Origin: Hungatella sp.
GTDB taxonomy: Bacteria > Bacillota > Clostridia > Lachnospirales > Lachnospiraceae
NCBI GenBank assembly: GCA_022792815.1
Contig: JAAWBS010000009.1
Coordinates: 1 to 64,000 of the forward strand
DNA length: 64,000 nucleotides
Direction of reading: 5' to 3'
Shown piece by piece: positions 1-64,000 of the stretch. The notes beneath the pieces were generated by a model. It saw nothing but the letters and a program-made list of their open reading frames with translations, was not told the origin of the DNA and ran no database searches. The stretch's first letter is position 1, and every line of letters starts with the position of its first letter. A program made the position numbers and the translations under genes.

Positions 1-39
1 GAATATAGAGAAATCACAGTATTGTGAGGAGGCATTGTC

Positions 40-1461
40 TTGAAAAATCCGTTGCCGGAAACGTTTCAGGAGGAGATGAGATCGCTCCTGGGCCAGGAAT
101 ATGAATCGTATATAAAAAGTTTTGACACACCGAATATCCCGGGCCTGCGGGTCAACACCCTTCGTCTGACCAGAGAGGCGTGCCAGAAGATCCTTCCCTG
201 TGCCACGACGCCGATCCCGTGGATCTCCAACGGACTTTTCTATGAGGATGGGGCCAGGCTCTCCAAAGATCCCTGTTACTATGGCGGTCTCTACTATCTC
301 CAGGAACCCAGTGCCATGACTCCTGCCTCCCTCCTTCCGGTAAAGCCGGGGGATATGGTTCTGGATCTGTGCGCAGCCCCCGGCGGGAAGAGCACGGAGC
401 TGGGAGCCAGACTGCGGGGAAAGGGCATGCTGGTGGCCAATGACATCAGCAATTCCAGAGCCAAAGGGCTGCTCAAGAATCTGGAACTGTTCGGCATCGC
501 CAACATCTGTGTCGTAAGCGAACCGCCGGAGAGACTCTCCTCCGTATTCCCGGAGTTTTTTGACAGCATTCTCATCGATGCGCCCTGTTCCGGGGAGGGC
601 ATGTTCCGGAAAGATCCTGCCATGATCCGGGAATGGATGAAAAAGGGACCGGACTGTTACCGTGCGGTCCAGAAGGACATTGTGAGAGAAGGGATTTCCA
701 TGGTAAAACCGGGGGGATATCTTCTCTATTCCACCTGTACCTTTTCCAGGCAGGAGGACGAAGAGCTGGTCCGGTGGGTATTGGATACGTTCGGGGAGAT
801 GGAGCTTGTGCCACTGCCTTTGTTTGAGGGGGCCAGCGACGGAATCGGCCTGTCCGGGTGTCTGCGGCTGTTCCCTCACAGGATCCGGGGAGAGGGACAT
901 TTTATGGCTCTTCTTCGGAAAAAGAAGACGGATTCTGCCGCTGAGGACAGTGCAGGGCAGAATCGAAAGAAGGGTGAGATCAATCAGAAGAATCCGGTGG
1001 GAAGGTATCTGTCCGGGAAGGCGGGACAGGGAGACGATCTGGGTCAGGACACGGAATTCTGGAACTTTTTAGGAGATACCGCCCTTGACTGGGACAGGCA
1101 TCGGCTGGTAAAAAGGCAGGACAAGATCTATTATCTGCCGGAGGGCTTTGTGGAGGAGGCCAAACTTCGGTATCTGCGCACCGGGCTTTTCATGGGAACC
1201 ATTAAAAAGGGCCGGTTTGAGCCCAGCCAGGCCATGGCCATGGTGCTCAGCGAAAATCAGTACTCCAACTGCGTCTCCTTTTCAAGGGAAGACGAGAGGG
1301 TGATCCGCTACTTAAAAGGGGAGACGATTGCCCTCACAGACGGGGAAGGACCAAAGAGCGGCTGGTGTCTGGTGTGTGTGGACGGATTCGCCCTGGGCTT
1401 TGCAAAGGGGAATCAGATGACTCTGAAAAATAAATATTATCCGGGCTGGCGGTGGCAGTGA
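40..1461 (+). CDS. rsmF: rRNA (cytosine-C5) methyltransferase, RsmF/NOL1-NOP2-Sun type
   Basis: SAM-dependent enzyme that methylates C5 of a cytosine in 16S rRNA. The SAM-binding loop CAAPGGKS lies at residues 111-118. The two catalytic cysteines are visible as PCSGEG (Cys183) and STCTFS (Cys233). Residues from about 310 to 473 form the RsmF-type C-terminal RNA-binding region, which gives the protein its 473-aa length. The start is a TTG at 40 with GAGGAGG about 8 bases upstream; no ATG lies nearby in frame. The stop overlaps the next start (TGATG), so it is probably translationally coupled to the following pseudouridine synthase. The family is secure; the exact target base is inferred. Confidence 0.92.
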   Translation: MKNPLPETFQEEMRSLLGQEYESYIKSFDTPNIPGLRVNTLRLTREACQKILPCATTPIPWISNGLFYEDGARLSKDPCYYGGLYYLQEPSAMTPASLLPVKPGDMVLDLCAAPGGKSTELGARLRGKGMLVANDISNSRAKGLLKNLELFGIANICVVSEPPERLSSVFPEFFDSILIDAPCSGEGMFRKDPAMIREWMKKGPDCYRAVQKDIVREGISMVKPGGYLLYSTCTFSRQEDEELVRWVLDTFGEMELVPLPLFEGASDGIGLSGCLRLFPHRIRGEGHFMALLRKKKTDSAAEDSAGQNRKKGEINQKNPVGRYLSGKAGQGDDLGQDTEFWNFLGDTALDWDRHRLVKRQDKIYYLPEGFVEEAKLRYLRTGLFMGTIKKGRFEPSQAMAMVLSENQYSNCVSFSREDERVIRYLKGETIALTDGEGPKSGWCLVCVDGFALGFAKGNQMTLKNKYYPGWRWQ

Positions 1462-2222
1462 TGGGAAAAGAGATGCGTTTGGACAAATTGCTGGCAGAGG
1501 TGGGAGTCGGAACCCGAAGCCAGATCAAAGACATGGCAAAGAAGGGAAGAATCCGGGTAAACGGGGCGGCGGAGAAAAAGACCGACAGAAAGGTGAACCC
1601 GGAACAGGATGAGATCACCATAGATCATCTTCCCGTAGTCTATGCCGAGACGGAATATTATATGTTAAACAAGCCCCAGGGGGTGGTGTCGGCCACAGAG
1701 GACTCTATTCACAAGACCGTGCTGGATCTTCTGAAAAACGGACCGGATAGCCCTGTGAGAACGGATCTGTTTCCCGTGGGACGGCTGGACCTGGACACAG
1801 AGGGGCTGCTTCTGATCACCAATGACGGGGAACTGGCACACAATCTCCTGTCCCCCAAGCGGCATGTGGACAAGCGGTACTATGCAAAGGTGGAGGGGGA
1901 ACTTCCCCTGGATGCGGCAGAGCAGTTTGGGAAGGGGATCACTCTTTTGGACGGAACCCGGACCATGGCTGCCAGGCTGGAGATTCTGGAGGAGTATGGC
2001 ACAGAAGAAAGCCCGGGCGCAGAGATCGTGCTGACCATCCATGAGGGGAAATTCCATCAGGTAAAGAGGATGTTTGAGGCCCTGGGATGCAAGGTGGCGT
2101 TTCTGAAGCGGCTTTCCATGGGGAGCCTTATGCTGGATGAGAGCCTTAGCCCCGGGGAGTTTCGGAGGCTTTCCCGGGAGGAGGTGGAGGCGCTTCGGGG
2201 GCTTGGAGAAAGCCGGGAATAG
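1461..2222 (+). CDS. 16S rRNA pseudouridine synthase, RsuA/RluB family
   Basis: Converts a uridine in rRNA to pseudouridine. The N-terminal S4 RNA-binding domain covers about residues 5-50. KPQGV at 71-75 is family motif I, and GRLDLDTEGLL carries the catalytic Asp110. I start at ATG 1461 because it forms a TGATG overlap with the preceding methyltransferase stop; a GTG at 1452 is the only alternative and adds three residues. Length (253 aa) is normal for the RsuA type. It belongs to a run of RNA-modification genes at the left end of the window. Confidence 0.9.
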   Translation: MGKEMRLDKLLAEVGVGTRSQIKDMAKKGRIRVNGAAEKKTDRKVNPEQDEITIDHLPVVYAETEYYMLNKPQGVVSATEDSIHKTVLDLLKNGPDSPVRTDLFPVGRLDLDTEGLLLITNDGELAHNLLSPKRHVDKRYYAKVEGELPLDAAEQFGKGITLLDGTRTMAARLEILEEYGTEESPGAEIVLTIHEGKFHQVKRMFEALGCKVAFLKRLSMGSLMLDESLSPGEFRRLSREEVEALRGLGESRE

Positions 2223-2284
2223 CCTATAATCCGCCCTGCACCAGCAGAGCGTTTGGTGAGATTTGACGAGAGAGGACAGGCGAT

Positions 2285-2959
2285 ATGGAACGATTAAAAG
2301 GAAAGAGGGCATTCCTGTTTGATCTGGATGGAACCCTGGTGGATTCCATGTGGATGTGGAAGAGCATTGACATCGAGTTTTTGGGAAGTTACGGCCATGA
2401 ATGTCCGCCGGAGCTTCAGAGGGCCATCGAGGGGATGAGTTTTTCCGAGACTGCCATATATTTTAAGGAGCGTTTTGGACTTCCGCTGACGACAGAGGAG
2501 ATCAAGGCGGTGTGGACTCGTATGTCCATCGACAAATACCGCCATGAGGTTCCCCCGAAGAGAGGGGCCATGGAGTTTCTGGCCTACGCCGGGGAGCAGG
2601 GGATCTTTTGCGGCATCGCCACCAGCAACGGTCGGGATATGGTGGACGCGGTTCTGGATTCTCTCGGGATGCGGCCCTTTTTTCAGGCAGTGACCACGGC
2701 CTGTGAGGTGAAGGCAGGCAAACCGGAGCCGGACATCTATCTGAAGGTGGCAAAGGATCTGGGAGTGGAGCCGGCAGAGTGCATGGTGTTTGAGGATGTG
2801 CCGGCAGGGATCCTGGCCGGAAAGAGGGCAGGGATGACCGTGTGTGCGGTGGACGATGAGTTCTCCAGAGTCATGGAGGCGGAGAAGCGGTCCATGGCCG
2901 ATTATTTTATTCGGGATTATTTTGAACTTCTGGACAGCAGGTCACAGGGCCTGATCTGA
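2285..2959 (+). CDS. HAD-superfamily phosphatase, beta-phosphoglucomutase-like
   Basis: Haloacid-dehalogenase-type hydrolase or mutase of about 224 aa. Motif I DLDGT is at residues 13-17 with the nucleophile Asp13; a helical cap follows. Motif II is the ATSNG stretch, motif III the lysine in GKPEPD, and motif IV the acidic VFEDVPAG. This order is typical of subfamily IA, which acts on small phosphorylated sugars or nucleotides. The substrate cannot be read from the sequence. It lies 62 bases after the pseudouridine synthase and 18 bases before the ygiQ-like gene, so it is probably in the same operon. Confidence 0.85.
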   Translation: MERLKGKRAFLFDLDGTLVDSMWMWKSIDIEFLGSYGHECPPELQRAIEGMSFSETAIYFKERFGLPLTTEEIKAVWTRMSIDKYRHEVPPKRGAMEFLAYAGEQGIFCGIATSNGRDMVDAVLDSLGMRPFFQAVTTACEVKAGKPEPDIYLKVAKDLGVEPAECMVFEDVPAGILAGKRAGMTVCAVDDEFSRVMEAEKRSMADYFIRDYFELLDSRSQGLI

Positions 2960-2977
2960 GGAAAGGATTGTGACGGT

Positions 2978-4975
2978 ATGAAGCCAGATTATTTGCCCAT
3001 AAGCCGGGCGGACATGAGCAGACGGGGATGGAATCAGTGTGACTTTGTGTATGTCTGCGGGGATGCCTATGTGGATCACCCGTCTTTTGGCCATGCCATT
3101 ATTTCCAGGCTGCTGGAATCCCACGGATATAAGGTGGGAATCATCGCCCAGCCGGACTGGAAGGATCAAAAGAGCATCGCCGTTCTGGGGCGGCCCAGGC
3201 TGGGATTTCTGGTTTCAGCCGGCAACATGGATTCCATGGTGAATCACTACTCGGTGTCAAAGAAGCAGAGAAGCGAGGATGCCTACACTCCGGGAGGAGT
3301 CATGGGGAGACGGCCGGACTATGCCACGGTCGTGTACTGCAATCTGATCCGCTCTGTCTATAAGGACAGCCCCATCGTCATCGGCGGGATTGAGGCCAGC
3401 CTCAGACGCCTGGCCCACTATGACTACTGGTCTGACCGGTTAAAGCGTTCTATCCTTCTGGATTCCCAGGCAGATCTGATCTCCTACGGCATGGGAGAGC
3501 GTTCCATGATAGAGATCGCCGATGCCCTGGATAGCGGCATCCACATAAAAGACATCACCTTTGTGGACGGGACCGTGTACAGGACCAAGAGTCTGGAAAC
3601 GGTGTACGACTATGAACTGCTGCCGGATTATCAGGAGCTTTTGGGGGACAGGAGAGAATATGCCAGAAGTTTTTTCACACAGTACCAGAACACGGACCCT
3701 TTTACGGGGAGACGCCTCGCAGAGCCCTACGGCGGGCAGGTGTATGTGGTTCAGAATCCTCCGGCAAAGCCTTTAAACCAGGAGGAGATGGACCGGGTCT
3801 ATGATCTGCCGTATATGAGAAACTATCACCCATCCTACGAGGACCAGGGAGGGATTCCGGCCATCCGGGAGGTCAAGTTCAGCCTGATCAGCAACCGGGG
3901 GTGTTTCGGCGCCTGCAGCTTCTGCGCCCTGACCTTTCACCAGGGAAGGATCATTCAGACCAGAAGCCATGAGTCTCTGCTTAAGGAGGCCGAGCTGTTT
4001 AAGGAGGAGCCGGATTTCAAGGGATATATCCACGATGTGGGAGGTCCCACGGCCAATTTCCGCTATCCGGCCTGCGGCAAGCAGACGACCAAGGGGGCTT
4101 GCAAAAACCGGCAGTGTCTGTTTCCGGAACCCTGTAAGAACTTAAAGGCAGACCACGGCGACTATTTGGAGCTTCTGCGGAAACTGCGGGCATTGCCCAA
4201 GGTGAAAAAGGTATTTATCCGCTCCGGCATCCGGTTTGACTATGTGCTGGCAGATCCCGGGCGGACATTTCTGCGGGAGCTCTGCGAGCACCATGTCAGC
4301 GGTCAGCTGAAGGTGGCGCCGGAGCATGTGGCAGACCCGGTGCTTAAGCGGATGGGAAAACCGGAGAACCAGGTGTACCGCCGGTTTGTGAGGGAGTACA
4401 ATGAGATGAACCAGAAGCTGGGTAAGAAGCAGTATCTGGTGCCTTATCTCATGTCCTCTCACCCGGGTTCCACCATGAAAGAGGCGGTGGAGCTGGCAGA
4501 GTATCTTCGGGATCTGGGTTACATGCCGGAACAGGTCCAGGATTTCTATCCCACTCCATCCACCATCTCCACCTGTATGTACTATACCGGCTACGACTGC
4601 CGGACCATGGAGAAGGTATATGTGCCCACCAACCCCCATGAGAAGGCTATGCAGAGAGCCCTGATCCAGTATCGGAACCCAAAGAATTATGATCTGGTGG
4701 CAGAGGCTCTGAGACTGGCAGGGAGGACGGATCTTATAGGATTTGGCAGGAAATGTCTGATACGGCCCAAGGATGGGAATCCTTATGGGAGACGGGACAA
4801 AAGGACGGGAACCGGAAGTTTTGACGGCGGGAAGGAAAGCAAAGAGCCAAGGGGAAAAGGGAGCCGGAATCTGCGGGGCGTCCAGACGGCGGAGAAAGAC
4901 CGGGGGACAGGCAGACAGGAAAAAACAGGAAAGAAGAAAAAGACGATTCGAAATGTGCATAAAAAGAAAGGCTGA
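2978..4975 (+). CDS. YgiQ-family radical SAM protein
   Basis: Large radical SAM protein of 665 aa, the usual size for YgiQ. The N-terminal YgiQ-specific region spans about 1-300. The [4Fe-4S]-binding CX3CX2C is Cys309, Cys313 and Cys316 in the RGCFGACSFC stretch, followed by a TIM-barrel core. The last 70 residues are a Lys/Arg-rich, low-complexity tail that probably binds nucleic acid. The biochemical role of the family is not firmly known. The start ATG follows GAGGAAAGG. Confidence 0.92.
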   Translation: MKPDYLPISRADMSRRGWNQCDFVYVCGDAYVDHPSFGHAIISRLLESHGYKVGIIAQPDWKDQKSIAVLGRPRLGFLVSAGNMDSMVNHYSVSKKQRSEDAYTPGGVMGRRPDYATVVYCNLIRSVYKDSPIVIGGIEASLRRLAHYDYWSDRLKRSILLDSQADLISYGMGERSMIEIADALDSGIHIKDITFVDGTVYRTKSLETVYDYELLPDYQELLGDRREYARSFFTQYQNTDPFTGRRLAEPYGGQVYVVQNPPAKPLNQEEMDRVYDLPYMRNYHPSYEDQGGIPAIREVKFSLISNRGCFGACSFCALTFHQGRIIQTRSHESLLKEAELFKEEPDFKGYIHDVGGPTANFRYPACGKQTTKGACKNRQCLFPEPCKNLKADHGDYLELLRKLRALPKVKKVFIRSGIRFDYVLADPGRTFLRELCEHHVSGQLKVAPEHVADPVLKRMGKPENQVYRRFVREYNEMNQKLGKKQYLVPYLMSSHPGSTMKEAVELAEYLRDLGYMPEQVQDFYPTPSTISTCMYYTGYDCRTMEKVYVPTNPHEKAMQRALIQYRNPKNYDLVAEALRLAGRTDLIGFGRKCLIRPKDGNPYGRRDKRTGTGSFDGGKESKEPRGKGSRNLRGVQTAEKDRGTGRQEKTGKKKKTIRNVHKKKG

Positions 4976-5029
4976 CAGATTGTCTGAGATTCTCAGATGG
5001 CCACGGAAGGCCATGGAAAGGAATGTTCT

Positions 5030-5788
5030 ATGAAAATTGCAGTGATTACAGGCGCTTCCTCCGGAATGGGGAGAGAAGCTGCGGTTCAGATCTCGGACCG
5101 GTTTGGGGGGCTGGAAGAGCTGTGGCTCATCGCCAGGAGAAAGGAGCGGCTTGAGGAGCTGGAAGGACGTCTCACGGCGGGGATCCGGTGCTTTGCCTTG
5201 GATGTGACCTGCAGAGAAGACCGGGAACGATTGAAGGAGGCTTTGGAGAGGGAGAAGCCGGAGGTAAAGATTCTGGTCAACAGCGCCGGATTCGGAAAGA
5301 TCGGCAACGTGGGAGAGACGGACGAGGAGACCGAGTGCGCTATGGTCCGATTAAACTGTGAGGCCCTCTGCGCCATGACCCATCTGGTGCTGCCCTACAT
5401 GAGTCCCAACAGCAGGATCTTCCAGTTTGCCTCCTCCGCCGCTTTCCTGCCTCAGCCTAAATTTGCCATTTATGCGGCGACCAAATCCTTTGTGCTCAGC
5501 TATTCCAGAGCCCTTGGCAGGGAACTGAAGGACAGGGAGATCTATGTGACGGCCGTATGCCCAGGGCCGGTGGATACAGAGTTTTTTGACATCGCAGAGA
5601 CCACGGCAGAGATTCCCTTATATAAAAAGCTGGTTATGGCCAACCCCAGGAAGGTGGTCAGGAAAGCTTTGAGAGACGGCTATATGGGAAAATCCGTGTC
5701 AGTCTACGGCGCTACCATGAATGCCTTTCGGGCGCTGTGCAAGGTGATTCCTCATGAGATACTGCTGGGGATTTTAAAGACCGATTAA
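5030..5788 (+). CDS. Short-chain dehydrogenase/reductase (SDR)
   Basis: NAD(P)-dependent oxidoreductase with a Rossmann fold. The nucleotide-binding TGASSGMG is at residues 7-14, NSAG at 84-87, the catalytic Ser near 135, and the YxxxK pair is Tyr148/Lys152. At 252 aa it is a classical SDR. I start at ATG 5030, preceded by GGAAAGGA; an upstream in-frame ATG at 4997 adds 11 residues that do not resemble the family. It lies 54 bases after the ygiQ-like gene. The substrate is unknown. Confidence 0.88.
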   Translation: MKIAVITGASSGMGREAAVQISDRFGGLEELWLIARRKERLEELEGRLTAGIRCFALDVTCREDRERLKEALEREKPEVKILVNSAGFGKIGNVGETDEETECAMVRLNCEALCAMTHLVLPYMSPNSRIFQFASSAAFLPQPKFAIYAATKSFVLSYSRALGRELKDREIYVTAVCPGPVDTEFFDIAETTAEIPLYKKLVMANPRKVVRKALRDGYMGKSVSVYGATMNAFRALCKVIPHEILLGILKTD

Positions 5789-5832
5789 ACAGGCAGTGAG
5801 GACTCTGACAGCGGAAAAGGAGCACAAGATTC

Positions 5833-6405
5833 ATGAGAGGAAAACCAAAAAAAGGGCAGTACGGATATCGAAATTATCACAGAAACCTTCAGCTTGCCAA
5901 GGTGATCTTCGGCGGAGCCATGATCCTGGTTCAGCTGGGCGCCAGAAAATTCACGGACAATCAGGCGGCGAAAAACATCCTGACCGTCATGGCCATCCTG
6001 TCGGTTCTGCCCACTGCCAATGTGGCCTCCTCCCTCCTGGCGTCCTGGATCTATAAGACTCCGGGGAAGGAATTTTATGAGAGAGTCAGGCTTTTTGAGG
6101 AGAAGGGCCTGATCTTATATGACCTGATCATCACGTCAAAAGAACAGATCATGGCCATGGACGCCATTATGGTCCACCCCCTGGGAGTCTTTGCCCTCGT
6201 AAGCTCTCCGAAGACTGACGGGAAGAAGGCGGAGGTGTTCTTAAATGATATCTTTAAGGCCCATCGCCTGACTCCTCATGTGAAGGTGATAAAGGAGGAG
6301 AGAGCATTTTTGAAAAGGCTGGACAGTTTGAGACCGGCTGGGGAATTGGAGGATGACGGAAGCTTGGAGTATGGGGCAGATGTGCTGAAGCATCTGTCCA
6401 TGTAG
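5833..6405 (+). CDS. Conserved-looking membrane protein of unknown function
   Basis: I do not recognise this 190-aa protein. It has a basic N-terminus, two hydrophobic segments at about residues 22-38 and 46-72 (probable membrane hairpin), and a soluble C-terminal domain of about 110 residues rich in charged residues. It sits between the SDR gene and an RluA-type synthase with short gaps on both sides (44 and 11 bases), so it is probably cotranscribed. Codon use looks like that of its neighbours. No catalytic motif is evident. Confidence 0.7.
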   Translation: MRGKPKKGQYGYRNYHRNLQLAKVIFGGAMILVQLGARKFTDNQAAKNILTVMAILSVLPTANVASSLLASWIYKTPGKEFYERVRLFEEKGLILYDLIITSKEQIMAMDAIMVHPLGVFALVSSPKTDGKKAEVFLNDIFKAHRLTPHVKVIKEERAFLKRLDSLRPAGELEDDGSLEYGADVLKHLSM

Positions 6406-6416
6406 GAGAGAAAACT

Positions 6417-7385
6417 ATGAAATCCATCAGGATCGGGGACAATGAGGCAGGACAGCGCCTGGACAAGCTGCTGGAGAAGTACTTGAATCTGGCGGGAAAG
6501 GGATTTATCTACAAGATGATCCGGAAAAAGAACATCACCCTCAACGGAAAAAAGTGCACCGGAGCCGAGAGACTGGCAGCGGGAGATGAGGTGAAGCTGT
6601 TTCTGTCGGATGAGACCATCGGAAAGTTTTCCCAGGTGAAGGTCCAAAAGGGGAAACAGACTCGGCTGGACGTTATCTATGAGGATGAACATATTCTGCT
6701 GATCAACAAGCCGGCAGGCATGCTGTCCCAGAAGGCGGAAGCGGAGGACGAATCCCTCGTGGAGCATGTGACCGGCTACCTTTTGGAGACGGGGGCGCTT
6801 AAACCGGAGGATCTGAGAACCTTCCGGCCGTCTGTGTGCAATCGCCTGGACCGGAACACCAGCGGCCTGATCGTGGCGGGAAAATCTCTGGCAGGCCTCC
6901 GGGTGATGGCAAAGGTTTTTAAAGACCGGAGCCTTCACAAGTTCTACTACTGTGTGGTGAGAGGGGGCCTGAGAGAGAGACAGACCATCCGGGGATTTCT
7001 TCTGAAAGACGAGAAGACCAACCAGGTGACGGTTTATGACAGGCAGGTGGAGGGGAGCCTTCCCATCATCACTTCCTACGAACCGGTCTCCCAAGCCGGG
7101 GGGTACACCCTTCTTAAGGTGGAGCTGATCACGGGACGCACCCATCAGATCCGGGCTCACTTGGCCTGCGCCGGCCATCCTCTGGTGGGGGATGTGAAGT
7201 ACGGGGATGAGCAGGTGAATCGGGAGGCTAAAAAAAGGTTTGGCATCAGGCGGCAGATGCTCCATTCCTGTCGGATCGAATTTCCTGAGCTTGAGAAGCC
7301 TCTTGAGTACTTATCCGGAAAAAGTTTTCAGGCGCCGCTGCCGGAGGAGTTTGGAAGAGTGTGTCCGGAGTGGGGGAAACTGTGA
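6417..7385 (+). CDS. RluA-family 23S rRNA pseudouridine synthase
   Basis: Makes pseudouridine in 23S rRNA (RluC/RluD group). The N-terminal S4 domain covers about 10-60; the catalytic Asp145 lies in NRLDRNTSGL, where many family members have HRLD; the RTHQIRAHL motif near residue 242 is also present. Its 322 aa match the family. It starts 11 bases after the preceding gene and its stop forms TGATG with the next start. It is the third rRNA-modifying enzyme in 7.4 kb. Confidence 0.92.
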   Translation: MKSIRIGDNEAGQRLDKLLEKYLNLAGKGFIYKMIRKKNITLNGKKCTGAERLAAGDEVKLFLSDETIGKFSQVKVQKGKQTRLDVIYEDEHILLINKPAGMLSQKAEAEDESLVEHVTGYLLETGALKPEDLRTFRPSVCNRLDRNTSGLIVAGKSLAGLRVMAKVFKDRSLHKFYYCVVRGGLRERQTIRGFLLKDEKTNQVTVYDRQVEGSLPIITSYEPVSQAGGYTLLKVELITGRTHQIRAHLACAGHPLVGDVKYGDEQVNREAKKRFGIRRQMLHSCRIEFPELEKPLEYLSGKSFQAPLPEEFGRVCPEWGKL

Positions 7386-8056
7386 TGAAGGACCAGAAAA
7401 CAGGTATGAGTCAAGCTGCGGCAGGAAACCGGAACATGGCAAGGAGAATCGCGGTATTGGGAGTCCTGTGTATTCTCACAGGGACAGCATTGTTTTTCAG
7501 GCGGGGAAGGGATACAGGAGTCCGGATCAGGCCCGAGAGGGATTATCCTGTCGGGGAGGTGATCTCCTATTGTCAGAAAGATGACCGGTGGGAGGAAGAC
7601 AAACTGGGCCCCTCCGGTTATACCATGGCAAGATCCGGATGTCTCACCAGCTGCATCGCCTCGGCTCTGTCCACGGAGCACCTGACAACAGGGGCGGGTG
7701 CTGCCGTGACTGCCGGGGAGCTGAATCAGATATTCTCGGAATATGGCGTGTACAATGACCAGGGGGACATCGTCTGGGGCCGGATCGAGGAGGCATTGCC
7801 CCAGGCCCGGGTTCTGGTGGCGTCCTCTGTGAATGGACAGGAGATCGAAGAGCTTTTGGCACAGGGCCGTTATCCGGCTGTGAAAGTGAAGGTGGGCGGA
7901 AACGGAGCGGCTCACTGGGTTCTGCTGATAGGCAGTGAGAACGGAGAGTATCTGTGTATGGATCCTCTGGAAGACGACGGGAAACCGGTTCTCTTAAGCA
8001 GACACGGGGGAGTCGTGTATCGAATGCGCTGTGTCTGTTGGGGAGCTGAGGACTGA
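7385..8056 (+). CDS. Membrane-anchored C39-like cysteine peptidase family protein
   Basis: Protein of 223 aa with a short cytoplasmic N-terminus, one hydrophobic segment at about residues 21-38, and an outside domain resembling C39-like papain-fold proteins. The expected triad is present in order: Cys86 in SGCLTSC, His177 in AAHWVLL, and Asp193 in CMDP. I start at ATG 7385, which overlaps the preceding stop (TGATG); a start at 7361 would add eight residues inside the previous gene. Whether it cleaves peptides or is a pseudo-enzyme is not known. Confidence 0.75.
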   Translation: MKDQKTGMSQAAAGNRNMARRIAVLGVLCILTGTALFFRRGRDTGVRIRPERDYPVGEVISYCQKDDRWEEDKLGPSGYTMARSGCLTSCIASALSTEHLTTGAGAAVTAGELNQIFSEYGVYNDQGDIVWGRIEEALPQARVLVASSVNGQEIEELLAQGRYPAVKVKVGGNGAAHWVLLIGSENGEYLCMDPLEDDGKPVLLSRHGGVVYRMRCVCWGAED

Positions 8057-8098
8057 CCGGAGAGATCTTTTCTTTGCAGAAGGCAGGGGTGACGGAAG

Positions 8099-9286
8099 AT
8101 GAAGATTGACTATGATAAACTTTTGACGGCAGCAGAGAGGATCCATATTATGGTTCTTCGGATTCTGACCGTGCTGCTGGCTCTTTCTATGTGGCTGCTC
8201 TTAATCGGCGGGGCGGCGGCAGGATATCGGTGGATTCGGTACGGAGTGACAGTGTCAGGAGTTGTCCTTCTGATCCTGTTTGTGCTTCTGTACCTGGGAT
8301 TTCAGGGACTTTTGGTGTGGATGAGCCTTCTGTGCAGGCGGCTTCGAATCGCCAAAAGGGTTCTGGTGTGGACCTTCATGTGGATCCCGGTTGTGAATTT
8401 CGGTCTTGCCCTCTATGTGAGAGGACTGGCCAGGCAGGAGATCGATCACACTCGCTATAAGATCAGCCTGGACGATGTGAGGGCGGAGAACCAGATCTGC
8501 GGCACCCGTTACCCTCTTCTCATGGTTCACGGGGTGGGATTTCGGGATTTTCGCTATTTTAACTACTGGGGCAGGATCCCCAGAGAGCTGGCCCGCAACG
8601 GGGCCAGGGTTTACTACGGCCACCAGGAGGCCTGGGGAACCGTGGAGGCCAACGCAGAAGCCCTGAGGGAGAAGATCACGGCGATCATGGATGAGACCGG
8701 CTGCAAAAAGGTGAATATTATCGCCCATTCCAAGGGAGGTCTGGATTCCAGATATCTGATCAGCGCCCTTCATATGGAGCAGGAGGTGGCTTCCCTCACG
8801 ACCATCAATACTCCCCATCAAGGCTCTCTGCTGGCGGACTTTTTAAAACGGCTTCCGGACCGAGTCTACCGCATGGCATGTCACTGGATTGACATGTATT
8901 TCGGAAGGCTGGGCGACCGGCATCCGGATGCCTACCATGCCAGTTATCAGCTGTCCGCCGCCTATGCAAGAGAATTTAACCGGAGATACAAGGATGTTCC
9001 CGGGGTCTATTATCAGAGCTATGGAAGTCTCATGAGATCCGGGTTCAGCAGCAAGCTTTTATGTGTTCCCTACTGGATCCTGAAAAAGCTGGACGGGCCC
9101 AATGACGGTCTGGTGACGGCTCAGTCGGCGCAGTGGACCAACTTTCGGGGCATTGTCACCAGTTCCCGGCTCCGAGGAATCTCTCACGGGGACATGATCG
9201 ATCTGACCAGAGAGGACTATCAGGGATTTGACGTGCTGGAGTTCTATGTGAAACTGGTGGAGGAGCTGAAAAATATGGGGTTTTGA
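8099..9286 (+). CDS. Alpha/beta-hydrolase, lipase-like, with N-terminal membrane segments
   Basis: Probable membrane-attached esterase or lipase of 395 aa. Residues 15-110 contain three or four hydrophobic segments. The hydrolase domain begins near 135 with LMVHGVGF (oxyanion-hole type HG), and the nucleophile elbow is AHSKGG with Ser211. SHGDM near residue 363 is a candidate for the catalytic His. The layout resembles class-2 lipases that act on acyl glycerols. Substrate unknown. It begins 42 bases after the peptidase-like gene. Confidence 0.8.
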   Translation: MKIDYDKLLTAAERIHIMVLRILTVLLALSMWLLLIGGAAAGYRWIRYGVTVSGVVLLILFVLLYLGFQGLLVWMSLLCRRLRIAKRVLVWTFMWIPVVNFGLALYVRGLARQEIDHTRYKISLDDVRAENQICGTRYPLLMVHGVGFRDFRYFNYWGRIPRELARNGARVYYGHQEAWGTVEANAEALREKITAIMDETGCKKVNIIAHSKGGLDSRYLISALHMEQEVASLTTINTPHQGSLLADFLKRLPDRVYRMACHWIDMYFGRLGDRHPDAYHASYQLSAAYAREFNRRYKDVPGVYYQSYGSLMRSGFSSKLLCVPYWILKKLDGPNDGLVTAQSAQWTNFRGIVTSSRLRGISHGDMIDLTREDYQGFDVLEFYVKLVEELKNMGF

Positions 9287-9303
9287 CCTAGGAGGATAAA
9301 CAG

Positions 9304-9360
9304 ATGATCTTACATGTGGTCACCGGCGGAGCAAAGATCGCAGGGATGTTTCGGAGGTAG
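9304..9360 (+). CDS. Possible 18-aa leader peptide in front of recU
   Basis: A short reading frame encoding MILHVVTGGAKIAGMFRR. It has an excellent ribosome binding site: AGGAGG at 9290-9295, eight bases before the ATG. Its last codons contain GGAGG (9353-9357), which is also the binding site for recU, whose ATG lies five bases after this stop. This fits translational coupling. The peptide is too short for any family call, and it could be a chance frame or a decayed gene start. Confidence 0.3.
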   Translation: MILHVVTGGAKIAGMFRR

Positions 9361-9365
9361 CGGTC

Positions 9366-9896
9366 ATGGGTACCTGGAACAGCCGGGGCCTGCGCGGCTC
9401 GACATTAGAAGATATGATCAATCACAGCAATGAGGTGTACCGGGAGCGGAAGCTGGCTCTGATCCAGAAGATTCCGACTCCCATCACCCCGATTGCTATC
9501 GATAAAGAGACCAGGCATATCACCCTGGCATACTTTGACCAGAAGAGTACTGTGGACTATATCGGGGCAGTCCAGGGGATTCCGGTATGCTTTGATGCCA
9601 AGGAATGCGCAGTCTCCACCTTTCCCCTTCAGAACGTGCATGAACACCAGGTGCGGTTTATGAGAGAATTTGAGGAACAGGGGGGCATTGCCTTTATCGT
9701 GCTTCACTGGACAGCACTGGATGAGATCTACTACATTCCGTTCGATGAATTGTCAGGATTTTGGAATCGGATGATCGAGGGAGGACGAAAGAGTTTTACC
9801 TACGAAGAGATCGATAAAGGCTGGAGGATCGGACGGCAGAGGGATGTGCTGGTTCATTACCTGGAGATGATACAGAAGGATTTGGAGAGACGGTAA
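9366..9896 (+). CDS. recU: Holliday junction resolvase RecU
   Basis: Endonuclease that cleaves four-way junctions during recombination and chromosome segregation in Firmicutes. The protein is 176 aa. Recognisable RecU blocks are the N-terminal SRGLRGSTLED stretch, the metal-site region TVDYIG (Asp64), then FDAKEC (Asp77, Lys79), and FPLQNVHEHQ. The family usually has FEAK at the second site, so Asp77 replaces the common Glu. Usual neighbours such as a penicillin-binding protein are absent. A GGAGG ten bases upstream supports the start. Confidence 0.9.
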   Translation: MGTWNSRGLRGSTLEDMINHSNEVYRERKLALIQKIPTPITPIAIDKETRHITLAYFDQKSTVDYIGAVQGIPVCFDAKECAVSTFPLQNVHEHQVRFMREFEEQGGIAFIVLHWTALDEIYYIPFDELSGFWNRMIEGGRKSFTYEEIDKGWRIGRQRDVLVHYLEMIQKDLERR

Positions 9897-9931
9897 AAGT
9901 CTGAAAGCCTTTACCGGAACAGGAGGCAGAC

Positions 9932-10684
9932 ATGGAAGGACGCAGGCAGGAGATGATCGATCTGGTAAACCGAGAGGGAGAGGTAAGCTTCAACCAGCTG
10001 AGGGAACATTTTCCCGATGTGTCTGAGGTGACTCTGCGAAAGGATCTTCGGATCCTGGATGCAGGACAGCATCTGATCCGAATCTATGGCGGAGCCAAGT
10101 CTATCCGCTCCACCTATACCAATATGACCAGCTACTATATGAGAAATACCAGGCAGATGGAGGAGAAGCAGCAGATTGCCCGAAAGGCGGTAAAGCTTTT
10201 AAAGCCTTACGACTCCCTGTATCTGGCGGCCGGCTCTACCTGCTGTGCCATCGCTCAGAATCTGCCGGACATCCCCCTTCGCATCGTCACGGACGGGCTG
10301 GAGACGGCGCTTGCTCTGTCCAAGCAGAAGAAGGCGGAGCTTTTGGTTCTCGGCGGAGAGATGAATCTGGAGACCATGCAGATGACAGGGGCCAGAGTCC
10401 TCGCGGAGCTGGAGCCTCTGCGTCTGGATTATGCCTTTAACGGAACTCTTGGATACAGCCTGGAATATGGCTTCGGGTATCAGTCCGTCCATGCACTCAT
10501 GCTGACGCGGCAGCTTAAGAGGCGGGCCGCCAAGCTGGTGATCGTCATGGATTCCAGCAAAGTGGAATCAGTGAGAGCCATGCATAATTTAGAGGCCAAA
10601 GAGGTGGATCTCCTGATATCCGATGATAACTTAAAACAGGAGGCAGCAAAAAGCCTGACCAAGCAGCATGTGATGGTCCTGTAG
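9932..10684 (+). CDS. DeoR-family transcriptional regulator
   Basis: Sugar-metabolism-type repressor of 250 aa. The N-terminal winged helix spans about 3-58, with SFNQLREHFPDVSEVTLRKD forming the helix-turn-helix. The C-terminal DeoRC sensor domain (about 75-235) resembles sugar-phosphate isomerases. The ATG follows AGGAGG by 6 bases. Its target is not obvious: it is cotranscribable with recU, or it acts on a distant operon. It converges on the MatC-like permease gene across a two-way terminator. Confidence 0.88.
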   Translation: MEGRRQEMIDLVNREGEVSFNQLREHFPDVSEVTLRKDLRILDAGQHLIRIYGGAKSIRSTYTNMTSYYMRNTRQMEEKQQIARKAVKLLKPYDSLYLAAGSTCCAIAQNLPDIPLRIVTDGLETALALSKQKKAELLVLGGEMNLETMQMTGARVLAELEPLRLDYAFNGTLGYSLEYGFGYQSVHALMLTRQLKRRAAKLVIVMDSSKVESVRAMHNLEAKEVDLLISDDNLKQEAAKSLTKQHVMVL

Positions 10685-10712
10685 CAGTGAGATTGGAGCA
10701 GCCAAGGTCACT

Positions 10713-10790
10713 AAAAGACCCCGGCTGTTCATTTTTATCACGGAACCGTTCTCTTCCGTGATAGAAATGATTCGCCGGGGTCTTTTGAAA
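10713..10790. terminator. Bidirectional nested-hairpin terminator
   Basis: Outer arms AAAAGACCCCGGC (10713-10725) and GCCGGGGTCTTTT (10774-10786) are perfect complements. Each strand therefore ends in a GC stem followed by four T. A second perfect hairpin, TATCACGGAA (10736-10745) with TTCCGTGATA (10754-10763), lies inside. It separates convergent genes (DeoR regulator and permease). Confidence 0.85.
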
Positions 10791-10816
10791 GGATTCAGCC
10801 AATTACGATGTTTGGA

Positions 10817-12076
10817 TCAATTGAAAAGGATGATGGAATAGATACCAATAAAGCCAGCCAATGTATAAGCCGCCATACTGGCAACAGCCAGGATCAGAAG
10901 TTGGTTGAACAGTTTCTTCTCCTCCTCCGGTTTCGGGGAATAAACCGTGCCAAAGTTAGCCAGGACATTACCTCCGGTTGTTGACAAAGGAGAGATCCCT
11001 GTGGCATAGGCCCCGAGTCCGATGGCTGTGACCAGACTCTGTACCGACAGACCGGGGATCGCCTCCACAAGACCGTTTACTGTGGGAACGAGAGTCGGCA
11101 TAACAACACCTTGAGCAGAGGAGATAACACTCATACAGCTGGCGATGAGAGATAAAAGTCCCGGAGCCAGAGTCTTGGTTGCGACCATGGTAAGCCCGTT
11201 GGTGATCAGATCGATACCGCCCAGAGTACTGACAACGCCTACCATAACCGTCATACCGCCTACCATGATCAGAGAGTTAAAAGGAAGCTTTCTCAAAAGC
11301 TGTGAACCGTCACCGACTCCCATGAGGCACAGAATGATGGCGATAATAATGGGTGTCACTCCGGTATCCAGTTTCAGCACCAGATTACAGAAGACAAAGA
11401 TCAGATAACCGGCGATGGTAGCCCACTGTTTCCAAGTCATGGGAGAAATTTTTATATCACTTCCTATGGTAAGAGGTTTTTGTTTATGCCATCCGCAGAT
11501 GAAATAGAACCCAAGAAAAAAACAGCTGGAAACGATGGCACCGGACAGTGCGGTGTTCCATAAATTTACAGTCAGACCTGCCTCCTCGGCCAGTCCGCGA
11601 AGGATAATTCCAGGAGGAGCATAGGGGGAAGTGCCTCCGCCTACCATAGTAATCAGTCCGATTCCAACGATCTTTAGAACCGGCATTCCCATTTCGAAAG
11701 CCAACGCACAGAGAACCGGCATAGCCATGGAGAAGATCCCTGTACCCAGCCATTCACAGACAAGCAGTGCAAGGAAAAGGAAGACAGGCAATGCCTTGAT
11801 CGCACGTCCACAGCCGACCTTTACGATCCTCCTTGATACGGATTCCAATGTTCCGTTCATCTTTGCGACAACGATCATAGCCTGCATTCCCATGGCGCGG
11901 ATAAAAAGTGTTGTATTAAATCCACCGATGATTTGTTTGTATTTCAGACCTGCTATTGTGCCGATAAACATCGCCATCGCAATCCCCACCAGGCCGACAT
12001 TGATATTCTTTTTGTTTGCTACAAAGACGACGACGATCATTGATAACAATGATATGATTGCCCATGTGTCACCCAT
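10817..12076 (-). CDS. MatC/SLC13-like anion permease
   Basis: Integral membrane carrier of 419 aa with about 10-12 hydrophobic segments. The N-terminus (WAIISLLSMIVVVFVANKKN) resembles the MatC dicarboxylate-carrier N-terminal domain. The GGGTSPYAPPG and GISPLSTTGGN stretches are the two mirror-image Ser/Thr/Pro substrate loops expected for ion-transporter-superfamily proteins. The substrate is probably a small carboxylate, inferred from family only. It is transcribed divergently from a LysR regulator, the usual arrangement for a regulator and its target. The downstream end meets the bidirectional terminator. Confidence 0.75.
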   Translation of the reverse strand: MGDTWAIISLLSMIVVVFVANKKNINVGLVGIAMAMFIGTIAGLKYKQIIGGFNTTLFIRAMGMQAMIVVAKMNGTLESVSRRIVKVGCGRAIKALPVFLFLALLVCEWLGTGIFSMAMPVLCALAFEMGMPVLKIVGIGLITMVGGGTSPYAPPGIILRGLAEEAGLTVNLWNTALSGAIVSSCFFLGFYFICGWHKQKPLTIGSDIKISPMTWKQWATIAGYLIFVFCNLVLKLDTGVTPIIIAIILCLMGVGDGSQLLRKLPFNSLIMVGGMTVMVGVVSTLGGIDLITNGLTMVATKTLAPGLLSLIASCMSVISSAQGVVMPTLVPTVNGLVEAIPGLSVQSLVTAIGLGAYATGISPLSTTGGNVLANFGTVYSPKPEEEKKLFNQLLILAVASMAAYTLAGFIGIYSIILFN

Positions 12077-12157
12077 TGATGATACCCCTTTCTTTTCTTC
12101 TTGTTAAGTAAAATGTCAGGCGCCTTACAAGGACTATCATACATATCCATATACTTT

Positions 12158-12185
12158 TTGACAAATACCAAAAATATGATATAAT
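12158..12185 (+). promoter_or_regulatory. Consensus sigma-70 promoter of the LysR regulator gene
   Basis: TTGACA (12158-12163), a 16-bp spacer, then TATAAT (12180-12185). It lies in the 165-bp divergent region between the permease and the regulator, so LysR binding here could act on both genes. The spacer contains ATACCAAAAATATG, part of which recurs downstream of the regulator gene. Confidence 0.7.
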
Positions 12186-12241
12186 ATGCACAATGAGTTA
12201 TAAACTTGTCGAATTATATAGAGATAACAAAGGAGGTATTT

Positions 12242-13114
12242 GTGAATATTCAACATATACGTTATTTTGTTGTAATAGCCAAGTACGAAAATATTTCAAA
12301 GGCGGCTCAGCAGCTGCTGGTCTCACAGCCGGCTTTGAGCAATGTCCTACAGCAGTTGGAAGGTGAGCTTGGAACATCTCTGTTTGACCGACAGGGGAAA
12401 AAGCTTATCCTGAATCAGGCGGGCTGCACCTTTTTACAGACAGCGGAGAGTGTCCTGCGGATGCTGGATGAGAGCGTACGCTATTTAAAAGATTCCAACG
12501 ATATCTCCGGAAAATTGTGGATCGGCCTTCATGCCACCTGTCCGGAACTATACGAGATTATCGCCTCATTCTGCCGAGTATATCCCGATGTCCAGATCAA
12601 AGTATCGAAAGCCTACAAGAATATGAATAATCCTGAGATTACTCCCTGTGACTTGGCACTCATGACTGATTATGAATGTGGAAATTATCCCCATATCCAT
12701 ATTGCCACAAGACAGGTCATGTACGCCATCCTTCCCGTCGCTCATCCTCTGGCAAATCGCCGGACACTCGAACTAAAAGAACTGGCAAACGAATATTTCT
12801 GTTTTGTATCTCCCCACGGCGATACACTGGAACATGCTTTTCAGCGCTGTGTAGAGGGGGGGTTTGTCCCGAAAGTCCGCTATATTGCAGACTCGGCGGC
12901 CACGACTCTCCATTTTTATCTGACCCAAAGCTGTGTGGGCCTTACCTATAATACTAATCTTGACCAATATCAGAGAAACGACCTGGCGTTGATCCCGATC
13001 CGGGAAGCTCCTGTGGGACGGACTGATATCCATCTCTGCCTTCTTCAAGCCGAACCTACCCCCGTCGCCCGACTGTTCTTTCAATATGTCGGTGAACAAT
13101 TTTCCGGATCATAA
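12242..13114 (+). CDS. LysR-family transcriptional regulator
   Basis: A 290-aa LTTR. The winged helix-turn-helix occupies residues 1-60 (YFVVIAKYENISKAAQQLLVSQPALS region), followed by an effector-binding periplasmic-protein-like domain. I use GTG 12242 as start: AGGAGG (12231-12236) sits five bases upstream and MNIQHIRYF is the classical LTTR opening; a TTG at 12206 would add 12 untypical residues. It probably controls the divergent permease and the metallohydrolase gene downstream. This gene and its neighbours look more AT-rich than the housekeeping genes, a hint of a different origin. Confidence 0.9.
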   Translation: MNIQHIRYFVVIAKYENISKAAQQLLVSQPALSNVLQQLEGELGTSLFDRQGKKLILNQAGCTFLQTAESVLRMLDESVRYLKDSNDISGKLWIGLHATCPELYEIIASFCRVYPDVQIKVSKAYKNMNNPEITPCDLALMTDYECGNYPHIHIATRQVMYAILPVAHPLANRRTLELKELANEYFCFVSPHGDTLEHAFQRCVEGGFVPKVRYIADSAATTLHFYLTQSCVGLTYNTNLDQYQRNDLALIPIREAPVGRTDIHLCLLQAEPTPVARLFFQYVGEQFSGS

Positions 13115-13123
13115 CTTTTTTTA

Positions 13124-13199
13124 ACTATCATATACCAAAACATGTATTTCCCTTTTTGGACGACCTGTGCAATAGTAGAAGTGAATTTCGTACTATAAA
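13124..13199 (+). promoter_or_regulatory. Candidate LysR operator/promoter region of the metallohydrolase gene
   Basis: ACTATCATA (13124-13132) and ATACCAAAACATG (13132-13144) repeat motifs found in the divergent region (12133-12141 and 12165-12178). Further down ATAGTA (13172-13177) and TACTAT (13191-13196) form an inverted repeat with a 13-bp centre overlapping a TATAAA (13194-13199) that could be a -10. No good -35 is seen, as expected for an activator-dependent promoter. This is inference from motif sharing. Confidence 0.4.
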
Positions 13200-13220
13200 T
13201 TTCTGGAAAGGGGAATCTAT

Positions 13221-15239
13221 ATGACAAACACGACAGTCAACTGGACCGGGGAAGACGGAAAAAAATGGAAGGCGGAATTGGGGATCGTTGATCGTATGCC
13301 CTGCATTCTGTCGCTGAACTACGAACTGGGTGGAAAAAGCTTCACTCTTGGATCGATGCTGAAACCGCAGTTTAGAGTCATTACGGCGAAACGGACGAAA
13401 AAAAATCCGCAGCGCATGAAAGACCTTGCACCGGGAGAGGTTCTCGGATATCAATGGGATACCTATTCTGATGACCCTATGAGAGCAAGAGAACAGGTAA
13501 AACAGGCGGATGCCCAGTGGAATACCACGAAACTGACAGTAACGACAGACGGAAATCGGACGACAGTATCTTTTGACGGGCTGACCCTGGGGCAGTTCCT
13601 TGGCAGAGTGGATTTCAATTTCTTTGACGGTTCCAATCTGATCCGTATGGAAGCGGTGGCCTCCACAGAGGAAGACGGGGTTGCCTATCTGTATCACGCC
13701 GGACTGCAGGGATTTCAGATTGATAAGATTCACTATGTAACGCCAAAACAGAAAGAAGTCTATGAATATCCCGGTTATCAGGTGCATTCTGGTCCGGAGA
13801 GGGACCGTGTCCGGGTAAAAGCCAGAAATCGTCTGGTGACCCTCCGTCAGGAGAACGGTTCTATCGCTATCTTTCCCTCTCCCCATCGGTTTTTCTGGGG
13901 TGCCCAGAGTGAAAACATCGTAGGATATCACTATTATGTCCGCGGTTACGACGGTACTATGGCCATCGGTATCCGCAACAACAAAGAAGAAGAATATCAC
14001 AATGTCCGCTGGCCATGTTATAATGCAAAACCCGGCACCATCCAGAAGATGTCGGTCTTTTTTCTCCCCTCTGCCGCTTCCGTGTGGGAGACAAGGGCTA
14101 TGGTACTGAGATATACAAACTTTGACCGGTTTCGGAAACTTCAGGGATATCAGCGCCTGATCGCCCATATCCACATTGCTGCGGGAAGTGCTTGGGTGAG
14201 AGATATCCGAGTCCAGCGCCCGTGGGAAAAATATGCCCGTGGGATGGATGCAGACATTATTGTGCCCTGTGAATTTTGGGGAGAGAGCATGGTCGCAGAA
14301 AAAGACAACCGAGAACCAAGAATTCGGGAACAGGAACGGTATCATGCCATGGCTAGATACTGCAGCAGCGAAGATTTTCTGGTAGTTCCGGGAGAAGAAC
14401 TCTGTGACCCAACCAACAAGCACACATTGATCCGCTACCATGTCATGGTCATCCCTTCAAAACCTCTCCTCTATTCTCGATGGAGGGAAGATGATCAGGA
14501 ATTTGTGGAGACACTGCCTGACGGACGTCTTTATTATCATCTGAAGTCTGCTGAAGATTTTATTGAGATGTGCCGCAGAGAAAACGCCTTTATCCTGATG
14601 CCTCATCCGGATACGAAAGCCAACGACGGACTTCCTTATTCCTGCAGAGAGGAGGCGTGGTTTAAAGATGAGCGGTGGTTTGGCATCGGGACCCGCCAGC
14701 TGCCTGCCGATAACTCGGTCTCGACGATGATCAGCGGCCGGACAGAGCGGGTGTGGAATGATATCAATAACTGGTCCGACCGCCCCCGCTATATGATCAG
14801 TGAGATCGACACATATTCAAAAGTCGAAGAAGATGAGGAGGACTGGGATACCTTTGCCCAGGCAAACTGTACCTATGTTCAGCTGGACCACATTCCAGGC
14901 CCTGATGGCTGGGGAGAACTTGTGGATTCTCTCCGCGCGGGACATCATTTTTACTGTACTGGTGAGATCCTCCTGCATGAATCGGCCTATTCTGACAAAA
15001 GTGCGGACTGCACGTTCAGCTGGACCTTCCCTCTCGACTATGTGGAATTGGTCTATTCCGATGGAGAACATGTGACCAGCATAAAGAAATCCATGACCCA
15101 GTCTGCTCCCTATGGTCATGAGTCTTTCCATTTTGATTTTCCTGAGGGAATGAAATGGGCGCGGGTTGCGGCAGTGGATATCGCAGGCAACAGCTGTTTT
15201 GGGATGCCCGTATTTCTGAAAAAAGAAAGCGGGGAATAG
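13221..15239 (+). CDS. CehA/McbA-like PHP-fold metallohydrolase with N-terminal beta-rich domain
   Basis: A 672-aa protein. Residues 1-300 look beta-rich and match no family I can name. The C-terminal half carries a metal-site pattern like CehA/McbA-type PHP hydrolases: HIH (His316, His318), PGEEL (Glu392-393), RYHVMV (His407), MPHPD (His462), and a late DSLRAGHHFYCTG block. Such proteins hydrolyse esters or phosphoesters. No signal peptide is visible, so it should be cytoplasmic. It lies 106 bases after the LysR gene and shares motifs with the LysR divergent region, suggesting one regulon with the permease. Its stop codon abuts a broken esterase gene. Confidence 0.65.
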   Translation: MTNTTVNWTGEDGKKWKAELGIVDRMPCILSLNYELGGKSFTLGSMLKPQFRVITAKRTKKNPQRMKDLAPGEVLGYQWDTYSDDPMRAREQVKQADAQWNTTKLTVTTDGNRTTVSFDGLTLGQFLGRVDFNFFDGSNLIRMEAVASTEEDGVAYLYHAGLQGFQIDKIHYVTPKQKEVYEYPGYQVHSGPERDRVRVKARNRLVTLRQENGSIAIFPSPHRFFWGAQSENIVGYHYYVRGYDGTMAIGIRNNKEEEYHNVRWPCYNAKPGTIQKMSVFFLPSAASVWETRAMVLRYTNFDRFRKLQGYQRLIAHIHIAAGSAWVRDIRVQRPWEKYARGMDADIIVPCEFWGESMVAEKDNREPRIREQERYHAMARYCSSEDFLVVPGEELCDPTNKHTLIRYHVMVIPSKPLLYSRWREDDQEFVETLPDGRLYYHLKSAEDFIEMCRRENAFILMPHPDTKANDGLPYSCREEAWFKDERWFGIGTRQLPADNSVSTMISGRTERVWNDINNWSDRPRYMISEIDTYSKVEEDEEDWDTFAQANCTYVQLDHIPGPDGWGELVDSLRAGHHFYCTGEILLHESAYSDKSADCTFSWTFPLDYVELVYSDGEHVTSIKKSMTQSAPYGHESFHFDFPEGMKWARVAAVDIAGNSCFGMPVFLKKESGE

Positions 15240-15621
15240 GCTCTCTTATACGGTCCTCGATCTCGCAAAGGATCCGGGAGAGAAGAGCTTTGCGGAGCAG
15301 GAATCGGAACGGGTAAAAACTGCCAGAATGTACAATAACTGTTATATTGAAGAGAGACGAAGGAGAGAAATCTATGCCTCTCCCGTTTATGCTTCACAGG
15401 AGGCTCTGACAGGATTGCCACCTTTTGCGGTGATCACAGCGGAGAAGGATGCATTAGGCGAAGAAGCAGAACTGTTCGTGTCCCTGCTTTTGAAAGCCGG
15501 TGTGACTGTGACGGCAAAAAGAGTAAAGGGGGCGGAACATGGTTTTTTGGTGCGGAGGAGCATAGGCTTTGAAACGGCAGAGAACCTGCTATTTGACATA
15601 ATCGATCAATATCTGAAGTAA
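15240..15621 (+). pseudogene. C-terminal remnant of an alpha/beta-hydrolase (Aes/Lip-type esterase)
   Basis: The frame is clearly family-like from about 15240 (YTVLDLAKDPGEKSF) through PFAVITAEKDALGEEAE (catalytic Asp region) and GAEHGF (catalytic His) to the stop at 15621. The N-terminal two thirds, including the HGGG oxyanion motif and the GXSXG serine, are missing. Similarity starts immediately after the stop codon of the preceding gene, so the junction is a sharp deletion or insertion boundary. The first in-frame ATG is 15328, but a product from there would lack the nucleophile and cannot be an active hydrolase. Confidence 0.8.
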
Positions 15622-15622
15622 G

Positions 15623-15657
15623 GAGCCGGGGTCTGCGAGAGACCCCGGCTCTGTTTT
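15623..15657 (+). terminator. Rho-independent terminator
   Basis: Perfect 12-bp stem GAGCCGGGGTCT (15623-15634) and AGACCCCGGCTC (15640-15651) with a 5-base loop, followed by TGTTTTA. It ends the accessory patch and isolates the next operon. Confidence 0.9.
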
Positions 15658-15987
15658 ATGCACTCGGATCCTATTTCCTGCGAAAACTTTTCATTTTTTT
15701 GGTTCTTCCCAAACTGATATTTTGTCTTGAAATAGTCTATATTTTATATGATAAATTCAAATAAAACCCATGATAATACCATAAAAAGAATGTTTCTAAA
15801 CGGGAGTTGTATAATATTAATTGGTAAAAATGTATAATTATTTCATGAAATATTAGCATAAATTCACTATTGCAGATAAAACGTCACTATGATAAGATTA
15901 TATCAAGACGAAACATATTAAGTTTCAAAACAAAACAACAGAAGACAGTTGTTCTTCCATCGCGGTAGAAGAAAGGAGAATGATTCT
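15658..15987 (+). promoter_or_regulatory. AT-rich leader region of the sulfatase operon
   Basis: A 330-bp stretch without a gene, strikingly AT-rich compared with its surroundings. The best promoter I find is TTGCAG (15870-15875), 17 bp, TAAGAT (15893-15898), about 90 bases before the sulfatase start. I see no riboswitch fold or repeat. The AT-rich tract may hold binding sites for an unlinked regulator. Confidence 0.4.
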
Positions 15988-17418
15988 ATGAAACACATCC
16001 TGATCATATTTACGGACCAGATGCGTTACGATGCCATCCGGGCACTGGGGAATCCGGCCATACAGACTCCCAACTTAGATGCCCTGGCGGATGACTCCGT
16101 TGTGTTTCGCAACTGTGTCACCCCCTCCCCGGTCTGTGTGCCGGCAAGGCACTCTCTCTACACCGGTCAGTACTGTGCCAGAACCGGCTGCAACAACAAT
16201 AACTCCGAGAGCCAGTATAAGGGTGAGGGCTTCTATTCCCGCCTGACAAAGGCCGGTTTTAAGAGTTGCTGTGTGGGAAAGATGCATCACGAGATCGATC
16301 CTTACGGCCCTTTGGGCTTTGAAAAGCGCATATCCCAGGAGGAGTTTGCGGATTCCAGAGATGACTACACCAAATTTATTATGGAGAATTATCCCCATGT
16401 CTACGACTATCACGGGATGCGCAGTGAGATGTACTATGTGCCGCAGATTTCTCCCCTGCCGGCCAAGGACCATCCCACTCAGTGGATCGGTGACCAGAGT
16501 GTAGAGTACATAAACAGCTGCAATCCTGAGGAGCCGATGTTCCTCTTTACCTCCTTTATCCATCCCCATCCGCCCTTCTGTCCTCCGGCCCCATGGAACA
16601 AGCTGTATCGGGAAGACCCGCCGGCACCGCATTGTCCCGATAAAGAGGATCTGGAAGATTACTGGGAGATCCTGGGAGACCGCTGTTCCCTGAGGCGTCT
16701 GATGATGAGTGAGCAGGATGTGCTGAGGATGAAAAATTTTTACTATGCATGCATCTCCTTTATGGACTGTCAGGTGGGCCGGATGATCAAGGCCCTGAAA
16801 GAAAAGGGAATGTACGAGGACACTCTGATTCTCTTCACCAGCGATCACGGAGATATGATGGGAGACTATCAGGTGACAGGCAAGAGGACCATGATGGATT
16901 CCTCCTGCAGAATCCCGTTCATCTGTCACTATCCGGGAAAGGGTCACGAAGAGCGCCGTGACATCTGCTCCTTAGTCGACGTGGCTCCCACACTTCTCAA
17001 ATTTGCAGAGGCAGCCTATGACCCGGCAGAGTTTGACGGAATCAACCTGTTCGGGGGAGAACACCACGATCATGTATACTCTCAGTACGGCTGCGGCGAT
17101 GACGGGACCTATATGGTGACGGACGGAGTGAACAAGCTGGTTCACCGGATGAAGTCAGATCGGTATTTCTATTTCCGCACAGAGGAGAAGGAGCGGGATA
17201 CCAAAAATATCTACGACCCGGAGGTGCCGGAGGTGAAGACATTAAAGAAGCTTCTGGATGCCTATCAGCAGTCTGATGTCAACAAGTCAAAAACCAGTGA
17301 GACCCATGAGCCGACCACAAAGACCCATCCCCACTATGTAGCCCGGATCGACCATGCCTTAAGGCATGACGAGGAGGCGGCAGAGATACCGGAGGGATAT
17401 GTCATTGATCTTGGCTGA
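15988..17418 (+). CDS. Sulfatase, Cys-type, alkaline-phosphatase superfamily
   Basis: Hydrolyses a sulfate ester; 476 aa. The activation motif is CVPAR at residues 50-54, with Cys50 to be converted to formylglycine; Cys-type enzymes in anaerobes depend on a radical SAM maturase (anSME), which is not in this window. TDQ at 9-11 and the later TSDHGDMMGDY stretch supply metal ligands. No signal peptide, so it should act in the cytoplasm after import. ATG 15988 follows AAAGGAG (15972-15978); an upstream TTG/ATG at 15949 lacks a binding site. It is the first gene of the operon with the HAD phosphatase and peptide-type ABC importer. Confidence 0.9.
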   Translation: MKHILIIFTDQMRYDAIRALGNPAIQTPNLDALADDSVVFRNCVTPSPVCVPARHSLYTGQYCARTGCNNNNSESQYKGEGFYSRLTKAGFKSCCVGKMHHEIDPYGPLGFEKRISQEEFADSRDDYTKFIMENYPHVYDYHGMRSEMYYVPQISPLPAKDHPTQWIGDQSVEYINSCNPEEPMFLFTSFIHPHPPFCPPAPWNKLYREDPPAPHCPDKEDLEDYWEILGDRCSLRRLMMSEQDVLRMKNFYYACISFMDCQVGRMIKALKEKGMYEDTLILFTSDHGDMMGDYQVTGKRTMMDSSCRIPFICHYPGKGHEERRDICSLVDVAPTLLKFAEAAYDPAEFDGINLFGGEHHDHVYSQYGCGDDGTYMVTDGVNKLVHRMKSDRYFYFRTEEKERDTKNIYDPEVPEVKTLKKLLDAYQQSDVNKSKTSETHEPTTKTHPHYVARIDHALRHDEEAAEIPEGYVIDLG

Positions 17419-17441
17419 CAGCATGGGAAGGCGGTTTATAG

Positions 17442-18101
17442 ATGAAGGACTATAGAGCCATCATATTTGACTTTGACATGACTCTGGCAGACACGGCCAT
17501 GGTGATCGTCACCCTGCTCAATGAAGTGGCAGAAGAGTTTGGATATCCGAGGATGCCGGAAAAAGAGGCTCTTCCCGTCGTGGGATACGGACACGAGATC
17601 ATGCTGTCCCATGTGACCGGCGAAAAGGATCCGAAGAAACTGCACCGTATGAGAGAGCGTTACCGTCAGGTCTGCAGGGAGCGGATGCCGGATATGATGG
17701 TGTACTTTTCCGATGTGCCTGACAGTTTGAGACGGCTCAAAGAGGAAGGGCTGCTTCTGGGGGTGCTGTCCCAGAAGCCTCACGCTGCCCTGTCGGGATC
17801 CTTAGAAAAGCACGGTCTGTACCAATATATTGATGTGGTCACAGGCTGCGAGGATGCGCCGGCTCACAAACCGGATCCGGGCGGTCTGCTGGTCAGCGCC
17901 AGAGCCATGGGGCTTGAACGGGATCAGATTCTTTTTGTGGGTGACCATCTGGTGGACCAGGAGACAGCCAGAGCTGCCGGGATGGACTTTGCCGCCATGC
18001 TGAGAGGGATCACACAGAGAGAACAGTTTGATCCCGGGTATGTGAGGCAGTTTTATTACAAGGCCCAGGAGGTAGCTGAGGAGTTTTGTGAAAATGATTA
18101 A
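17442..18101 (+). CDS. HAD-family hydrolase, phosphoglycolate-phosphatase-like
   Basis: A 219-aa subfamily IA HAD protein. Motif I is DFDMT (the nucleophile and acid Asp are kept; Met replaces the common Gly), the cap domain spans roughly 15-85, motif II is the LSQK stretch, motif III the Lys in HKPDPGG, and motif IV the FVGDHLVDQ acidic pair. It probably removes phosphate from a catabolic intermediate. It starts 23 bases after the sulfatase and 16 bases before the binding-protein gene, so all are in one operon. Confidence 0.85.
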   Translation: MKDYRAIIFDFDMTLADTAMVIVTLLNEVAEEFGYPRMPEKEALPVVGYGHEIMLSHVTGEKDPKKLHRMRERYRQVCRERMPDMMVYFSDVPDSLRRLKEEGLLLGVLSQKPHAALSGSLEKHGLYQYIDVVTGCEDAPAHKPDPGGLLVSARAMGLERDQILFVGDHLVDQETARAAGMDFAAMLRGITQREQFDPGYVRQFYYKAQEVAEEFCEND

Positions 18102-18117
18102 GAGAAGGAGGATTTCC

Positions 18118-19752
18118 ATGAAGAAAAAGGCATTGGCACTGATGTTGGCATTGACCATGGCGGTTCTTGGCGGATGTTCCCAAAAGGGCGGCAGTGACTC
18201 CACACAGGCGGCAGCGCCCGCCGAGGCGGCGAAAACAGACGGGGGAGCCGCCGCCCGGACGGAGGAGGCGAACGGCAAGGAGGCAGAAGCGCAGTCCGGC
18301 AGAGAGATCGATACTCTGCGGGTAGGCGTGGGTGCCATGAGTGCCAATTTTAATCCCTGTAAGGACATGGGTATCCAGGCTCTCCGCATGATCTACAATA
18401 TCCATGACCGGCTGATGTATCAGGATAAGGACGGAACCATTAAGCCCCAGTTGGCCGAGAGCTGGAGCTGGGTGGACGACAAGACATTCGAGCTGAAATT
18501 GAGACAGGATGTCAAGTTCCACAACGGTGACCCATTCACTGCGGAGGATGTAAAATTCACCTTTGACCTGGCGATTTCCAGGGAGATCGGAACGGCCATG
18601 ACTCAGGTGGTGGACTCTGTGGAATCTGCCGAGGTGGTAGACGACTACACGGTCCGTCTCCATCTGAAATGGCCGGATTCCATTATCGATACACGGCTTG
18701 GCGCCACCCGCACCGCTTACATAATCCCCGGCAAATACTACCAGGAAGCAGGCGGTCTGGACGGGTTCAACGCGGCTCCTGTTGGATGCGGACCGTTTAA
18801 GGTTGCCTCCGTCATGCAGGGTGAGAAGATCGTCTTGGAACGTTTTGATGACTACTACGGCGAAAAGCCTCAGGTGAAGACGGTTGAGTTCATCAAGTAC
18901 GGCGAGGATGCCACCCGCATGACTGCACTGCTGAACGGGGAAGTAGATGTCATCAATGACATCAACAATGACCTTTTGGCCAATTTCCAGAATGAGCCCA
19001 ATATAAGGACCCATGTCACACCGGTTCAGCTCTATCATCTCTATCTGTACAACACCAAAGAGGGTCCCACAGCCGACAAAAAGCTGCGTCAGGCCATGAA
19101 TATGGCCATAGACCGGGAGCTTCTGGTGGAGACCCTGTGGGGCGAGGGGGCTAAGGTTCCTCCGGGATGGCAGGTGGAGGAATTCGGCGACTACTATATC
19201 GAGGACTACGAGCCGGTCAGGTATGACCCGGAGCGGGCAAAACAGCTGGTGGCCGAGTCCGGCTACGACGGAAGCCCCATTGAGTTTCAGATACAGCCCA
19301 ACTATTACATGAATGATGTCCAGGCGGCAGAGGTGTGCACGGACCTGTGGAAGCAGGTGGGAATCAACGTACAGATTGTCTACAAAGAGAAGATGGACAA
19401 AGACTTTTCCGGGCTCAGGACCTGGTCCTGCGCGGTGCGTTTCAATGACCCCTTGGGAGCTATCTGGGTGCAGATTCCCGACAGTGACATGACGGTCGTC
19501 TCCTGGCCGAACCCTCCCCAGGAGATCTACACCGAGGCGGGAGATATTCTGAAAAACAGTCAGGATAAGGAGGAGCGCCGCAAGGCGGCCAGAAGATATA
19601 TGGAGATTCTGGACGATGAGGTTCCGGCTTCCTATCTGTACCTTCCGGAGGAGATCTGGGGCATCCGCACGGACCGGAATTTCGAGTGGGATCCCTACTG
19701 GACCATCCAGCAGATTATATCCCTGAGAGCGGAAGATTTTCAGGCAAAGTAG
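18118..19752 (+). CDS. Lipoprotein solute-binding protein, family 5 (peptide/nickel/oligosaccharide ABC importer)
   Basis: Surface lipoprotein that captures the substrate. The signal sequence ends in a lipobox LGGC, so Cys21 is lipidated, followed by an Ala/Glu-rich linker of about 40 residues. The remaining 480 residues are a family-5 binding protein (FHNGDPFTAEDVKFTFD is the family signature, near residue 130). Start ATG 18118 has GAAGGAGG in front; an upstream GTG in the same frame lies inside the HAD gene. Family 5 proteins bind peptides, nickel or oligosaccharides; the sulfatase and kinase neighbours favour a sugar-like ligand. Confidence 0.9.
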   Translation: MKKKALALMLALTMAVLGGCSQKGGSDSTQAAAPAEAAKTDGGAAARTEEANGKEAEAQSGREIDTLRVGVGAMSANFNPCKDMGIQALRMIYNIHDRLMYQDKDGTIKPQLAESWSWVDDKTFELKLRQDVKFHNGDPFTAEDVKFTFDLAISREIGTAMTQVVDSVESAEVVDDYTVRLHLKWPDSIIDTRLGATRTAYIIPGKYYQEAGGLDGFNAAPVGCGPFKVASVMQGEKIVLERFDDYYGEKPQVKTVEFIKYGEDATRMTALLNGEVDVINDINNDLLANFQNEPNIRTHVTPVQLYHLYLYNTKEGPTADKKLRQAMNMAIDRELLVETLWGEGAKVPPGWQVEEFGDYYIEDYEPVRYDPERAKQLVAESGYDGSPIEFQIQPNYYMNDVQAAEVCTDLWKQVGINVQIVYKEKMDKDFSGLRTWSCAVRFNDPLGAIWVQIPDSDMTVVSWPNPPQEIYTEAGDILKNSQDKEERRKAARRYMEILDDEVPASYLYLPEEIWGIRTDRNFEWDPYWTIQQIISLRAEDFQAK

Positions 19753-19764
19753 AGGGGCAGGCAG

Positions 19765-20754
19765 ATGGACGAAATATTACGGGTAGATAACTTAAAAGTG
19801 TATTACTATTCTGCGAAAAGAGTGGTTCCTGCCGTAGACGGTGTAAGTTTTACCCTGAAAAAAGGCGAGATTCTGGGGATTGTGGGAGAATCCGGGTGCG
19901 GCAAGAGCACAGTGGTACGAGGGATCATCGGACTCATCGACGAGAGGTACACTCGGATTGAAGCGGGGCAGGTTCTGATGGAAGGCAAAAACCTGGCAGA
20001 TCTGCCTCCGAGAGAGCTGTGCCGAATCCGCGGAAAGAAGATTTCCATGATTTTTCAGAATCCCCTTTCGTCCCTGAACCCGGTGTATACCATCGGAAGC
20101 CAGATCGAGGAGGCCATCCTGGTTCATGAGAAGCCTTCCAAGGCCCAGCTGAAGGAGCGGGTGCTGGAGCTTTTAAAACTGGTACATATTCCGGCTCCCG
20201 AGATGCGCTATAACGATTATCCCCATCAGTTGTCCGGCGGGATGCAGCAGAGAGTCCTGATCGCCATCGCTCTGGCCTGCAATCCCCAGGTGATCATCGC
20301 CGACGAGCCCACCACGGCTCTGGATGTGACGATTCAGGCCCAGATTCTGGAGCTGCTCAGAGAGCTGAATGAAAAGATGGGCGTGGGAGTCATTTTCATC
20401 ACTCACAACATGGGTGTGGTGGCGGAGATGTGCGACGAGATGATGGTCATGTACGGCGGGGTGGTGGTGGAGAAGGGGAAATGTGAGGAGATCTTTGAAA
20501 ACCCGCTCCACCCCTACACCAGAGGACTTCTGGCGGCAATCCCCAGCATCAAGGAGGACAAGGAGGAATTGTTCTCCATCAAGGGACAGGTTCCGGTGTT
20601 TGCGCATCCGGTGACTCGATGCCGGTTTGCCGACCGCTGCGGTCTGTGTGAGGATCGCTGTCTGAAAGGGGAACCTCCCTTAAGCGTGTTTTCGGGCAGG
20701 GAGGTCCGCTGTTTAAAGGCCGGACATTCAGAGGAGGAGGCACATCATGGGTGA
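19765..20754 (+). CDS. ABC importer ATPase, DppD/OppD type
   Basis: First ATPase of the importer, 329 aa. Walker [10 protein letters not shown] is at residues 41-49, the signature LSGGMQQR is in the middle, Walker B IIADEP follows, and the C-terminal oligopeptide-transporter extension has the Cys cluster ([14 protein letters not shown]) that often carries an iron-sulfur site. It sits 12 bases after the binding-protein gene and overlaps the second ATPase gene by 8 bases. Confidence 0.92.
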
Positions 20755-21742
20755 GGGCAATGTGATTTTAAAGGTGGAAGGGGTCAAACGATACTTTCCG
20801 GTGAGGAAAGGCTTTCTCTTCCCCAAAATCCTTGGATATGTGAAGGCTGCGGACGACATAAGCTTCGAGCTGCGGGAGGGAGAGGCGCTGGGAGTGGTGG
20901 GAGAGTCCGGGTGCGGCAAGACGACTCTCGGCAAATTGATCATCGGCCTGGACGACCCGACGGAGGGAAGAGTCACCTTTATGGGACGGCAGATGGGAAC
21001 CAGGATGAAGCGAGAAGAACGGCAGAAGCTCCAGATGGTATTTCAGGATCCCTATTCCTCCTTAGACCCCAGGATGAAAGTGAGGCGGATCATCGAGGAA
21101 CCGCTGAGAATCCATACACACCTGACTCCGGAGGAAAAGCTTAGGATCGTAAAACCTCTGTTGGAGTTGGTGGGGCTCAGAGAGGATGCCCTGGAGAAAT
21201 ACCCCCATGAATTTTCCGGCGGACAGAGGCAGCGGATCGGCATCGCCAGGGCCCTCGCCTTGGAGCCGAAGCTGCTGGTGTGTGACGAGCCGGTGTCAGC
21301 TCTGGATGTGTCCATTCAGGCCCAAGTATTGAACCTGTTCAAAGAACTGCAGAAAAAGAAAAATCTGGCCTATGTCTTTATCTCTCACGATATGAGCGTC
21401 ATCCGCCATGTCAGTGATCGGATTATGGTCATGTATCTGGGGCAGGTGATGGAGAGTGCACCGAAGAGAGAGCTGTTCGAACACACCATGCATCCCTATT
21501 CCGCCGCACTCATGGATGCCATCCCCGTGCCGGATCCCAAGTACAAGAGGAGGAGAAAGCCTTTGAGCGGCGATATCCCGAGTCCCATCGATGCTCCCAG
21601 GGGCTGTCCCTTCCAGACCCGCTGTCCCAAGGCCATGGATTGCTGTCGGGAGAGCCGGCCCAAGCTCCATGAGGCGGCGCCGGAACATTTTGTGGCCTGT
21701 CATCTCTTTGACCAGACCTGCAAAAAGGCGGTGAATCTATGA
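20747..21742 (+). CDS. ABC importer ATPase, DppF/OppF type
   Basis: Second ATPase, 331 aa. Walker A GESGCGKTT is at residues 52-60, the signature is FSGGQRQR, and Walker B is LLVCDEPVSALD. The C-terminal oligopeptide-transporter region includes CPFQTRCPKAMDCC. It forms a heterodimer with the preceding DppD-type ATPase. Its stop overlaps the permease start by four bases (ATGA), which indicates coupled translation. Confidence 0.92.
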   Translation: MGEGNVILKVEGVKRYFPVRKGFLFPKILGYVKAADDISFELREGEALGVVGESGCGKTTLGKLIIGLDDPTEGRVTFMGRQMGTRMKREERQKLQMVFQDPYSSLDPRMKVRRIIEEPLRIHTHLTPEEKLRIVKPLLELVGLREDALEKYPHEFSGGQRQRIGIARALALEPKLLVCDEPVSALDVSIQAQVLNLFKELQKKKNLAYVFISHDMSVIRHVSDRIMVMYLGQVMESAPKRELFEHTMHPYSAALMDAIPVPDPKYKRRRKPLSGDIPSPIDAPRGCPFQTRCPKAMDCCRESRPKLHEAAPEHFVACHLFDQTCKKAVNL

Positions 21743-22671
21743 AAAAATACATATTGTCCAGAGCCATAAAGGTTATCTTTACGGTCTGGTTTGTCTGGTC
21801 CCTGATCTTTGTGCTGACCAGATTCAGCGGAGATCCGGTGGAGTGGATCTTTGCTGACATGGATACCACGGAGGCCATGATCCAGACCTTAAAGGAAAGC
21901 CTGGGGTTAGACCTGCCCCTGTGGCAGCAGTACATAAACTCGCTGACCGGGCTGTTCAAAGGGGACGCAGGGATGAGTTACTTCTTCTCCCGCCCGGTGA
22001 GTGAGCTGTTCGCGGAGCGGATCGGCGCCACGGTGTCTTTGGGAGCCGGAGCCCTGGGACTGGCAGTGCTGATCGGTGTCCCCATGGGGATTCTGGCTGC
22101 CATGAAGCGGGGGACGGCCTATGACCGGGCCTGTATCGGCATCACGGTTATCGGTCACACGGTTCCCAATTTCGTCCTGGGAATCCTGCTGATCTTTGTC
22201 TTTGCCCTGAAGCTGCGCCTGCTTCCCAGCGGAAGCACCGGGACGTGGAAGCACTATATTATGCCCATGGTCACCCTGTCCATGGGACCGCTGACCGCCA
22301 TCGCCAGGCTTACCAGAACTGCTCTTTTAGATGTGATCGGCCAGGACTATCTGGACTGTGCCAGGGCAAAGGGAGTCGATGAGAGGAAGGTGATCATCAA
22401 ACACGCCCTGCGCAACGCCCTGATCCCTGTGGTGACTGTCATGGCAGGCCAGGTCAATATGCTGGTAGGAGGAGCGGTGATCGTGGAAAATGTGTTTGCC
22501 TGGCCCGGCCTTGGAACGCTGATCATCAAGGGAGCTCAGCGGAGAGATTTCCCGGTGGTACAGTACGGAATCCTGATGATCGTCATCTTCGTATCGGTTG
22601 TTAATTTTGCGGTTGATCTTTCCTATGGTTCTCTGGATCCCAGGATCCGGGACAGTCGGGATAAGAGCTGA
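21739..22671 (+). CDS. ABC importer permease, DppB type
   Basis: Inner-membrane permease of 310 aa with about six membrane segments. The N-terminal TM1 plus large outside loop and the C-terminal EAA-type loop (DCARAKGVDERKVIIKHALRNA) are typical for DppB/OppB. It pairs with the DppC-type permease encoded 11 bases downstream. Confidence 0.92.
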   Translation: MKKYILSRAIKVIFTVWFVWSLIFVLTRFSGDPVEWIFADMDTTEAMIQTLKESLGLDLPLWQQYINSLTGLFKGDAGMSYFFSRPVSELFAERIGATVSLGAGALGLAVLIGVPMGILAAMKRGTAYDRACIGITVIGHTVPNFVLGILLIFVFALKLRLLPSGSTGTWKHYIMPMVTLSMGPLTAIARLTRTALLDVIGQDYLDCARAKGVDERKVIIKHALRNALIPVVTVMAGQVNMLVGGAVIVENVFAWPGLGTLIIKGAQRRDFPVVQYGILMIVIFVSVVNFAVDLSYGSLDPRIRDSRDKS

Positions 22672-22682
22672 GGAGGGAAGAC

Positions 22683-23546
22683 ATGAGCAGGAAGAAAAAA
22701 GAAATCAAAATCAGAACCGGAATCCCTCCCAGCATCCTCTTTTTGACGGTCACCTTTCTTCTGATCGTAGGGGTATCGTTTTTGGCCCCGGTGCTGTTTC
22801 CCACGGACTTAGGAGCTACCAATTTGAGAGCCAGGCTTTTGGCGCCAGGCTTCCTGGATCCCGCTTCCCCCTATCTGTTTGGGACAGACAGTGTGGGGCG
22901 GGATCTGACCATCCGGGTCCTCTACGCCACCAGGATGACAGTGAAGATCGCCTTTACCGGCATGCTCTTTGCGCTGACATTCGGAACGGTTATGGGTGTT
23001 CTGGCCGGGATGTGCGGAGGAAAGGTGGATCTGTTTATCACGTTTTTGGCCGATACGTTTCAGGCAGTGCCCAACATGTTTATCGGCATCTTCTGCGCCT
23101 GCTTTTTCGGAAGCGGGGAGTGGATGATCACCGTCGTGATCGCCGTTACGGGGTGGTATCACTACACCAAGCTGATCCGAAGTCAGATCCTGCAGCTAAA
23201 AGAGTCCAAATATATTGAGTGCAGCCGGGCTATGGGAGCGTCAGGACTTCGGATTGTGGCGGAACATATTCTGCCCAACATGGCTTCTCTTCTGATCGTC
23301 CGGGCCACCATGAGTCTCAGCTCCTACATCCTCCTTGAGAGTACCCTGTCCTATCTGGGTCTGGGGATTCAGCCGCCGCTCACCTCCCTTGGAGTGCTGA
23401 TCTCGGAGGGGCGGGACTATATGACCAACCAGTGGTGGCTGGCGGTGATTCCCAGTGTGGTCATGTGTTTTCTGATCCTGCAGGTATCTCTGGTGGGAGA
23501 CTGGGTTCGGGATATGCTGGATCCCAAGCTGAAGAACAGGGGATAG
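22683..23546 (+). CDS. ABC importer permease, DppC type
   Basis: Second permease, 287 aa, about six membrane segments. The N-terminal hydrophobic segment (residues 15-38) is followed by the outside loop with FGTDSVGRD, a strong DppC/OppC signature, and an EAA loop (ECSRAMGASGLRIVAEHILPN). It completes a binding protein-ATPase-ATPase-permease-permease set. Confidence 0.92.
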   Translation: MSRKKKEIKIRTGIPPSILFLTVTFLLIVGVSFLAPVLFPTDLGATNLRARLLAPGFLDPASPYLFGTDSVGRDLTIRVLYATRMTVKIAFTGMLFALTFGTVMGVLAGMCGGKVDLFITFLADTFQAVPNMFIGIFCACFFGSGEWMITVVIAVTGWYHYTKLIRSQILQLKESKYIECSRAMGASGLRIVAEHILPNMASLLIVRATMSLSSYILLESTLSYLGLGIQPPLTSLGVLISEGRDYMTNQWWLAVIPSVVMCFLILQVSLVGDWVRDMLDPKLKNRG

Positions 23547-23585
23547 GGCAGAAGGCTTACAGAATGAAAGAGAGGAAAATTGGAG

Positions 23586-24485
23586 ATGAAATTATCGACG
23601 ACAACCGCCATGTACCGGGATCGGCCCCAGGGGCGGGCAGTGATTCCGATTATGGATTGCGTGAAACGGCTTCATCGGGCCGGGTATGAGGATGTGGATT
23701 TTAATTTCTGCCTGATGAATCAGTATGATCTGGAACTGACCAATGACCACTGGATGGACTGGGTGAAGGAGATGAAAGAGGTTCTGGAGGAGCTTCACAT
23801 GACAGCTGGCCAGGCTCATGCCCCCTTCTACAATGTGCTGGATCCATCCAGCGTCAGGGACGTGAATCACACCGAGGAGATGGTCCGCCGCTCCGTCATG
23901 GCCGCTGGCCAGCTGGGGGTGAAGGCCATCGTGATCCATGGAGGAACCTATTTCTTTGACAATGATTACAAGAAGATTCTGCGGGACAATGTGGAGTATT
24001 TTAAACCTCATGTGGAGCTGGCGGCAAAATACGGCATGAGTGTTGCGGTGGAAAATCTGTTTGACAAGATGGATCACAAGCTTGGTTACCGCTGCCGCCG
24101 GTTTACGGCCAGGGTGGACGAGGTCCTGGATCTTGTGGAGGCTCTGAGCCGGGACTATGACAATGTGGGAGTGTGCTGGGATTTCGGCCATGCCAATGAG
24201 ATGGGCTGGGATCAGCCCCAGGCTCTTGAGATGATCGGGAAACGCCTGATCGCCACCCATGTACAGGACAATTACGGTGTCATAGATGACCATCTTCTTC
24301 CCTATCATGGAACCATCGATTGGGAACCTGTTATGACAACTCTGAAGAAGATCGGCTATGAGGGAGCCTTTGCCTATGAGACCCACAAGGCTGCCATGAG
24401 AGTGCCGGAGCCGTTGATGGATGCGCTTCTCGCCTATTCTGTGGAGCTTGGGAAGTATCTGATCTCCCTGTACGACAAGGCATGA
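23586..24485 (+). CDS. Sugar phosphate isomerase/epimerase, TIM barrel (AP-endonuclease-2 family)
   Basis: A 299-aa xylose-isomerase-like TIM barrel. Metal-binding positions appear as AHAPFYN, VIHGG, VAVENLFD, CWDFGHANEM, THVQDN and FAYETHKA. Such enzymes isomerise or epimerise free or phosphorylated sugars or inositols. The start is ATG 23586; a TTG at 23580 is also in frame. It lies 39 bases after the permease gene and is the last gene before the mobile element at 24605, so it probably acts on the imported solute. Confidence 0.85.
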   Translation: MKLSTTTAMYRDRPQGRAVIPIMDCVKRLHRAGYEDVDFNFCLMNQYDLELTNDHWMDWVKEMKEVLEELHMTAGQAHAPFYNVLDPSSVRDVNHTEEMVRRSVMAAGQLGVKAIVIHGGTYFFDNDYKKILRDNVEYFKPHVELAAKYGMSVAVENLFDKMDHKLGYRCRRFTARVDEVLDLVEALSRDYDNVGVCWDFGHANEMGWDQPQALEMIGKRLIATHVQDNYGVIDDHLLPYHGTIDWEPVMTTLKKIGYEGAFAYETHKAAMRVPEPLMDALLAYSVELGKYLISLYDKA

Positions 24486-24572
24486 GAGAAACCGGGTTCA
24501 CGATGGATCAGAGGAGAGGGCATAGAGTGAACCGCAACGTCTTTACAGCTTAGGAAAGCGGCAGTCCTTGTA

Positions 24573-24601
24573 TTTACATGTCAGGGGTCCTGCAGTATAA
24601 T
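24573..24601 (+). promoter_or_regulatory. Strong promoter just upstream of mobile element copy 1
   Basis: TTTACA (24573-24578), 17 bp, TATAAT (24596-24601). The mobile element begins four bases after the -10, that is at or just before the expected start of transcription. The promoter would serve the sugar kinase gene but must now read through the element. Upstream, GGTTCAC (24495-24501) and GTGAACC (24527-24533) form a weak hairpin; I see nothing else between 24486 and 24572. Confidence 0.65.
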
Positions 24602-24604
24602 AGA

Positions 24605-24820
24605 TAGGTAATTGCGAAAGTCAAAGTTGAGAGAATATTCTGATAATATATTCCATACAAAGCCTTCGTACGCCAAGCATTCCGCTGAGCCCAGTAGGAC
24701 AAAAAACACTCGGGCAGAGGTCCCTCCTGTTTTTTATGGTCTCAGCTCCATGGCGTAATGGCTTTTCCTGGAATATATTGTCAGAATATTCAGCCAAGTT
24801 TTGAGTTTCGCAAATGCCTA
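24605..24820. mobile_element. 216-bp MITE-like palindromic element, copy 1
   Basis: The element runs from TAGGTAATTGCGAAA to TTTCGCAAATGCCTA and is flanked by the direct repeat AGTATAATAGA (24594-24604 and 24821-24831), an 11-bp target duplication. The outer 50 bases at each end are imperfect inverted repeats, and pairing continues inward (GCTGAG with CTCAGC, AAAAAAC with GTTTTTT), so the whole element can fold into one long hairpin. A second copy of the same length lies at 40613-40828 with about 14 substitutions and no gaps. It encodes no transposase, so it must be mobilised in trans. An open frame on the minus strand is a by-product of the palindrome. Confidence 0.85.
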
Positions 24821-24828
24821 AGTATAAT
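24801..24828 (+). promoter_or_regulatory. Hybrid promoter created at the right end of mobile element copy 1
   Basis: The target duplication placed a second TATAAT at 24823-24828. The element end supplies TTGAGT (24801-24806) at a 16-bp spacing. The sugar kinase gene, 70 bases downstream, may therefore be transcribed from this hybrid promoter. This is inference from spacing and sequence only. Confidence 0.4.
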
Positions 24829-24898
24829 AGACAAGAAAAGGAGGGGCACAGCGAAAGGAAGCCTTGCTGCTGCCCCATAAAAGGTGTGGAGGGTCAGG

Positions 24899-25834
24899 AT
24901 GGAAGATTATTATATTGCTCTGGATACCGGAGGAACCAAGACGGATGCCGTGCTGTTTGACGAGAGCGGACACATTCTCAGCCGCCTGCTGAGACAGGGC
25001 GGAGGCCCCATGGATATCGGTATCCCATCTGCCGGCGACAATACGGTGTCTGTGATCAGAGAGCTGAGTGAGAAGATACCGGGCAAAAGGCGGCCTGCCT
25101 CCGTGTACTGCAGTGTGGCCGGAAGCGATTACTATCCTGGCCAGATGGATGCCTATGTCCGTCCCAGGACAGAGGCGGGATATTTAAAGATCTGGGACGA
25201 CGGGGAATGTATCATCACAGGGACTCTGGGGAGGCAGGACGGAGGCGGGATGATCGCCGGAACCGGTTCCTGTCTGTTTGTCCGTCGGGAGGAGCGATAC
25301 CGGAGGATCGGCGGCTGGGGATATCTCCTGGATTCCAACGGAAGCGGGTATACCATAGGACGCGCCGCTCTCTACGCGGTGATGCGGGAGGCCGACGGCC
25401 GTGGAGAGAAGACAGTGCTCACGGAACTGATCGGAGAGCGGATGGGAGGAAAGCCTCACGAGAACATTCCGGCGATCTATGGAGGAGGGCGGAGATATAT
25501 CGCTTCCTTTGCGGGCTGTGTCTTCCAGGGGAGACGTCTGGGAGATTCGGTCAGCTGCCGGATCTTTGACTGGGCAGTGGACAAGCTGGCGGAACTGACC
25601 ATAGCCGGAGCCGCCAGTTTCGAGGATGAATTTCCCATCGCCTTAAACGGAGGGATCTTCCGGACATTTCCGGAGCTGGCAGAGGGCCTGAGAGAGAAGG
25701 CATCTCCGAAGGCCAGACTGATTCAGGCCACGGTTCCTCCACTGTTTGGGGCAGCTGTAGAGGCCCTGTGGAACTTAAAGATTCCGGAACCCGCCGGGTT
25801 TAAGGAGAGGTTTATGGCGGAATATGAGGACTGA
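24899..25834 (+). CDS. BadF/BadG/BcrA/BcrD-type ATPase, N-acetylglucosamine-kinase-like sugar kinase
   Basis: Actin-fold kinase of 311 aa. The phosphate-1 loop is LDTGGTKTDAVLFD at residues 8-21; the second nucleotide motif is MIAGTGSCLF near 118-127, followed by GGWGYLLDSNGSGYTIGR. Members of this group phosphorylate amino sugars such as GlcNAc. I start at ATG 24899; a GTG at 24884 is less likely. Lying after the sulfatase-ABC-isomerase genes, it probably phosphorylates the sugar released inside the cell. A terminator follows directly. Confidence 0.82.
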   Translation: MEDYYIALDTGGTKTDAVLFDESGHILSRLLRQGGGPMDIGIPSAGDNTVSVIRELSEKIPGKRRPASVYCSVAGSDYYPGQMDAYVRPRTEAGYLKIWDDGECIITGTLGRQDGGGMIAGTGSCLFVRREERYRRIGGWGYLLDSNGSGYTIGRAALYAVMREADGRGEKTVLTELIGERMGGKPHENIPAIYGGGRRYIASFAGCVFQGRRLGDSVSCRIFDWAVDKLAELTIAGAASFEDEFPIALNGGIFRTFPELAEGLREKASPKARLIQATVPPLFGAAVEALWNLKIPEPAGFKERFMAEYED

Positions 25835-25838
25835 CGAG

Positions 25839-25867
25839 AAAAGACGCTGAAAGATGCGTCTTTTTTT
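25839..25867 (+). terminator. Rho-independent terminator of the sugar kinase gene
   Basis: AAAAGACGC (25839-25847) pairs with GCGTCTTTT (25856-25864), with an 8-base loop and a run of T directly after the stem. It lies a few bases after the kinase stop codon. Confidence 0.85.
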
Positions 25868-26007
25868 CATGGGCGGAAAGCAAGGCTCTTTGACACGGAA
25901 TTGAGGACAATCGAGTGGTAATTTGATGATAATCGCATAAATAGACTGATAATATTTTTGTATAATAATAAAAGACAAATAATCTGACAATTTTTAGAAA
26001 AAAGTGA

Positions 26008-26036
26008 TTTACAAAGCGGGGAAATTGTAGTATCAT
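26008..26036 (+). promoter_or_regulatory. Promoter of the glutamate synthase operon
   Basis: TTTACA (26008-26013), 17 bp, TATCAT (26031-26036) in an AT-rich 300-bp gap between the sugar kinase gene and gltB. The leader of about 90 bases contains a GGGG/CCCC hairpin (26082-26104 region) just before the ribosome binding site at 26117-26124. I recognise no riboswitch class in it. Confidence 0.6.
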
Positions 26037-26134
26037 CATCTGCGAAAGCATGGAAGTGTAGAGCAATCTGTGGGTGTCAGAGGGGAACGGGTATTTTGCC
26101 CCCCAACTATTATTTTAGGAGAGGATTTAAGACC

Positions 26135-29100
26135 ATGAAGAGAGACAGGCGGAGGATGGCCGGAGAGGGAAGCCCTTTTTCGGCGGAAGAGGACAGGGGA
26201 GTGCCGGGGCTTTATGACCCCAGGTTTGAGCATGACAGCTGCGGGATCGGAGCAGTGGTCAATATGAAAGGAGTCAAGACCCACAAGACAGTGGAACAGG
26301 CGCTGCACATCGTGGAGAACTTAGAGCACAGGGCAGGAGTAGACGGAGAAGGCAAGACGGGCGACGGTGTCGGCATCATGCTCCAGATTTCTCACAAATT
26401 TTTCAGGAAGGTGACAAAGCCTCTTGGAATTGATCTGGGAGACGAGAGGGAGTATGGTGTCGGCATGTTTTTTTTCCCCCAGGATATGCTGTCCAGAAAC
26501 CAGGCCATGAAGATGTTTGAGATCATCGTGGAGAAGGAAGGCCTTAAGTTTCTGGGATGGAGGGAAGTTCCCACAAAGCCGGACTTGATCGGCAAGAAAG
26601 CCGTGGACAGGATGCCCTGTATCCTTCAGGGATTTGTGGGGAAACCGGACACGTTAAAAAAGGGGTTGGAGTTTGACCGTAGGCTCTACGTGGCCCGGAG
26701 GGTCTTTGAACAGAGCAACGACAACACCTATGTGGTGTCATTGAGCAGTCGGACCATCGTGTATAAGGGCATGTTTCTGGTGAGGGAGCTGCGGCAGTTT
26801 TTTGTGGATCTTCAGGATAAGGACTATGAGTCCGCATTGGCCACGGTCCACTCCAGATTCAGCACCAACACCAACCCCAGCTGGATGAGGGCCCACCCCA
26901 ACCGGCTTATCGTCCACAACGGGGAGATCAATACCATCCGGGGCAACGTGGACAAGATGCTGGCCAGAGAAGAGACCATGGAGTCCGAGTTTTTTAAGAC
27001 CGAGATGCACAAAGTGCTGCCCATCATCAACCAGGAGGGATCGGATTCTGCCATGCTTGACAATGCCCTGGAATTTATGATGATGAGCGGCATGGATCTC
27101 CCTCTGGCAGTGATGGTCATGATTCCGGCCCCCTGGCGCCATGACAAGGCCATGCCCCAGGAGGTGAGGGATTTCTATCATTACTACGCCACCATGATGG
27201 AGCCGTGGGACGGCCCGGCCTCCATCGTGTTCAGCGACGGGGACGTGCTGGGAGCGGTGCTGGACCGCAACGGATTGAGACCCTCCCGCTACTATATCAC
27301 TGATGACAATCATGTGATTTTGTCCTCCGAGGTAGGTGCCATTGACATCGACCAGTCAAAAGTGCTGAAGAAGGAGCGGCTGTGCCCCGGGAAGATGCTC
27401 TTGGTGGACACCCGGCAGGGCAAGATCATCACGGATGAGGAGCTGAAACTGTTCTATGCCAGAAGAAAACCTTATGGTCAGTGGCTGGATTCCTGTCTGG
27501 TGGAGTTAGACAGCTTAAAGATCCCCAACAGAGGGGTGCCCGGGATGACCAGGGAGAAGCGGGCAAGGCTTCAGAAGACTTACGGCTATACCTATGAGCA
27601 GTATAAGACCATCATTCTTCCCATGGCTTTAAACGGTGCCGAGCCGGCGGCTGCCATGGGAACCGACAGCCCTCTGGCAGTCCTCTCCTCCCACCACCAG
27701 CCGCTGTTTAACTACTTTAAACAGATGTTTGCCCAGGTCACCAACCCGCCCATCGACTCCATGAGAGAGGAGATCGTCACCAACACCACCGTGTTTGTGG
27801 GCGAGGACGGCAATGTGCTGGAGGAGAAGGCGGAGAACTGCAAGATCCTTCAGGTGGATAATCCCATTCTCACCTGCACGGATCTCTTGAAGATCAAGTA
27901 TATGAAAAGGCCGGGATTTAAGGTGGAAGTGATCCCGATCACCTACTACAAGAATACGTCTCTGGAAAAGGCCATTGACCGGCTGTTTCTGGAGGTGGAC
28001 CGGGCTCACAGGGCGGGAACCAACATTATCATCCTTTCTGACCGTGACATCGATGAGAACCATGTTCCCATTCCCTCTCTGCTGGCGGTGTCTGCCCTGC
28101 AGCAGCATCTGGTAAAGACCAAGAAGAGGACCTCCGTGGCTCTGATTCTGGAGAGCGGAGAGCCGAGGGAAGTCCATCACTTTGCCGCCCTTTTAGGGTA
28201 CGGTGTCTGTGCGGTCAACCCTTATCTGGCTCAGGAGTCCATCCGGTATCTGATCGAGACTAATATGCTTGACAAGGACTACTACGCGGCGGTCAATGAC
28301 TATAATCTGGCCGTGCTTTACGGCATCGTTAAGATCGCTTCGAAGATGGGAATTTCCACCATCCAGTCTTACCAGGGGTCTCAGATCTTCGAGGCTGTGG
28401 GGATCTCCAAAGAGGTGGTGGACCGGTATTTTACCGACACCGTAAGCCGGGTAGGAGGCATCACTCTGGAGGACATCGCAAACGACGTGGATGCGCTCCA
28501 CTCTGCGGCATTTGATCCCCTGGGGCTGGATGTGGACCTGACCTTAGACAGCACAGGGAGTCATAAGAGGCGGGCCGGGCAGGAGGAGCATCTGTACAAC
28601 CCTCTCACCATCCACCTCTTGCAGGAGGCTGCCAGAAGCGGCAATTATGAGACATTCAAGGAGTATTCCCATGCCGTCACCGGGGAGGGACAGACCATCA
28701 ACCTGAGAAGCATCATGGACTTCCGATTCGATGAGAAGGGCGGCATCCCCATCGACCAGGTGGAGAGTGTGAGCTCTATCGTCAGGCGGTTTAAGACCGG
28801 AGCCATGTCCTATGGTTCCATCTCTCAGGAGGCTCACGAGACTCTGGCCGTCGCCATGAATCGGCTGGGGGGTAAGTCCAACAGCGGAGAAGGCGGGGAG
28901 TGTCTGGAACGCCTGGAATCCAAGCCGGGGCAGGCGAATAAATGTTCTGCGATCAAGCAGGTGGCATCCGGCCGCTTCGGGGTCACCTCCCGGTATCTGG
29001 TCAGCGCGAAAGAGATCCAGATCAAGATGGCTCAGGGGGCCAAGCCGGGGGAAGGAGGGCACCTGCCGGGCAAAAAGGTGTACCCGTGGGTGGCCAAGAC

Positions 29101-30727
29101 CCGGCACTCTATCACCGGAGTGGGACTGATCTCCCCTCCGCCACATCATGACATTTACTCCATAGAAGATCTGGCCCAGCTGATCTATGACTTGAAGTGT
29201 TCCAACACTCAGGCCCGGATCTCGGTGAAGCTGGTATCTGAGTCGGGAGTGGGGACCGTGGCGGCCGGTGTGGCCAAGGCGGGAGCCCAGGTGATCCTGG
29301 TATCCTCCTTTGACGGGGGGACAGGAGCCGCGCCGGGAAACTCCATCTACAACGCGGGACTCCCCTGGGAGCTGGGAGTGGCGGAAGCCCACCAGACCCT
29401 GATCATGAACGGTCTTCGGGACAAGGTGATCCTGGAGACAGACGGAAAGCTGATGACCGGACGGGACGTGGCTGTCGCCTGTATGCTGGGAGCGGAAGAA
29501 TTCGGGTTTGCCACGGCTCCCCTGGTTACCTTGGGATGTGTGATGATGAGAGTCTGCAACCTGGACACCTGCCCCGTGGGGATCGCCACCCAGAATCCGG
29601 AGCTGCGCAAGCGTTTTCGCGGAAAGCCGGAGTATGTGATCAACTTCATGAACTTTGTGGCACAGGAGCTTCGGGAGTACATGGCAAAGCTGGGAATCCG
29701 CACCGTAGATGAGCTGGTGGGACGGACGGACCTTCTGAAGAAGAAAGACTTCATTGCTTCCGAGCGGGTGGATAAAGTAGACCTGGGCAGGATTCTCGGC
29801 AATCCCTACACCGATGTGAAGTTTGCCGGGTATGACCAGAAACAGCCCTTTGACTTCAGACTGGAGGACACGGCGGACGAGAAGATCCTCTTAAAGAAAT
29901 TACAACCGGCTCTGGCCGCGGCTCAGAGAAGGAGTATCCAGGTGGATGTCTCCAATGTGGACAGAGCTTTCGGAACCATCCTTGGCTCTCAGATCACCAG
30001 GATGTACCCGGACGGACTTTCGGAGGACACCTTTACCGTCATCTGCAGGGGAAGCGGAGGACAGAGCTTTGGCGCTTTCATCCCCAAGGGACTGACCCTG
30101 GAGCTGTCCGGTGACAGCAACGATTATTTCGGCAAAGGGCTTTCCGGCGGAAAGTTGGTGGTCTACCCGCCTGCAGGGGTAAAGTTCCGGGCTGAGGACA
30201 ATATCATCATCGGCAATGTGGCTCTCTACGGCGCCACCGGCGGAAAAGCTTTCATAAACGGGATCGCGGGGGAGCGGTTCTGTGTCCGCAATTCCGGAGC
30301 CACCGCTGTGGTGGAAGGCGTGGGGGACCATGGCTGTGAGTACATGACCGGAGGCCGGGTGGCGGTCCTTGGGGTCACCGGCAAAAATTTTGCCGCAGGC
30401 ATGAGCGGCGGCATCGCCTATGTGCTGGACGAGAAAAATGATCTCTACCGGCGTCTCAACAAGGAGATGGTGTCTTTTGAGGACGTGACCAACAAGTACG
30501 ACGTGCTGGAGCTCAAGGAGATGATCCAGGAACACGTCACCTGCACCAATTCCGCGAAAGGCAAGGACATCCTGGAACATTTCGGACAGTACCTTCCGAA
30601 GTTTAAAAAGATCGTGCCCCATGACTACCGCCGGATGATGAACGCCATCGTCCAGATGGAGGAAAAGGGGCTCAGCAGTGAACAGGCCCAGATCGAAGCA
30701 TTTTATGCCAACACCAGGGAAGGCTAG
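26135..30727 (+). CDS. gltB: Glutamate synthase (NADPH), large subunit
   Basis: Transfers the glutamine amide to 2-oxoglutarate, giving two glutamates. The protein has 1530 aa. The class II glutamine amidotransferase nucleophile is Cys36 (DSCGIGAVV), so the first 35 residues are probably a cleaved propeptide. The central domain follows, then the FMN-binding synthase domain (about 830-1200) with the 3Fe-4S cysteines in CVMMRVCNLDTCPVG, and the C-terminal GXGXG beta-helix domain. I start at ATG 26135, with AGGAGAGG at 26117-26124. It forms an operon with gltD, 14 bases downstream. Confidence 0.96.
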   Translation: MKRDRRRMAGEGSPFSAEEDRGVPGLYDPRFEHDSCGIGAVVNMKGVKTHKTVEQALHIVENLEHRAGVDGEGKTGDGVGIMLQISHKFFRKVTKPLGIDLGDEREYGVGMFFFPQDMLSRNQAMKMFEIIVEKEGLKFLGWREVPTKPDLIGKKAVDRMPCILQGFVGKPDTLKKGLEFDRRLYVARRVFEQSNDNTYVVSLSSRTIVYKGMFLVRELRQFFVDLQDKDYESALATVHSRFSTNTNPSWMRAHPNRLIVHNGEINTIRGNVDKMLAREETMESEFFKTEMHKVLPIINQEGSDSAMLDNALEFMMMSGMDLPLAVMVMIPAPWRHDKAMPQEVRDFYHYYATMMEPWDGPASIVFSDGDVLGAVLDRNGLRPSRYYITDDNHVILSSEVGAIDIDQSKVLKKERLCPGKMLLVDTRQGKIITDEELKLFYARRKPYGQWLDSCLVELDSLKIPNRGVPGMTREKRARLQKTYGYTYEQYKTIILPMALNGAEPAAAMGTDSPLAVLSSHHQPLFNYFKQMFAQVTNPPIDSMREEIVTNTTVFVGEDGNVLEEKAENCKILQVDNPILTCTDLLKIKYMKRPGFKVEVIPITYYKNTSLEKAIDRLFLEVDRAHRAGTNIIILSDRDIDENHVPIPSLLAVSALQQHLVKTKKRTSVALILESGEPREVHHFAALLGYGVCAVNPYLAQESIRYLIETNMLDKDYYAAVNDYNLAVLYGIVKIASKMGISTIQSYQGSQIFEAVGISKEVVDRYFTDTVSRVGGITLEDIANDVDALHSAAFDPLGLDVDLTLDSTGSHKRRAGQEEHLYNPLTIHLLQEAARSGNYETFKEYSHAVTGEGQTINLRSIMDFRFDEKGGIPIDQVESVSSIVRRFKTGAMSYGSISQEAHETLAVAMNRLGGKSNSGEGGECLERLESKPGQANKCSAIKQVASGRFGVTSRYLVSAKEIQIKMAQGAKPGEGGHLPGKKVYPWVAKTRHSITGVGLISPPPHHDIYSIEDLAQLIYDLKCSNTQARISVKLVSESGVGTVAAGVAKAGAQVILVSSFDGGTGAAPGNSIYNAGLPWELGVAEAHQTLIMNGLRDKVILETDGKLMTGRDVAVACMLGAEEFGFATAPLVTLGCVMMRVCNLDTCPVGIATQNPELRKRFRGKPEYVINFMNFVAQELREYMAKLGIRTVDELVGRTDLLKKKDFIASERVDKVDLGRILGNPYTDVKFAGYDQKQPFDFRLEDTADEKILLKKLQPALAAAQRRSIQVDVSNVDRAFGTILGSQITRMYPDGLSEDTFTVICRGSGGQSFGAFIPKGLTLELSGDSNDYFGKGLSGGKLVVYPPAGVKFRAEDNIIIGNVALYGATGGKAFINGIAGERFCVRNSGATAVVEGVGDHGCEYMTGGRVAVLGVTGKNFAAGMSGGIAYVLDEKNDLYRRLNKEMVSFEDVTNKYDVLELKEMIQEHVTCTNSAKGKDILEHFGQYLPKFKKIVPHDYRRMMNAIVQMEEKGLSSEQAQIEAFYANTREG

Positions 30728-30741
30728 AGAGGAGCAAAGAC

Positions 30742-32229
30742 ATGGGAAAGCCAACAGGATTTTTGGAATTTGAGCGGGTGGTCAGTCAGGCTGAGGAGCC
30801 GAAATGCCGATTGAAACATTACAGGGAGTTTCATGTACCTTTAAACGAGGAAGAGCAGAAACGCCAGAGCGCCAGATGTATGGACTGCGGGGTTCCCTTC
30901 TGCCAGTCGGGCATGATCATCCGGGGGATGGTCTCCGGCTGTCCCCTAAACAACCTGATTCCGGAGTGGAACGATCTGATCTTTACCGGCAATTGGGCTC
31001 AGGCCTACAACCGCCTGAAACGGACCAACAGCTTTCCGGAATTTACGTCCCGCGTGTGTCCGGCTCCCTGTGAGGCGGCCTGTACCTGCGGGTTAAACGG
31101 GGATCCGGTCAGTATAAGGGAAAATGAATACGCGGTCATCGAGCGTGCATACAGGGAAGGTCTGGCCGCGGCCAGACCTCCCAGAATCCGCACCGGCAAG
31201 CGTGTGGCTGTGATCGGTTCCGGCCCCGCAGGTCTCTCCGTGGCGGACCAGTTAAACAGAAGGGGGCACCTTGTCACGGTCTTTGAGCGGGAGGATCGAC
31301 TGGGAGGGCTTCTCATGTACGGAATCCCCAACATGAAGCTGGAAAAACAAATCATTGACCGAAAAATTAAGATTATGAGAGAAGAGGGCATCACATTTGA
31401 GACGGGAGTTAACGTTGGGAAGGATTACAAGGCTTCCAGACTGTTAAAAGAATTTGACTGCGCCGTCCTCGCCTGCGGTGCGGGAAATCCAAGGGACATC
31501 AAGGTGCCGGGAAGAGACGGAGAGGGGATCTGTTTTGCGGTGGATTTCCTAAAGGCAACCACCAAAAGCCTTTTGGACTCCGGGATGACAGACGGAACAT
31601 ATGTGTCGGCCAAGGGAAAGCATGTGATCGTCATCGGCGGCGGAGACACAGGCAATGACTGTGTGGCCACCGCACTGCGCCACGGATGCGCCTCTGTGCT
31701 CCAGCTGGAGATGCTTCCTAGGCCGCCCAAAATGCGGGCGGAGGACAACACCTGGCCGGAGTGGCCCAAAGTCTGTAAGACTGATTACGGTCAGGAGGAG
31801 GCAGAGGCTGTCTTCGGCAAAGACCCCAGGCTCTATGAGACCACGGTAAAGGAGTTTAAAAAGGACAAAAAGGGCAGGGTCTGTGCCGCCGTTCTGGTAA
31901 GGCTGGAGGCCAAAAAGGACGCAAAGACCGGCAGAAGCCAGATGGTTCCCATAGAGGGAAGCGAACAGGAAGTGGCGGCAGACTTGGTTCTGATCGCGGC
32001 AGGTTTCCTGGGAAGCGAGCGATATGTGACAGATGCCTTCGGGGTGAAAGTCGACGAGCGAACCAACGTGGCCACGGCCCCGAACTCCCATCGGACCAAT
32101 GCAGAACGGGTTTTTGCTGCAGGGGACATGCGCAGAGGTCAGTCTCTGGTGGTGTGGGCCATCCGAGAGGGACGAGAAGCGGCCAAGGAGGTGGACAAGA
32201 GCCTCATGGGATATACCAATCTGGTATGA
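30742..32229 (+). CDS. gltD: Glutamate synthase (NADPH), small subunit
   Basis: Flavoprotein that passes electrons from NADPH to the large subunit. The protein has 495 aa. N-terminal cysteines for two [4Fe-4S] clusters are seen in CMDCGVPFCQSG, GCPLNN and CPAPCEAACTCG. An FAD-binding GSGPAGLSVAD follows near residue 158, and an NADPH-binding GGGDTGNDC near 299. Directly downstream of gltB, so one operon. Confidence 0.96.
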   Translation: MGKPTGFLEFERVVSQAEEPKCRLKHYREFHVPLNEEEQKRQSARCMDCGVPFCQSGMIIRGMVSGCPLNNLIPEWNDLIFTGNWAQAYNRLKRTNSFPEFTSRVCPAPCEAACTCGLNGDPVSIRENEYAVIERAYREGLAAARPPRIRTGKRVAVIGSGPAGLSVADQLNRRGHLVTVFEREDRLGGLLMYGIPNMKLEKQIIDRKIKIMREEGITFETGVNVGKDYKASRLLKEFDCAVLACGAGNPRDIKVPGRDGEGICFAVDFLKATTKSLLDSGMTDGTYVSAKGKHVIVIGGGDTGNDCVATALRHGCASVLQLEMLPRPPKMRAEDNTWPEWPKVCKTDYGQEEAEAVFGKDPRLYETTVKEFKKDKKGRVCAAVLVRLEAKKDAKTGRSQMVPIEGSEQEVAADLVLIAAGFLGSERYVTDAFGVKVDERTNVATAPNSHRTNAERVFAAGDMRRGQSLVVWAIREGREAAKEVDKSLMGYTNLV

Positions 32230-32275
32230 GAAGCAGGAGGTCCATAGGTGAACCGATCTCTATGACAGTAACACA

Positions 32276-32304
32276 TTGACAATTTTTTCTCCTCCATATA
32301 AACT
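32276..32304 (+). promoter_or_regulatory. Probable promoter of clpS-clpA
   Basis: TTGACA (32276-32281) is a perfect -35. The -10 is either TATAAA (32297-32302, 15-bp spacing) or TAAACT (32299-32304, 17-bp spacing). It lies in the 109-bp gap between gltD and clpS. Confidence 0.55.
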
Positions 32305-32338
32305 AGAGACAGGAAGAAAAGACGGAGGACTCGAAATC

Positions 32339-32641
32339 ATGGCAGTCAAAGAACATATAAAAGAGCAGACAGGAAGCCGTGTAAAACCGCCGACCCGGTA
32401 TCAGGTGCTCATCTACAATGACGACTTTACCCCCATGGATTTTGTGGTGGATATTTTGATGGAGATCTTCGATAAGGAGGAGTCTGCGGCGGTGACGCTG
32501 ATGATGAGCATCCATAAGGGGAACTTTGCGGTGGCGGGCATCTATCCCAGAGATATCGCCCAGACGAAAGCGTCGGAGGCGGTCTCATGGGCCAGGAGCC
32601 AGGGGTATCCGCTGAAAGTGGAAGCCGTGAGGCAGACCTAA
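32339..32641 (+). CDS. clpS: ClpS, N-degron adaptor of the Clp protease
   Basis: Delivers proteins with destabilising N-terminal residues to ClpA. The protein has 100 aa. The core begins with PPTRYQVLIYNDDFTPMDFVVDIL, where the NDD(F)TPM stretch forms the degron pocket; later GIYPRDIAQTKA is also typical. I start at ATG 32339 with GGAGG close upstream; an ATG at 32276 overlaps the promoter. It lies 31 bases before clpA, the expected partner. Confidence 0.93.
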   Translation: MAVKEHIKEQTGSRVKPPTRYQVLIYNDDFTPMDFVVDILMEIFDKEESAAVTLMMSIHKGNFAVAGIYPRDIAQTKASEAVSWARSQGYPLKVEAVRQT

Positions 32642-32672
32642 AAACTTCTTTATATAAGGATGGGGAGGACCG

Positions 32673-34904
32673 ATGGAATTTACCAGAACGATGCAGTGTG
32701 TGATGGAGAGGGCTGTGGGGCTGGCCAGGGAGAACCATCACCGGTATTTTATGCCGGAGCATATGATCTACGGGATGACCTTTGATGAAGATTTTTCCAG
32801 AGAATATGAGGCGGCGGGGGGAAAGATTGATAAGCTGCGGATGGATCTGCTCTCTTTTTTAAAGGAACAGGCGGGGACGTCGGAGGCGGAGAATGCGGTA
32901 TTGACTGCGGACACGGACCGAGTCCTGCGCATGTCCGAGGGACAGGCCAGAGCAAGCGGAAGGAGAGCCGTGGATGTGAGTCATCTGCTGGCGGCAGTTC
33001 TCCTGCTGGAGGACAGCTACGGAGTCTATTATCTGACTGTTCAGGACGTGAATCTGATCGAGATCGCAGGGGAGATGTCCAGAGAGAGCCTGAGGGCGGA
33101 GCGGGGGGAGGAACATCTGTCATCCGGCGTGCTGCGTGAGGAGATTCCGAAGGAGATCCCATCACCGGCAGATCGGCGTTTCCGGGAGTTTCTGGAGGAC
33201 ATGAACGAGACCTGCCAGGACAAAAATCCTCTCATCGGCAGAGAGAAAGAACTGGAGCGGACCATCCAGATTCTATGCCGAAAAGACAAAAACAATGTGC
33301 TCCATGTGGGCGAGCCCGGGGTGGGAAAGACCGCTCTGGCCTACGGTCTGGCCAGGAAGATTGTGGCGGGAGACGTGCCCGAGCCACTTAAGGGGGCTCG
33401 GATGTACGGGCTGGATCTGGGTGGGATGCTGGCGGGAACCCAGTATCGGGGAGACTTTGAAAAGCGGTTTAAGGAGATCATGGACGGGCTCTCCGGCGAG
33501 GCGAGGCCCATTCTCTATCTGGATGAGATCCACAACATCGTAGGAGCCGGCGCGGTCAACGGAGGCAGTCTGGATGCAGCCAATCTGTTAAAGCCTTATC
33601 TGGCGGCAGGAAGGATCCGGTTTATGGGAGCCACCACCTACGAGGAATATAAGAAACATTTTTCATCCAGCAAAAGCCTGGTCCGCAGGTTTCAGAACGT
33701 AGATCTGGGGGAGCCTTCCAGGGAGGCGGCGGTGGAGATCCTGAAAGGTCTCAGACGAGGCTACGAGAAATTCCACGGAGTCAAATACGGACCGGGAGTC
33801 CTGGAACATGCGGTGGACATCAGCAGCCGATACATCAACGAGCGGTTTCTTCCCGACAAAGCCATCGACCTTATCGATGAAGCCGGGGCATGGAGAAGAC
33901 TTCACCCTCTGGACCAAAAACGGCAGACCGTGAACAAAGCTCTGCTGGACCAAGTACTTTCAAAGATCTGCAATATCCCGGCAGGGTCTATGGAAAAAAG
34001 CGAGCTGGAACGTCTGGCCTGTCTGGAATCGGATCTAAAGGGGCAGATCTTCGGTCAGGATGAGGCGGTGAGCCAAGTGTGCAACGCGGTGAAATTCTCC
34101 AGAGCCGGATTAAATGAGGAGGAAAAACCGGTGGCCTCCTTTCTCTTCGTGGGAGCTACGGGGGTCGGCAAGACGGAATTGGCCAGGGCTCTGGCCAGAG
34201 AGCTGGGGCTGGCGTTTATGCGGTTTGACATGAGCGAATATGCTGAGAAACATACGGTGGCAAAGCTGATCGGCGCTCCGGCCGGGTATGTAGGATATGA
34301 GGAAGGCGGTCTTCTGACGGAGGAGATCCGGCGTCACCCTCACGGAGTCCTTCTCTTAGACGAGATTGAGAAAGCCCACTCGGACATCTTCAACGTCCTT
34401 CTCCAGGTCATGGACTATGCCACCCTGACAGACAATCAGGGGAGAAAGGCGGATTTCAGAAATATCATTCTGATCATGACCTCCAACGCAGGGGCCAGTC
34501 AGGCGGAAAAAAGTCCCATGGGCTTCGGGAGCGGCAGCCAGAACGCGGGAGCGCTGATGGAGGCGGTAAAACGCACCTTTCAGCCGGAATTCCGCAACCG
34601 CTTAAGCCGCATCGTGCTGTTTCAGGGCATGGATGGGGAGATGGCGGGAAAGATTACCAGGAAAAAACTGAGAGAGCTGGTTCATAAGCTGGAGCAGCGC
34701 AATGTGGAGCTGACCGTGACTTTCGGCGCCGAGGAACATATAAAGAGGTCCGGAATCACCCGGGAATACGGGGCGAGACAGATTGACCGGGTCATCGCCG
34801 GCGAGGTCAAGCCTCTTTTGGCCGATCTGCTTTTATTTGGAAAGCTGAAAAAAGGAGGCCGGTGTGTCCTTGATGAGGAAGACGGGAATCTGATCATCCG
34901 GTAA
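32673..34904 (+). CDS. clpA: ATP-dependent Clp protease ATP-binding subunit ClpA
   Basis: AAA+ unfoldase that feeds ClpP. The protein has 743 aa with the N-terminal ClpS-binding domain (1-150), a first AAA module with GEPGVGKT near 211 and a second with GATGVGKT near 496. There is no long middle coiled coil, which separates ClpA from ClpB and ClpC. The ClpP-docking loop position reads MGF where proteobacterial ClpA has IGL. Its pairing with clpS supports an N-degron pathway in this organism. clpP is not in the window. Confidence 0.93.
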   Translation: MEFTRTMQCVMERAVGLARENHHRYFMPEHMIYGMTFDEDFSREYEAAGGKIDKLRMDLLSFLKEQAGTSEAENAVLTADTDRVLRMSEGQARASGRRAVDVSHLLAAVLLLEDSYGVYYLTVQDVNLIEIAGEMSRESLRAERGEEHLSSGVLREEIPKEIPSPADRRFREFLEDMNETCQDKNPLIGREKELERTIQILCRKDKNNVLHVGEPGVGKTALAYGLARKIVAGDVPEPLKGARMYGLDLGGMLAGTQYRGDFEKRFKEIMDGLSGEARPILYLDEIHNIVGAGAVNGGSLDAANLLKPYLAAGRIRFMGATTYEEYKKHFSSSKSLVRRFQNVDLGEPSREAAVEILKGLRRGYEKFHGVKYGPGVLEHAVDISSRYINERFLPDKAIDLIDEAGAWRRLHPLDQKRQTVNKALLDQVLSKICNIPAGSMEKSELERLACLESDLKGQIFGQDEAVSQVCNAVKFSRAGLNEEEKPVASFLFVGATGVGKTELARALARELGLAFMRFDMSEYAEKHTVAKLIGAPAGYVGYEEGGLLTEEIRRHPHGVLLLDEIEKAHSDIFNVLLQVMDYATLTDNQGRKADFRNIILIMTSNAGASQAEKSPMGFGSGSQNAGALMEAVKRTFQPEFRNRLSRIVLFQGMDGEMAGKITRKKLRELVHKLEQRNVELTVTFGAEEHIKRSGITREYGARQIDRVIAGEVKPLLADLLLFGKLKKGGRCVLDEEDGNLIIR

Positions 34905-34922
34905 TGATTTTTAAATTTTCTC

Positions 34923-34976
34923 TTGACAAATCGAACATTTGTTCTTATAATCATTTTAAGAACAAATGTTCGATTT
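34923..34976 (+). promoter_or_regulatory. Consensus promoter with two LexA-like (SOS) boxes
   Basis: TTGACA (34923-34928), exactly 17 bp, TATAAT (34946-34951): a perfect sigma-70 promoter. The spacer contains CGAACATTTGTTCT (34932-34945) and a second box AGAACAAATGTTCG lies at 34959-34972; both match the Gram-positive LexA pattern CGAAC-N4-GTTCG closely. Together they form an inverted repeat with perfect 20-bp arms (34928-34947 and 34957-34976). Binding would cover the promoter and start site. The next gene on this strand is the glycogen debranching enzyme. A purely terminator role for clpA is less likely because the stem is AT-rich and no clean T run follows. Confidence 0.7.
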
Positions 34977-35007
34977 ATTTTGAGACAACACACCGCACCA
35001 GTTTTTC

Positions 35008-35093
35008 TTGTATAAAAAAAGAAAGTAGAATATAATGATACCAGAGCGTGTCTGCATGAAAATTTTTGAACTTGAAACCTGTAAAAACACGCT
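35008..35093 (+). promoter_or_regulatory. Second promoter and hairpin leader of the debranching enzyme gene
   Basis: TTGTAT (35008-35013), 17 bp, TATAAT (35031-35036). The transcript would begin just before AGCGTGT (35045-35051), which pairs with ACACGCT (35087-35093) and is followed by TTTT, a weak terminator-like shape with a long loop. The gene start lies about 50 bases further on. A regulatory role for the hairpin is speculative. Confidence 0.45.
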
Positions 35094-35146
35094 TTTTAAA
35101 AGGAATTCGGGGGGACGTCCCACAAAAGGAATTAAAGGAGGAGACG

Positions 35147-37282
35147 ATGGAAGAGAAAAAGAAAAGGAAGACAGAGGACAGAAAAGTGGAGGCGGAGACG
35201 ACACCGGCACAGATCAGCCTGCCCAGGGCCATCCACTTAGTCCCTATGGACCGTCTGGCCGGGTTTGACGTGCGACCGGGATTTTATGAGATTAACGGAG
35301 CCACGGCTATACCAGGCGGGGTGAATTTTACCGTGTATTCCCATGGAGCCACTTCGATTGAACTGCTGCTTTTTCACCGCATGGAAAAGGAGCCCTTTGC
35401 AGTGCTGCCCTTTCCCCATCACTATCGGATCGGCAACGTGTATTCCATGATCGTATTTAAGCTTAACATAGAGGAATTCGAGTATGCATACCGGGTGGAT
35501 GGCCCTTACGATCCGGGAAAAGGGCTGATCTATGACAAAACCAAGTATCTTTTGGACCCTTATGCCAAGGCGGTCACAGGGCAGAGCCTGTGGGGAGATT
35601 CCTCACCTCACGGACAGCACTACAAAGCCAGGGTGGTGAAAGATGATTTTGACTGGGGCACATCCAAACAGCCTCTCCTTCCCATGGAGGATCTGATCAT
35701 CTATGAGCTCCATGTCAGAGGTTTTACGAAAGATCCCTCCTCCGGAGTGTTCCATCCGGGGACCTTTGCCGGGCTGATGGAGAAACTTCCCTATCTTCTG
35801 GAGCTGGGAGTCAATGTGGTGGAACTCATGCCCATCTTTGAGTTCGACGAGATGCTGGACTACCGGGAGGTAAACGGAGAGAAACTGTACAACTACTGGG
35901 GATACAACACGGTCAGCTTTTTTGCGCCCAACACCAGCTACACTGCCAGCACCGAATATAACCGGGAGGGGAATGAGCTTAAGAACCTGATCCAGGTCTT
36001 TAATCAGCACGGCATCGAGGTGTATCTGGATGTGGTGTTTAACCACACGGCGGAGGGCAACGAACATGGCCCCTTCTTCTCCTTTAAGGGTTTTGACAAT
36101 AACATTTATTATCTCCTGACTCCGGAAGGCTATTATTATAATTTCAGTGGCTGCGGCAACTCTTTAAACTGCAATCACCCCATTGTGCACCAGATGATTC
36201 TGAACTGTCTCCGCTACTGGGTGACTACCTACCGGGTCAATGGTTTCCGGTTCGATCTGGCTTCCATCATGGGCCGCAACGAGGACGGTTCCCCCATGAA
36301 CAAGCCGCCCCTTCTTCAGTCCATGGCCTTTGATCCCATCTTAGGAGATGTGAAGCTGATCGCGGAGGCCTGGGATGCCGGCGGACTGTACCAGGTGGGG
36401 ACCTTCCCGGCCTGGAACCGGTGGGCAGAGTGGAACGGAAGATATCGGGATGATATGCGCCGTTATCTGAAGGGCGATGGAGGCATGGCCCAGACAGCCG
36501 CCCTGCGCATGGCCGGTTCCAGGGATATCTATGAGGCGACTACCAGAAAGAATGCCTCAGTGAACTTTATCACCTGCCACGACGGGTTTACTCTCTACGA
36601 TTTGTTCTCGTACAATGAAAAGCACAATGAAAAGAACGGCTGGAATAACACCGACGGCGCCAATGACAATGCAAGCTGGAACTGCGGGATGGAGGGAGAT
36701 ACGGATGACCCGGAGGTGAAAGAGCTGCGGCACCGGATGATCCGCAACGCGTTTGCACTTCTCATGTGCAGCCGCGGCATCCCCATGTTTTTGGCGGGGG
36801 ATGAATTTTGCAACACACAGTTTGGCAACAATAACGCTTACTGTCAGGATAATATCACCTCCTGGCTGGACTGGAACCTGTTGGAGAAGAATCAGGACAT
36901 CTTTCGTTTCTTCTGCCATATGATTAAGTTCCGCAAGGAGAATCGGGTTCTGCGCACCAATTTAAGCGACGGAGTCTGCGGATTCCCGGATATCAGTTTC
37001 CATGGGGAGAAGCCATGGAGAGAGCAGTTTGCCGCCCACGAACGATATGTGGGAGTTCTGTTTGCCGGCAAGGAGGAGCAGAAAGCTCCGGAGATCGTCT
37101 ATGTGGCTTCCAACGCGTATTGGGAGGACTTGGAGATTCTTCTTCCCAAGCTGCCCGGGACTATGAGATGGGAGCTGATGGCAGATACCTGGGAGTCGGA
37201 ATTCATTGGTGAGAAGCGGCTCATGGGAGATACATTTGTCATCCGGCCCAGAAGCGTTATGATCTGGAAAGCTATGAGGTAA
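35147..37282 (+). CDS. glgX: Glycogen debranching enzyme / isoamylase-type GH13
   Basis: Hydrolyses alpha-1,6 branches of glycogen or limit dextrins. The protein has 711 aa: an N-terminal CBM48-like domain (about 45-150), then the GH13 barrel. Catalytic residues are visible as GFRFDLAS (nucleophile Asp), IAEAWDAGG (acid/base Glu), and TCHDGFTLYDL (transition-state Asp). The domain order matches GlgX/pullulanase type I. I start at ATG 35147, with AAAGGAGG in front; a frame extension back to 35066 overlaps the leader. No other glycogen genes lie nearby. It sits downstream of a promoter with LexA-like boxes. Confidence 0.9.
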   Translation: MEEKKKRKTEDRKVEAETTPAQISLPRAIHLVPMDRLAGFDVRPGFYEINGATAIPGGVNFTVYSHGATSIELLLFHRMEKEPFAVLPFPHHYRIGNVYSMIVFKLNIEEFEYAYRVDGPYDPGKGLIYDKTKYLLDPYAKAVTGQSLWGDSSPHGQHYKARVVKDDFDWGTSKQPLLPMEDLIIYELHVRGFTKDPSSGVFHPGTFAGLMEKLPYLLELGVNVVELMPIFEFDEMLDYREVNGEKLYNYWGYNTVSFFAPNTSYTASTEYNREGNELKNLIQVFNQHGIEVYLDVVFNHTAEGNEHGPFFSFKGFDNNIYYLLTPEGYYYNFSGCGNSLNCNHPIVHQMILNCLRYWVTTYRVNGFRFDLASIMGRNEDGSPMNKPPLLQSMAFDPILGDVKLIAEAWDAGGLYQVGTFPAWNRWAEWNGRYRDDMRRYLKGDGGMAQTAALRMAGSRDIYEATTRKNASVNFITCHDGFTLYDLFSYNEKHNEKNGWNNTDGANDNASWNCGMEGDTDDPEVKELRHRMIRNAFALLMCSRGIPMFLAGDEFCNTQFGNNNAYCQDNITSWLDWNLLEKNQDIFRFFCHMIKFRKENRVLRTNLSDGVCGFPDISFHGEKPWREQFAAHERYVGVLFAGKEEQKAPEIVYVASNAYWEDLEILLPKLPGTMRWELMADTWESEFIGEKRLMGDTFVIRPRSVMIWKAMR

Positions 37283-37292
37283 AATAACAGTG

Positions 37293-38636
37293 ATGAAGAA
37301 AACAGTGCGCGATAAACTGACATTTGCCCTGTCTGTCTGCGCCGGCTGTCTTTTAGCCCTCCTTCTCCTTAGAAGTCCTGATTTCGATCCACAGCATCAG
37401 CATGGGATTTATACGGCTCATGCCGAGAGCGGGGAGACTCTGCCGCCTGCCCAGGGCAGATCCTACTATGAACACCAGTGGGCTCTGAAAAACAATGGTT
37501 TGATCCGCAGGATCACGTCTGTATACCGACACGACTCAAGTCAGGGCGAAAGCGGACAGACAGCCCCGGACAGCGGCTTTGGGGGCGGGCCGGGAGTGAC
37601 AGGGCCGGGAAGCGGCGATGGGGAATCCGGTCCCGGAGCGGGCCTGCCTGACTCTGCTGCCCCTGAGGCAAAGCAGGAGGTCTATGAGCAGATCACAGAC
37701 AGCGTGGCAGGGGTCGATATGGCTATGGAAAAGGCGTGGGCTTTTTATGAGCAGCTTCCCCAGCGGCGCATAGTGACAGTGGCTATTATCGACACCGGAG
37801 TGGACACAAGCCATGAGGAGCTGGCCGGTTCTATCTGGGTCAATGAGGATGAGATCCCCGGAGACGGGATCGACAATGACAACAACGGTTACATCGATGA
37901 CGTCAACGGCTGGAATTTTTACTCCGGCACCAATCAGGTCTTTGTAGGTGAGGAGGATGACCACGGTACCCACGGGGCGGGAACTGTGGCGGCCGCTTGG
38001 GACGGACAGGGAATCGTGGGGATCGCGGACAGCAGCTATGTGAAGATCATGGTGTTGAAGGTGTTGGGTTCCCAGGAGGGAGTAGGTGTCTCTTCCAACG
38101 TCAAGCGTGCGATTCGCTATGCCCAGGCCAACGGTGCGGATATCTGCAGCCTGAGCATGGGAACCCTTACCTATGACGGAGAAATGGATCGGCTGATCAG
38201 CGATTCTCCCATGCTGTTTGTGGTCTCGGCCGGAAACGGAGATGCCGCCGGGAAAGGGTATGACATCGATGCCCTTCCCATGTATCCGGCAGCTTTCTCA
38301 TCAGATCATATCATAACCGTAGGAAATCTGATGTTTGACGGGAATCTGGATGAAAGTTCTAATTACGGTGCTGTCAGTGTGGATCTTGCAGCTCCCGGGA
38401 CCTATATCCTAGGTGCGGTGCCGGGAAACGGATACGCCTACATGACAGGCACATCCATGGCAGCGCCTATGGTCACAGGTACGGCGGCTCTTGTGTACTC
38501 CTGCAGAACGGATTTCAGTCTGATGGACGTGAGAGAGGCCATCTTAAACTCCGCCAGGAAGATGGAGGGGCTGGAGGGAAAGGTGGCTACCGGCGGGATG
38601 GTGGATGCCTACGGCGCCATATCCTATGGGCGATGA
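37293..38636 (+). CDS. Secreted subtilisin-family serine protease (S8)
   Basis: Exported protease of 447 aa. A signal or anchor segment spans about 10-27, followed by a Gly/Ser/Pro-rich spacer (about 75-125). The catalytic triad is clear: Asp in VAIIDTGVDTSHEE, His in DDHGTHGAGT, and Ser in GTSMAAP. The GDGIDNDNNGYIDD stretch is a probable calcium site. The ribosome binding site is weak (GAGGT) and the gene begins 10 bases after the debranching enzyme, so it may depend on read-through and coupling. GTG 37290 is an alternative start. Confidence 0.9.
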   Translation: MKKTVRDKLTFALSVCAGCLLALLLLRSPDFDPQHQHGIYTAHAESGETLPPAQGRSYYEHQWALKNNGLIRRITSVYRHDSSQGESGQTAPDSGFGGGPGVTGPGSGDGESGPGAGLPDSAAPEAKQEVYEQITDSVAGVDMAMEKAWAFYEQLPQRRIVTVAIIDTGVDTSHEELAGSIWVNEDEIPGDGIDNDNNGYIDDVNGWNFYSGTNQVFVGEEDDHGTHGAGTVAAAWDGQGIVGIADSSYVKIMVLKVLGSQEGVGVSSNVKRAIRYAQANGADICSLSMGTLTYDGEMDRLISDSPMLFVVSAGNGDAAGKGYDIDALPMYPAAFSSDHIITVGNLMFDGNLDESSNYGAVSVDLAAPGTYILGAVPGNGYAYMTGTSMAAPMVTGTAALVYSCRTDFSLMDVREAILNSARKMEGLEGKVATGGMVDAYGAISYGR

Positions 38637-38654
38637 AGAAAACATGAGAGAGAA

Positions 38655-38696
38655 GATGACCAATACTCCTGAGAACTCACAGAGGTATTGGTCATC
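38655..38696. terminator. Hairpin between convergent genes
   Basis: GATGACCAATACTCCT (38655-38670) and AGAGGTATTGGTCATC (38681-38696) are complementary apart from two positions. It lies between the subtilase gene and the end of the AraC regulator gene, whose stop is next to the stem. No strong T run follows on either strand, so efficiency is uncertain. Confidence 0.6.
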
Positions 38697-39560
38697 TCAT
38701 TGTGTACTGACATGTTCATCAAATTTTCCCCTGTTGCCGTGGAACATCCTGGGAGAGGTGCCTGTGGCCTTTTTGAATACGCGGCTGAAATACAAGGCGT
38801 CCTGATATCCCACCAGCTGCGACACCTCTGACACTGACAGGCTCTCGGTGAGAAGCAGCTCTTTGGCCTGTTCGATGCGCAGCTGGGTGAGAAACTGAAT
38901 GGGGGAGAGGCCGGCTGCCTTTTTAAACTGGTGGGAGAAGTGATCCATGCTCAAATGACAGTAGTCAGCCATGGCGCGGATATCCCACTCTTCCATATAC
39001 CGTTTGCCCAGCTCCGCGATCAGCTGATCGATGAGAGGACTGTTGATCCGGGGCTTGTACTGCAGCTGCATAAACCTGTTGATCAGAGCCAGCATCTTGT
39101 GAAAATCTGCCATAGCGATCTCATGGAACATAGGCTTGTGAAGCTGCAGTTCCAAGATGATTTCTTCAAATATCTGTTTCAATGTCCGATGTCTTCCGAT
39201 GAAGGCATCGCGAATCTCATAAGTCTCAAGAAGAGAGACACTTTCCAAACCTAAAAAATGAATCCAGTAGATCTCCGGGTGATCGGCTGCCCGATAAGTG
39301 TAGACCTGAGGATCCGTAGGCTTATATAGAATCAGGCTTCCTTCCCCCACGGTCCTCCAATTCCCGTCCAACAGAAAATGGCCGCAGCCCTTGTACACGT
39401 AGAGAAGCTGATAATCCGGACGGCCCTCAGGTCTGCGGATAGAAAAATCCTTGCTTAGGAAATACTGGTATCCGCAGCTGACGATAAAAAGGGGCCGCAG
39501 CGCATCCCCGGAGAGAATATAATCGCCCGTATGGTGATATCGTGCAGCGACTCGTATCAT
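38697..39560 (-). CDS. AraC-family transcriptional regulator
   Basis: A 287-aa regulator. The N-terminal half is a cupin-type ligand-binding domain (about 10-150). The C-terminal AraC DNA-binding domain has two helix-turn-helices: MADYCHLSMDHFSHQFKKAAG and VSQLVGYQDALYFSRVFKKATG in part. I start at 39560 because GAGGAGG lies eight bases upstream there; a start at 39608 would add 16 residues without a good site. It is divergent from the glycerophosphodiesterase-ABC-sulfatase genes and very probably regulates them. Confidence 0.9.
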   Translation of the reverse strand: MIRVAARYHHTGDYILSGDALRPLFIVSCGYQYFLSKDFSIRRPEGRPDYQLLYVYKGCGHFLLDGNWRTVGEGSLILYKPTDPQVYTYRAADHPEIYWIHFLGLESVSLLETYEIRDAFIGRHRTLKQIFEEIILELQLHKPMFHEIAMADFHKMLALINRFMQLQYKPRINSPLIDQLIAELGKRYMEEWDIRAMADYCHLSMDHFSHQFKKAAGLSPIQFLTQLRIEQAKELLLTESLSVSEVSQLVGYQDALYFSRVFKKATGTSPRMFHGNRGKFDEHVSTQ

Positions 39561-39773
39561 GATAAGCACCTCCTCACTCATGGATGGAGTCCTTGGATTC
39601 TTCCGCATACAAAAGCAGAAATGTCCATAGAAACAGCATAATAAAGCATGTCAAAAATCGTCGAATATTAGTATAATTCTACTATAGAAACCCCAAAAAG
39701 TAAACACAGAAATGTATATGTTTGACGAAAAACGTACTGTGTTTGTCAGAAAGAAGCAGCAGGAGGAATGCCC

Positions 39774-40619
39774 ATGGAGGACTGGGAAAAGACAAGAAAA
39801 TGGTTTTTTGATATGGAGGCTAAGGACATCTGCATCGCCTCTCATCGGGGGAAGTTTTCGTCCAGCGTCATCGAAAATACCTCCGCCGCCTTTCTGACAG
39901 CCGTAGGAGAAGGGGCGGATCTGGTGGAAATGGATTTAGACTTAACAAAAGACGGCATCCTGGTGGGACATCATGACAAAACCATGAGACGGCTGTTTGG
40001 AATTGATCGGGAGATTTCCGCTTATACATGGGAAGAGATCCGAAATCTGCCTCTGTATAACTATGTAGGTGAGATCAATGTCACCGGCCTGGAGACCTTT
40101 GGGGAAATTTTAAATCACCTAAAGGGCAGGACCATGATCGCTCTGGATAAATGCTGGAATTACTGGGATCAGGTGTATGAGCAGGTGGGGAATGAAGGGA
40201 TGATCCCGCAGTGCATGTTCAAATTTTTTGCAGAGGATCACCGGGCCGGTGAGTGGGCTAAGGACCACACAGACTGCATGTTTATCCCTATGGTCAGAGA
40301 TCCGAAGCTTTTGAAGACCGTAGAAGCCCTCAGCCAGAAAACCATGATCCCGGCAGTGGAGATCCTGCCCAGAAAACCAGATGACCCTATATTCTCGGAC
40401 AGTGTCTTTGCCTGGCTGAAAGCTCATCACATGAAGGTGTGGTGCAATTCTCTGAGCCTTGCCAAGCGGTTGGTATATGGTGCTGGGTATGACGATTTAA
40501 AGTCCCTCAGCGAAGGGGGAGAGAAGGGATGGGGAGTTCTGGCGGCAAAGGGGGTGGACATAATCCAGACTGACTGGCCTATGGAGGCCGCCGCTTTTCT
40601 AACAAGTATCCATAGGTAA
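39774..40619 (+). CDS. Glycerophosphodiester phosphodiesterase (GDPD), C-terminus altered by mobile element
   Basis: Cleaves glycerophosphodiesters to sn-glycerol 3-phosphate and an alcohol. The protein has 281 aa. The GDPD motif begins with SHRG (His24, Arg25), then ENTSAAF, VEMDLDLTKDGILVGHHD, and a late QTDWP. AGGAGG at 39761-39766 is seven bases before ATG 39774, so I prefer it to ATG 39768. The last codons and the stop come from mobile element copy 2: without the element the frame would run eight codons further and end in an ATGA overlap with the next gene. No signal peptide, so a cytoplasmic enzyme. Confidence 0.85.
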   Translation: MEDWEKTRKWFFDMEAKDICIASHRGKFSSSVIENTSAAFLTAVGEGADLVEMDLDLTKDGILVGHHDKTMRRLFGIDREISAYTWEEIRNLPLYNYVGEINVTGLETFGEILNHLKGRTMIALDKCWNYWDQVYEQVGNEGMIPQCMFKFFAEDHRAGEWAKDHTDCMFIPMVRDPKLLKTVEALSQKTMIPAVEILPRKPDDPIFSDSVFAWLKAHHMKVWCNSLSLAKRLVYGAGYDDLKSLSEGGEKGWGVLAAKGVDIIQTDWPMEAAAFLTSIHR

Positions 40620-40828
40620 TTGCGAAAGTCTAAGCCCGGAGAATATTCTGACCATATATTCCATACAAAGCCTTCGTACACCAAGCATTCCGCTGAGCCC
40701 AGTAGGACAAAAAACACTCGGGCAGAGGGCCCTCCTGTTTTTTATGGTCTCAGCTCCATGGCGTAATGGCTTTTCCTGGAACATATTGTCAGAATATTCA
40801 GCTAAGTTTCGAGTTTCGCAATTACCTA
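40613..40828. mobile_element. 216-bp MITE-like palindromic element, copy 2
   Basis: Same length and termini as the copy at 24605-24820 (TAGGTAATTGCGAAA to TTTCGCAATTACCTA), with about 14 substitutions. It is flanked by its own 11-bp target duplication ACAAGTATCCA (40602-40612 and 40829-40839). It sits between the diesterase and the binding-protein gene in the same transcript, where its long hairpin could affect message stability or read-through. It encodes no transposase. Confidence 0.87.
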
Positions 40829-40860
40829 ACAAGTATCCATAAAAGGAGGAGGAAAGATCT

Positions 40861-42222
40861 ATGAGAAACAAGAGAATGGCAGCATTATGCGTGACAGCAG
40901 TTATGGCAATCAGTGTCCTCGAAGGCTGCGGCAAGAAGGAATCGCCAGCCGACACGACGGCAGCGGCAAAGGAGGGGCAGAAGCCGGGCACAGAGGCTGT
41001 GAACACGGCAGGCGGCAGTGAGGCGGACTCAGCCGGTGACTTGTATGAGGTGACAGAGCCGGTGACCATCGAGTACTGGTACAATGGCTCTGGCAATGAG
41101 GAATTCTACAAAAAGCTGGCCGAAGATTTTCACAGTTCCCACGAGAATATCACCGTTGTTCCGGTCTGCGGGGCGGACTATAACACCATCGGGGAGAAGT
41201 TGACGGCAGCCCAGGCGGCCGGAACGGGTCTTCCGGGACTCTGTCTCATGAGCGTGGACCGGCTTCCGGTTTACATGGAAAGCGGCGTGTGTGAGCCGTT
41301 AGACGGATACTGCGAATACTACGGCGTGGATACCAGCGACTTTGTGGATGCTTTTATGGATGGGGCTACCTATGAGGGTGTCTCCTACGCCTTCCCCCAT
41401 GGCGTCTCCGTGGCAACTTTCTATTACAATAAGGATGAACTGTCCAAGGTAGGGCTGGATAAATTTCCCTCCACCTGGGACGAATTCAGGACCTGGTGCA
41501 GAGAGGTTTATGAAAAGACAGGCAAGACTGCCTACACCTGCGCCTGCATGCAGAACAATATCCTGTATAATTTTGCCTACAACTGGGGAGGCGTTTTGAT
41601 CAAAGAGGACGGAACCACCGGGTTTGACAGTGAGGTTTTAAAGCAGTATATCCGGGAGATGAAAGAATTGGTAGACGCCGGATACGTGGAGTGGAGCCTG
41701 GAGGGTGTGGAGGCTGTGGGCAACAAGTTTTTGAACGGAGATACCATGTGTATGAATATCTCCTGTACTAGCTACAGCAAGTACACAGAAGAGGATTTCT
41801 ATGTGGGCATGGCGTGGAATTACATGGGAGAGCATAACATAAGCTCTGTGGCAGGTTCCTGCATGTTCATCCCGTCCCAGTTGGACCAGATGAGCAAAAA
41901 TGCGGCCTTCCTTTTCGCACAGTACTTGAGCAGCCCGGATATCAATTTTGAGTGGGCCAAATACTCCAGCTATCTGGCTACCCACAAATCCACCATAGCC
42001 GATGAGGCCAAGATGGAAGAGATCTACAAGGCGCTGCCGGAGATGCGGATGGTGTATGCCAACTCTGACCATTACATCGAGAAGATCAAGACTCCCTATT
42101 TCACCAAAGCCATGAAGCCTTTTATGGAGGCCATCAACCAGATTATCCTGGAGGATGCGGACTTTGACGAGGCATGGAACCATATGCTGGACGAAGTCAA
42201 CTATGTCTTGGCCGGCAATTAG
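40861..42222 (+). CDS. Lipoprotein solute-binding protein, family 1 (carbohydrate/glycerophosphodiester ABC importer)
   Basis: Surface lipoprotein of 453 aa. The signal sequence ends in LEGC, with Cys23 as the lipidated residue, then a Thr/Ala/Glu-rich linker to about 60. The body resembles family-1 binding proteins such as UgpB or MalE (IEYWYNGSG start, SVDRLPVYMESGVCEPLD region). The strong GGAGGAGG lies just before the ATG, between the mobile element and the gene. The two permease genes follow, and no ATPase is encoded here, so it probably shares a housekeeping MsmK/UgpC-type ATPase. Confidence 0.9.
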   Translation: MRNKRMAALCVTAVMAISVLEGCGKKESPADTTAAAKEGQKPGTEAVNTAGGSEADSAGDLYEVTEPVTIEYWYNGSGNEEFYKKLAEDFHSSHENITVVPVCGADYNTIGEKLTAAQAAGTGLPGLCLMSVDRLPVYMESGVCEPLDGYCEYYGVDTSDFVDAFMDGATYEGVSYAFPHGVSVATFYYNKDELSKVGLDKFPSTWDEFRTWCREVYEKTGKTAYTCACMQNNILYNFAYNWGGVLIKEDGTTGFDSEVLKQYIREMKELVDAGYVEWSLEGVEAVGNKFLNGDTMCMNISCTSYSKYTEEDFYVGMAWNYMGEHNISSVAGSCMFIPSQLDQMSKNAAFLFAQYLSSPDINFEWAKYSSYLATHKSTIADEAKMEEIYKALPEMRMVYANSDHYIEKIKTPYFTKAMKPFMEAINQIILEDADFDEAWNHMLDEVNYVLAGN

Positions 42223-42244
42223 GCGATATCAGAAAGGAATCGGT

Positions 42245-43159
42245 ATGAAGACAAATACATCTGGGACCAGGAGGAAGATGAAACGCTCTAGTATAGAAGA
42301 ATTCCTCTGTGTCCTCCCGGCTGTTCTCCTGGTTATGGTCACCACCTATTATCCTCTGGCGGATCTGGTTCGGGTCAGCTTTACGGACTGGAATCTGCTG
42401 AGAAAAGACTACAGCTATGTGGGGCTGAAAAACTGGCAGTGGTTTTTGGAGAATGCGGCGGGAAATAATTTTTACCGGGACATGGGAACCACATTGAAAT
42501 ATACCGCAGGTTCTGTGCTGATCAGCTTGGTGGCCGGACTGCTTCTGGCCCTGCTGATGAGCCGGATGACCAGAGGGTTTGGTGCCATGCGGGCTGTCAT
42601 CTTCCTGCCTAGGTATGTGGGAATGTCGTCGGCCGGACTGCTGTTTCTGTGGATTTTAAACAAAGATTATGGCATCATCAATAATGTAGCGGAGATGATG
42701 GGAGGATCCAGACTGGCCTGGGTTACATCCAAAGGCTTGGCTATGGTCTCTGTCCTTATGCTGACAGGATGGCATTCGGTAGGTTATGCCATGATGATCT
42801 ACCTGTCAGCCATGACGGGAATTCCCAGCAGCTATCATGAGGCGGCAGCCCTGGACGGAGCTTCCCGAACTCAGAGATTTTTCCGGATCACGCTGCCCCT
42901 GTTGTCCCCAACCGTTCTGTTTTTGCTGGTCACCACCTTTATCTCTTCCATGAAGGTGTTCAATGCCATCGATATTCTCACCGGCGGAGGGCCCTACGGC
43001 AGTACAGAAGTGATCGTGTATCTGATCTACCAGCTGGGATTCGTGGATTATCGGGTGGACAGAGCCGCCGTGGTATCTCTGGTATTTTTCCTCTTTTTGC
43101 TTCTGGTTACGGTTTTGACCATGAGATGGTCAGAGCACAAAGTTCACTATGATATGTAG
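42245..43159 (+). CDS. ABC importer permease, UgpA/MalF type
   Basis: A 304-aa permease with six membrane segments. It starts with a basic N-terminus and TM1 (PAVLLVMVTTYYPL), and has the EAA loop EAAALDGASRTQRFFRITLPLL near residue 200. I start at ATG 42245, after GAAAGGA; the open frame extends further upstream only inside the binding-protein gene. It pairs with the permease encoded 14 bases downstream. Confidence 0.9.
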   Translation: MKTNTSGTRRKMKRSSIEEFLCVLPAVLLVMVTTYYPLADLVRVSFTDWNLLRKDYSYVGLKNWQWFLENAAGNNFYRDMGTTLKYTAGSVLISLVAGLLLALLMSRMTRGFGAMRAVIFLPRYVGMSSAGLLFLWILNKDYGIINNVAEMMGGSRLAWVTSKGLAMVSVLMLTGWHSVGYAMMIYLSAMTGIPSSYHEAAALDGASRTQRFFRITLPLLSPTVLFLLVTTFISSMKVFNAIDILTGGGPYGSTEVIVYLIYQLGFVDYRVDRAAVVSLVFFLFLLLVTVLTMRWSEHKVHYDM

Positions 43160-43173
43160 CGGAAGGGAGGACC

Positions 43174-44034
43174 ATGAAAACGAAATTTCGCGGTTATTCA
43201 AAAAAGGATAAGGCGATCCATGTCCTCCAGACCGTTCTGGCGGTAGTGGTAACCCTGATTATGATGTTCCCTCTGTACTGGATGATTGTCACCAGTCTAA
43301 AGACCGGCAATGTAGTACTGAATCGTGAGATCAGCCTCCTGCCTGACAGCTTAAGCCCGGCCAACTATGTGGAGGCGTGGAACCGGGTTCCGCTTGGAAG
43401 ATATATTTTCAATACCGTCATTGTGACCTTCCTGGTCATGACCATCAAGATCAGCGGCGGTGTACTGGCGGCATACGGGTTTGCCCGGGGGAGTTTCCCG
43501 GGAAGAAACGTGTTGTTCTATGTGATTCTGGGGGCCATGATGGTCCCGCACCAGGTCACCTTTATCCCTCTGTACATCCTGTGCTCCAGGCTGGGGTGGG
43601 TCAACACCTACATGGGACTGATCCTTCCCAGCGTGGTGGCACCCCACTTTATCTTCATGCTTCGGCAGGCTTTTATGTCGGTGGATCAAAGCTATCTCGA
43701 TGCGGGTAAGATCGATGGGCTGGGGACTTTGGGGGCGATCTGGTATGTGATGATCCCCATGTGCAAGGCTTCCCTGATCACAGTGTCCCTGACCACCTTC
43801 ATCACCGAGTGGAACAGCTATTTCTGGCCTAAGATCATCACCCAGACCGATGCGGTGCGGGTGTTGACCGTGGGGCTGGTTCACTTGAGGGAATCCTGGA
43901 CCGGTGAAGAGCTGTGGCTTCACACCAATGTGACCATGGCCGGAGCGGTGATCACCATGATCCCGGCAGTGATATTGTTTATTATCTTCCAGAAATATAT
44001 GCTGACCGGCTATTCCAAGACCGCCATGAAATGA
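43174..44034 (+). CDS. ABC importer permease, UgpE/MalG type
   Basis: Second permease, 286 aa, six membrane segments. TM1 (VVTLIMMFPLYWMIVTSLK) and the EAA loop DAGKIDGLGTLGAIWYVMIP are typical for MalG-like proteins. The ATG follows GGAAGGGAGG. It completes the importer of the AraC-linked cluster. Confidence 0.9.
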   Translation: MKTKFRGYSKKDKAIHVLQTVLAVVVTLIMMFPLYWMIVTSLKTGNVVLNREISLLPDSLSPANYVEAWNRVPLGRYIFNTVIVTFLVMTIKISGGVLAAYGFARGSFPGRNVLFYVILGAMMVPHQVTFIPLYILCSRLGWVNTYMGLILPSVVAPHFIFMLRQAFMSVDQSYLDAGKIDGLGTLGAIWYVMIPMCKASLITVSLTTFITEWNSYFWPKIITQTDAVRVLTVGLVHLRESWTGEELWLHTNVTMAGAVITMIPAVILFIIFQKYMLTGYSKTAMK

Positions 44035-44048
44035 CTTGGGAGGGATTT

Positions 44049-44156
44049 ATGTTTATGGAGAGTCGGTCCTGGTATCTGAACGCAAAAGTTTTTGCCTGGA
44101 TGTTTTCCAAGCATCCAGTCAGTGAAAGAGACTCATCGTCACATATAATTTCTTAA
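44049..44156 (+). CDS. Possible 35-aa small protein between permease and sulfatase
   Basis: A short frame with a good ribosome binding site: GGGAGGG (44038-44044 region) four to five bases before ATG 44049; a second ATG is at 44055. The product begins MFMESRSWYLNAKVFAWMFS and is amphipathic with several aromatic residues, ending in a Ser-rich tail. It fills the only sizeable gap of the operon. I recognise no family; it may be a real small protein or a chance frame. Confidence 0.35.
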   Translation: MFMESRSWYLNAKVFAWMFSKHPVSERDSSSHIIS

Positions 44157-44171
44157 AGAGAGAGGCAGAAT

Positions 44172-45680
44172 ATGGATGCGAAAAAAAAGAAACAGCTGAT
44201 CCTGCTAATGACCGACACCACCAGAAAAGACATGCTGGGGTGCTACGGAAATCCCAGCATGAAGACCCCTAATCTGGACAGGCTGGCCCGGGACGGGATC
44301 CGCTATGAACACGCCTACTCCTGTCAGCCGGTATGCGGGCCGGCCAGAAGCGCGATCTTTACGGGAACCTTTCCCCACACCAACGGCATGGTGGCCAACT
44401 CCATCGCCATGGGAAGCAATGTAAAAACCATCGGCCAAAGGCTGAGGGATGCGGGGATTCCCTGCGGATATATCGGAAAATGGCATCTGGACGGAGGCGA
44501 CTACTTCGGCCTGGGCCGCTGCCCGGACGGATGGCTGCCCCAATACTGGTATGACATGCGCTGTTATCTGGAGGAGCTTTCCCCTGAGGAACGCCAAAAA
44601 TCCAGAAGACGGGATACCTCCTATGCGAAAGACATGACGAAAGAATTTACCTACGCTCATCGCTGCACCGACAGAGCCATGAAATTTTTGAGAGAATACG
44701 AAGACCAGGATTTTTTCCTCACCGTATCCTACGACGAGCCTCACGGTCCATCCCTGTCACCGAAACCGTTTAATACCCTGTACCGGGACTTTCAGTATGA
44801 AGACAGCCCTGCTTTCCACGACAGCCTGAAAAGCAAGCCCCTAATGCAGCGGCTGTGGGCAGGAGATAATCTGACGGCATCCTCCGAAGAACTGCGGCAG
44901 CACAACCCGATCTTAGAACAGCTTCTGGCCTGCAATTCCTTTGTGGACTATGAGATCGGAAGGATTCTGGACCTTCTGGAAGAAAAATTTCCGGATGCCC
45001 TGATCATCTACACCTCCGACCACGGAGCCATGGCCAACGCCCACAGACTTAACGGAAAAAACGCTACCATGTACCGGGAGGCGGCCAACGTCCCTCTTTT
45101 GATCAAAGGAGGTCAGAAAGCAAAAGTAGTAGAATACCCGGCCTCCCACATCGACCTGGCTCCCACGATCCTTGACTATTTCGGAGAGCCGGTCCCCAGA
45201 CTTTTAGAGGGAAAAACTATGCTTCCCCAGATCTACGATACAGCCCTGCGGATCAACGATGTGGTATACACCGAGTTCACCCGCTATGAGGTAGACCACG
45301 ACGGTTTCGGCGGCCTCCAGATGATGCGTGCCGCCACCGACGGACGCTACAAGCTGGTCATCCACCTGCTGGACACCGATGAACTCTACGATATGGAGAC
45401 AGATCCATGGGAAGTGACGAACCTGATCGATGATCCCGCCTGCACCGCGCTGCGCAACTACCTCCATGATCAAATATTACAACACATGAACGACACCCGG
45501 GACCTGTACCGCGGCTACCAATGGGCTGCAAGACCCTGGCGGACCGATCTCATCCCATACTGGGAAAACGACGGCTGCACCCGTCAAAGGGAAAATGAAG
45601 AATACGAACCACGCCAGCTGGACTATGACACAGGTCTGCCCATGAGAAAGGCCGTCCGGGGGAAAAAGCTTTCTGACTGA
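44172..45680 (+). CDS. Sulfatase, Cys-type (second copy)
   Basis: Sulfate ester hydrolase of 502 aa. The formylglycine motif is CGPAR at residues 55-59 within CQPVCGPARSAIFTG. Metal ligands include the TDT at 14-16 and the YTSDHGAMANAH stretch near 278. No signal peptide, so cytoplasmic. It is only distantly similar to the sulfatase at 15988 and the two are not recent duplicates. It is located directly after the ABC permeases of the AraC-linked cluster, suggesting the imported compound or its derivative is sulfated. An anaerobic sulfatase maturase must be encoded elsewhere. Confidence 0.9.
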   Translation: MDAKKKKQLILLMTDTTRKDMLGCYGNPSMKTPNLDRLARDGIRYEHAYSCQPVCGPARSAIFTGTFPHTNGMVANSIAMGSNVKTIGQRLRDAGIPCGYIGKWHLDGGDYFGLGRCPDGWLPQYWYDMRCYLEELSPEERQKSRRRDTSYAKDMTKEFTYAHRCTDRAMKFLREYEDQDFFLTVSYDEPHGPSLSPKPFNTLYRDFQYEDSPAFHDSLKSKPLMQRLWAGDNLTASSEELRQHNPILEQLLACNSFVDYEIGRILDLLEEKFPDALIIYTSDHGAMANAHRLNGKNATMYREAANVPLLIKGGQKAKVVEYPASHIDLAPTILDYFGEPVPRLLEGKTMLPQIYDTALRINDVVYTEFTRYEVDHDGFGGLQMMRAATDGRYKLVIHLLDTDELYDMETDPWEVTNLIDDPACTALRNYLHDQILQHMNDTRDLYRGYQWAARPWRTDLIPYWENDGCTRQRENEEYEPRQLDYDTGLPMRKAVRGKKLSD

Positions 45681-45774
45681 CAGTGATTGCAAGAGCGTCA
45701 TGGGCACGAAACAATCTTTTCAATCCCGCCACCCTTACCACCCATCATACCCGGAAAGGAGAAAACCGACTGCC

Positions 45775-46515
45775 ATGCCCGATATCATGGATCTGCACAC
45801 CCACACCATAGCCAGCGGCCACGCCTACAACACCATCTACGAGATGGCCCGCTGTGCCGCCTCAAAAGGAGTCGCCCTCCTGGGAATCACCGATCATGGG
45901 CCCAGGATGGAAGGAGCCTGCCCGAAAAATTACTTCAGCAACTTTAAGATGCTCCCCCGCAGCATCTACGGAGTCCGAATGATGTTTGGCTGTGAACTGA
46001 ATATTCTGGACCCGGACGGAAGCGTAGACTTAGACCCGCCGATCCTCGAAAAGCAGGATTTTGCCGTGGCCAGTATCCACAAGCGATGGTACAGCGGCTC
46101 CACGATCGCACAGAATACGGCAGCCTATGTGGCTGCCATGAAAAACCCGGCCGTGTGCATTATCGGTCATCCCGACGACTCGGCTATCCCGACAGACTAC
46201 GACACACTGGCTGCCGCCGCCAAAGAACACCATGTGCTGCTGGAGGTCAACAACAACTCCCTGAACCCTCGATGTGTGCGTCAGGGGGCCAGGGATAATT
46301 ATCTGGTGCTGTTGGAATACTGCAAAAAATATCAGGTCTCCGTCATCATGGACAGCGATGCCCACTGTGAGGTGGATGTGGGAAATCACAGTCTGGCAAA
46401 AGGGATCCTCGAGGAGACCGGATTTCCCGAGCATCTGGTAGTCAACCGCTCTATCCAGGCGGCAGCCCAATATATTCCCTGCCTGAAACGGTCCCTGTCC
46501 GGCCAGGAAACCTAA
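45775..46515 (+). CDS. PHP-domain metallohydrolase, YcdX-like
   Basis: A 246-aa PHP protein. Metal ligands are DLHTHT (His8, His10), GITDHGP, CELNI, SIHKRW, GHPDD and DSDAH, a complete trinuclear-site pattern. Such enzymes cleave phosphate esters. I start at ATG 45775 because the protein then begins directly with the PHP motif; AAAGGAG lies 13 bases upstream, rather far. It is the last gene of the AraC-linked cluster and converges with asnB, leaving a single base between the stop codons. Confidence 0.87.
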   Translation: MPDIMDLHTHTIASGHAYNTIYEMARCAASKGVALLGITDHGPRMEGACPKNYFSNFKMLPRSIYGVRMMFGCELNILDPDGSVDLDPPILEKQDFAVASIHKRWYSGSTIAQNTAAYVAAMKNPAVCIIGHPDDSAIPTDYDTLAAAAKEHHVLLEVNNNSLNPRCVRQGARDNYLVLLEYCKKYQVSVIMDSDAHCEVDVGNHSLAKGILEETGFPEHLVVNRSIQAAAQYIPCLKRSLSGQET

Positions 46516-46516
46516 C

Positions 46517-48370
46517 CTACCACACGATCTTGGGCCGGTAGGTCTGAAGCCAGATATTGATCTGGATCACATAGGCCATCATCTGAGGCGCCGCCATCAG
46601 CTGCCCGTACCATGGCTTTCCGTAGTCAGAGGGACTCACAAGAAACTTCTCAGTCTTTTCCCTGTCCAGGAAGGGAAGCACCGGGGAGGAGGAATCGGTC
46701 AGAATCTCCCTCACCTTTGCGGCGAGAAGAGACTCGTACCCCCTGTCGTAGGTCTTGGGGTAGGGAGATTTTCGGCGGAACAGGATCTCATCCGGCAGCT
46801 TTCCCCGGCCTGCCTGGCGGAGAAGATTTTTCACCACCCCGTCTCTGGCCTTCATGTCCCACGGCACATTCCAGAGATACTCGATGATCCGGTGATCCGC
46901 AAAGGGCACTCGAGCCTCTAAGCCGCTGTACATGCTGGTCCGATCCATGCGGTTTAGGAGGGTCTGCATAAACCAGACGAGATTTAAATAGGAGATCTCC
47001 CTTCTTCTGGCCTCTGTCGGCGATTCTCCGGGAAGTTTAGGGACCTGTGCCAGCGATTCCTCGTAGGTTTTCTCCACATATGCCTCCATCCCCAGTCCTT
47101 CAAGAAATGAATCATCCAGCAGCACCTGTCTGGCCTTTAAGTCCATAGTCCATGGAAAGGTGGGGGTATTCAGGCACTCCTCCCGATGGAACCAGGGATA
47201 TCCGCCGAAGATCTCATCGGCACATTCCCCGGTCAGGGCCACTTTGCAGTGAGGGCTCACTTGGGAGCAGAAGTACATCATGGAGGAGTCCACATCCGCC
47301 ATGGCCGGCAGGTCATGGGCCAGGACCGAGTCCGTCAGAAGGGCGGTCTGTTCCTCGGTCGAGCACTCCAGAAAATGGTGGTCTGAATCCAGATAGGCAG
47401 CCATCTGTTCTACGAAAGGCCGATCCTGGGAGGGCTGAAAGGAGCTGGCTTTAAAGTGTTTCTGATTTCCCGCAAAGTCGAAAGAAAAGGTGGTCAGTCT
47501 CTGATTCTTTCTGCGCAGCTGTGCCGCACAGACGGCGGACACCAGACTGGAGTCCACACCTCCTGACAGGAAGGTGCAGATGGGCACATCGGAGACCATC
47601 TGACGTTTGATGGAGTCCTCCACGAGAAAGGCCGTCTTCTCTATGGTCTTTTCATAGGAATCCTCATGAGGACGGCTCTCCAGCTTCCAGTAACACTCCT
47701 GTCGGATTCCCTCCTCGGAGCAGATGAGGAGATGGCCGGGAAGCACTTCTCGGACTCCCTGAAAGACTCCGTTGCCTCTGGTTCTGGCAGGTCCTATGGA
47801 GAAGATCTGGTTGAGGCCATCCCGGTCCAGAACCGGTTCCAACTCCGGAAATGCAAACAGCCCTTTGATCTCAGAGGAAAAAACCAGCGTTCCCTTGCAG
47901 TCACCATAGAACAGCGGTTTCACCCCGGCCCGGTCCCGAAACAGGAGCAGGCGGTTCTTCTCCTGGTCCATGACGGCCATGGCGAAGATGCCGTTTAATT
48001 TCTTTATAAAGTCCGGTCCATATTCCAGATAGGCAGTAAGAATCACCTCCGTGTCGCTTTCCGTGTCAAAGGAATACCCCAGAACCTTTAATTCTTCTCT
48101 CAGTTCTTCCGTATTATAGAGCTCTCCGTTGTAGACGATTCCCCAGGTATATCCATGAGATTTTTTCACCATAGGTTGATGACCGGTGAATAAGTCCACG
48201 ATAGACAGCCTGACATGGGCCAGACCGAAGTGGGAGGACAGATAAGTTCCCTGATCATCAGGTCCCCTCCGTCTCAGGGACTGGTTCATGGAATCCAGAA
48301 CAGACTGAAACAGTCCCTGTCTCTGTAAAAAATCCTGTCTGGCGTGAAAAAAACCGGATATTCCGCACAT
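46517..48370 (-). CDS. asnB: Asparagine synthase (glutamine-hydrolysing)
   Basis: Makes asparagine from aspartate, glutamine and ATP. The protein has 617 aa. Cys2 (MCGISGFF) is the glutaminase nucleophile, which fixes the start at 48370; AAAGGAG lies upstream. The synthetase domain has the PP-loop FLSGGVDSSLVS near residue 255. It is probably cotranscribed with the permease gene upstream (48461-49852). Confidence 0.94.
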   Translation of the reverse strand: MCGISGFFHARQDFLQRQGLFQSVLDSMNQSLRRRGPDDQGTYLSSHFGLAHVRLSIVDLFTGHQPMVKKSHGYTWGIVYNGELYNTEELREELKVLGYSFDTESDTEVILTAYLEYGPDFIKKLNGIFAMAVMDQEKNRLLLFRDRAGVKPLFYGDCKGTLVFSSEIKGLFAFPELEPVLDRDGLNQIFSIGPARTRGNGVFQGVREVLPGHLLICSEEGIRQECYWKLESRPHEDSYEKTIEKTAFLVEDSIKRQMVSDVPICTFLSGGVDSSLVSAVCAAQLRRKNQRLTTFSFDFAGNQKHFKASSFQPSQDRPFVEQMAAYLDSDHHFLECSTEEQTALLTDSVLAHDLPAMADVDSSMMYFCSQVSPHCKVALTGECADEIFGGYPWFHREECLNTPTFPWTMDLKARQVLLDDSFLEGLGMEAYVEKTYEESLAQVPKLPGESPTEARRREISYLNLVWFMQTLLNRMDRTSMYSGLEARVPFADHRIIEYLWNVPWDMKARDGVVKNLLRQAGRGKLPDEILFRRKSPYPKTYDRGYESLLAAKVREILTDSSSPVLPFLDREKTEKFLVSPSDYGKPWYGQLMAAPQMMAYVIQINIWLQTYRPKIVW

Positions 48371-48421
48371 AGGTAAACTCCTTTCAAGATATGGTTGGGT
48401 CAGGCGGCGCAAGGCTTCCCG

Positions 48422-48441
48422 GACGGCAAGACTCTGCCGTC
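48422..48441. other. Perfect hairpin between permease and asnB genes
   Basis: GACGGCA (48422-48428) and TGCCGTC (48435-48441) form a perfect 7-bp stem with a 6-base loop in the 90-bp gap. No T run follows on the minus strand, so it is not a clear terminator; an RNA-processing or attenuating role is possible. Confidence 0.4.
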
Positions 48442-48460
48442 ATAGAGGCCCCGCTGTCGG

Positions 48461-49852
48461 TTACAGGAGAAAACAGGCCGTGAGAAAGGCACAGACAAAC
48501 CCGATGATGACCGGCAGGAAATTTTTTCTGGCCAGCTCCAGAGGGCTTACATCGCAGATGGCTGCCACGGGAATGAGCCCCCATGGGACGATGGTTCCTC
48601 CTCCTACAAAGATGGCAGTAATCTGACCGAGAGAGGCCAGGACCGGGACAGAGGCCTCCACGGCAGTGCCGAAGGTGCTGGCCAGTGCGCCGGTGAGGGG
48701 AAGGCCTGAGAAGCCGGACCCGTCTAAACCGGTGAGGGCGCCTGCCACCATCTGGATGGCTCCGATGAGATATTTGTTTAAGGGCGCATGGGAGGCCAGC
48801 CATAGAGCCCAGTCATTCATGATGCCCTTGGTCGGCATCTCTCCCATGATGGAAGAGATCCCCTCTCCGCCCAGAAAAAAGAACGCACCGATGGCGATAA
48901 CCGGGGCAAAGATGCGGATGGCAAAGAGAAAACCGTCTGTCAGATAGCCGGTGATTTTCTCAAGACAGTCTTTTCGAAAGGCTATGGCAGAGCCCAGACA
49001 CATGAGAAGCACCGCTGTGCCGGAAACCAGGCTGGTGGCATCTCCGCCGCGCAGATCAAAGACAAGCATGGCGGCGATGTCGCCCAGAAAAGCTAGGGGA
49101 GTGGCGACTGCCAGGATGACGGCTGGACGGGAAAAACCGGAGGCCGGTTTTAGGACCGGCTCTTTCATCAGATCCCGGGGATTCACTTCCCGCCCCCCTT
49201 GGACAGACAGAGTTTTCCGATTGAGGAGAAAGGCGGCTGTCACAGTGGAGACTCCCATGACCAGAAACACCGGACGTCCCTGGGTGAGGATCTGGCTGGT
49301 GGTGATTCCCCCGGCGGAGGCGGAGATGGCAGGAGCCCCCTGGATCACCACATCATAGCTGAGGGCGATGCCGTGCCCGAACAGGTTCATGGCCATGGCA
49401 GCAGAAAGCGGCTTCAGACCGGCCCTGACCGCGAAGGGAAGCATGATAGCGCCAACTAAAGCCACTGAGGGGGAGGGCCACAAAAACAGGGAGAAGAGGA
49501 GCATGGTGAGACCTAAGATCCACCAGGTGAGAGTCGGAGTCTTCATGATGCGGGACATGGGCCGCATGAGAAGGTAGTCGCTGCCAAGGTCGCTCAATGC
49601 CTTGGACAGAGCGGTGACCAGTGCGATGGTTGCGATGACTTCCATAAATTCCCGGGCAGCATAGAGCATAGCCCCAAACACAGTCTGGATTCCGCCGATG
49701 ACAGTTCCCATGCCTGTGGCGCCCAAAAGAAAAAGAAAGCCGATACACACGGCCGGAGTGTCTTTTCGCATGACCATCACGGTCAGAATCACAATCACTC
49801 CCACCAGATACAGGTAGTGGAGAGGGGTCAGAACGGTTACGGTTTCTAGCAT
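48461..49852 (-). CDS. Multi-pass permease of the ion-transporter superfamily type, substrate unknown
   Basis: A 463-aa membrane protein with about 12 hydrophobic segments. Two polar hairpin regions, ALSYDVVIQGAPAISASAGG and ALTGLDGSGFSGLPLTGALA, look like the inverted-repeat substrate loops of GntP/CitM/ArsB-like carriers. I cannot name the substrate. It precedes asnB on the same strand and is divergent from the symporter gene at 50055. Confidence 0.65.
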   Translation of the reverse strand: MLETVTVLTPLHYLYLVGVIVILTVMVMRKDTPAVCIGFLFLLGATGMGTVIGGIQTVFGAMLYAAREFMEVIATIALVTALSKALSDLGSDYLLMRPMSRIMKTPTLTWWILGLTMLLFSLFLWPSPSVALVGAIMLPFAVRAGLKPLSAAMAMNLFGHGIALSYDVVIQGAPAISASAGGITTSQILTQGRPVFLVMGVSTVTAAFLLNRKTLSVQGGREVNPRDLMKEPVLKPASGFSRPAVILAVATPLAFLGDIAAMLVFDLRGGDATSLVSGTAVLLMCLGSAIAFRKDCLEKITGYLTDGFLFAIRIFAPVIAIGAFFFLGGEGISSIMGEMPTKGIMNDWALWLASHAPLNKYLIGAIQMVAGALTGLDGSGFSGLPLTGALASTFGTAVEASVPVLASLGQITAIFVGGGTIVPWGLIPVAAICDVSPLELARKNFLPVIIGFVCAFLTACFLL

Positions 49853-49965
49853 AACGATCTCCTGTCATAAAAAATATACCTTAGAATATGAATGGATTTC
49901 TTCAAAGTTGCCATCAGGCCATGGACAGAAACAGAATATTTTTTTCGTATATTTTTGAAAAAAAA

Positions 49966-49994
49966 GAGACAAACGGCAAGTTTTGTGGTATAGT
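49966..49994 (+). promoter_or_regulatory. Probable promoter of the symporter gene
   Basis: GAGACA (49966-49971), 17 bp, TATAGT (49989-49994), in the 202-bp AT-rich divergent region. The -35 matches the consensus at four positions only. Confidence 0.45.
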
Positions 49995-50054
49995 ATTGAA
50001 GATTTGGGCCAAAGCCCTGTGTATCTGTTTTCAACCAAAGCGAGGAGGAATCAA

Positions 50055-51416
50055 ATGGAAACTCAGAAGAAGCCGTCGGGGAATTCCCTGGCAAAAAAGA
50101 TGGGAATCTCACTGGTATGCGGGATCGGAGCCGGAATGCTGCTGTTGTTTTTGAGAGAGTCTCTCAACGGTTCCGGGCAGGAAGCGACGTGGAACATGAT
50201 CAACAATCTTTTATTTCAGGACGTAACCGCGCAGGGAGCGGAAAGCGCTCTCGGGATTTTTTATTTGATCGGGCAGCTGTTTATCCGTTCCTTACAGCTC
50301 GTCATCGTACCTATGGTATTTACTTCTATCACTCTCGCGATTGGGCAGATCTCTGATACCAGAACGTTGGGGCGCATCTCCGCCAAGACCATCGGCTGGT
50401 TTCTGATCTGCTCATTTTTTGCGCTGATTCTGGCCTGCATGGCAGGAAGTATCGTGTATCACGCCGGATTGTTTCATACCCAGGTGGAAGGTCTGACGGG
50501 AAATGCCGGTTCTACAGGAGCCAACCCGATGAACGTGATCCTCAATGTGGTACCGGCCAATATCATCGGCGCCTTCGGGAGCAACACGGCAGTCCTGGCG
50601 GTGGTGTTCGTGGCCGTCTGTCTGGGGCTATCCATGAACGCCTTGGGAGAGGAGAAGACAAGGACCTTAAAGACCCTGATTCAGGAAGTCAACGACGTGG
50701 TGGTGGTATTTTTAAACTATGTGGTCACCCAATTTGCCCCATTTGCCGTGTTCGTCCTCCTGGCCAGGACCTTTGCCACTTACGGCATCAACTATCTGAA
50801 ACCTGCCTTTGCCTATGTGGTGGTGGCAGTGGCCATGCTCATGATATTCCTCCTCATCGGCTATCCTCTGGTGGTGGCGGTAGGAGCAAAATTAAATCCG
50901 GTAATCTTCTTAAAAAAGATCAGCAATGTGGCGGTATTCGGGTTCTCCACCTCCTCCAGCGCCGCGACGCTGCCTCTCAACTATCGGACCTGTACGGAAG
51001 GATTCGGTGTCGACGAGACCATCGCCTCCTTTGTGCTGCCTCTCGGAATGACCATCAACATGAACGGAACGGCCATCATGCAGGTCATCGCCACCGTGTT
51101 CATCGCGGGATGTGCCGGATATGATTTAAGTCTGACCCAGCTGGTGGTGGTTGCGGTTCTGGCCCTTATCGCCTCGGCGGGAACTCCGGCAGCCCCGGGA
51201 GCGGGAGCCATCGTGCTCTTTACCATCTTGTCGGGCGTGGGATTTGTCAACGAAGGGGCACTTCTGGCCTACTCCCTGATTCTGGCCATCAATCGGCCCA
51301 TCGAGATGCTGGTCACGGCCCTCAATGTGGTGGGGGATGCGGTGACAAGTATCTGTGTGGCCAAGAGCGAGGGACTGATTGACGAGGAGCGCTATCATAA
51401 CATGTCCGGTCTGTAG
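50055..51416 (+). CDS. Dicarboxylate/amino acid:cation symporter (DAACS family)
   Basis: Secondary transporter of 453 aa with about eight membrane segments and two re-entrant loops. The serine-rich loop FSTSSSAATLPLNYRTC and the NMNGTAIMQ motif are the substrate- and sodium-site signatures; SAGTPAAPGAG is the second hairpin. I start at ATG 50055, seven bases after GCGAGGAGG; the frame extends upstream to 49983 without a site. The substrate could be glutamate, aspartate, serine or a C4-dicarboxylate. Confidence 0.9.
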   Translation: METQKKPSGNSLAKKMGISLVCGIGAGMLLLFLRESLNGSGQEATWNMINNLLFQDVTAQGAESALGIFYLIGQLFIRSLQLVIVPMVFTSITLAIGQISDTRTLGRISAKTIGWFLICSFFALILACMAGSIVYHAGLFHTQVEGLTGNAGSTGANPMNVILNVVPANIIGAFGSNTAVLAVVFVAVCLGLSMNALGEEKTRTLKTLIQEVNDVVVVFLNYVVTQFAPFAVFVLLARTFATYGINYLKPAFAYVVVAVAMLMIFLLIGYPLVVAVGAKLNPVIFLKKISNVAVFGFSTSSSAATLPLNYRTCTEGFGVDETIASFVLPLGMTINMNGTAIMQVIATVFIAGCAGYDLSLTQLVVVAVLALIASAGTPAAPGAGAIVLFTILSGVGFVNEGALLAYSLILAINRPIEMLVTALNVVGDAVTSICVAKSEGLIDEERYHNMSGL

Positions 51417-51474
51417 ACTCCCTTTTTGGGAAAGTTGTCGACAGCAAGTAATTTTCAGACAAAAAAATGTTTAA

Positions 51475-51547
51475 TTATGCATAAATTTTAAAAATATGCA
51501 CTAAAACTCTTTACAAGAGAATATTTATGCACTATAATGCATGCTAT
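51475..51547 (+). promoter_or_regulatory. Promoter with clustered ATGCA half-sites before the amino-acid ABC operon
   Basis: TTTACA (51510-51515), 17 bp, TATAAT (51533-51538). The region holds repeated TATGCAT/ATTTATGCA-like half-sites: TTATGCATAAAT from 51475, TATGCAC from 51494, ATTTATGCAC from 51523 and AATGCAT from 51536, two of them overlapping the promoter. The pattern resembles ArgR/AhrC-type ARG boxes, which would suit an arginine- or lysine-type importer. The regulator identity is inference. Confidence 0.5.
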
Positions 51548-51591
51548 TACAGAAAAGAGCTTCGGTTAGAACCGAAAAAGGAGAGGATATT

Positions 51592-52524
51592 ATGAAAAAG
51601 AATCTTGCAATAGCAGTTGCAGCAGCAGTTACCCTGATGTCATTGGCAGGCTGCCAGGGAGGTTCTCAGACAGCCCAGCCCACGCAGGCAGCGGGAGGTA
51701 CCACGACAGCGGCGGGAGACACCACGACAGCGGCGGGAGCTGATTCTTCCCAAGACTCGGGAGATTATGACCCCAACGGCGCCATCGCAAAGATCAAGGC
51801 GGCAGGAAAGCTGACTATGGGAACGGCCCCTGACTTTGCTCCATGGGAGTTTAAGGATGTCAGCTCCGGAACCACCGAGTATGTGGGATCGGATATTGAA
51901 CTTGGAAAATATATTGCCCAGCAGCTGGGAGTGGAGTTGGAGATCAAGCCCATGGAATTTTCCGCCATCCAACAGGCTCTGGCCTCCGGCAACATCGACA
52001 TCGGAATCTCCGGTTTTGCCTACACCGAGAAGAGGGCGGAGGCTCTCGGCCTTTCCGAGCGGTACAATGTCAACGCGGCGGCGGGACAGGGACTTTTAGT
52101 ATTAAAGGACCAGGCGGCTGACTACGACAGCGCGGAGAGCTTTGCCGGGAAAAAGATTGCGGCGCAGAACGCCTCCTTACAGCATACTCTGGTGCAGGAA
52201 CAGCTTCCAAAGGACGTCCAGGTACAGATTGTCACCCAGGTAACCGACGGGGTGATGATGCTGACCACAGGAAAAGTGGACGCGGTAGCCGTGTCAGGAG
52301 ACAACGGCGAGTCCCTGGTCAAGACCTACCCGGATCTGGCCATGGCAGAGTTTAAGTTTGCCTATGACAGCGACGGCAATGTGGTGGCTGTGAAGAAAGG
52401 CAATGACGAGCTTTTGACTGCCATCAACGAGATTATCGCCGAGGTCAACGAGACCGGGCTCTATGAGGAATGGAAGACCCAGGCCAAGGCTCTGGCGGAT
52501 TCCCTGGGAATTGAGACCCATTAG
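51592..52524 (+). CDS. Lipoprotein amino-acid-binding protein, family 3
   Basis: Surface lipoprotein of 310 aa. The lipobox is LAGC (Cys21), followed by a Thr/Ala/Gly linker that includes a 21-bp tandem duplication (51700-51720 and 51721-51741, differing only in the last bases). The body is a family-3 binding protein: GTAPDFAPWEF, GSDIELGKYIAQQLG and GISGFAYTEKRAE are typical. ATG 51592 follows AAAGGAGAGG. First gene of an importer operon with a permease, ATPase and M20 hydrolase. Confidence 0.92.
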   Translation: MKKNLAIAVAAAVTLMSLAGCQGGSQTAQPTQAAGGTTTAAGDTTTAAGADSSQDSGDYDPNGAIAKIKAAGKLTMGTAPDFAPWEFKDVSSGTTEYVGSDIELGKYIAQQLGVELEIKPMEFSAIQQALASGNIDIGISGFAYTEKRAEALGLSERYNVNAAAGQGLLVLKDQAADYDSAESFAGKKIAAQNASLQHTLVQEQLPKDVQVQIVTQVTDGVMMLTTGKVDAVAVSGDNGESLVKTYPDLAMAEFKFAYDSDGNVVAVKKGNDELLTAINEIIAEVNETGLYEEWKTQAKALADSLGIETH

Positions 52525-52562
52525 GCTGTAAGAAGATTTTTACGGAAAGGGGCTTGAGCTCT

Positions 52563-53252
52563 ATGGAATTTATCGGTGTGATGCTGCAGTTATGGAATCA
52601 GTACTGGAAGCTGTTTTTGCAGGGACTTGGGATGACGCTTTTTATGGGAGCTCTCACGGTACTGCTGAGCACGATATTCGGCGCCGTCATGGCGCTGATG
52701 CGGCGGAGTAAGTGGGGGATCGGGAAGTTTCGTCCCCTAAATGCCGTCGCCGCGGTCTACGTGGAGGTGATTCGGGGCACACCGATTCTCCTGCAATTAT
52801 ATTTCTTCTATTTTATGCTGCCTCAGTGGGTACCGTTTTTGGAATTGACGGAGTTTCAGTGTGTGCTGATCGCCTGCTGTGTCAACTCTACGGCCTATGT
52901 GTGCGAAATTATCCGGTCAGGAATCCAGGCGGTGGATTTTGGTCAGACGGAAGCAGCCCGCTCTCTGGGTCTGAACGGGAGACAGACCATGATACATATC
53001 GTACTTCCTCAGGCGGTGAAAAATATTCTTCCGGCTCTGTGCAATGAATTTGTGGCCATCGTCAAGGAGACCTCCCTGGCCTCCACCTTCTTTGTAGGAG
53101 AGCTGATGACTCAGTTTAAGACCATCCAGGGCATCACCTACCGGGTGCTGGAGCCTCTGACTATCGTGGGCATCATCTATTTTCTGGTGACTTTTGTCAT
53201 GTCCAAGCTGATTGCCCTGCTGGAAAGGAGGATGAGTGCCAGTGAGCGGTGA
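52563..53252 (+). CDS. Amino-acid ABC importer permease, HisM/GlnP type
   Basis: A 229-aa permease with about five membrane segments. The EAA loop ([22 protein letters not shown]) and [19 protein letters not shown] are family signatures. I start at ATG 52563; a TTG at 52554 sits only three bases from the ribosome binding site. It overlaps the ATPase gene by 17 bases. Confidence 0.92.
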
Positions 53253-53985
53253 AAATGAACTGATCCAGGTAGTGGACTTACATAAATCCTTTGGGAATCT
53301 TTCGGTCCTTCAGGGGGTTACAGAACACATATCCAAGGGGGAGGTGGTGTCCATCATCGGTCCCTCCGGCGGCGGCAAGAGCACGTTTCTGCGCTGCTTA
53401 AACCTTTTGGAGGTTCCCACAAAGGGCCATATCTATTTTGAGGGGACCGATATTACGGACAAGAAAGTGGACATCAACGTACATCGGCAGAAGATGGGCA
53501 TGGTGTTCCAGCATTTCAACGTGTTCAATAACCTGACTGTCGGGAAGAATATCACCCTGGCCCCGGTGCTCTTGGGGAAAAAGACCCAGGCAGAGGCGGA
53601 CGATATGGCCGGGGAGCTCCTAGAGCGGGTCGGCCTCTCTGATAAGGTGAACCAGTACCCAAAGAAATTGTCGGGCGGTCAGAAACAGCGGCTTGCCATC
53701 GTCCGTGCACTGGCCATGGAACCGGATGTGATGCTGTTTGACGAACCCACCTCCGCTCTGGACCCGGAGATGGTGGGGGAGGTGCTTCTGGTGATCAAGG
53801 ATCTGGTGAAAACAGGGATGACCACGGTGATCGTGACCCACGAGATGGGGTTTGCCAAAGAGGTGTCCAACCGGGTACTGTTTATGGATGGAGGGATCAT
53901 CGCGGAGAAGGGGACGCCGGAGGAGGTGTTCAACCATCCCCAGAATCCCCGGACCAGGGAATTCTTGAGCAAGGTACTGTATTGA
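53236..53985 (+). CDS. Amino-acid ABC importer ATPase, GlnQ type
   Basis: A 249-aa ATPase. Walker A is GPSGGGKST near 42-50, the signature is LSGGQKQR, and Walker B is [14 protein letters not shown]. The start is a GTG: 53236 lies four bases after AAAGGAGG and a second GTG at 53242 lies ten bases after it; there is no suitable ATG. It overlaps the permease gene and is followed after 34 bases by the hydrolase. Confidence 0.92.
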
Positions 53986-54019
53986 AGACAAAGTGGTGTC
54001 GGAAAGCGAGGAGACAGGT

Positions 54020-55483
54020 ATGACGGAGGGCAAGAAGAGAGTTTTGTCATACATTGACGAGAAATCAGATGTGATTATCCGTACTTCGGATAAGATTTGG
54101 GAATTTGCGGAGCTTTCCCTGCGGGAGTTTCAGTCGGGAAAACTGTATGCCGATGTATTGAAGGCTGAGGGCTTTACCGTGGAGAAGCCCTTTGCCGGGA
54201 TCGAGACGGCCTTTCGGGCCTCCTTTGGTTCGGGAAAACCGGTGATTGGGATTTTGGCGGAATACGACGCGCTGACAGGCCTGTCCCAGGTGGCCGGAAG
54301 CGGTGTGCGAAAGGAGCTGGTGGCAGACGGCAACGGCCATGGGTGCGGACATAACCTGCTGGGAGCCGGAGCCATGGCGGCGGCTTTCGGGGTAAAACGG
54401 TATTTGGAGGAACAGGGAGAGGGAAAAGGAACGGTGATTCTCTACGGGTGTCCCGGGGAGGAGGGCGCAGCCACCAAGGCATTTATGGCCAGAGACGGTG
54501 TGTTCGCGGAGTGCGACGCGGCCCTCACCTGGCATCCCGGCAATGTGAATCAGGTGACCTCCGGGACCTGCAATACCTGTATTCAGACGGAGTATAAATT
54601 TACGGGCGTGGCCTCTCACGCGGCCGGGGCGCCGGAATTCGGGCGTTCTGCCCTGGACGCGGTGGAGCTGATGAATATCGGCGTCCAGTTTTTGAGGGAG
54701 CATATGCCGGACACGGCCAGGATCCACTACTCGATCACGGATGCAGGCGGCGACTCTCCCAACGTGGTGCAGCCCAGGGCCCAGGTGCTCTACATGGTTC
54801 GTTCTGTCTGGGCCAGGGATGCTCTGGCGCTTCAGGAGAGAGTGGACCGTATCGCCCAGGCCGCTGCCATGATGACAGATACTGCTGTAGAGAAGCGTTT
54901 TATCGACGGCTGTTCCAACACGGTGCCGAACAAGGTTCTGGAGACGCTTTTGTGGGAGAATTTTCACGAGACAGGACTTCCAAGTTACACGGAAGAGGAG
55001 CTGGCCTATGCCAAGGCTCTGTATGATTCGGTTGAGGTGAAAAATAAGGATCTGCCGGGGGCGGCTACCGGCGAAAGCGATGACATCTATGAGTTTGTAG
55101 ATGAAAAGTCCTGCCATGGAACCAAGGTGATGAACGACTTCCTGATCCCCTATCTGTACTCGGAGAAACCCCGCATGGGCTCCACGGATGTGGGGGATGT
55201 CAGCTGGTGCGTGCCTACGGCCCAGATCAACACTGCCACCTTCCCGGCCCAGGCGCCGGGACACTCCTGGCAGAACGTGTCCTGCGGCCGGACCTCCATC
55301 GCCCACAAGGGGATGCTTCTGGCCGGCAAGGTGCTGGCCGCCACAGCCATTGATCTGATGGAGAAACCGGAGAGGCTGGCTGCGGCAAAGGAAGAGTTTG
55401 AGAAAAAGATGAAACGGTATCAGGGGTATTTTTGTCCGGTGCCCGAGGGCGCGGTGCCGGTGGTGCCGGGGGAGAAGATGTAA
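54020..55483 (+). CDS. M20-family amidohydrolase, AbgB-like
   Basis: Zinc-dependent amidohydrolase of 487 aa, resembling the p-aminobenzoyl-glutamate hydrolase B subunit. Metal-site stretches are EYDALTGLSQ, GHGCGHNLLGAG, CPGEEGAATK and TWHPGN; the dimerisation lid follows near 185-300. The start ATG 54020 is preceded by GAGGAG. Its place behind a complete amino-acid importer suggests that the imported compound is an N-acylated or otherwise conjugated amino acid which this enzyme splits. Confidence 0.88.
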   Translation: MTEGKKRVLSYIDEKSDVIIRTSDKIWEFAELSLREFQSGKLYADVLKAEGFTVEKPFAGIETAFRASFGSGKPVIGILAEYDALTGLSQVAGSGVRKELVADGNGHGCGHNLLGAGAMAAAFGVKRYLEEQGEGKGTVILYGCPGEEGAATKAFMARDGVFAECDAALTWHPGNVNQVTSGTCNTCIQTEYKFTGVASHAAGAPEFGRSALDAVELMNIGVQFLREHMPDTARIHYSITDAGGDSPNVVQPRAQVLYMVRSVWARDALALQERVDRIAQAAAMMTDTAVEKRFIDGCSNTVPNKVLETLLWENFHETGLPSYTEEELAYAKALYDSVEVKNKDLPGAATGESDDIYEFVDEKSCHGTKVMNDFLIPYLYSEKPRMGSTDVGDVSWCVPTAQINTATFPAQAPGHSWQNVSCGRTSIAHKGMLLAGKVLAATAIDLMEKPERLAAAKEEFEKKMKRYQGYFCPVPEGAVPVVPGEKM

Positions 55484-55495
55484 AGAAGACAGGAT

Positions 55496-55524
55496 GGACT
55501 GCTGCGTAAGGCTGCAGTCCTTTG
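55496..55524 (+). terminator. Possible terminator after the amidohydrolase gene
   Basis: GGACTGC (55496-55502) and GCAGTCC (55514-55520) form a 7-bp stem with an 11-base loop, followed by only three T. Between 55525 and 55566 I see nothing. Confidence 0.5.
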
Positions 55525-55566
55525 CAGTGTCCATAACCATATGAATGACGGCAGGAAAGAAAATGG

Positions 55567-55595
55567 TTGAGATTATCAGGGGTTTATGATATAAC
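55567..55595 (+). promoter_or_regulatory. Promoter of the queuine salvage operon
   Basis: TTGAGA (55567-55572), 17 bp, TATAAC (55590-55595). Transcription would start near 55602, about 20 bases before the preQ1 aptamer, which is the expected geometry for a riboswitch leader. Confidence 0.65.
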
Positions 55596-55621
55596 TGTAT
55601 CAATGCGATTGTGAGATGCAG

Positions 55622-55657
55622 GACTGGTTCGAAAACCTCCCAGTATAAAAAACTAGG
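55622..55657 (+). promoter_or_regulatory. PreQ1-I riboswitch aptamer
   Basis: A compact class I preQ1 aptamer. P1 is ACTGG (55623-55627) with CCAGT (55640-55644). The loop contains TTCGAAAACCTCC, and the A-rich tail ATAAAAAACTAGG (55645-55657) is the hallmark of the class. CCT in the loop (55636-55638) can pair with AGG at the tail end (55655-55657) to form the pseudoknot. The aptamer binds the queuosine precursor preQ1, the product expected from the radical SAM enzyme of this operon. Confidence 0.88.
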
Positions 55658-55697
55658 CAAAAGAAACAAACACGCTGTTGATACAGGGTGCTGCTTT

Positions 55698-55742
55698 TGC
55701 TGTTCTTGAAGTGGGGAAGATCAGACGAAGGCGGCATTTTTT
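55698..55742 (+). terminator. Riboswitch expression-platform terminator
   Basis: TGCTGTTCTT (55698-55707) pairs with GAAGGCGGCA (55727-55736), using several G-U pairs, and is followed directly by six T (55737-55742). A competing hairpin, GCAAAAG (55657-55663) with CTTTTGC (55694-55700) enclosing CACGCTGT/ACAGGGTG, shares its 3' arm with the terminator and its first G with the aptamer pseudoknot. This suggests an OFF switch by termination. Folding was done by eye. Confidence 0.6.
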
Positions 55743-55796
55743 GTTTGAATTGCCTTTTCTGATGGTTGATAAAAAGAAAAGGAGCAGAGAATACTC

Positions 55797-56783
55797 ATGA
55801 AACGAAACGTAATCATTGACTGTGACCCGGGCATCGACGACAGCCTGGCGCTAATGCTGGCGCTTTCCATGGAAGAGCTCAACGTGGTCGGCATCACCGT
55901 CGTCTGCGGCAACAGCCCGGTCCACATGGGAACCGGGAACACCGGAAAAATACTTCGGTTTATGAACCGGCTGGATGTGCCCGTGTTTGCGGGGGCCGAA
56001 GCGCCCCTTAAGAGAGAGTTTGCGGATGCCCTGGACACCCACGGGCGGGACGGTCTGGGGGAAAGCTTTCTGCCGGAGGCAGAAGGGTTTTGTCCCAAGA
56101 CGGGAGCAGTGGATTTTCTGGCAAAGACCCTCAGGGAAAAGCCCTGTTCTGTCATTGCCCTGGGACCATTGACCAACCTGGCCCTCCTGTATGAGCAGGA
56201 TCAGGAGGCTTTCGGGCAGATGGAAGAGCTTGTGTCCATGGGCGGAAATTTCCGAAGCCACGGCAATTGTTCTCCTGTGGCAGAATATAATTATTGGGCA
56301 GACCCCGACGGAGCGGCCAAGGTATACCAAGCCATGGAAGAGATCGGAAAGAAGATCACCATGGTGGGCCTTGACGTGACGCGGGAGATCGTGCTGACAC
56401 CGGATCTGTTGGCGTATCTGAGACGGCTGAACCCGGAGGTGGGCGGGTTTGTGGAGAAGATCACGAAGTTTTATTTCGATTTTCACTGGAGACAGGAACA
56501 CCTCATCGGATGTGTCATCAATGACCCTCTGGCCGTGGCCTATTTTGCGGACCGAAGCCTGTGCGACGGCTTTGATGCCTATACTCAGGTGGCGACAGAC
56601 GGCCTAAGCACAGGACAGACGGTGGTGGATTCCATGGGATTTTACGGAAAAAGGGCCAACAGCCTGGTGCTGACCAGGACAGACCCGGTCCGTTTTTTCA
56701 CCATGTTCTTCGGCCGGATCCTTGGGACAGATGAGAAGAGTCTGGACCTGATTCCCCGTCTTGTAAGGAGGGAGACCCTATGA
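55797..56783 (+). CDS. queK: Nucleoside hydrolase, probable queuosine nucleosidase
   Basis: IU-type nucleoside hydrolase of 328 aa. The calcium-binding motif IDCDPGIDDSLALMLAL occupies residues 7-23, and the ligand stretch INDPLAVAYF is near 241. In clostridial queuine salvage a dedicated nucleosidase of this fold releases queuine from queuosine. The assignment rests on its operon with an ECF S component and a radical SAM protein under a preQ1 riboswitch; the fold alone would also allow uridine or inosine hydrolysis. The ATG follows AAAAGGAG; the stop overlaps the next start by four bases. Confidence 0.85.
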   Translation: MKRNVIIDCDPGIDDSLALMLALSMEELNVVGITVVCGNSPVHMGTGNTGKILRFMNRLDVPVFAGAEAPLKREFADALDTHGRDGLGESFLPEAEGFCPKTGAVDFLAKTLREKPCSVIALGPLTNLALLYEQDQEAFGQMEELVSMGGNFRSHGNCSPVAEYNYWADPDGAAKVYQAMEEIGKKITMVGLDVTREIVLTPDLLAYLRRLNPEVGGFVEKITKFYFDFHWRQEHLIGCVINDPLAVAYFADRSLCDGFDAYTQVATDGLSTGQTVVDSMGFYGKRANSLVLTRTDPVRFFTMFFGRILGTDEKSLDLIPRLVRRETL

Positions 56784-57367
56784 AAAGACAGAAGATGACT
56801 CCTCTTTCCCTGTGCCTGGTGGCCATGGCAGTGGGAATCAATGTGGCAGGGGGACAACTGGCCCTTCTCTTTAAGCTTCCCATCTATCTGGACAGCATCG
56901 GCACCATCCTGACAGGCGCTTTGTTTGGCCCGTGGTTTGGTATGATTCCCAATCTCTTAAGCGGAATCATCCTGGGAATTACCACGGATCTCTATTCCCT
57001 GTACTTTGCGCCGGTGGGTATGATAACCGGATTTATGTCAGGTCTGGTGTGGAAGAGATGGCTGTCCGGAAGGGGCATTACCGCCTTGAAGGGCAGACTC
57101 TGGCTGTGGGCTCTGGCGGTATCCCTGCCGGGAACTCTGATCAGTTCTCTGATCTGCTCTTTGGTGTTCGGGGGGATCACCTCATCCGGCTCCACCATCC
57201 TGGTACAGCTTTTGGCTAAGACGCCTCTCGGCATGACCGCCAGCATCTTTTTGGTGCAGATCGGGACGGATTATCTTGACAGGGTAATCAGTATGCTGGC
57301 AGTGGCATATGCCCTCGAGAAGCTGCCGGCAGAGCTGAAAGCAAGGCTCTGCAGAAAGGAAGGTTGA
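56780..57367 (+). CDS. ECF transporter S component, probable queuine/queuosine transporter
   Basis: Substrate-binding membrane subunit of an energy-coupling-factor importer, 195 aa with five or six hydrophobic segments. PIYLDSIGTILTGALFGPWFG is a typical S-component stretch. S components use a shared EcfA/A'/T module encoded elsewhere. Its ATGA overlap with the nucleosidase gene and the downstream radical SAM gene point to queuine or queuosine as substrate. Confidence 0.85.
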   Translation: MKRQKMTPLSLCLVAMAVGINVAGGQLALLFKLPIYLDSIGTILTGALFGPWFGMIPNLLSGIILGITTDLYSLYFAPVGMITGFMSGLVWKRWLSGRGITALKGRLWLWALAVSLPGTLISSLICSLVFGGITSSGSTILVQLLAKTPLGMTASIFLVQIGTDYLDRVISMLAVAYALEKLPAELKARLCRKEG

Positions 57368-57369
57368 GT

Positions 57370-58068
57370 ATGGGAGTTCCCGATGAGCGCTACAGCCAAA
57401 TCACAGAGAAAAACCCCAGGGAGATCTGTCTGCTGCGGGGATTCCCCTGTAAGTGGGGAAAATGTGCATTCTGCGATTATATCGACGACAACGGCAGGGA
57501 TGAGAAGGCCATGATCGAATTAAACCGCCGGGTGCTCTCCCGGGTGACCGGCAAGCTTAAAGTCCTGGAAGTGATCAATTCCGGAAGCTGTTTCGAGCTG
57601 CCGGAAGGGACGCTGGAGGACATCTGCCGGGTGATCAGGGACAGACACATCGAAAAACTGTTTTTGGAGTCCCACTGGATGTATCGGAATCACCTTGCCT
57701 CCATGCGGGAGAGAATGCCGGTTCCCGTCGTCTTTAAGATCGGAGTGGAAACCTTTGACCGGGACTTTCGGGAGAATGTCCTGAATAAACATGCAGACTT
57801 TCGCGGCCCCGAGGAGGTGGCAGAGTACTTTGACTCCCCCTGCCTTATGGTCGGGATCAGAGGACAGACAAAAGAGATGATCGCCCATGATATCCGATGT
57901 CTGAAACAATACTTTTCTCTGGGCACCGTCAATGTGTACAACGACAATACCACGGCGGTAAAACGGGACGAAGAGCTGGTGAGCTGGTTTATGAGAGAGT
58001 ATCGCTGGCTTTTGGACGATCCGTCGGTGGAGGTGCTGTATGAGATTACGGATTTCGGAGTGGGCTGA
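57370..58068 (+). CDS. queL: Radical SAM queuine lyase-like protein
   Basis: A 232-aa radical SAM protein. The cluster cysteines are Cys27, Cys32 and Cys35 (CKWGKCAFC), spaced CX4CX2C instead of the canonical CX3CX2C. In gut Clostridia a radical SAM subgroup converts queuine to preQ1, and its gene sits with a nucleosidase and an ECF transporter exactly as here. I start at ATG 57370, seven bases after AAAGGAAGG; a TTG at 57364 overlaps the preceding stop. The preQ1 aptamer at the operon head senses the expected product. Confidence 0.85.
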   Translation: MGVPDERYSQITEKNPREICLLRGFPCKWGKCAFCDYIDDNGRDEKAMIELNRRVLSRVTGKLKVLEVINSGSCFELPEGTLEDICRVIRDRHIEKLFLESHWMYRNHLASMRERMPVPVVFKIGVETFDRDFRENVLNKHADFRGPEEVAEYFDSPCLMVGIRGQTKEMIAHDIRCLKQYFSLGTVNVYNDNTTAVKRDEELVSWFMREYRWLLDDPSVEVLYEITDFGVG

Positions 58069-58127
58069 CAAGACGGCAGGAAGACTGTGAAAGACAGCAA
58101 GTGACAACAAAAAAAGGGGAAGACGAC

Positions 58128-58898
58128 ATGGAAACCATAAAAGTGAGAAATCTGGTCATCGGGGAGGGCAGACCCAAGATCTGTGTGCCCATTGTGGGAA
58201 AGAGCCGGGAGGAGATCCTGTGTGCTGCCGGGAATTTGACTGAAACAGAGGCAGAGCTGGCGGAGTGGAGGGCGGACTGGTATGAGGAAGTCTCCGACTT
58301 TTCCAAGGTTTTAGATACCGCAGGAGCGCTCCGGGACATCTTAGGAGACCTGCCGTTTCTCTTCACCTTCCGCACCACCAAAGAGGGCGGAGAAAAGTCT
58401 CTGGAGGCGGAGGAATACATAGAGTTGAACCGGGCTGTCATAGAAAGCGGGTATATCGACCTGGTGGACGTGGAACTGTTTACAGGAGATGAGGCCGTGG
58501 CGGCTCTGGCGGAATGTGCCCATGCCTGTCAGGTGAAAGTGATCGTCTCCAGCCATGATTTCAGAAAGACGCCGTCGCGGGAGACCATCCTTGGACGGAT
58601 GAAGAGGATGCTGGAGCTGGGGGCGGATATCCCCAAGATCGCGGTGATGCCTCAGCTCAAGGAGGATGTGCTCTCCCTGCTGGCGGCTACCCTCGAGATG
58701 AGCGAGCATTATGCCAAAGGTCCCGTCATCACCATGTCCATGTCCGGAGCCGGAGTGGTCAGCCGGCTGGCCGGAGAGACTTTCGGCTCCGCAGTGACCT
58801 ACGGAGCCGTGGGCAAACAGTCCGCTCCGGGCCAAGTGGATGCAACCAGCCTTAAAAAAGTGCTGGATGTGATCCACGAGAGCCTGCAAAACGGATAA
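58128..58898 (+). CDS. aroD: 3-dehydroquinate dehydratase, type I
   Basis: Shikimate-pathway enzyme that dehydrates 3-dehydroquinate through a Schiff base. The protein has 256 aa. The fold starts with KICVPIVG; EWRADWYE, the catalytic His in VSSHDF, and the Schiff-base Lys in PKIAVMP are all present. I start at ATG 58128, with AAAAGGGGAAG before it. It lies 59 bases after queL and may be cotranscribed. Its stop is only three bases from the end of the convergent gene. Confidence 0.93.
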   Translation: METIKVRNLVIGEGRPKICVPIVGKSREEILCAAGNLTETEAELAEWRADWYEEVSDFSKVLDTAGALRDILGDLPFLFTFRTTKEGGEKSLEAEEYIELNRAVIESGYIDLVDVELFTGDEAVAALAECAHACQVKVIVSSHDFRKTPSRETILGRMKRMLELGADIPKIAVMPQLKEDVLSLLAATLEMSEHYAKGPVITMSMSGAGVVSRLAGETFGSAVTYGAVGKQSAPGQVDATSLKKVLDVIHESLQNG

Positions 58899-58901
58899 AT
58901 C

Positions 58902-60164
58902 CTATCGGAGGACGAAGTCGGTTCCCATTCGGAACAGAAGGGTGGACAATTGACCGCCGGACAGAGAGGAACCTTTCTCCTCCATCTGCTGCAGGACATT
59001 GTAAGTGGCGCTGACACTGATATACTCCCGGTAGATGGTGTTGGCCTCCTGGCCAAAGGTTCCGTCCCGAAGAGCAGACCAGAGCACATTCCACATGGGC
59101 CAGTAGTCTGCCAGCTGGGATTTGTAGCAGGTGACAGCCGGGGCATCCCCTGCCGCGATCTCCACGGTCTCCGTGTAGGACACATCGCTGTAGGCGTTCT
59201 GTGCGCACAGCTCCGGCAGGAAGGACACGCACTCCTCGGCCAGGGTCTCATCGCCGATGGCCTGGGCTAACCGGATGGGATAGGACTCATACAGTTCCTC
59301 GGTCTCGCTTTCGTGGAACATCCGCGCCGCCGTGACTATGGCCTGCCGAAATCTCAGCTGTCCTTCCTCTCCCGAGTAGGGATAGGGCTCCAAGGTCTCC
59401 CCTGCCTGCCGGATCAGGATAAACTGCTTGTGGGAGTAGAACTGTCCGGTTTTCCACGGTTTCACCAGTTCTGAGACCACACTGCCAAGCTCCTCGCTGG
59501 CCACATCGCCGACGCGGCATTCCCCGGTGATCTCCCCGTTAAATTTGGAACCGAAGATCTTCACCAGAAGGAAGGACTGGTTGCCCAGTCTTTTTGTGAT
59601 GCCGTCCTTTAGCGCCTCCCAGTAAGTGGCCACATCCGTATGCTCGTCCATGGGAGCGGACCCCATGCCCGTGATGTTGCTCAGATACACTTCAAAACGG
59701 TGAGGCTTTCCTGCAAAAGAAGTCTCCACCGTGATCGGGTCCCGGCCCTCTCTCATCCTGTCGAAGCCGTCCAGGAAGGAGAAGAAAAAGGAGCCGAGGG
59801 CAGACCCCATGGCCTGGCGGATATCGCTCCCCACGCCGGAGCAGCACTCATAGAGTGATCCGTCCCAAAACGGAGAGTCGAGAAACAGGTCCACGACGAT
59901 GGTGTTGGCAGTCAGGGTCCGTATGTGCGGGGTGATGGTAAGCTCCCACTGGGGGATCCGGACACGGTCGCCTTGGACCTCGGTCTTTAGACGGTCGGAA
60001 AGGTTATGAGGAAATACCTCGCAGCGCAGATAGGTCTCACAGTATGGGATCAATGTCTCATAATCCCGCTCCGCCTCGGGCAGGCCGGATATCGCCTCGA
60101 TCAGCCCCAGATAATCGCCGTCTCTAAGAAACCGATCCAGCTTGGTGGTTTGTGTCATATTCAT
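58902..60164 (-). CDS. Protein of unknown function, 420 aa
   Basis: I do not recognise this protein. It is soluble, acidic and without signal peptide or membrane segment. Its middle has ordered alpha/beta-looking stretches (ETSFAGKPHRFEVYLSNITG, EEALKDGITKRLGNQSFLL type regions), but no catalytic motif stands out. I start at 60164 because AAAGGAG lies seven bases upstream; the frame runs further to 60284 without a site. It is a single gene, divergent from the FecCD permease and convergent with aroD. Confidence 0.75.
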   Translation of the reverse strand: MNMTQTTKLDRFLRDGDYLGLIEAISGLPEAERDYETLIPYCETYLRCEVFPHNLSDRLKTEVQGDRVRIPQWELTITPHIRTLTANTIVVDLFLDSPFWDGSLYECCSGVGSDIRQAMGSALGSFFFSFLDGFDRMREGRDPITVETSFAGKPHRFEVYLSNITGMGSAPMDEHTDVATYWEALKDGITKRLGNQSFLLVKIFGSKFNGEITGECRVGDVASEELGSVVSELVKPWKTGQFYSHKQFILIRQAGETLEPYPYSGEEGQLRFRQAIVTAARMFHESETEELYESYPIRLAQAIGDETLAEECVSFLPELCAQNAYSDVSYTETVEIAAGDAPAVTCYKSQLADYWPMWNVLWSALRDGTFGQEANTIYREYISVSATYNVLQQMEEKGSSLSGGQLSTLLFRMGTDFVLR

Positions 60165-60320
60165 AGATGTGTCTCCTTTACGAAAATAGATTACCTTCAG
60201 TATAGCATTGAACCTTGAAAATGGGAATATGAAAATTACACATTGCGGTTTTTTCGGGCAGGTGCTATACTTGGTGAAAACCACAGAAGGGAATTCATTG
60301 GGACAGAGGTAACAGCGACT

Positions 60321-61361
60321 ATGAGTCTTACCGATTTAAAAAGAAAGACGGGAGCAGAGGACAGACAGGACCTCGGCAGGAGAGGGCAGGTGATCATCTG
60401 GTTGTTTCTGCTTTTTTTGCTGTCCTTTCTCCTGTCAGCCGCCGTGGGAAGCGTCACCATCTCTCTATCCGACATGGCGGCAGTGCTGGCGGGGGAGGGG
60501 CAGCCCATGCACCGTAATATCCTGTTCCACATCCGTCTCCCCAGGACCGCTGCCTGCGCCCTGGCAGGAGGAGGACTGGCGGTGGCAGGGGCGGTGATCC
60601 AGAACGTGCTCCAAAATCCGCTGGCAGGCCCCAACATCATCGGAGTCAACGCGGGGGCCGGGTTGGCGGTGGTGGTGTGCAGCTACTGTTTTCCCACATC
60701 CTTCGGCCTCATGCCGGCCGCCGCCTTTTTGGGCGCCCTGTCCGCCATGCTGTTTATCTACGGGCTGGCCAAAAAGACAGGGGCTTCCAAGGTTACGCTG
60801 GTTCTGGCCGGCGTGTCGGTCAACAGCCTGTTAAACGCTGCCTCCGACATGGTCCACACCTTCGGAAACGATACTCTGACCAGCACCTACAGCTTTCGCC
60901 TGGGAGGTTTCGGCGGTGTCAGCGTACAGGTGCTGATTCCCGCCGGGATTCTGATCGGCATTGCCTTCTTGCTGGTATGTCTTTTTTCCAATGAGCTGGA
61001 AGTCTTGTCCATGGGAGAGGAGATGGCCTCATCCCTGGGGCTCAACACCAGGGCCTTCCGATTTCTGTTTCTGGTTCTGGCTGCTGTTTTGGCGGGAGCC
61101 AGCGTCAGTTTTGCAGGCCTTTTAGGGTTTGTCGGCCTCATTGCCCCTCATATCGCCAGAAGGCTGGTGGGGGAGGAGTGCCGGTATCTTCTCCCTTTTT
61201 GTGCGCTGTTCGGCGCCTGCTTCGTCATGGTGTGCGACCTGGCCGCAAGGACCCTGTGGTCCCCCTACGAGATTCCCACCGGGATTCTCCTGTCCTTTGT
61301 GGGAGCCCCCTTTTTCTTATCTCTCCTGTTTCGGCAGAGAAGGAGGAGCAGACATGATTAG
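60321..61361 (+). CDS. FecCD-family ABC permease (iron-siderophore/heme/cobalamin type)
   Basis: A 346-aa permease with about nine to ten membrane segments. Typical blocks are IRLPRTAACALAGGGLAVAGAV, NPLAGPNIIGVNAGAG and FVGLIAPHIARRLVG. I start at ATG 60321 because homology begins close to it; the ribosome binding site (AGAGG) is weak and rather far. The ATPase gene overlaps by eight bases. No binding-protein gene is adjacent, which is unusual. Confidence 0.9.
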   Translation: MSLTDLKRKTGAEDRQDLGRRGQVIIWLFLLFLLSFLLSAAVGSVTISLSDMAAVLAGEGQPMHRNILFHIRLPRTAACALAGGGLAVAGAVIQNVLQNPLAGPNIIGVNAGAGLAVVVCSYCFPTSFGLMPAAAFLGALSAMLFIYGLAKKTGASKVTLVLAGVSVNSLLNAASDMVHTFGNDTLTSTYSFRLGGFGGVSVQVLIPAGILIGIAFLLVCLFSNELEVLSMGEEMASSLGLNTRAFRFLFLVLAAVLAGASVSFAGLLGFVGLIAPHIARRLVGEECRYLLPFCALFGACFVMVCDLAARTLWSPYEIPTGILLSFVGAPFFLSLLFRQRRRSRHD

Positions 61362-62154
61362 CTGTGAACATCTCTCGGCAGGCTACGGCAGAAAACGGAT
61401 CATACAGGACATCACCTGGAAGGCAGAGCCCGGCAGGCTGACTGTGATCATAGGGCCTAACGGCTCAGGGAAAAGTACCCTTCTTAAGTCCCTCATGGGG
61501 CAGACAAAGATCCTTGACGGACAGATCTTTTTGGAGAAGAGATCCCTTTTGCAGTGGAGCCCCAGGGAGACAGCCATGCGCATGGCCTATGTGCCCCAGA
61601 GCCGGAGTGAGGGCAATCTCACTGTGGCCAGAATGGTGCTCCACGGCCGTTTCCCCTATCTCTCCTACCCCAGACATTACACGGGGGAGGACTATGACAA
61701 GGTGGACTGGGCTCTGGAAAAGATGGGAATCCCAGGGCTCAAGAACCGCCTGATTCCGGAGCTGTCCGGCGGCGAGAGACAGAAGGCCTATCTGGCCATG
61801 GCACTCACTCAGGACACCCCGGTCATTCTTCTGGATGAGCCTGCCACGTACCTGGACATCTCCTGGCAGTTGGAGCTGATGGAGATCTTGGCGGGGCTGG
61901 CCGCAGAGGGGAAAGCCGTGGTGGCCATCCTCCATGACTTGGGACAGAGCCTTAAGTTTGCAGACAGGCTGACTGTGATGGACCAAGGTGCTCTGGCTGC
62001 TTTCGGCACACCGGATGAGATCCTGAGAGATCAGGTTCTGGAAAAGGTATTTGGACTTACCGTCGGCAGAGGAGTCGGAGGCCGCGGGGAGATCCATTAC
62101 TGGTTCGAGCGAGGCGCAGGGAGGGGAAAAAACCCTCTTTACCAATCCCCATGA
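61354..62154 (+). CDS. ABC ATPase, FepC/FhuC type
   Basis: A 266-aa ATPase partner of the FecCD permease. Walker A is GPNGSGKST at 34-42, the signature is LSGGERQK, and Walker B is VILLDEPATYLD. AGGAGG at 61341-61346 lies seven bases before the start, inside the permease gene. The last codons overlap the pyrH promoter. Confidence 0.92.
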   Translation: MISCEHLSAGYGRKRIIQDITWKAEPGRLTVIIGPNGSGKSTLLKSLMGQTKILDGQIFLEKRSLLQWSPRETAMRMAYVPQSRSEGNLTVARMVLHGRFPYLSYPRHYTGEDYDKVDWALEKMGIPGLKNRLIPELSGGERQKAYLAMALTQDTPVILLDEPATYLDISWQLELMEILAGLAAEGKAVVAILHDLGQSLKFADRLTVMDQGALAAFGTPDEILRDQVLEKVFGLTVGRGVGGRGEIHYWFERGAGRGKNPLYQSP

Positions 62155-62167
62155 TCTATGCTATAAT
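62138..62167 (+). promoter_or_regulatory. Promoter of pyrH
   Basis: TTTACC (62138-62143), 18 bp, TATAAT (62162-62167). The -35 lies inside the 3' end of the ATPase gene; the start site would be about 25 bases before pyrH. Confidence 0.6.
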
Positions 62168-62198
62168 TGGGAGGAGTAAACAAAGGAGATTTTGACAT

Positions 62199-62900
62199 AT
62201 GAAGTGGAATCGGGTATTGCTGAAATTAAGCGGTGAGGCCCTTGCCGGCCCGAAAAAGACAGGTTTCGATGAGGACACGGTAAAGGAAGTGGCCAGACAG
62301 GTTCATAGATCGGTCGAGGCGGGAGTGGAGATCGGCATCGTCATCGGGGGCGGCAACTTCTGGAGAGGCCGCACCAGCAGCGCCATCGACCGGACGAAGG
62401 CAGATCAGATCGGTATGCTGGCCACGGTGATGAACTGTATCTATGTGTCGGAGATTTTCCGCAACCAGGGGATGAAGACCGAGATTCTGACGCCCTTTTC
62501 CTGCGGCTCCATGACGAAACCGTTCTCCAAAGACCTGGCCAATGAGTGCTTTTCCCAGGGAAAGATCGTATTCTTCGCAGGCGGAACCGGACACCCCTAT
62601 TTTTCCACAGATACCGGCATCACCCTGCGGGCTGTGGAGATGGATGCTGACGTGATCCTTCTGGCCAAGTCCGTAGACGGAGTCTACGACAGCGATCCGG
62701 CCGTGAACCCGGATGCCAGAAAGTATGACACCATATCCATCGAAGAGGTGATCGCAAAGAAACTGGCGGTGGTAGATCTGACGGCATCCATCATGTGTAT
62801 GGAGCACAAGATGCCCATGGCCGTCTTCGATTTAAACGAGCCGGGCGCCATTGCAGACGCGATGCAGGGAAAGATAAACGGTACCATTGTCACCGTATAA
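62199..62900 (+). CDS. pyrH: UMP kinase
   Basis: Phosphorylates UMP to UDP. The protein has 233 aa of the amino-acid-kinase fold: LLKLSGEALAG at the start, IVIGGGNFWRG near 48-58, and FFAGGTGHPYFSTDT near 128. The ATG follows AAAGGAG. It stands in the usual order pyrH-frr-uppS, but the translation genes rpsB and tsf, often found upstream, are replaced here by the FecCD/ATPase pair. Confidence 0.96.
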   Translation: MKWNRVLLKLSGEALAGPKKTGFDEDTVKEVARQVHRSVEAGVEIGIVIGGGNFWRGRTSSAIDRTKADQIGMLATVMNCIYVSEIFRNQGMKTEILTPFSCGSMTKPFSKDLANECFSQGKIVFFAGGTGHPYFSTDTGITLRAVEMDADVILLAKSVDGVYDSDPAVNPDARKYDTISIEEVIAKKLAVVDLTASIMCMEHKMPMAVFDLNEPGAIADAMQGKINGTIVTV

Positions 62901-62961
62901 GTAAAAAAGCCCTCAGGGCATACCAAGACGTCCGGAAGATGTGGACAAGAAGGAGGAGATT

Positions 62962-63516
62962 ATGCAGGAGAAATTAAACTATTACGAGGAAAAGATGAAC
63001 AAATCCCTGGATGCGCTGCAGAGCGAGTACGGTTCCATCCGGGCAGGACGGGCCAATCCCCATGTTCTGGACAAGATTAAAGTGGACTATTACGGAACTC
63101 CCACTCCTATCCAGCAGGTAGGCAACATCTCCGTGCCCGAGGCCCGTATGATCGTGATTCAGCCGTGGGAGAAGAGCCTGTTAAAGGCCATTGAGAAGGC
63201 CATTCTAACCTCGGATCTGGGGATCAACCCGACCAACGACGGCACCATGATCCGTCTGGTCTTCCCGGAGCTGACCGAGGAGCGCAGAAAAGTGCTGGCA
63301 AAAGAGGTAAAGAAAAAAGGAGACGCCGCCAAGGTCGCCATCCGCAATATCCGCCGGGATGCCAACGATACCTTTAAGAAGATGGAGAAGGCCGGGGAGA
63401 TGTCCGAGGACGATCTGGAGCTGGCCAACAACAAGATCCAGAAGATGACAGACAAGATGACAGAGAAAGTGGACAAGGCTGTGGAAGCCAAGACAAAAGA
63501 GATCCTTACAGTATAG
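62962..63516 (+). CDS. frr: Ribosome recycling factor
   Basis: Releases ribosomes from mRNA after termination, together with EF-G. The protein has 184 aa with the typical core SIRAGRANPHVLDKIKVDYYG and a C-terminal three-helix bundle. I start at ATG 62962 with AAGGAGG in front; a frame start at 62941 has no site. The family length (about 185 aa) fits this start. Confidence 0.96.
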   Translation: MQEKLNYYEEKMNKSLDALQSEYGSIRAGRANPHVLDKIKVDYYGTPTPIQQVGNISVPEARMIVIQPWEKSLLKAIEKAILTSDLGINPTNDGTMIRLVFPELTEERRKVLAKEVKKKGDAAKVAIRNIRRDANDTFKKMEKAGEMSEDDLELANNKIQKMTDKMTEKVDKAVEAKTKEILTV

Positions 63517-63583
63517 AAAGGACAGGGGCGGGGAGGAGAAGATCACCTGCCCCTTATGTGCGCAGGAGGACAAGGAGGCACGG

Positions 63584-64000
63584 ATGAGTTTGGAAAATAT
63601 GGTCATACCGGAACATGTGGCGGTGATTTTGGACGGCAACGGCCGCTGGGCAAAGAAGCGGGGGTTGCCACGGGCTATGGGCCACAAGGCCGGGTGTGAG
63701 ACTCTGGAAAAGATGGTGAGAGTGGCTTCAGACGTGGGAATTCGATATTTTACGGTCTACGGCTTCTCCACGGAGAACTGGAAGCGATCCGAGGAGGAAG
63801 TGGGGGCTCTCATGCAGCTGTTTCGCTACTATATGGTGCGCCTCCTAAAGATTGCTTCTGCCAACAACGTGAGAGTGAAGATGATAGGAGAAAAAAGCCG
63901 GTTCGCCCCGGACATCATCAAGGGGATCGACAATCTGGTGGAGAAAACCAGGGATAACACAGGGATGACGTTCATCATTGCCATCAATTACGGCGGAAGG
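63584..64000 (+). CDS. uppS: Isoprenyl (undecaprenyl diphosphate) synthase, partial
   Basis: Cis-prenyltransferase that makes the lipid carrier for cell-wall synthesis. Only the first 139 residues are in the window. HVAVILDGNGRWAKKRGLPR carries the catalytic Asp and the diphosphate-binding residues, and GHKAGCETL and GFSTENWKR follow as expected. AAGGAGG lies in front of ATG 63584. The frame is open to the window edge. Confidence 0.94.
   Translation, partial: MSLENMVIPEHVAVILDGNGRWAKKRGLPRAMGHKAGCETLEKMVRVASDVGIRYFTVYGFSTENWKRSEEEVGALMQLFRYYMVRLLKIASANNVRVKMIGEKSRFAPDIIKGIDNLVEKTRDNTGMTFIIAINYGGR

Follow-up and report, generated by a model that had tools for sequence, protein, structure and literature searches.

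A predicted queK-qrtT-queL salvage operon of the C. difficile type behind a preQ1-I riboswitch, very probably of the terminating kind, in a lineage close to Hungatella

The window analysed here, a stretch of 64,000 nucleotides from Hungatella sp. (contig JAAWBS010000009.1), carries three consecutive genes on the forward strand behind a structured leader. The first encodes a member of the IU_nuc_hydro family, by prediction a queK-like queuosine nucleosidase (55797..56783; PF01156, 1.1e-84), the second a qrtT-like S component of an ECF transporter (56780..57367), and the third a radical SAM protein with a CX4CX2C motif that belongs to the queuine lyase family, QueL (57370..58068). Upstream, and on the same strand, lie a sigma-70-type promoter-like site (55567..55595), a preQ1-I aptamer (55618..55662) and the stem-loop of an intrinsic terminator (55688..55737; -23.1 kcal/mol) with a T run from 55738. 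An earlier note on this DNA had listed a promoter, an aptamer and three genes in this order; its coordinates are correct, and all of these elements are seen at the locus, the promoter with the reservation given below. It had also joined the genes by ATGA and TTGA overlaps. The ATGA overlap between the hydrolase and S component genes is indeed there, while a TTGA overlap between the S component gene and queL is doubtful: the ribosome-binding sequence AAGGAAGG (57356-57363) ends directly before the TTG at 57364 and 6 bases before the ATG at 57370, and because the latter spacing is the better fit we take queL to begin at 57370.

The promoter-like site, TTGAGA-17-TATAAC, agrees with the consensus at 10 of 12 positions and ends 22 bases upstream of the aptamer; shuffling the 75 bases before the aptamer base by base gave a site as good in 1.6% of 2000 cases. 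A consensus promoter scan does not list it, since that scan demands a T at the last -10 position. Conservation of the promoter among relatives was considered and found to be weak: sites with at least 10 matches occur in only 7 of the 68 loci tested, the window included (1.5% in shuffles), and we therefore regard the site as a plausible promoter rather than a proven one. With 55.8 bits against a gathering score of 39 (RF00522, E 1.2e-8), and matched over its full length (1-45 of 45), the aptamer is the sole Rfam match at gathering score in the window, so that 55618-55662 is a preQ1-I riboswitch by covariance score, and its binding of preQ1 is predicted.

Among solved structures, the only significant match of the radical SAM protein is the queuine lyase 6p78 (3.3e-77, residues 6-232 of 232), the two further rows standing at E 0.26. 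The two proteins share the CX4CX2C spacing, and C27, C32 and C35 are invariant in 20 aligned sequences. The near full-length match places the third gene product in the QueL family as another member, for which queuine lyase activity is predicted; that activity belongs to 6p78, and the likeness of the window protein to it is one of sequence. A pattern search for QueL in viral contigs gave no match.

QueL was found in 44 of the 295 genomes of the order, and 41 neighbourhoods (40 plus that of the window) were viewed, with G176, G232 and G287 excluded; the queL match in G176 (C299:10417-11097) contains many internal stop codons and is apparently decayed or misread. A hydrolase and an S component lie beside queL in seven of the 41. 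Of the other 34 neighbourhoods, 29 have near queL a protein of one cluster, whose single tested member passes the cut-off of TIGR00697, as a QPTR-type transporter. A QueT-type cluster, of which two members were tested, is represented in three, and L071 has both. Of the six related full operons, five have a match to the Rfam preQ1-I model, and L036 is truncated by a contig end; at gathering score, none of the 34 neighbourhoods without the full operon has one. Weak matches stand just upstream of queL in L041 and L062, and C. celatum (L146) comes to 38.9 bits against the 39 of the gathering score.

Among the named loci, which are the best 80 of at least 537 (C. difficile's own loci fall outside these 80), all three genes occur together in 69, and the full aptamer accompanies them in 65 of the 69. 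The four three-gene loci without it (L085, L125, L128 and L143) have their first gene no more than about 100 bases from the end of a contig, and L143 retains a partial aptamer match that is cut off. In five of the 80, an S component and queL are present with no hydrolase in the retrieved stretch (L104 lies at a contig end); the aptamer accompanies four of these five. Six others, of which L081 and L142 lie at contig ends, have only queL of the three genes, and only weak aptamer matches were seen among them, in L146 and L152. In L082, hydrolase and S component are separated by a minus-strand open frame (about 2812-4315) of some 400 residues, which by eye resembles an IS110-like transposase.

The hydrolase family PF01156 includes RihA and RihC, whose models match the window protein at about 1e-58 to 1e-59, and this raises the question of whether the hydrolase might be a general pyrimidine/purine nucleosidase, with an S component importing some other purine-like compound and QueL alone taking part in queuosine metabolism. 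The RihA and RihC scores are only about half of their cut-offs. Further, in a rapidly built tree of 37 proteins (34 of the 66 operon rows, namely that of the window and alternate ones of the rest, plus three others; L075, L085, L087 and L138 are absent through trimming), the window hydrolase falls among the hydrolases of the same operon, which are separated by long branches from E. coli RihA and RihC. The hydrolase of L047, which lies outside such an operon, near queL on the opposite strand, sits on a very long branch, its place in the tree uncertain. D8, D10, D14 and D15, presumably the catalytic Asp cluster of nucleoside hydrolases, are invariant in eight aligned sequences.

The S component has no Pfam match of its own and reaches 89.7 bits with NF045596 (ECF_S_CD3073), under the cut-off of 180, and it is for this reason called QrtT-like here. 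A general nucleosidase paired with another importer could draw on this shortfall too; NF045596 is, however, named for CD3073, which is different from the operon's own S component, and the S components of the relatives L033 and L037 fail it as well (84.5 and 88.3 bits), that of L033 narrowly passing PF12822 (32.5 against 30.7 bits). In a structure model of the window protein (25 sequences, pLDDT 87.8), the 12 best PDB matches are all ECF transporter entries, among them RibU, ThiT, PanT and a biotin S component (probability 0.75-1.00, TM 0.46-0.61 by query length); the modelled fold is that of an ECF S component, although the E-values of these matches are only 0.06-0.96. Given that the three-gene order and the preQ1 aptamer go together in nearly all complete operons, a general nucleosidase with an importer for some other purine-like compound seems to us very improbable. 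We thus retain the reading of a QueK-like hydrolase, an assignment made on family and operon context, with queuosine cleavage as its predicted activity.

The terminator is an addition to the earlier note, which had named the aptamer and the genes without an output device. Its strength was reached by none of 100 dinucleotide shuffles of the window leader; a simple terminator scan, whose loop limit is 8, missed it. That the minimum-energy fold of 55601-55745 contains it already without ligand is a point against the proposed switch. Terminators of -17 kcal/mol or below are present in all 17 near loci (the window, the aptamer-bearing loci among L073-L089, and L092, with L091, higher ranked and lacking a terminator, excluded) as against 4 of 170 shuffles, real and shuffled stretches being of equal length. 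This comparison supersedes an initial control (16 of 16 against 7 of 192) in which the group had been chosen post hoc and the shuffled stretch was shorter than the one searched. Taking all leaders together, 23 of 70 have such a terminator against 12 of 700 shuffles, the survey covering 70 of the 74 aptamer matches (omitted are the cut-off one in L143, two weak ones in L146 and one in L152). The remaining 47 leaders lack a terminator of that strength, so other riboswitch outputs exist.

The eight bases at the 3' end of the aptamer, GGCAAAAG (55656..55663), can pair with CUUUUGCU at 55694-55701, in the 5' arm of the terminator, and are proposed to be the 5' half of an anti-terminator; the first of these bases are also, we assume, part of pseudoknot P2. 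Aptamer tails vary among loci, and they pair with the arm of their own terminator at a mean of -8.5 kcal/mol as against -6.7 kcal/mol with the arms of other loci. When tails and arms were swapped, none of 5000 permutations did as well (16 loci, and likewise with the 14 distinct tails), and when the tail was taken as the last 8-14 bases, between 0 and 6 of 5000 did. In L075, L080 and L092, the locus's own arm pairs no better than those of others. An anti-terminator with a wide tail of 35 bases was unsupported (p 0.9), and the short-tail test was chosen after that negative result, which makes its evidence good and non-independent. The aptamer tail probably forms an anti-terminator with the 5' arm of the terminator, a pairing consistent with the transcriptional preQ1-I mechanism as portions of PMC11625349 describe it.

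A different output is suggested by 17 of the 70 leaders (L091, L093, L099, L102, L106, L108, L109, L119, L120, L124, L126, L129, L131, L132, L134, L135 and L137), in which a conserved ATCTC beside the aptamer is combined with a GGAGATTGGAGAATG start region. There, ATCTC might pair with GAGAT and hide the ribosome site, in a switch whose direction is not obvious, and 16 of these 17 leaders have no terminator-like hairpin stronger than -9 kcal/mol, the one in L131 lying past the start codon. As translational preQ1-I switches are also described in parts of the literature, one might suppose that the riboswitch of the window controls translation instead of termination, or that its terminator is mere decoration. 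In the window, however, the ribosome-binding sequence is about 118 bases past the aptamer, with a -23 kcal/mol hairpin and its T run in between, and we give this possibility very little credence; control by termination is the reading that we keep for the window. A further 13 of the 70 leaders (L100, L101, L115, L118, L133, L138, L139, L140, L145 and L148-L151) carry CTAAGG where the aptamer ends, CCTTAG further downstream and, within 45 bases, a T run, an arrangement resembling an anti-terminator pair.

Close behind queL, on the same strand, lies aroD, encoding a type I 3-dehydroquinate dehydratase (58128-58898). If read-through were to extend the operon to this gene, preQ1 would also control a step of the shikimate pathway, and aroD is indeed found on the strand of queL, no more than about 160 bases behind it, in the window as in L073, L077, L081, L082 and L084. 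No close aroD is seen, however, in the other 75 of the 80 named loci: 74 have no match in the retrieved stretch (some of which end soon after queL), and in L076 the gene is 2.5 kb away. Retention of a neighbour in close kin is expected anyway, and we know of no pathway link between aroD and queuosine; membership of aroD in the operon is accordingly unlikely. For aroD, the upstream peptidase and the upstream amino-acid transporter alike, no functional tie to queuosine was found.

The earlier note had seen no de novo genes in the window and proposed that the organism may live on salvage, a suggestion that the genome bears out as far as it is available (3.8 Mb in 73 contigs, 89% complete, which leaves single absences uncertain). 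The genes tgt, queA and queH are all present, queH on the same contig as the window. Neither queD nor queF had a match in any of 19 genomes searched, that of the window included, and queC was above its cut-off in none of the 19; weak partial queC matches far below the cut-off, in frames of 263-534 residues, occur in 17 of them, and we take these to be other PP-loop proteins. Because tgt, queA and queH are there while queD, queF and an above-threshold queC are not, the organism most likely depends on salvage. According to excerpts of PMC11130926, most species of the large intestine lack queDECF and have QueKL and transporters instead.

Within the genus, 26 genomes (G000-G012 and G307-G319) divide into ten with QueL, 13 with QueT and three with neither, and queL and queT occur together in none of the 26. 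QPTR is above cut-off in one (G011, which bears QueT) and weakly matched in one more. Nine of the 26, all with QueL, have a match to the aptamer model, and the tenth QueL genome (G009) has queL at a contig end; at most 150 candidates were scored in each genome, so that misses in this search are soft. In a queH tree of 24 genomes (G005 gave no match and G316 only pieces), the queL and queT groups are parted by one deep branch of moderate support (86/88), the three genomes without either gene being scattered. A Fisher test of queL against queT (p 1e-4) is not taken as a sign of repeated exclusion because the queH tree has a single deep split; the division looks like one exchange. The queT leaders of L153 and L154, on the sister branch, have a preQ1-I-like element running into the ribosome-binding sequence, which in L154 scores 30.9 bits, under gathering, and in L153 was recognised by eye where the scan listed nothing. 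The genus may have swapped preQ1 routes near its base, between queK-qrtT-queL salvage under a termination switch and queT uptake with an aptamer overlapping the ribosome-binding sequence, and across Clostridia a single aptamer in front of the same salvage operon may be combined with no fewer than three kinds of output: long terminators, CTAAGG/CCTTAG terminators, and the ATCTC/GAGAT form close by the start codon, with its unobvious direction. For this combined proposal we would put the chances at about even.

Our main reading, which we hold at a probability of roughly 0.92, is that the locus serves salvage of queuosine and queuine through a queK-qrtT-queL operon like that of C. difficile, controlled by a transcription-terminating preQ1-I riboswitch. 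The S component, with the shared ECF core, would import queuosine and/or queuine; QueK would split queuosine into queuine and ribose, and QueL would convert queuine to preQ1, which Tgt would insert in tRNA for QueA and QueH to complete to queuosine. At low preQ1, the aptamer tail would pair with the terminator's 5' arm, leaving the operon to be read; at high preQ1, the pseudoknot would be locked and the tail occupied, so that the terminator could form and the operon would be off. The aptamer score, the match to 6p78 and the presence of tgt and queA speak for the salvage operon under preQ1-I that the earlier note had proposed. With this locus, an uncultured lineage close to Hungatella joins the bacteria that seemingly live on the queuosine precursors of others. 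Salvage genes and preQ1 sensor are closely linked (65 of 69 complete operons), and the queL/queT split in one genus, together with differing outputs before one operon, offers modest and testable points on the exchange of precursor routes.

The primary report on salvage of the queK-qrtT-queL type is that of Yuan et al. in PNAS in 2019. In C. difficile, according to passages of PMC11477304, a preQ1-I riboswitch precedes a three-gene operon of QueK, QrtT and QueL (given as CD1682, 84), which encodes a queuosine hydrolase, a transporter component that handles preQ1, queuosine and queuine, and a lyase that yields preQ1. The same three protein families are found in the window in the same order behind the same riboswitch class, and the organism of the window, like C. 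difficile, probably lacks preQ1 synthesis of its own; the genus differs, and the likeness of proteins and leader is to the published description rather than by sequence. The breadth of preQ1, queuine and queuosine likewise belongs, in those passages, to the C. difficile QrtT, to which the window S component is likened by family and context. The closed feedback loop that the earlier note had drawn attention to is present as an arrangement, and it is hardly a novelty, having been published for C. difficile (PMC11477304, in part). The operon type is thus already published, and the locus, in a gut-type clostridial genome, is a well-supported further example of it, not a new system. Its switch resembles the transcriptional preQ1-I riboswitch of B. 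subtilis, in which, as set out in portions of PMC11625349, pseudoknot and ligand lead to a terminator and an anti-terminator forms without ligand; that switch controls queCDEF whereas the one in the window precedes salvage genes, and the hairpins are likened by description. Uptake of preQ1 or preQ0 through queT or QPTR (yhhQ) provides Tgt with the same end product, and queT of the sister branch (L153, L154) likewise has a preQ1-I-like leader, but this route uses other transporter families and needs neither hydrolase nor lyase.
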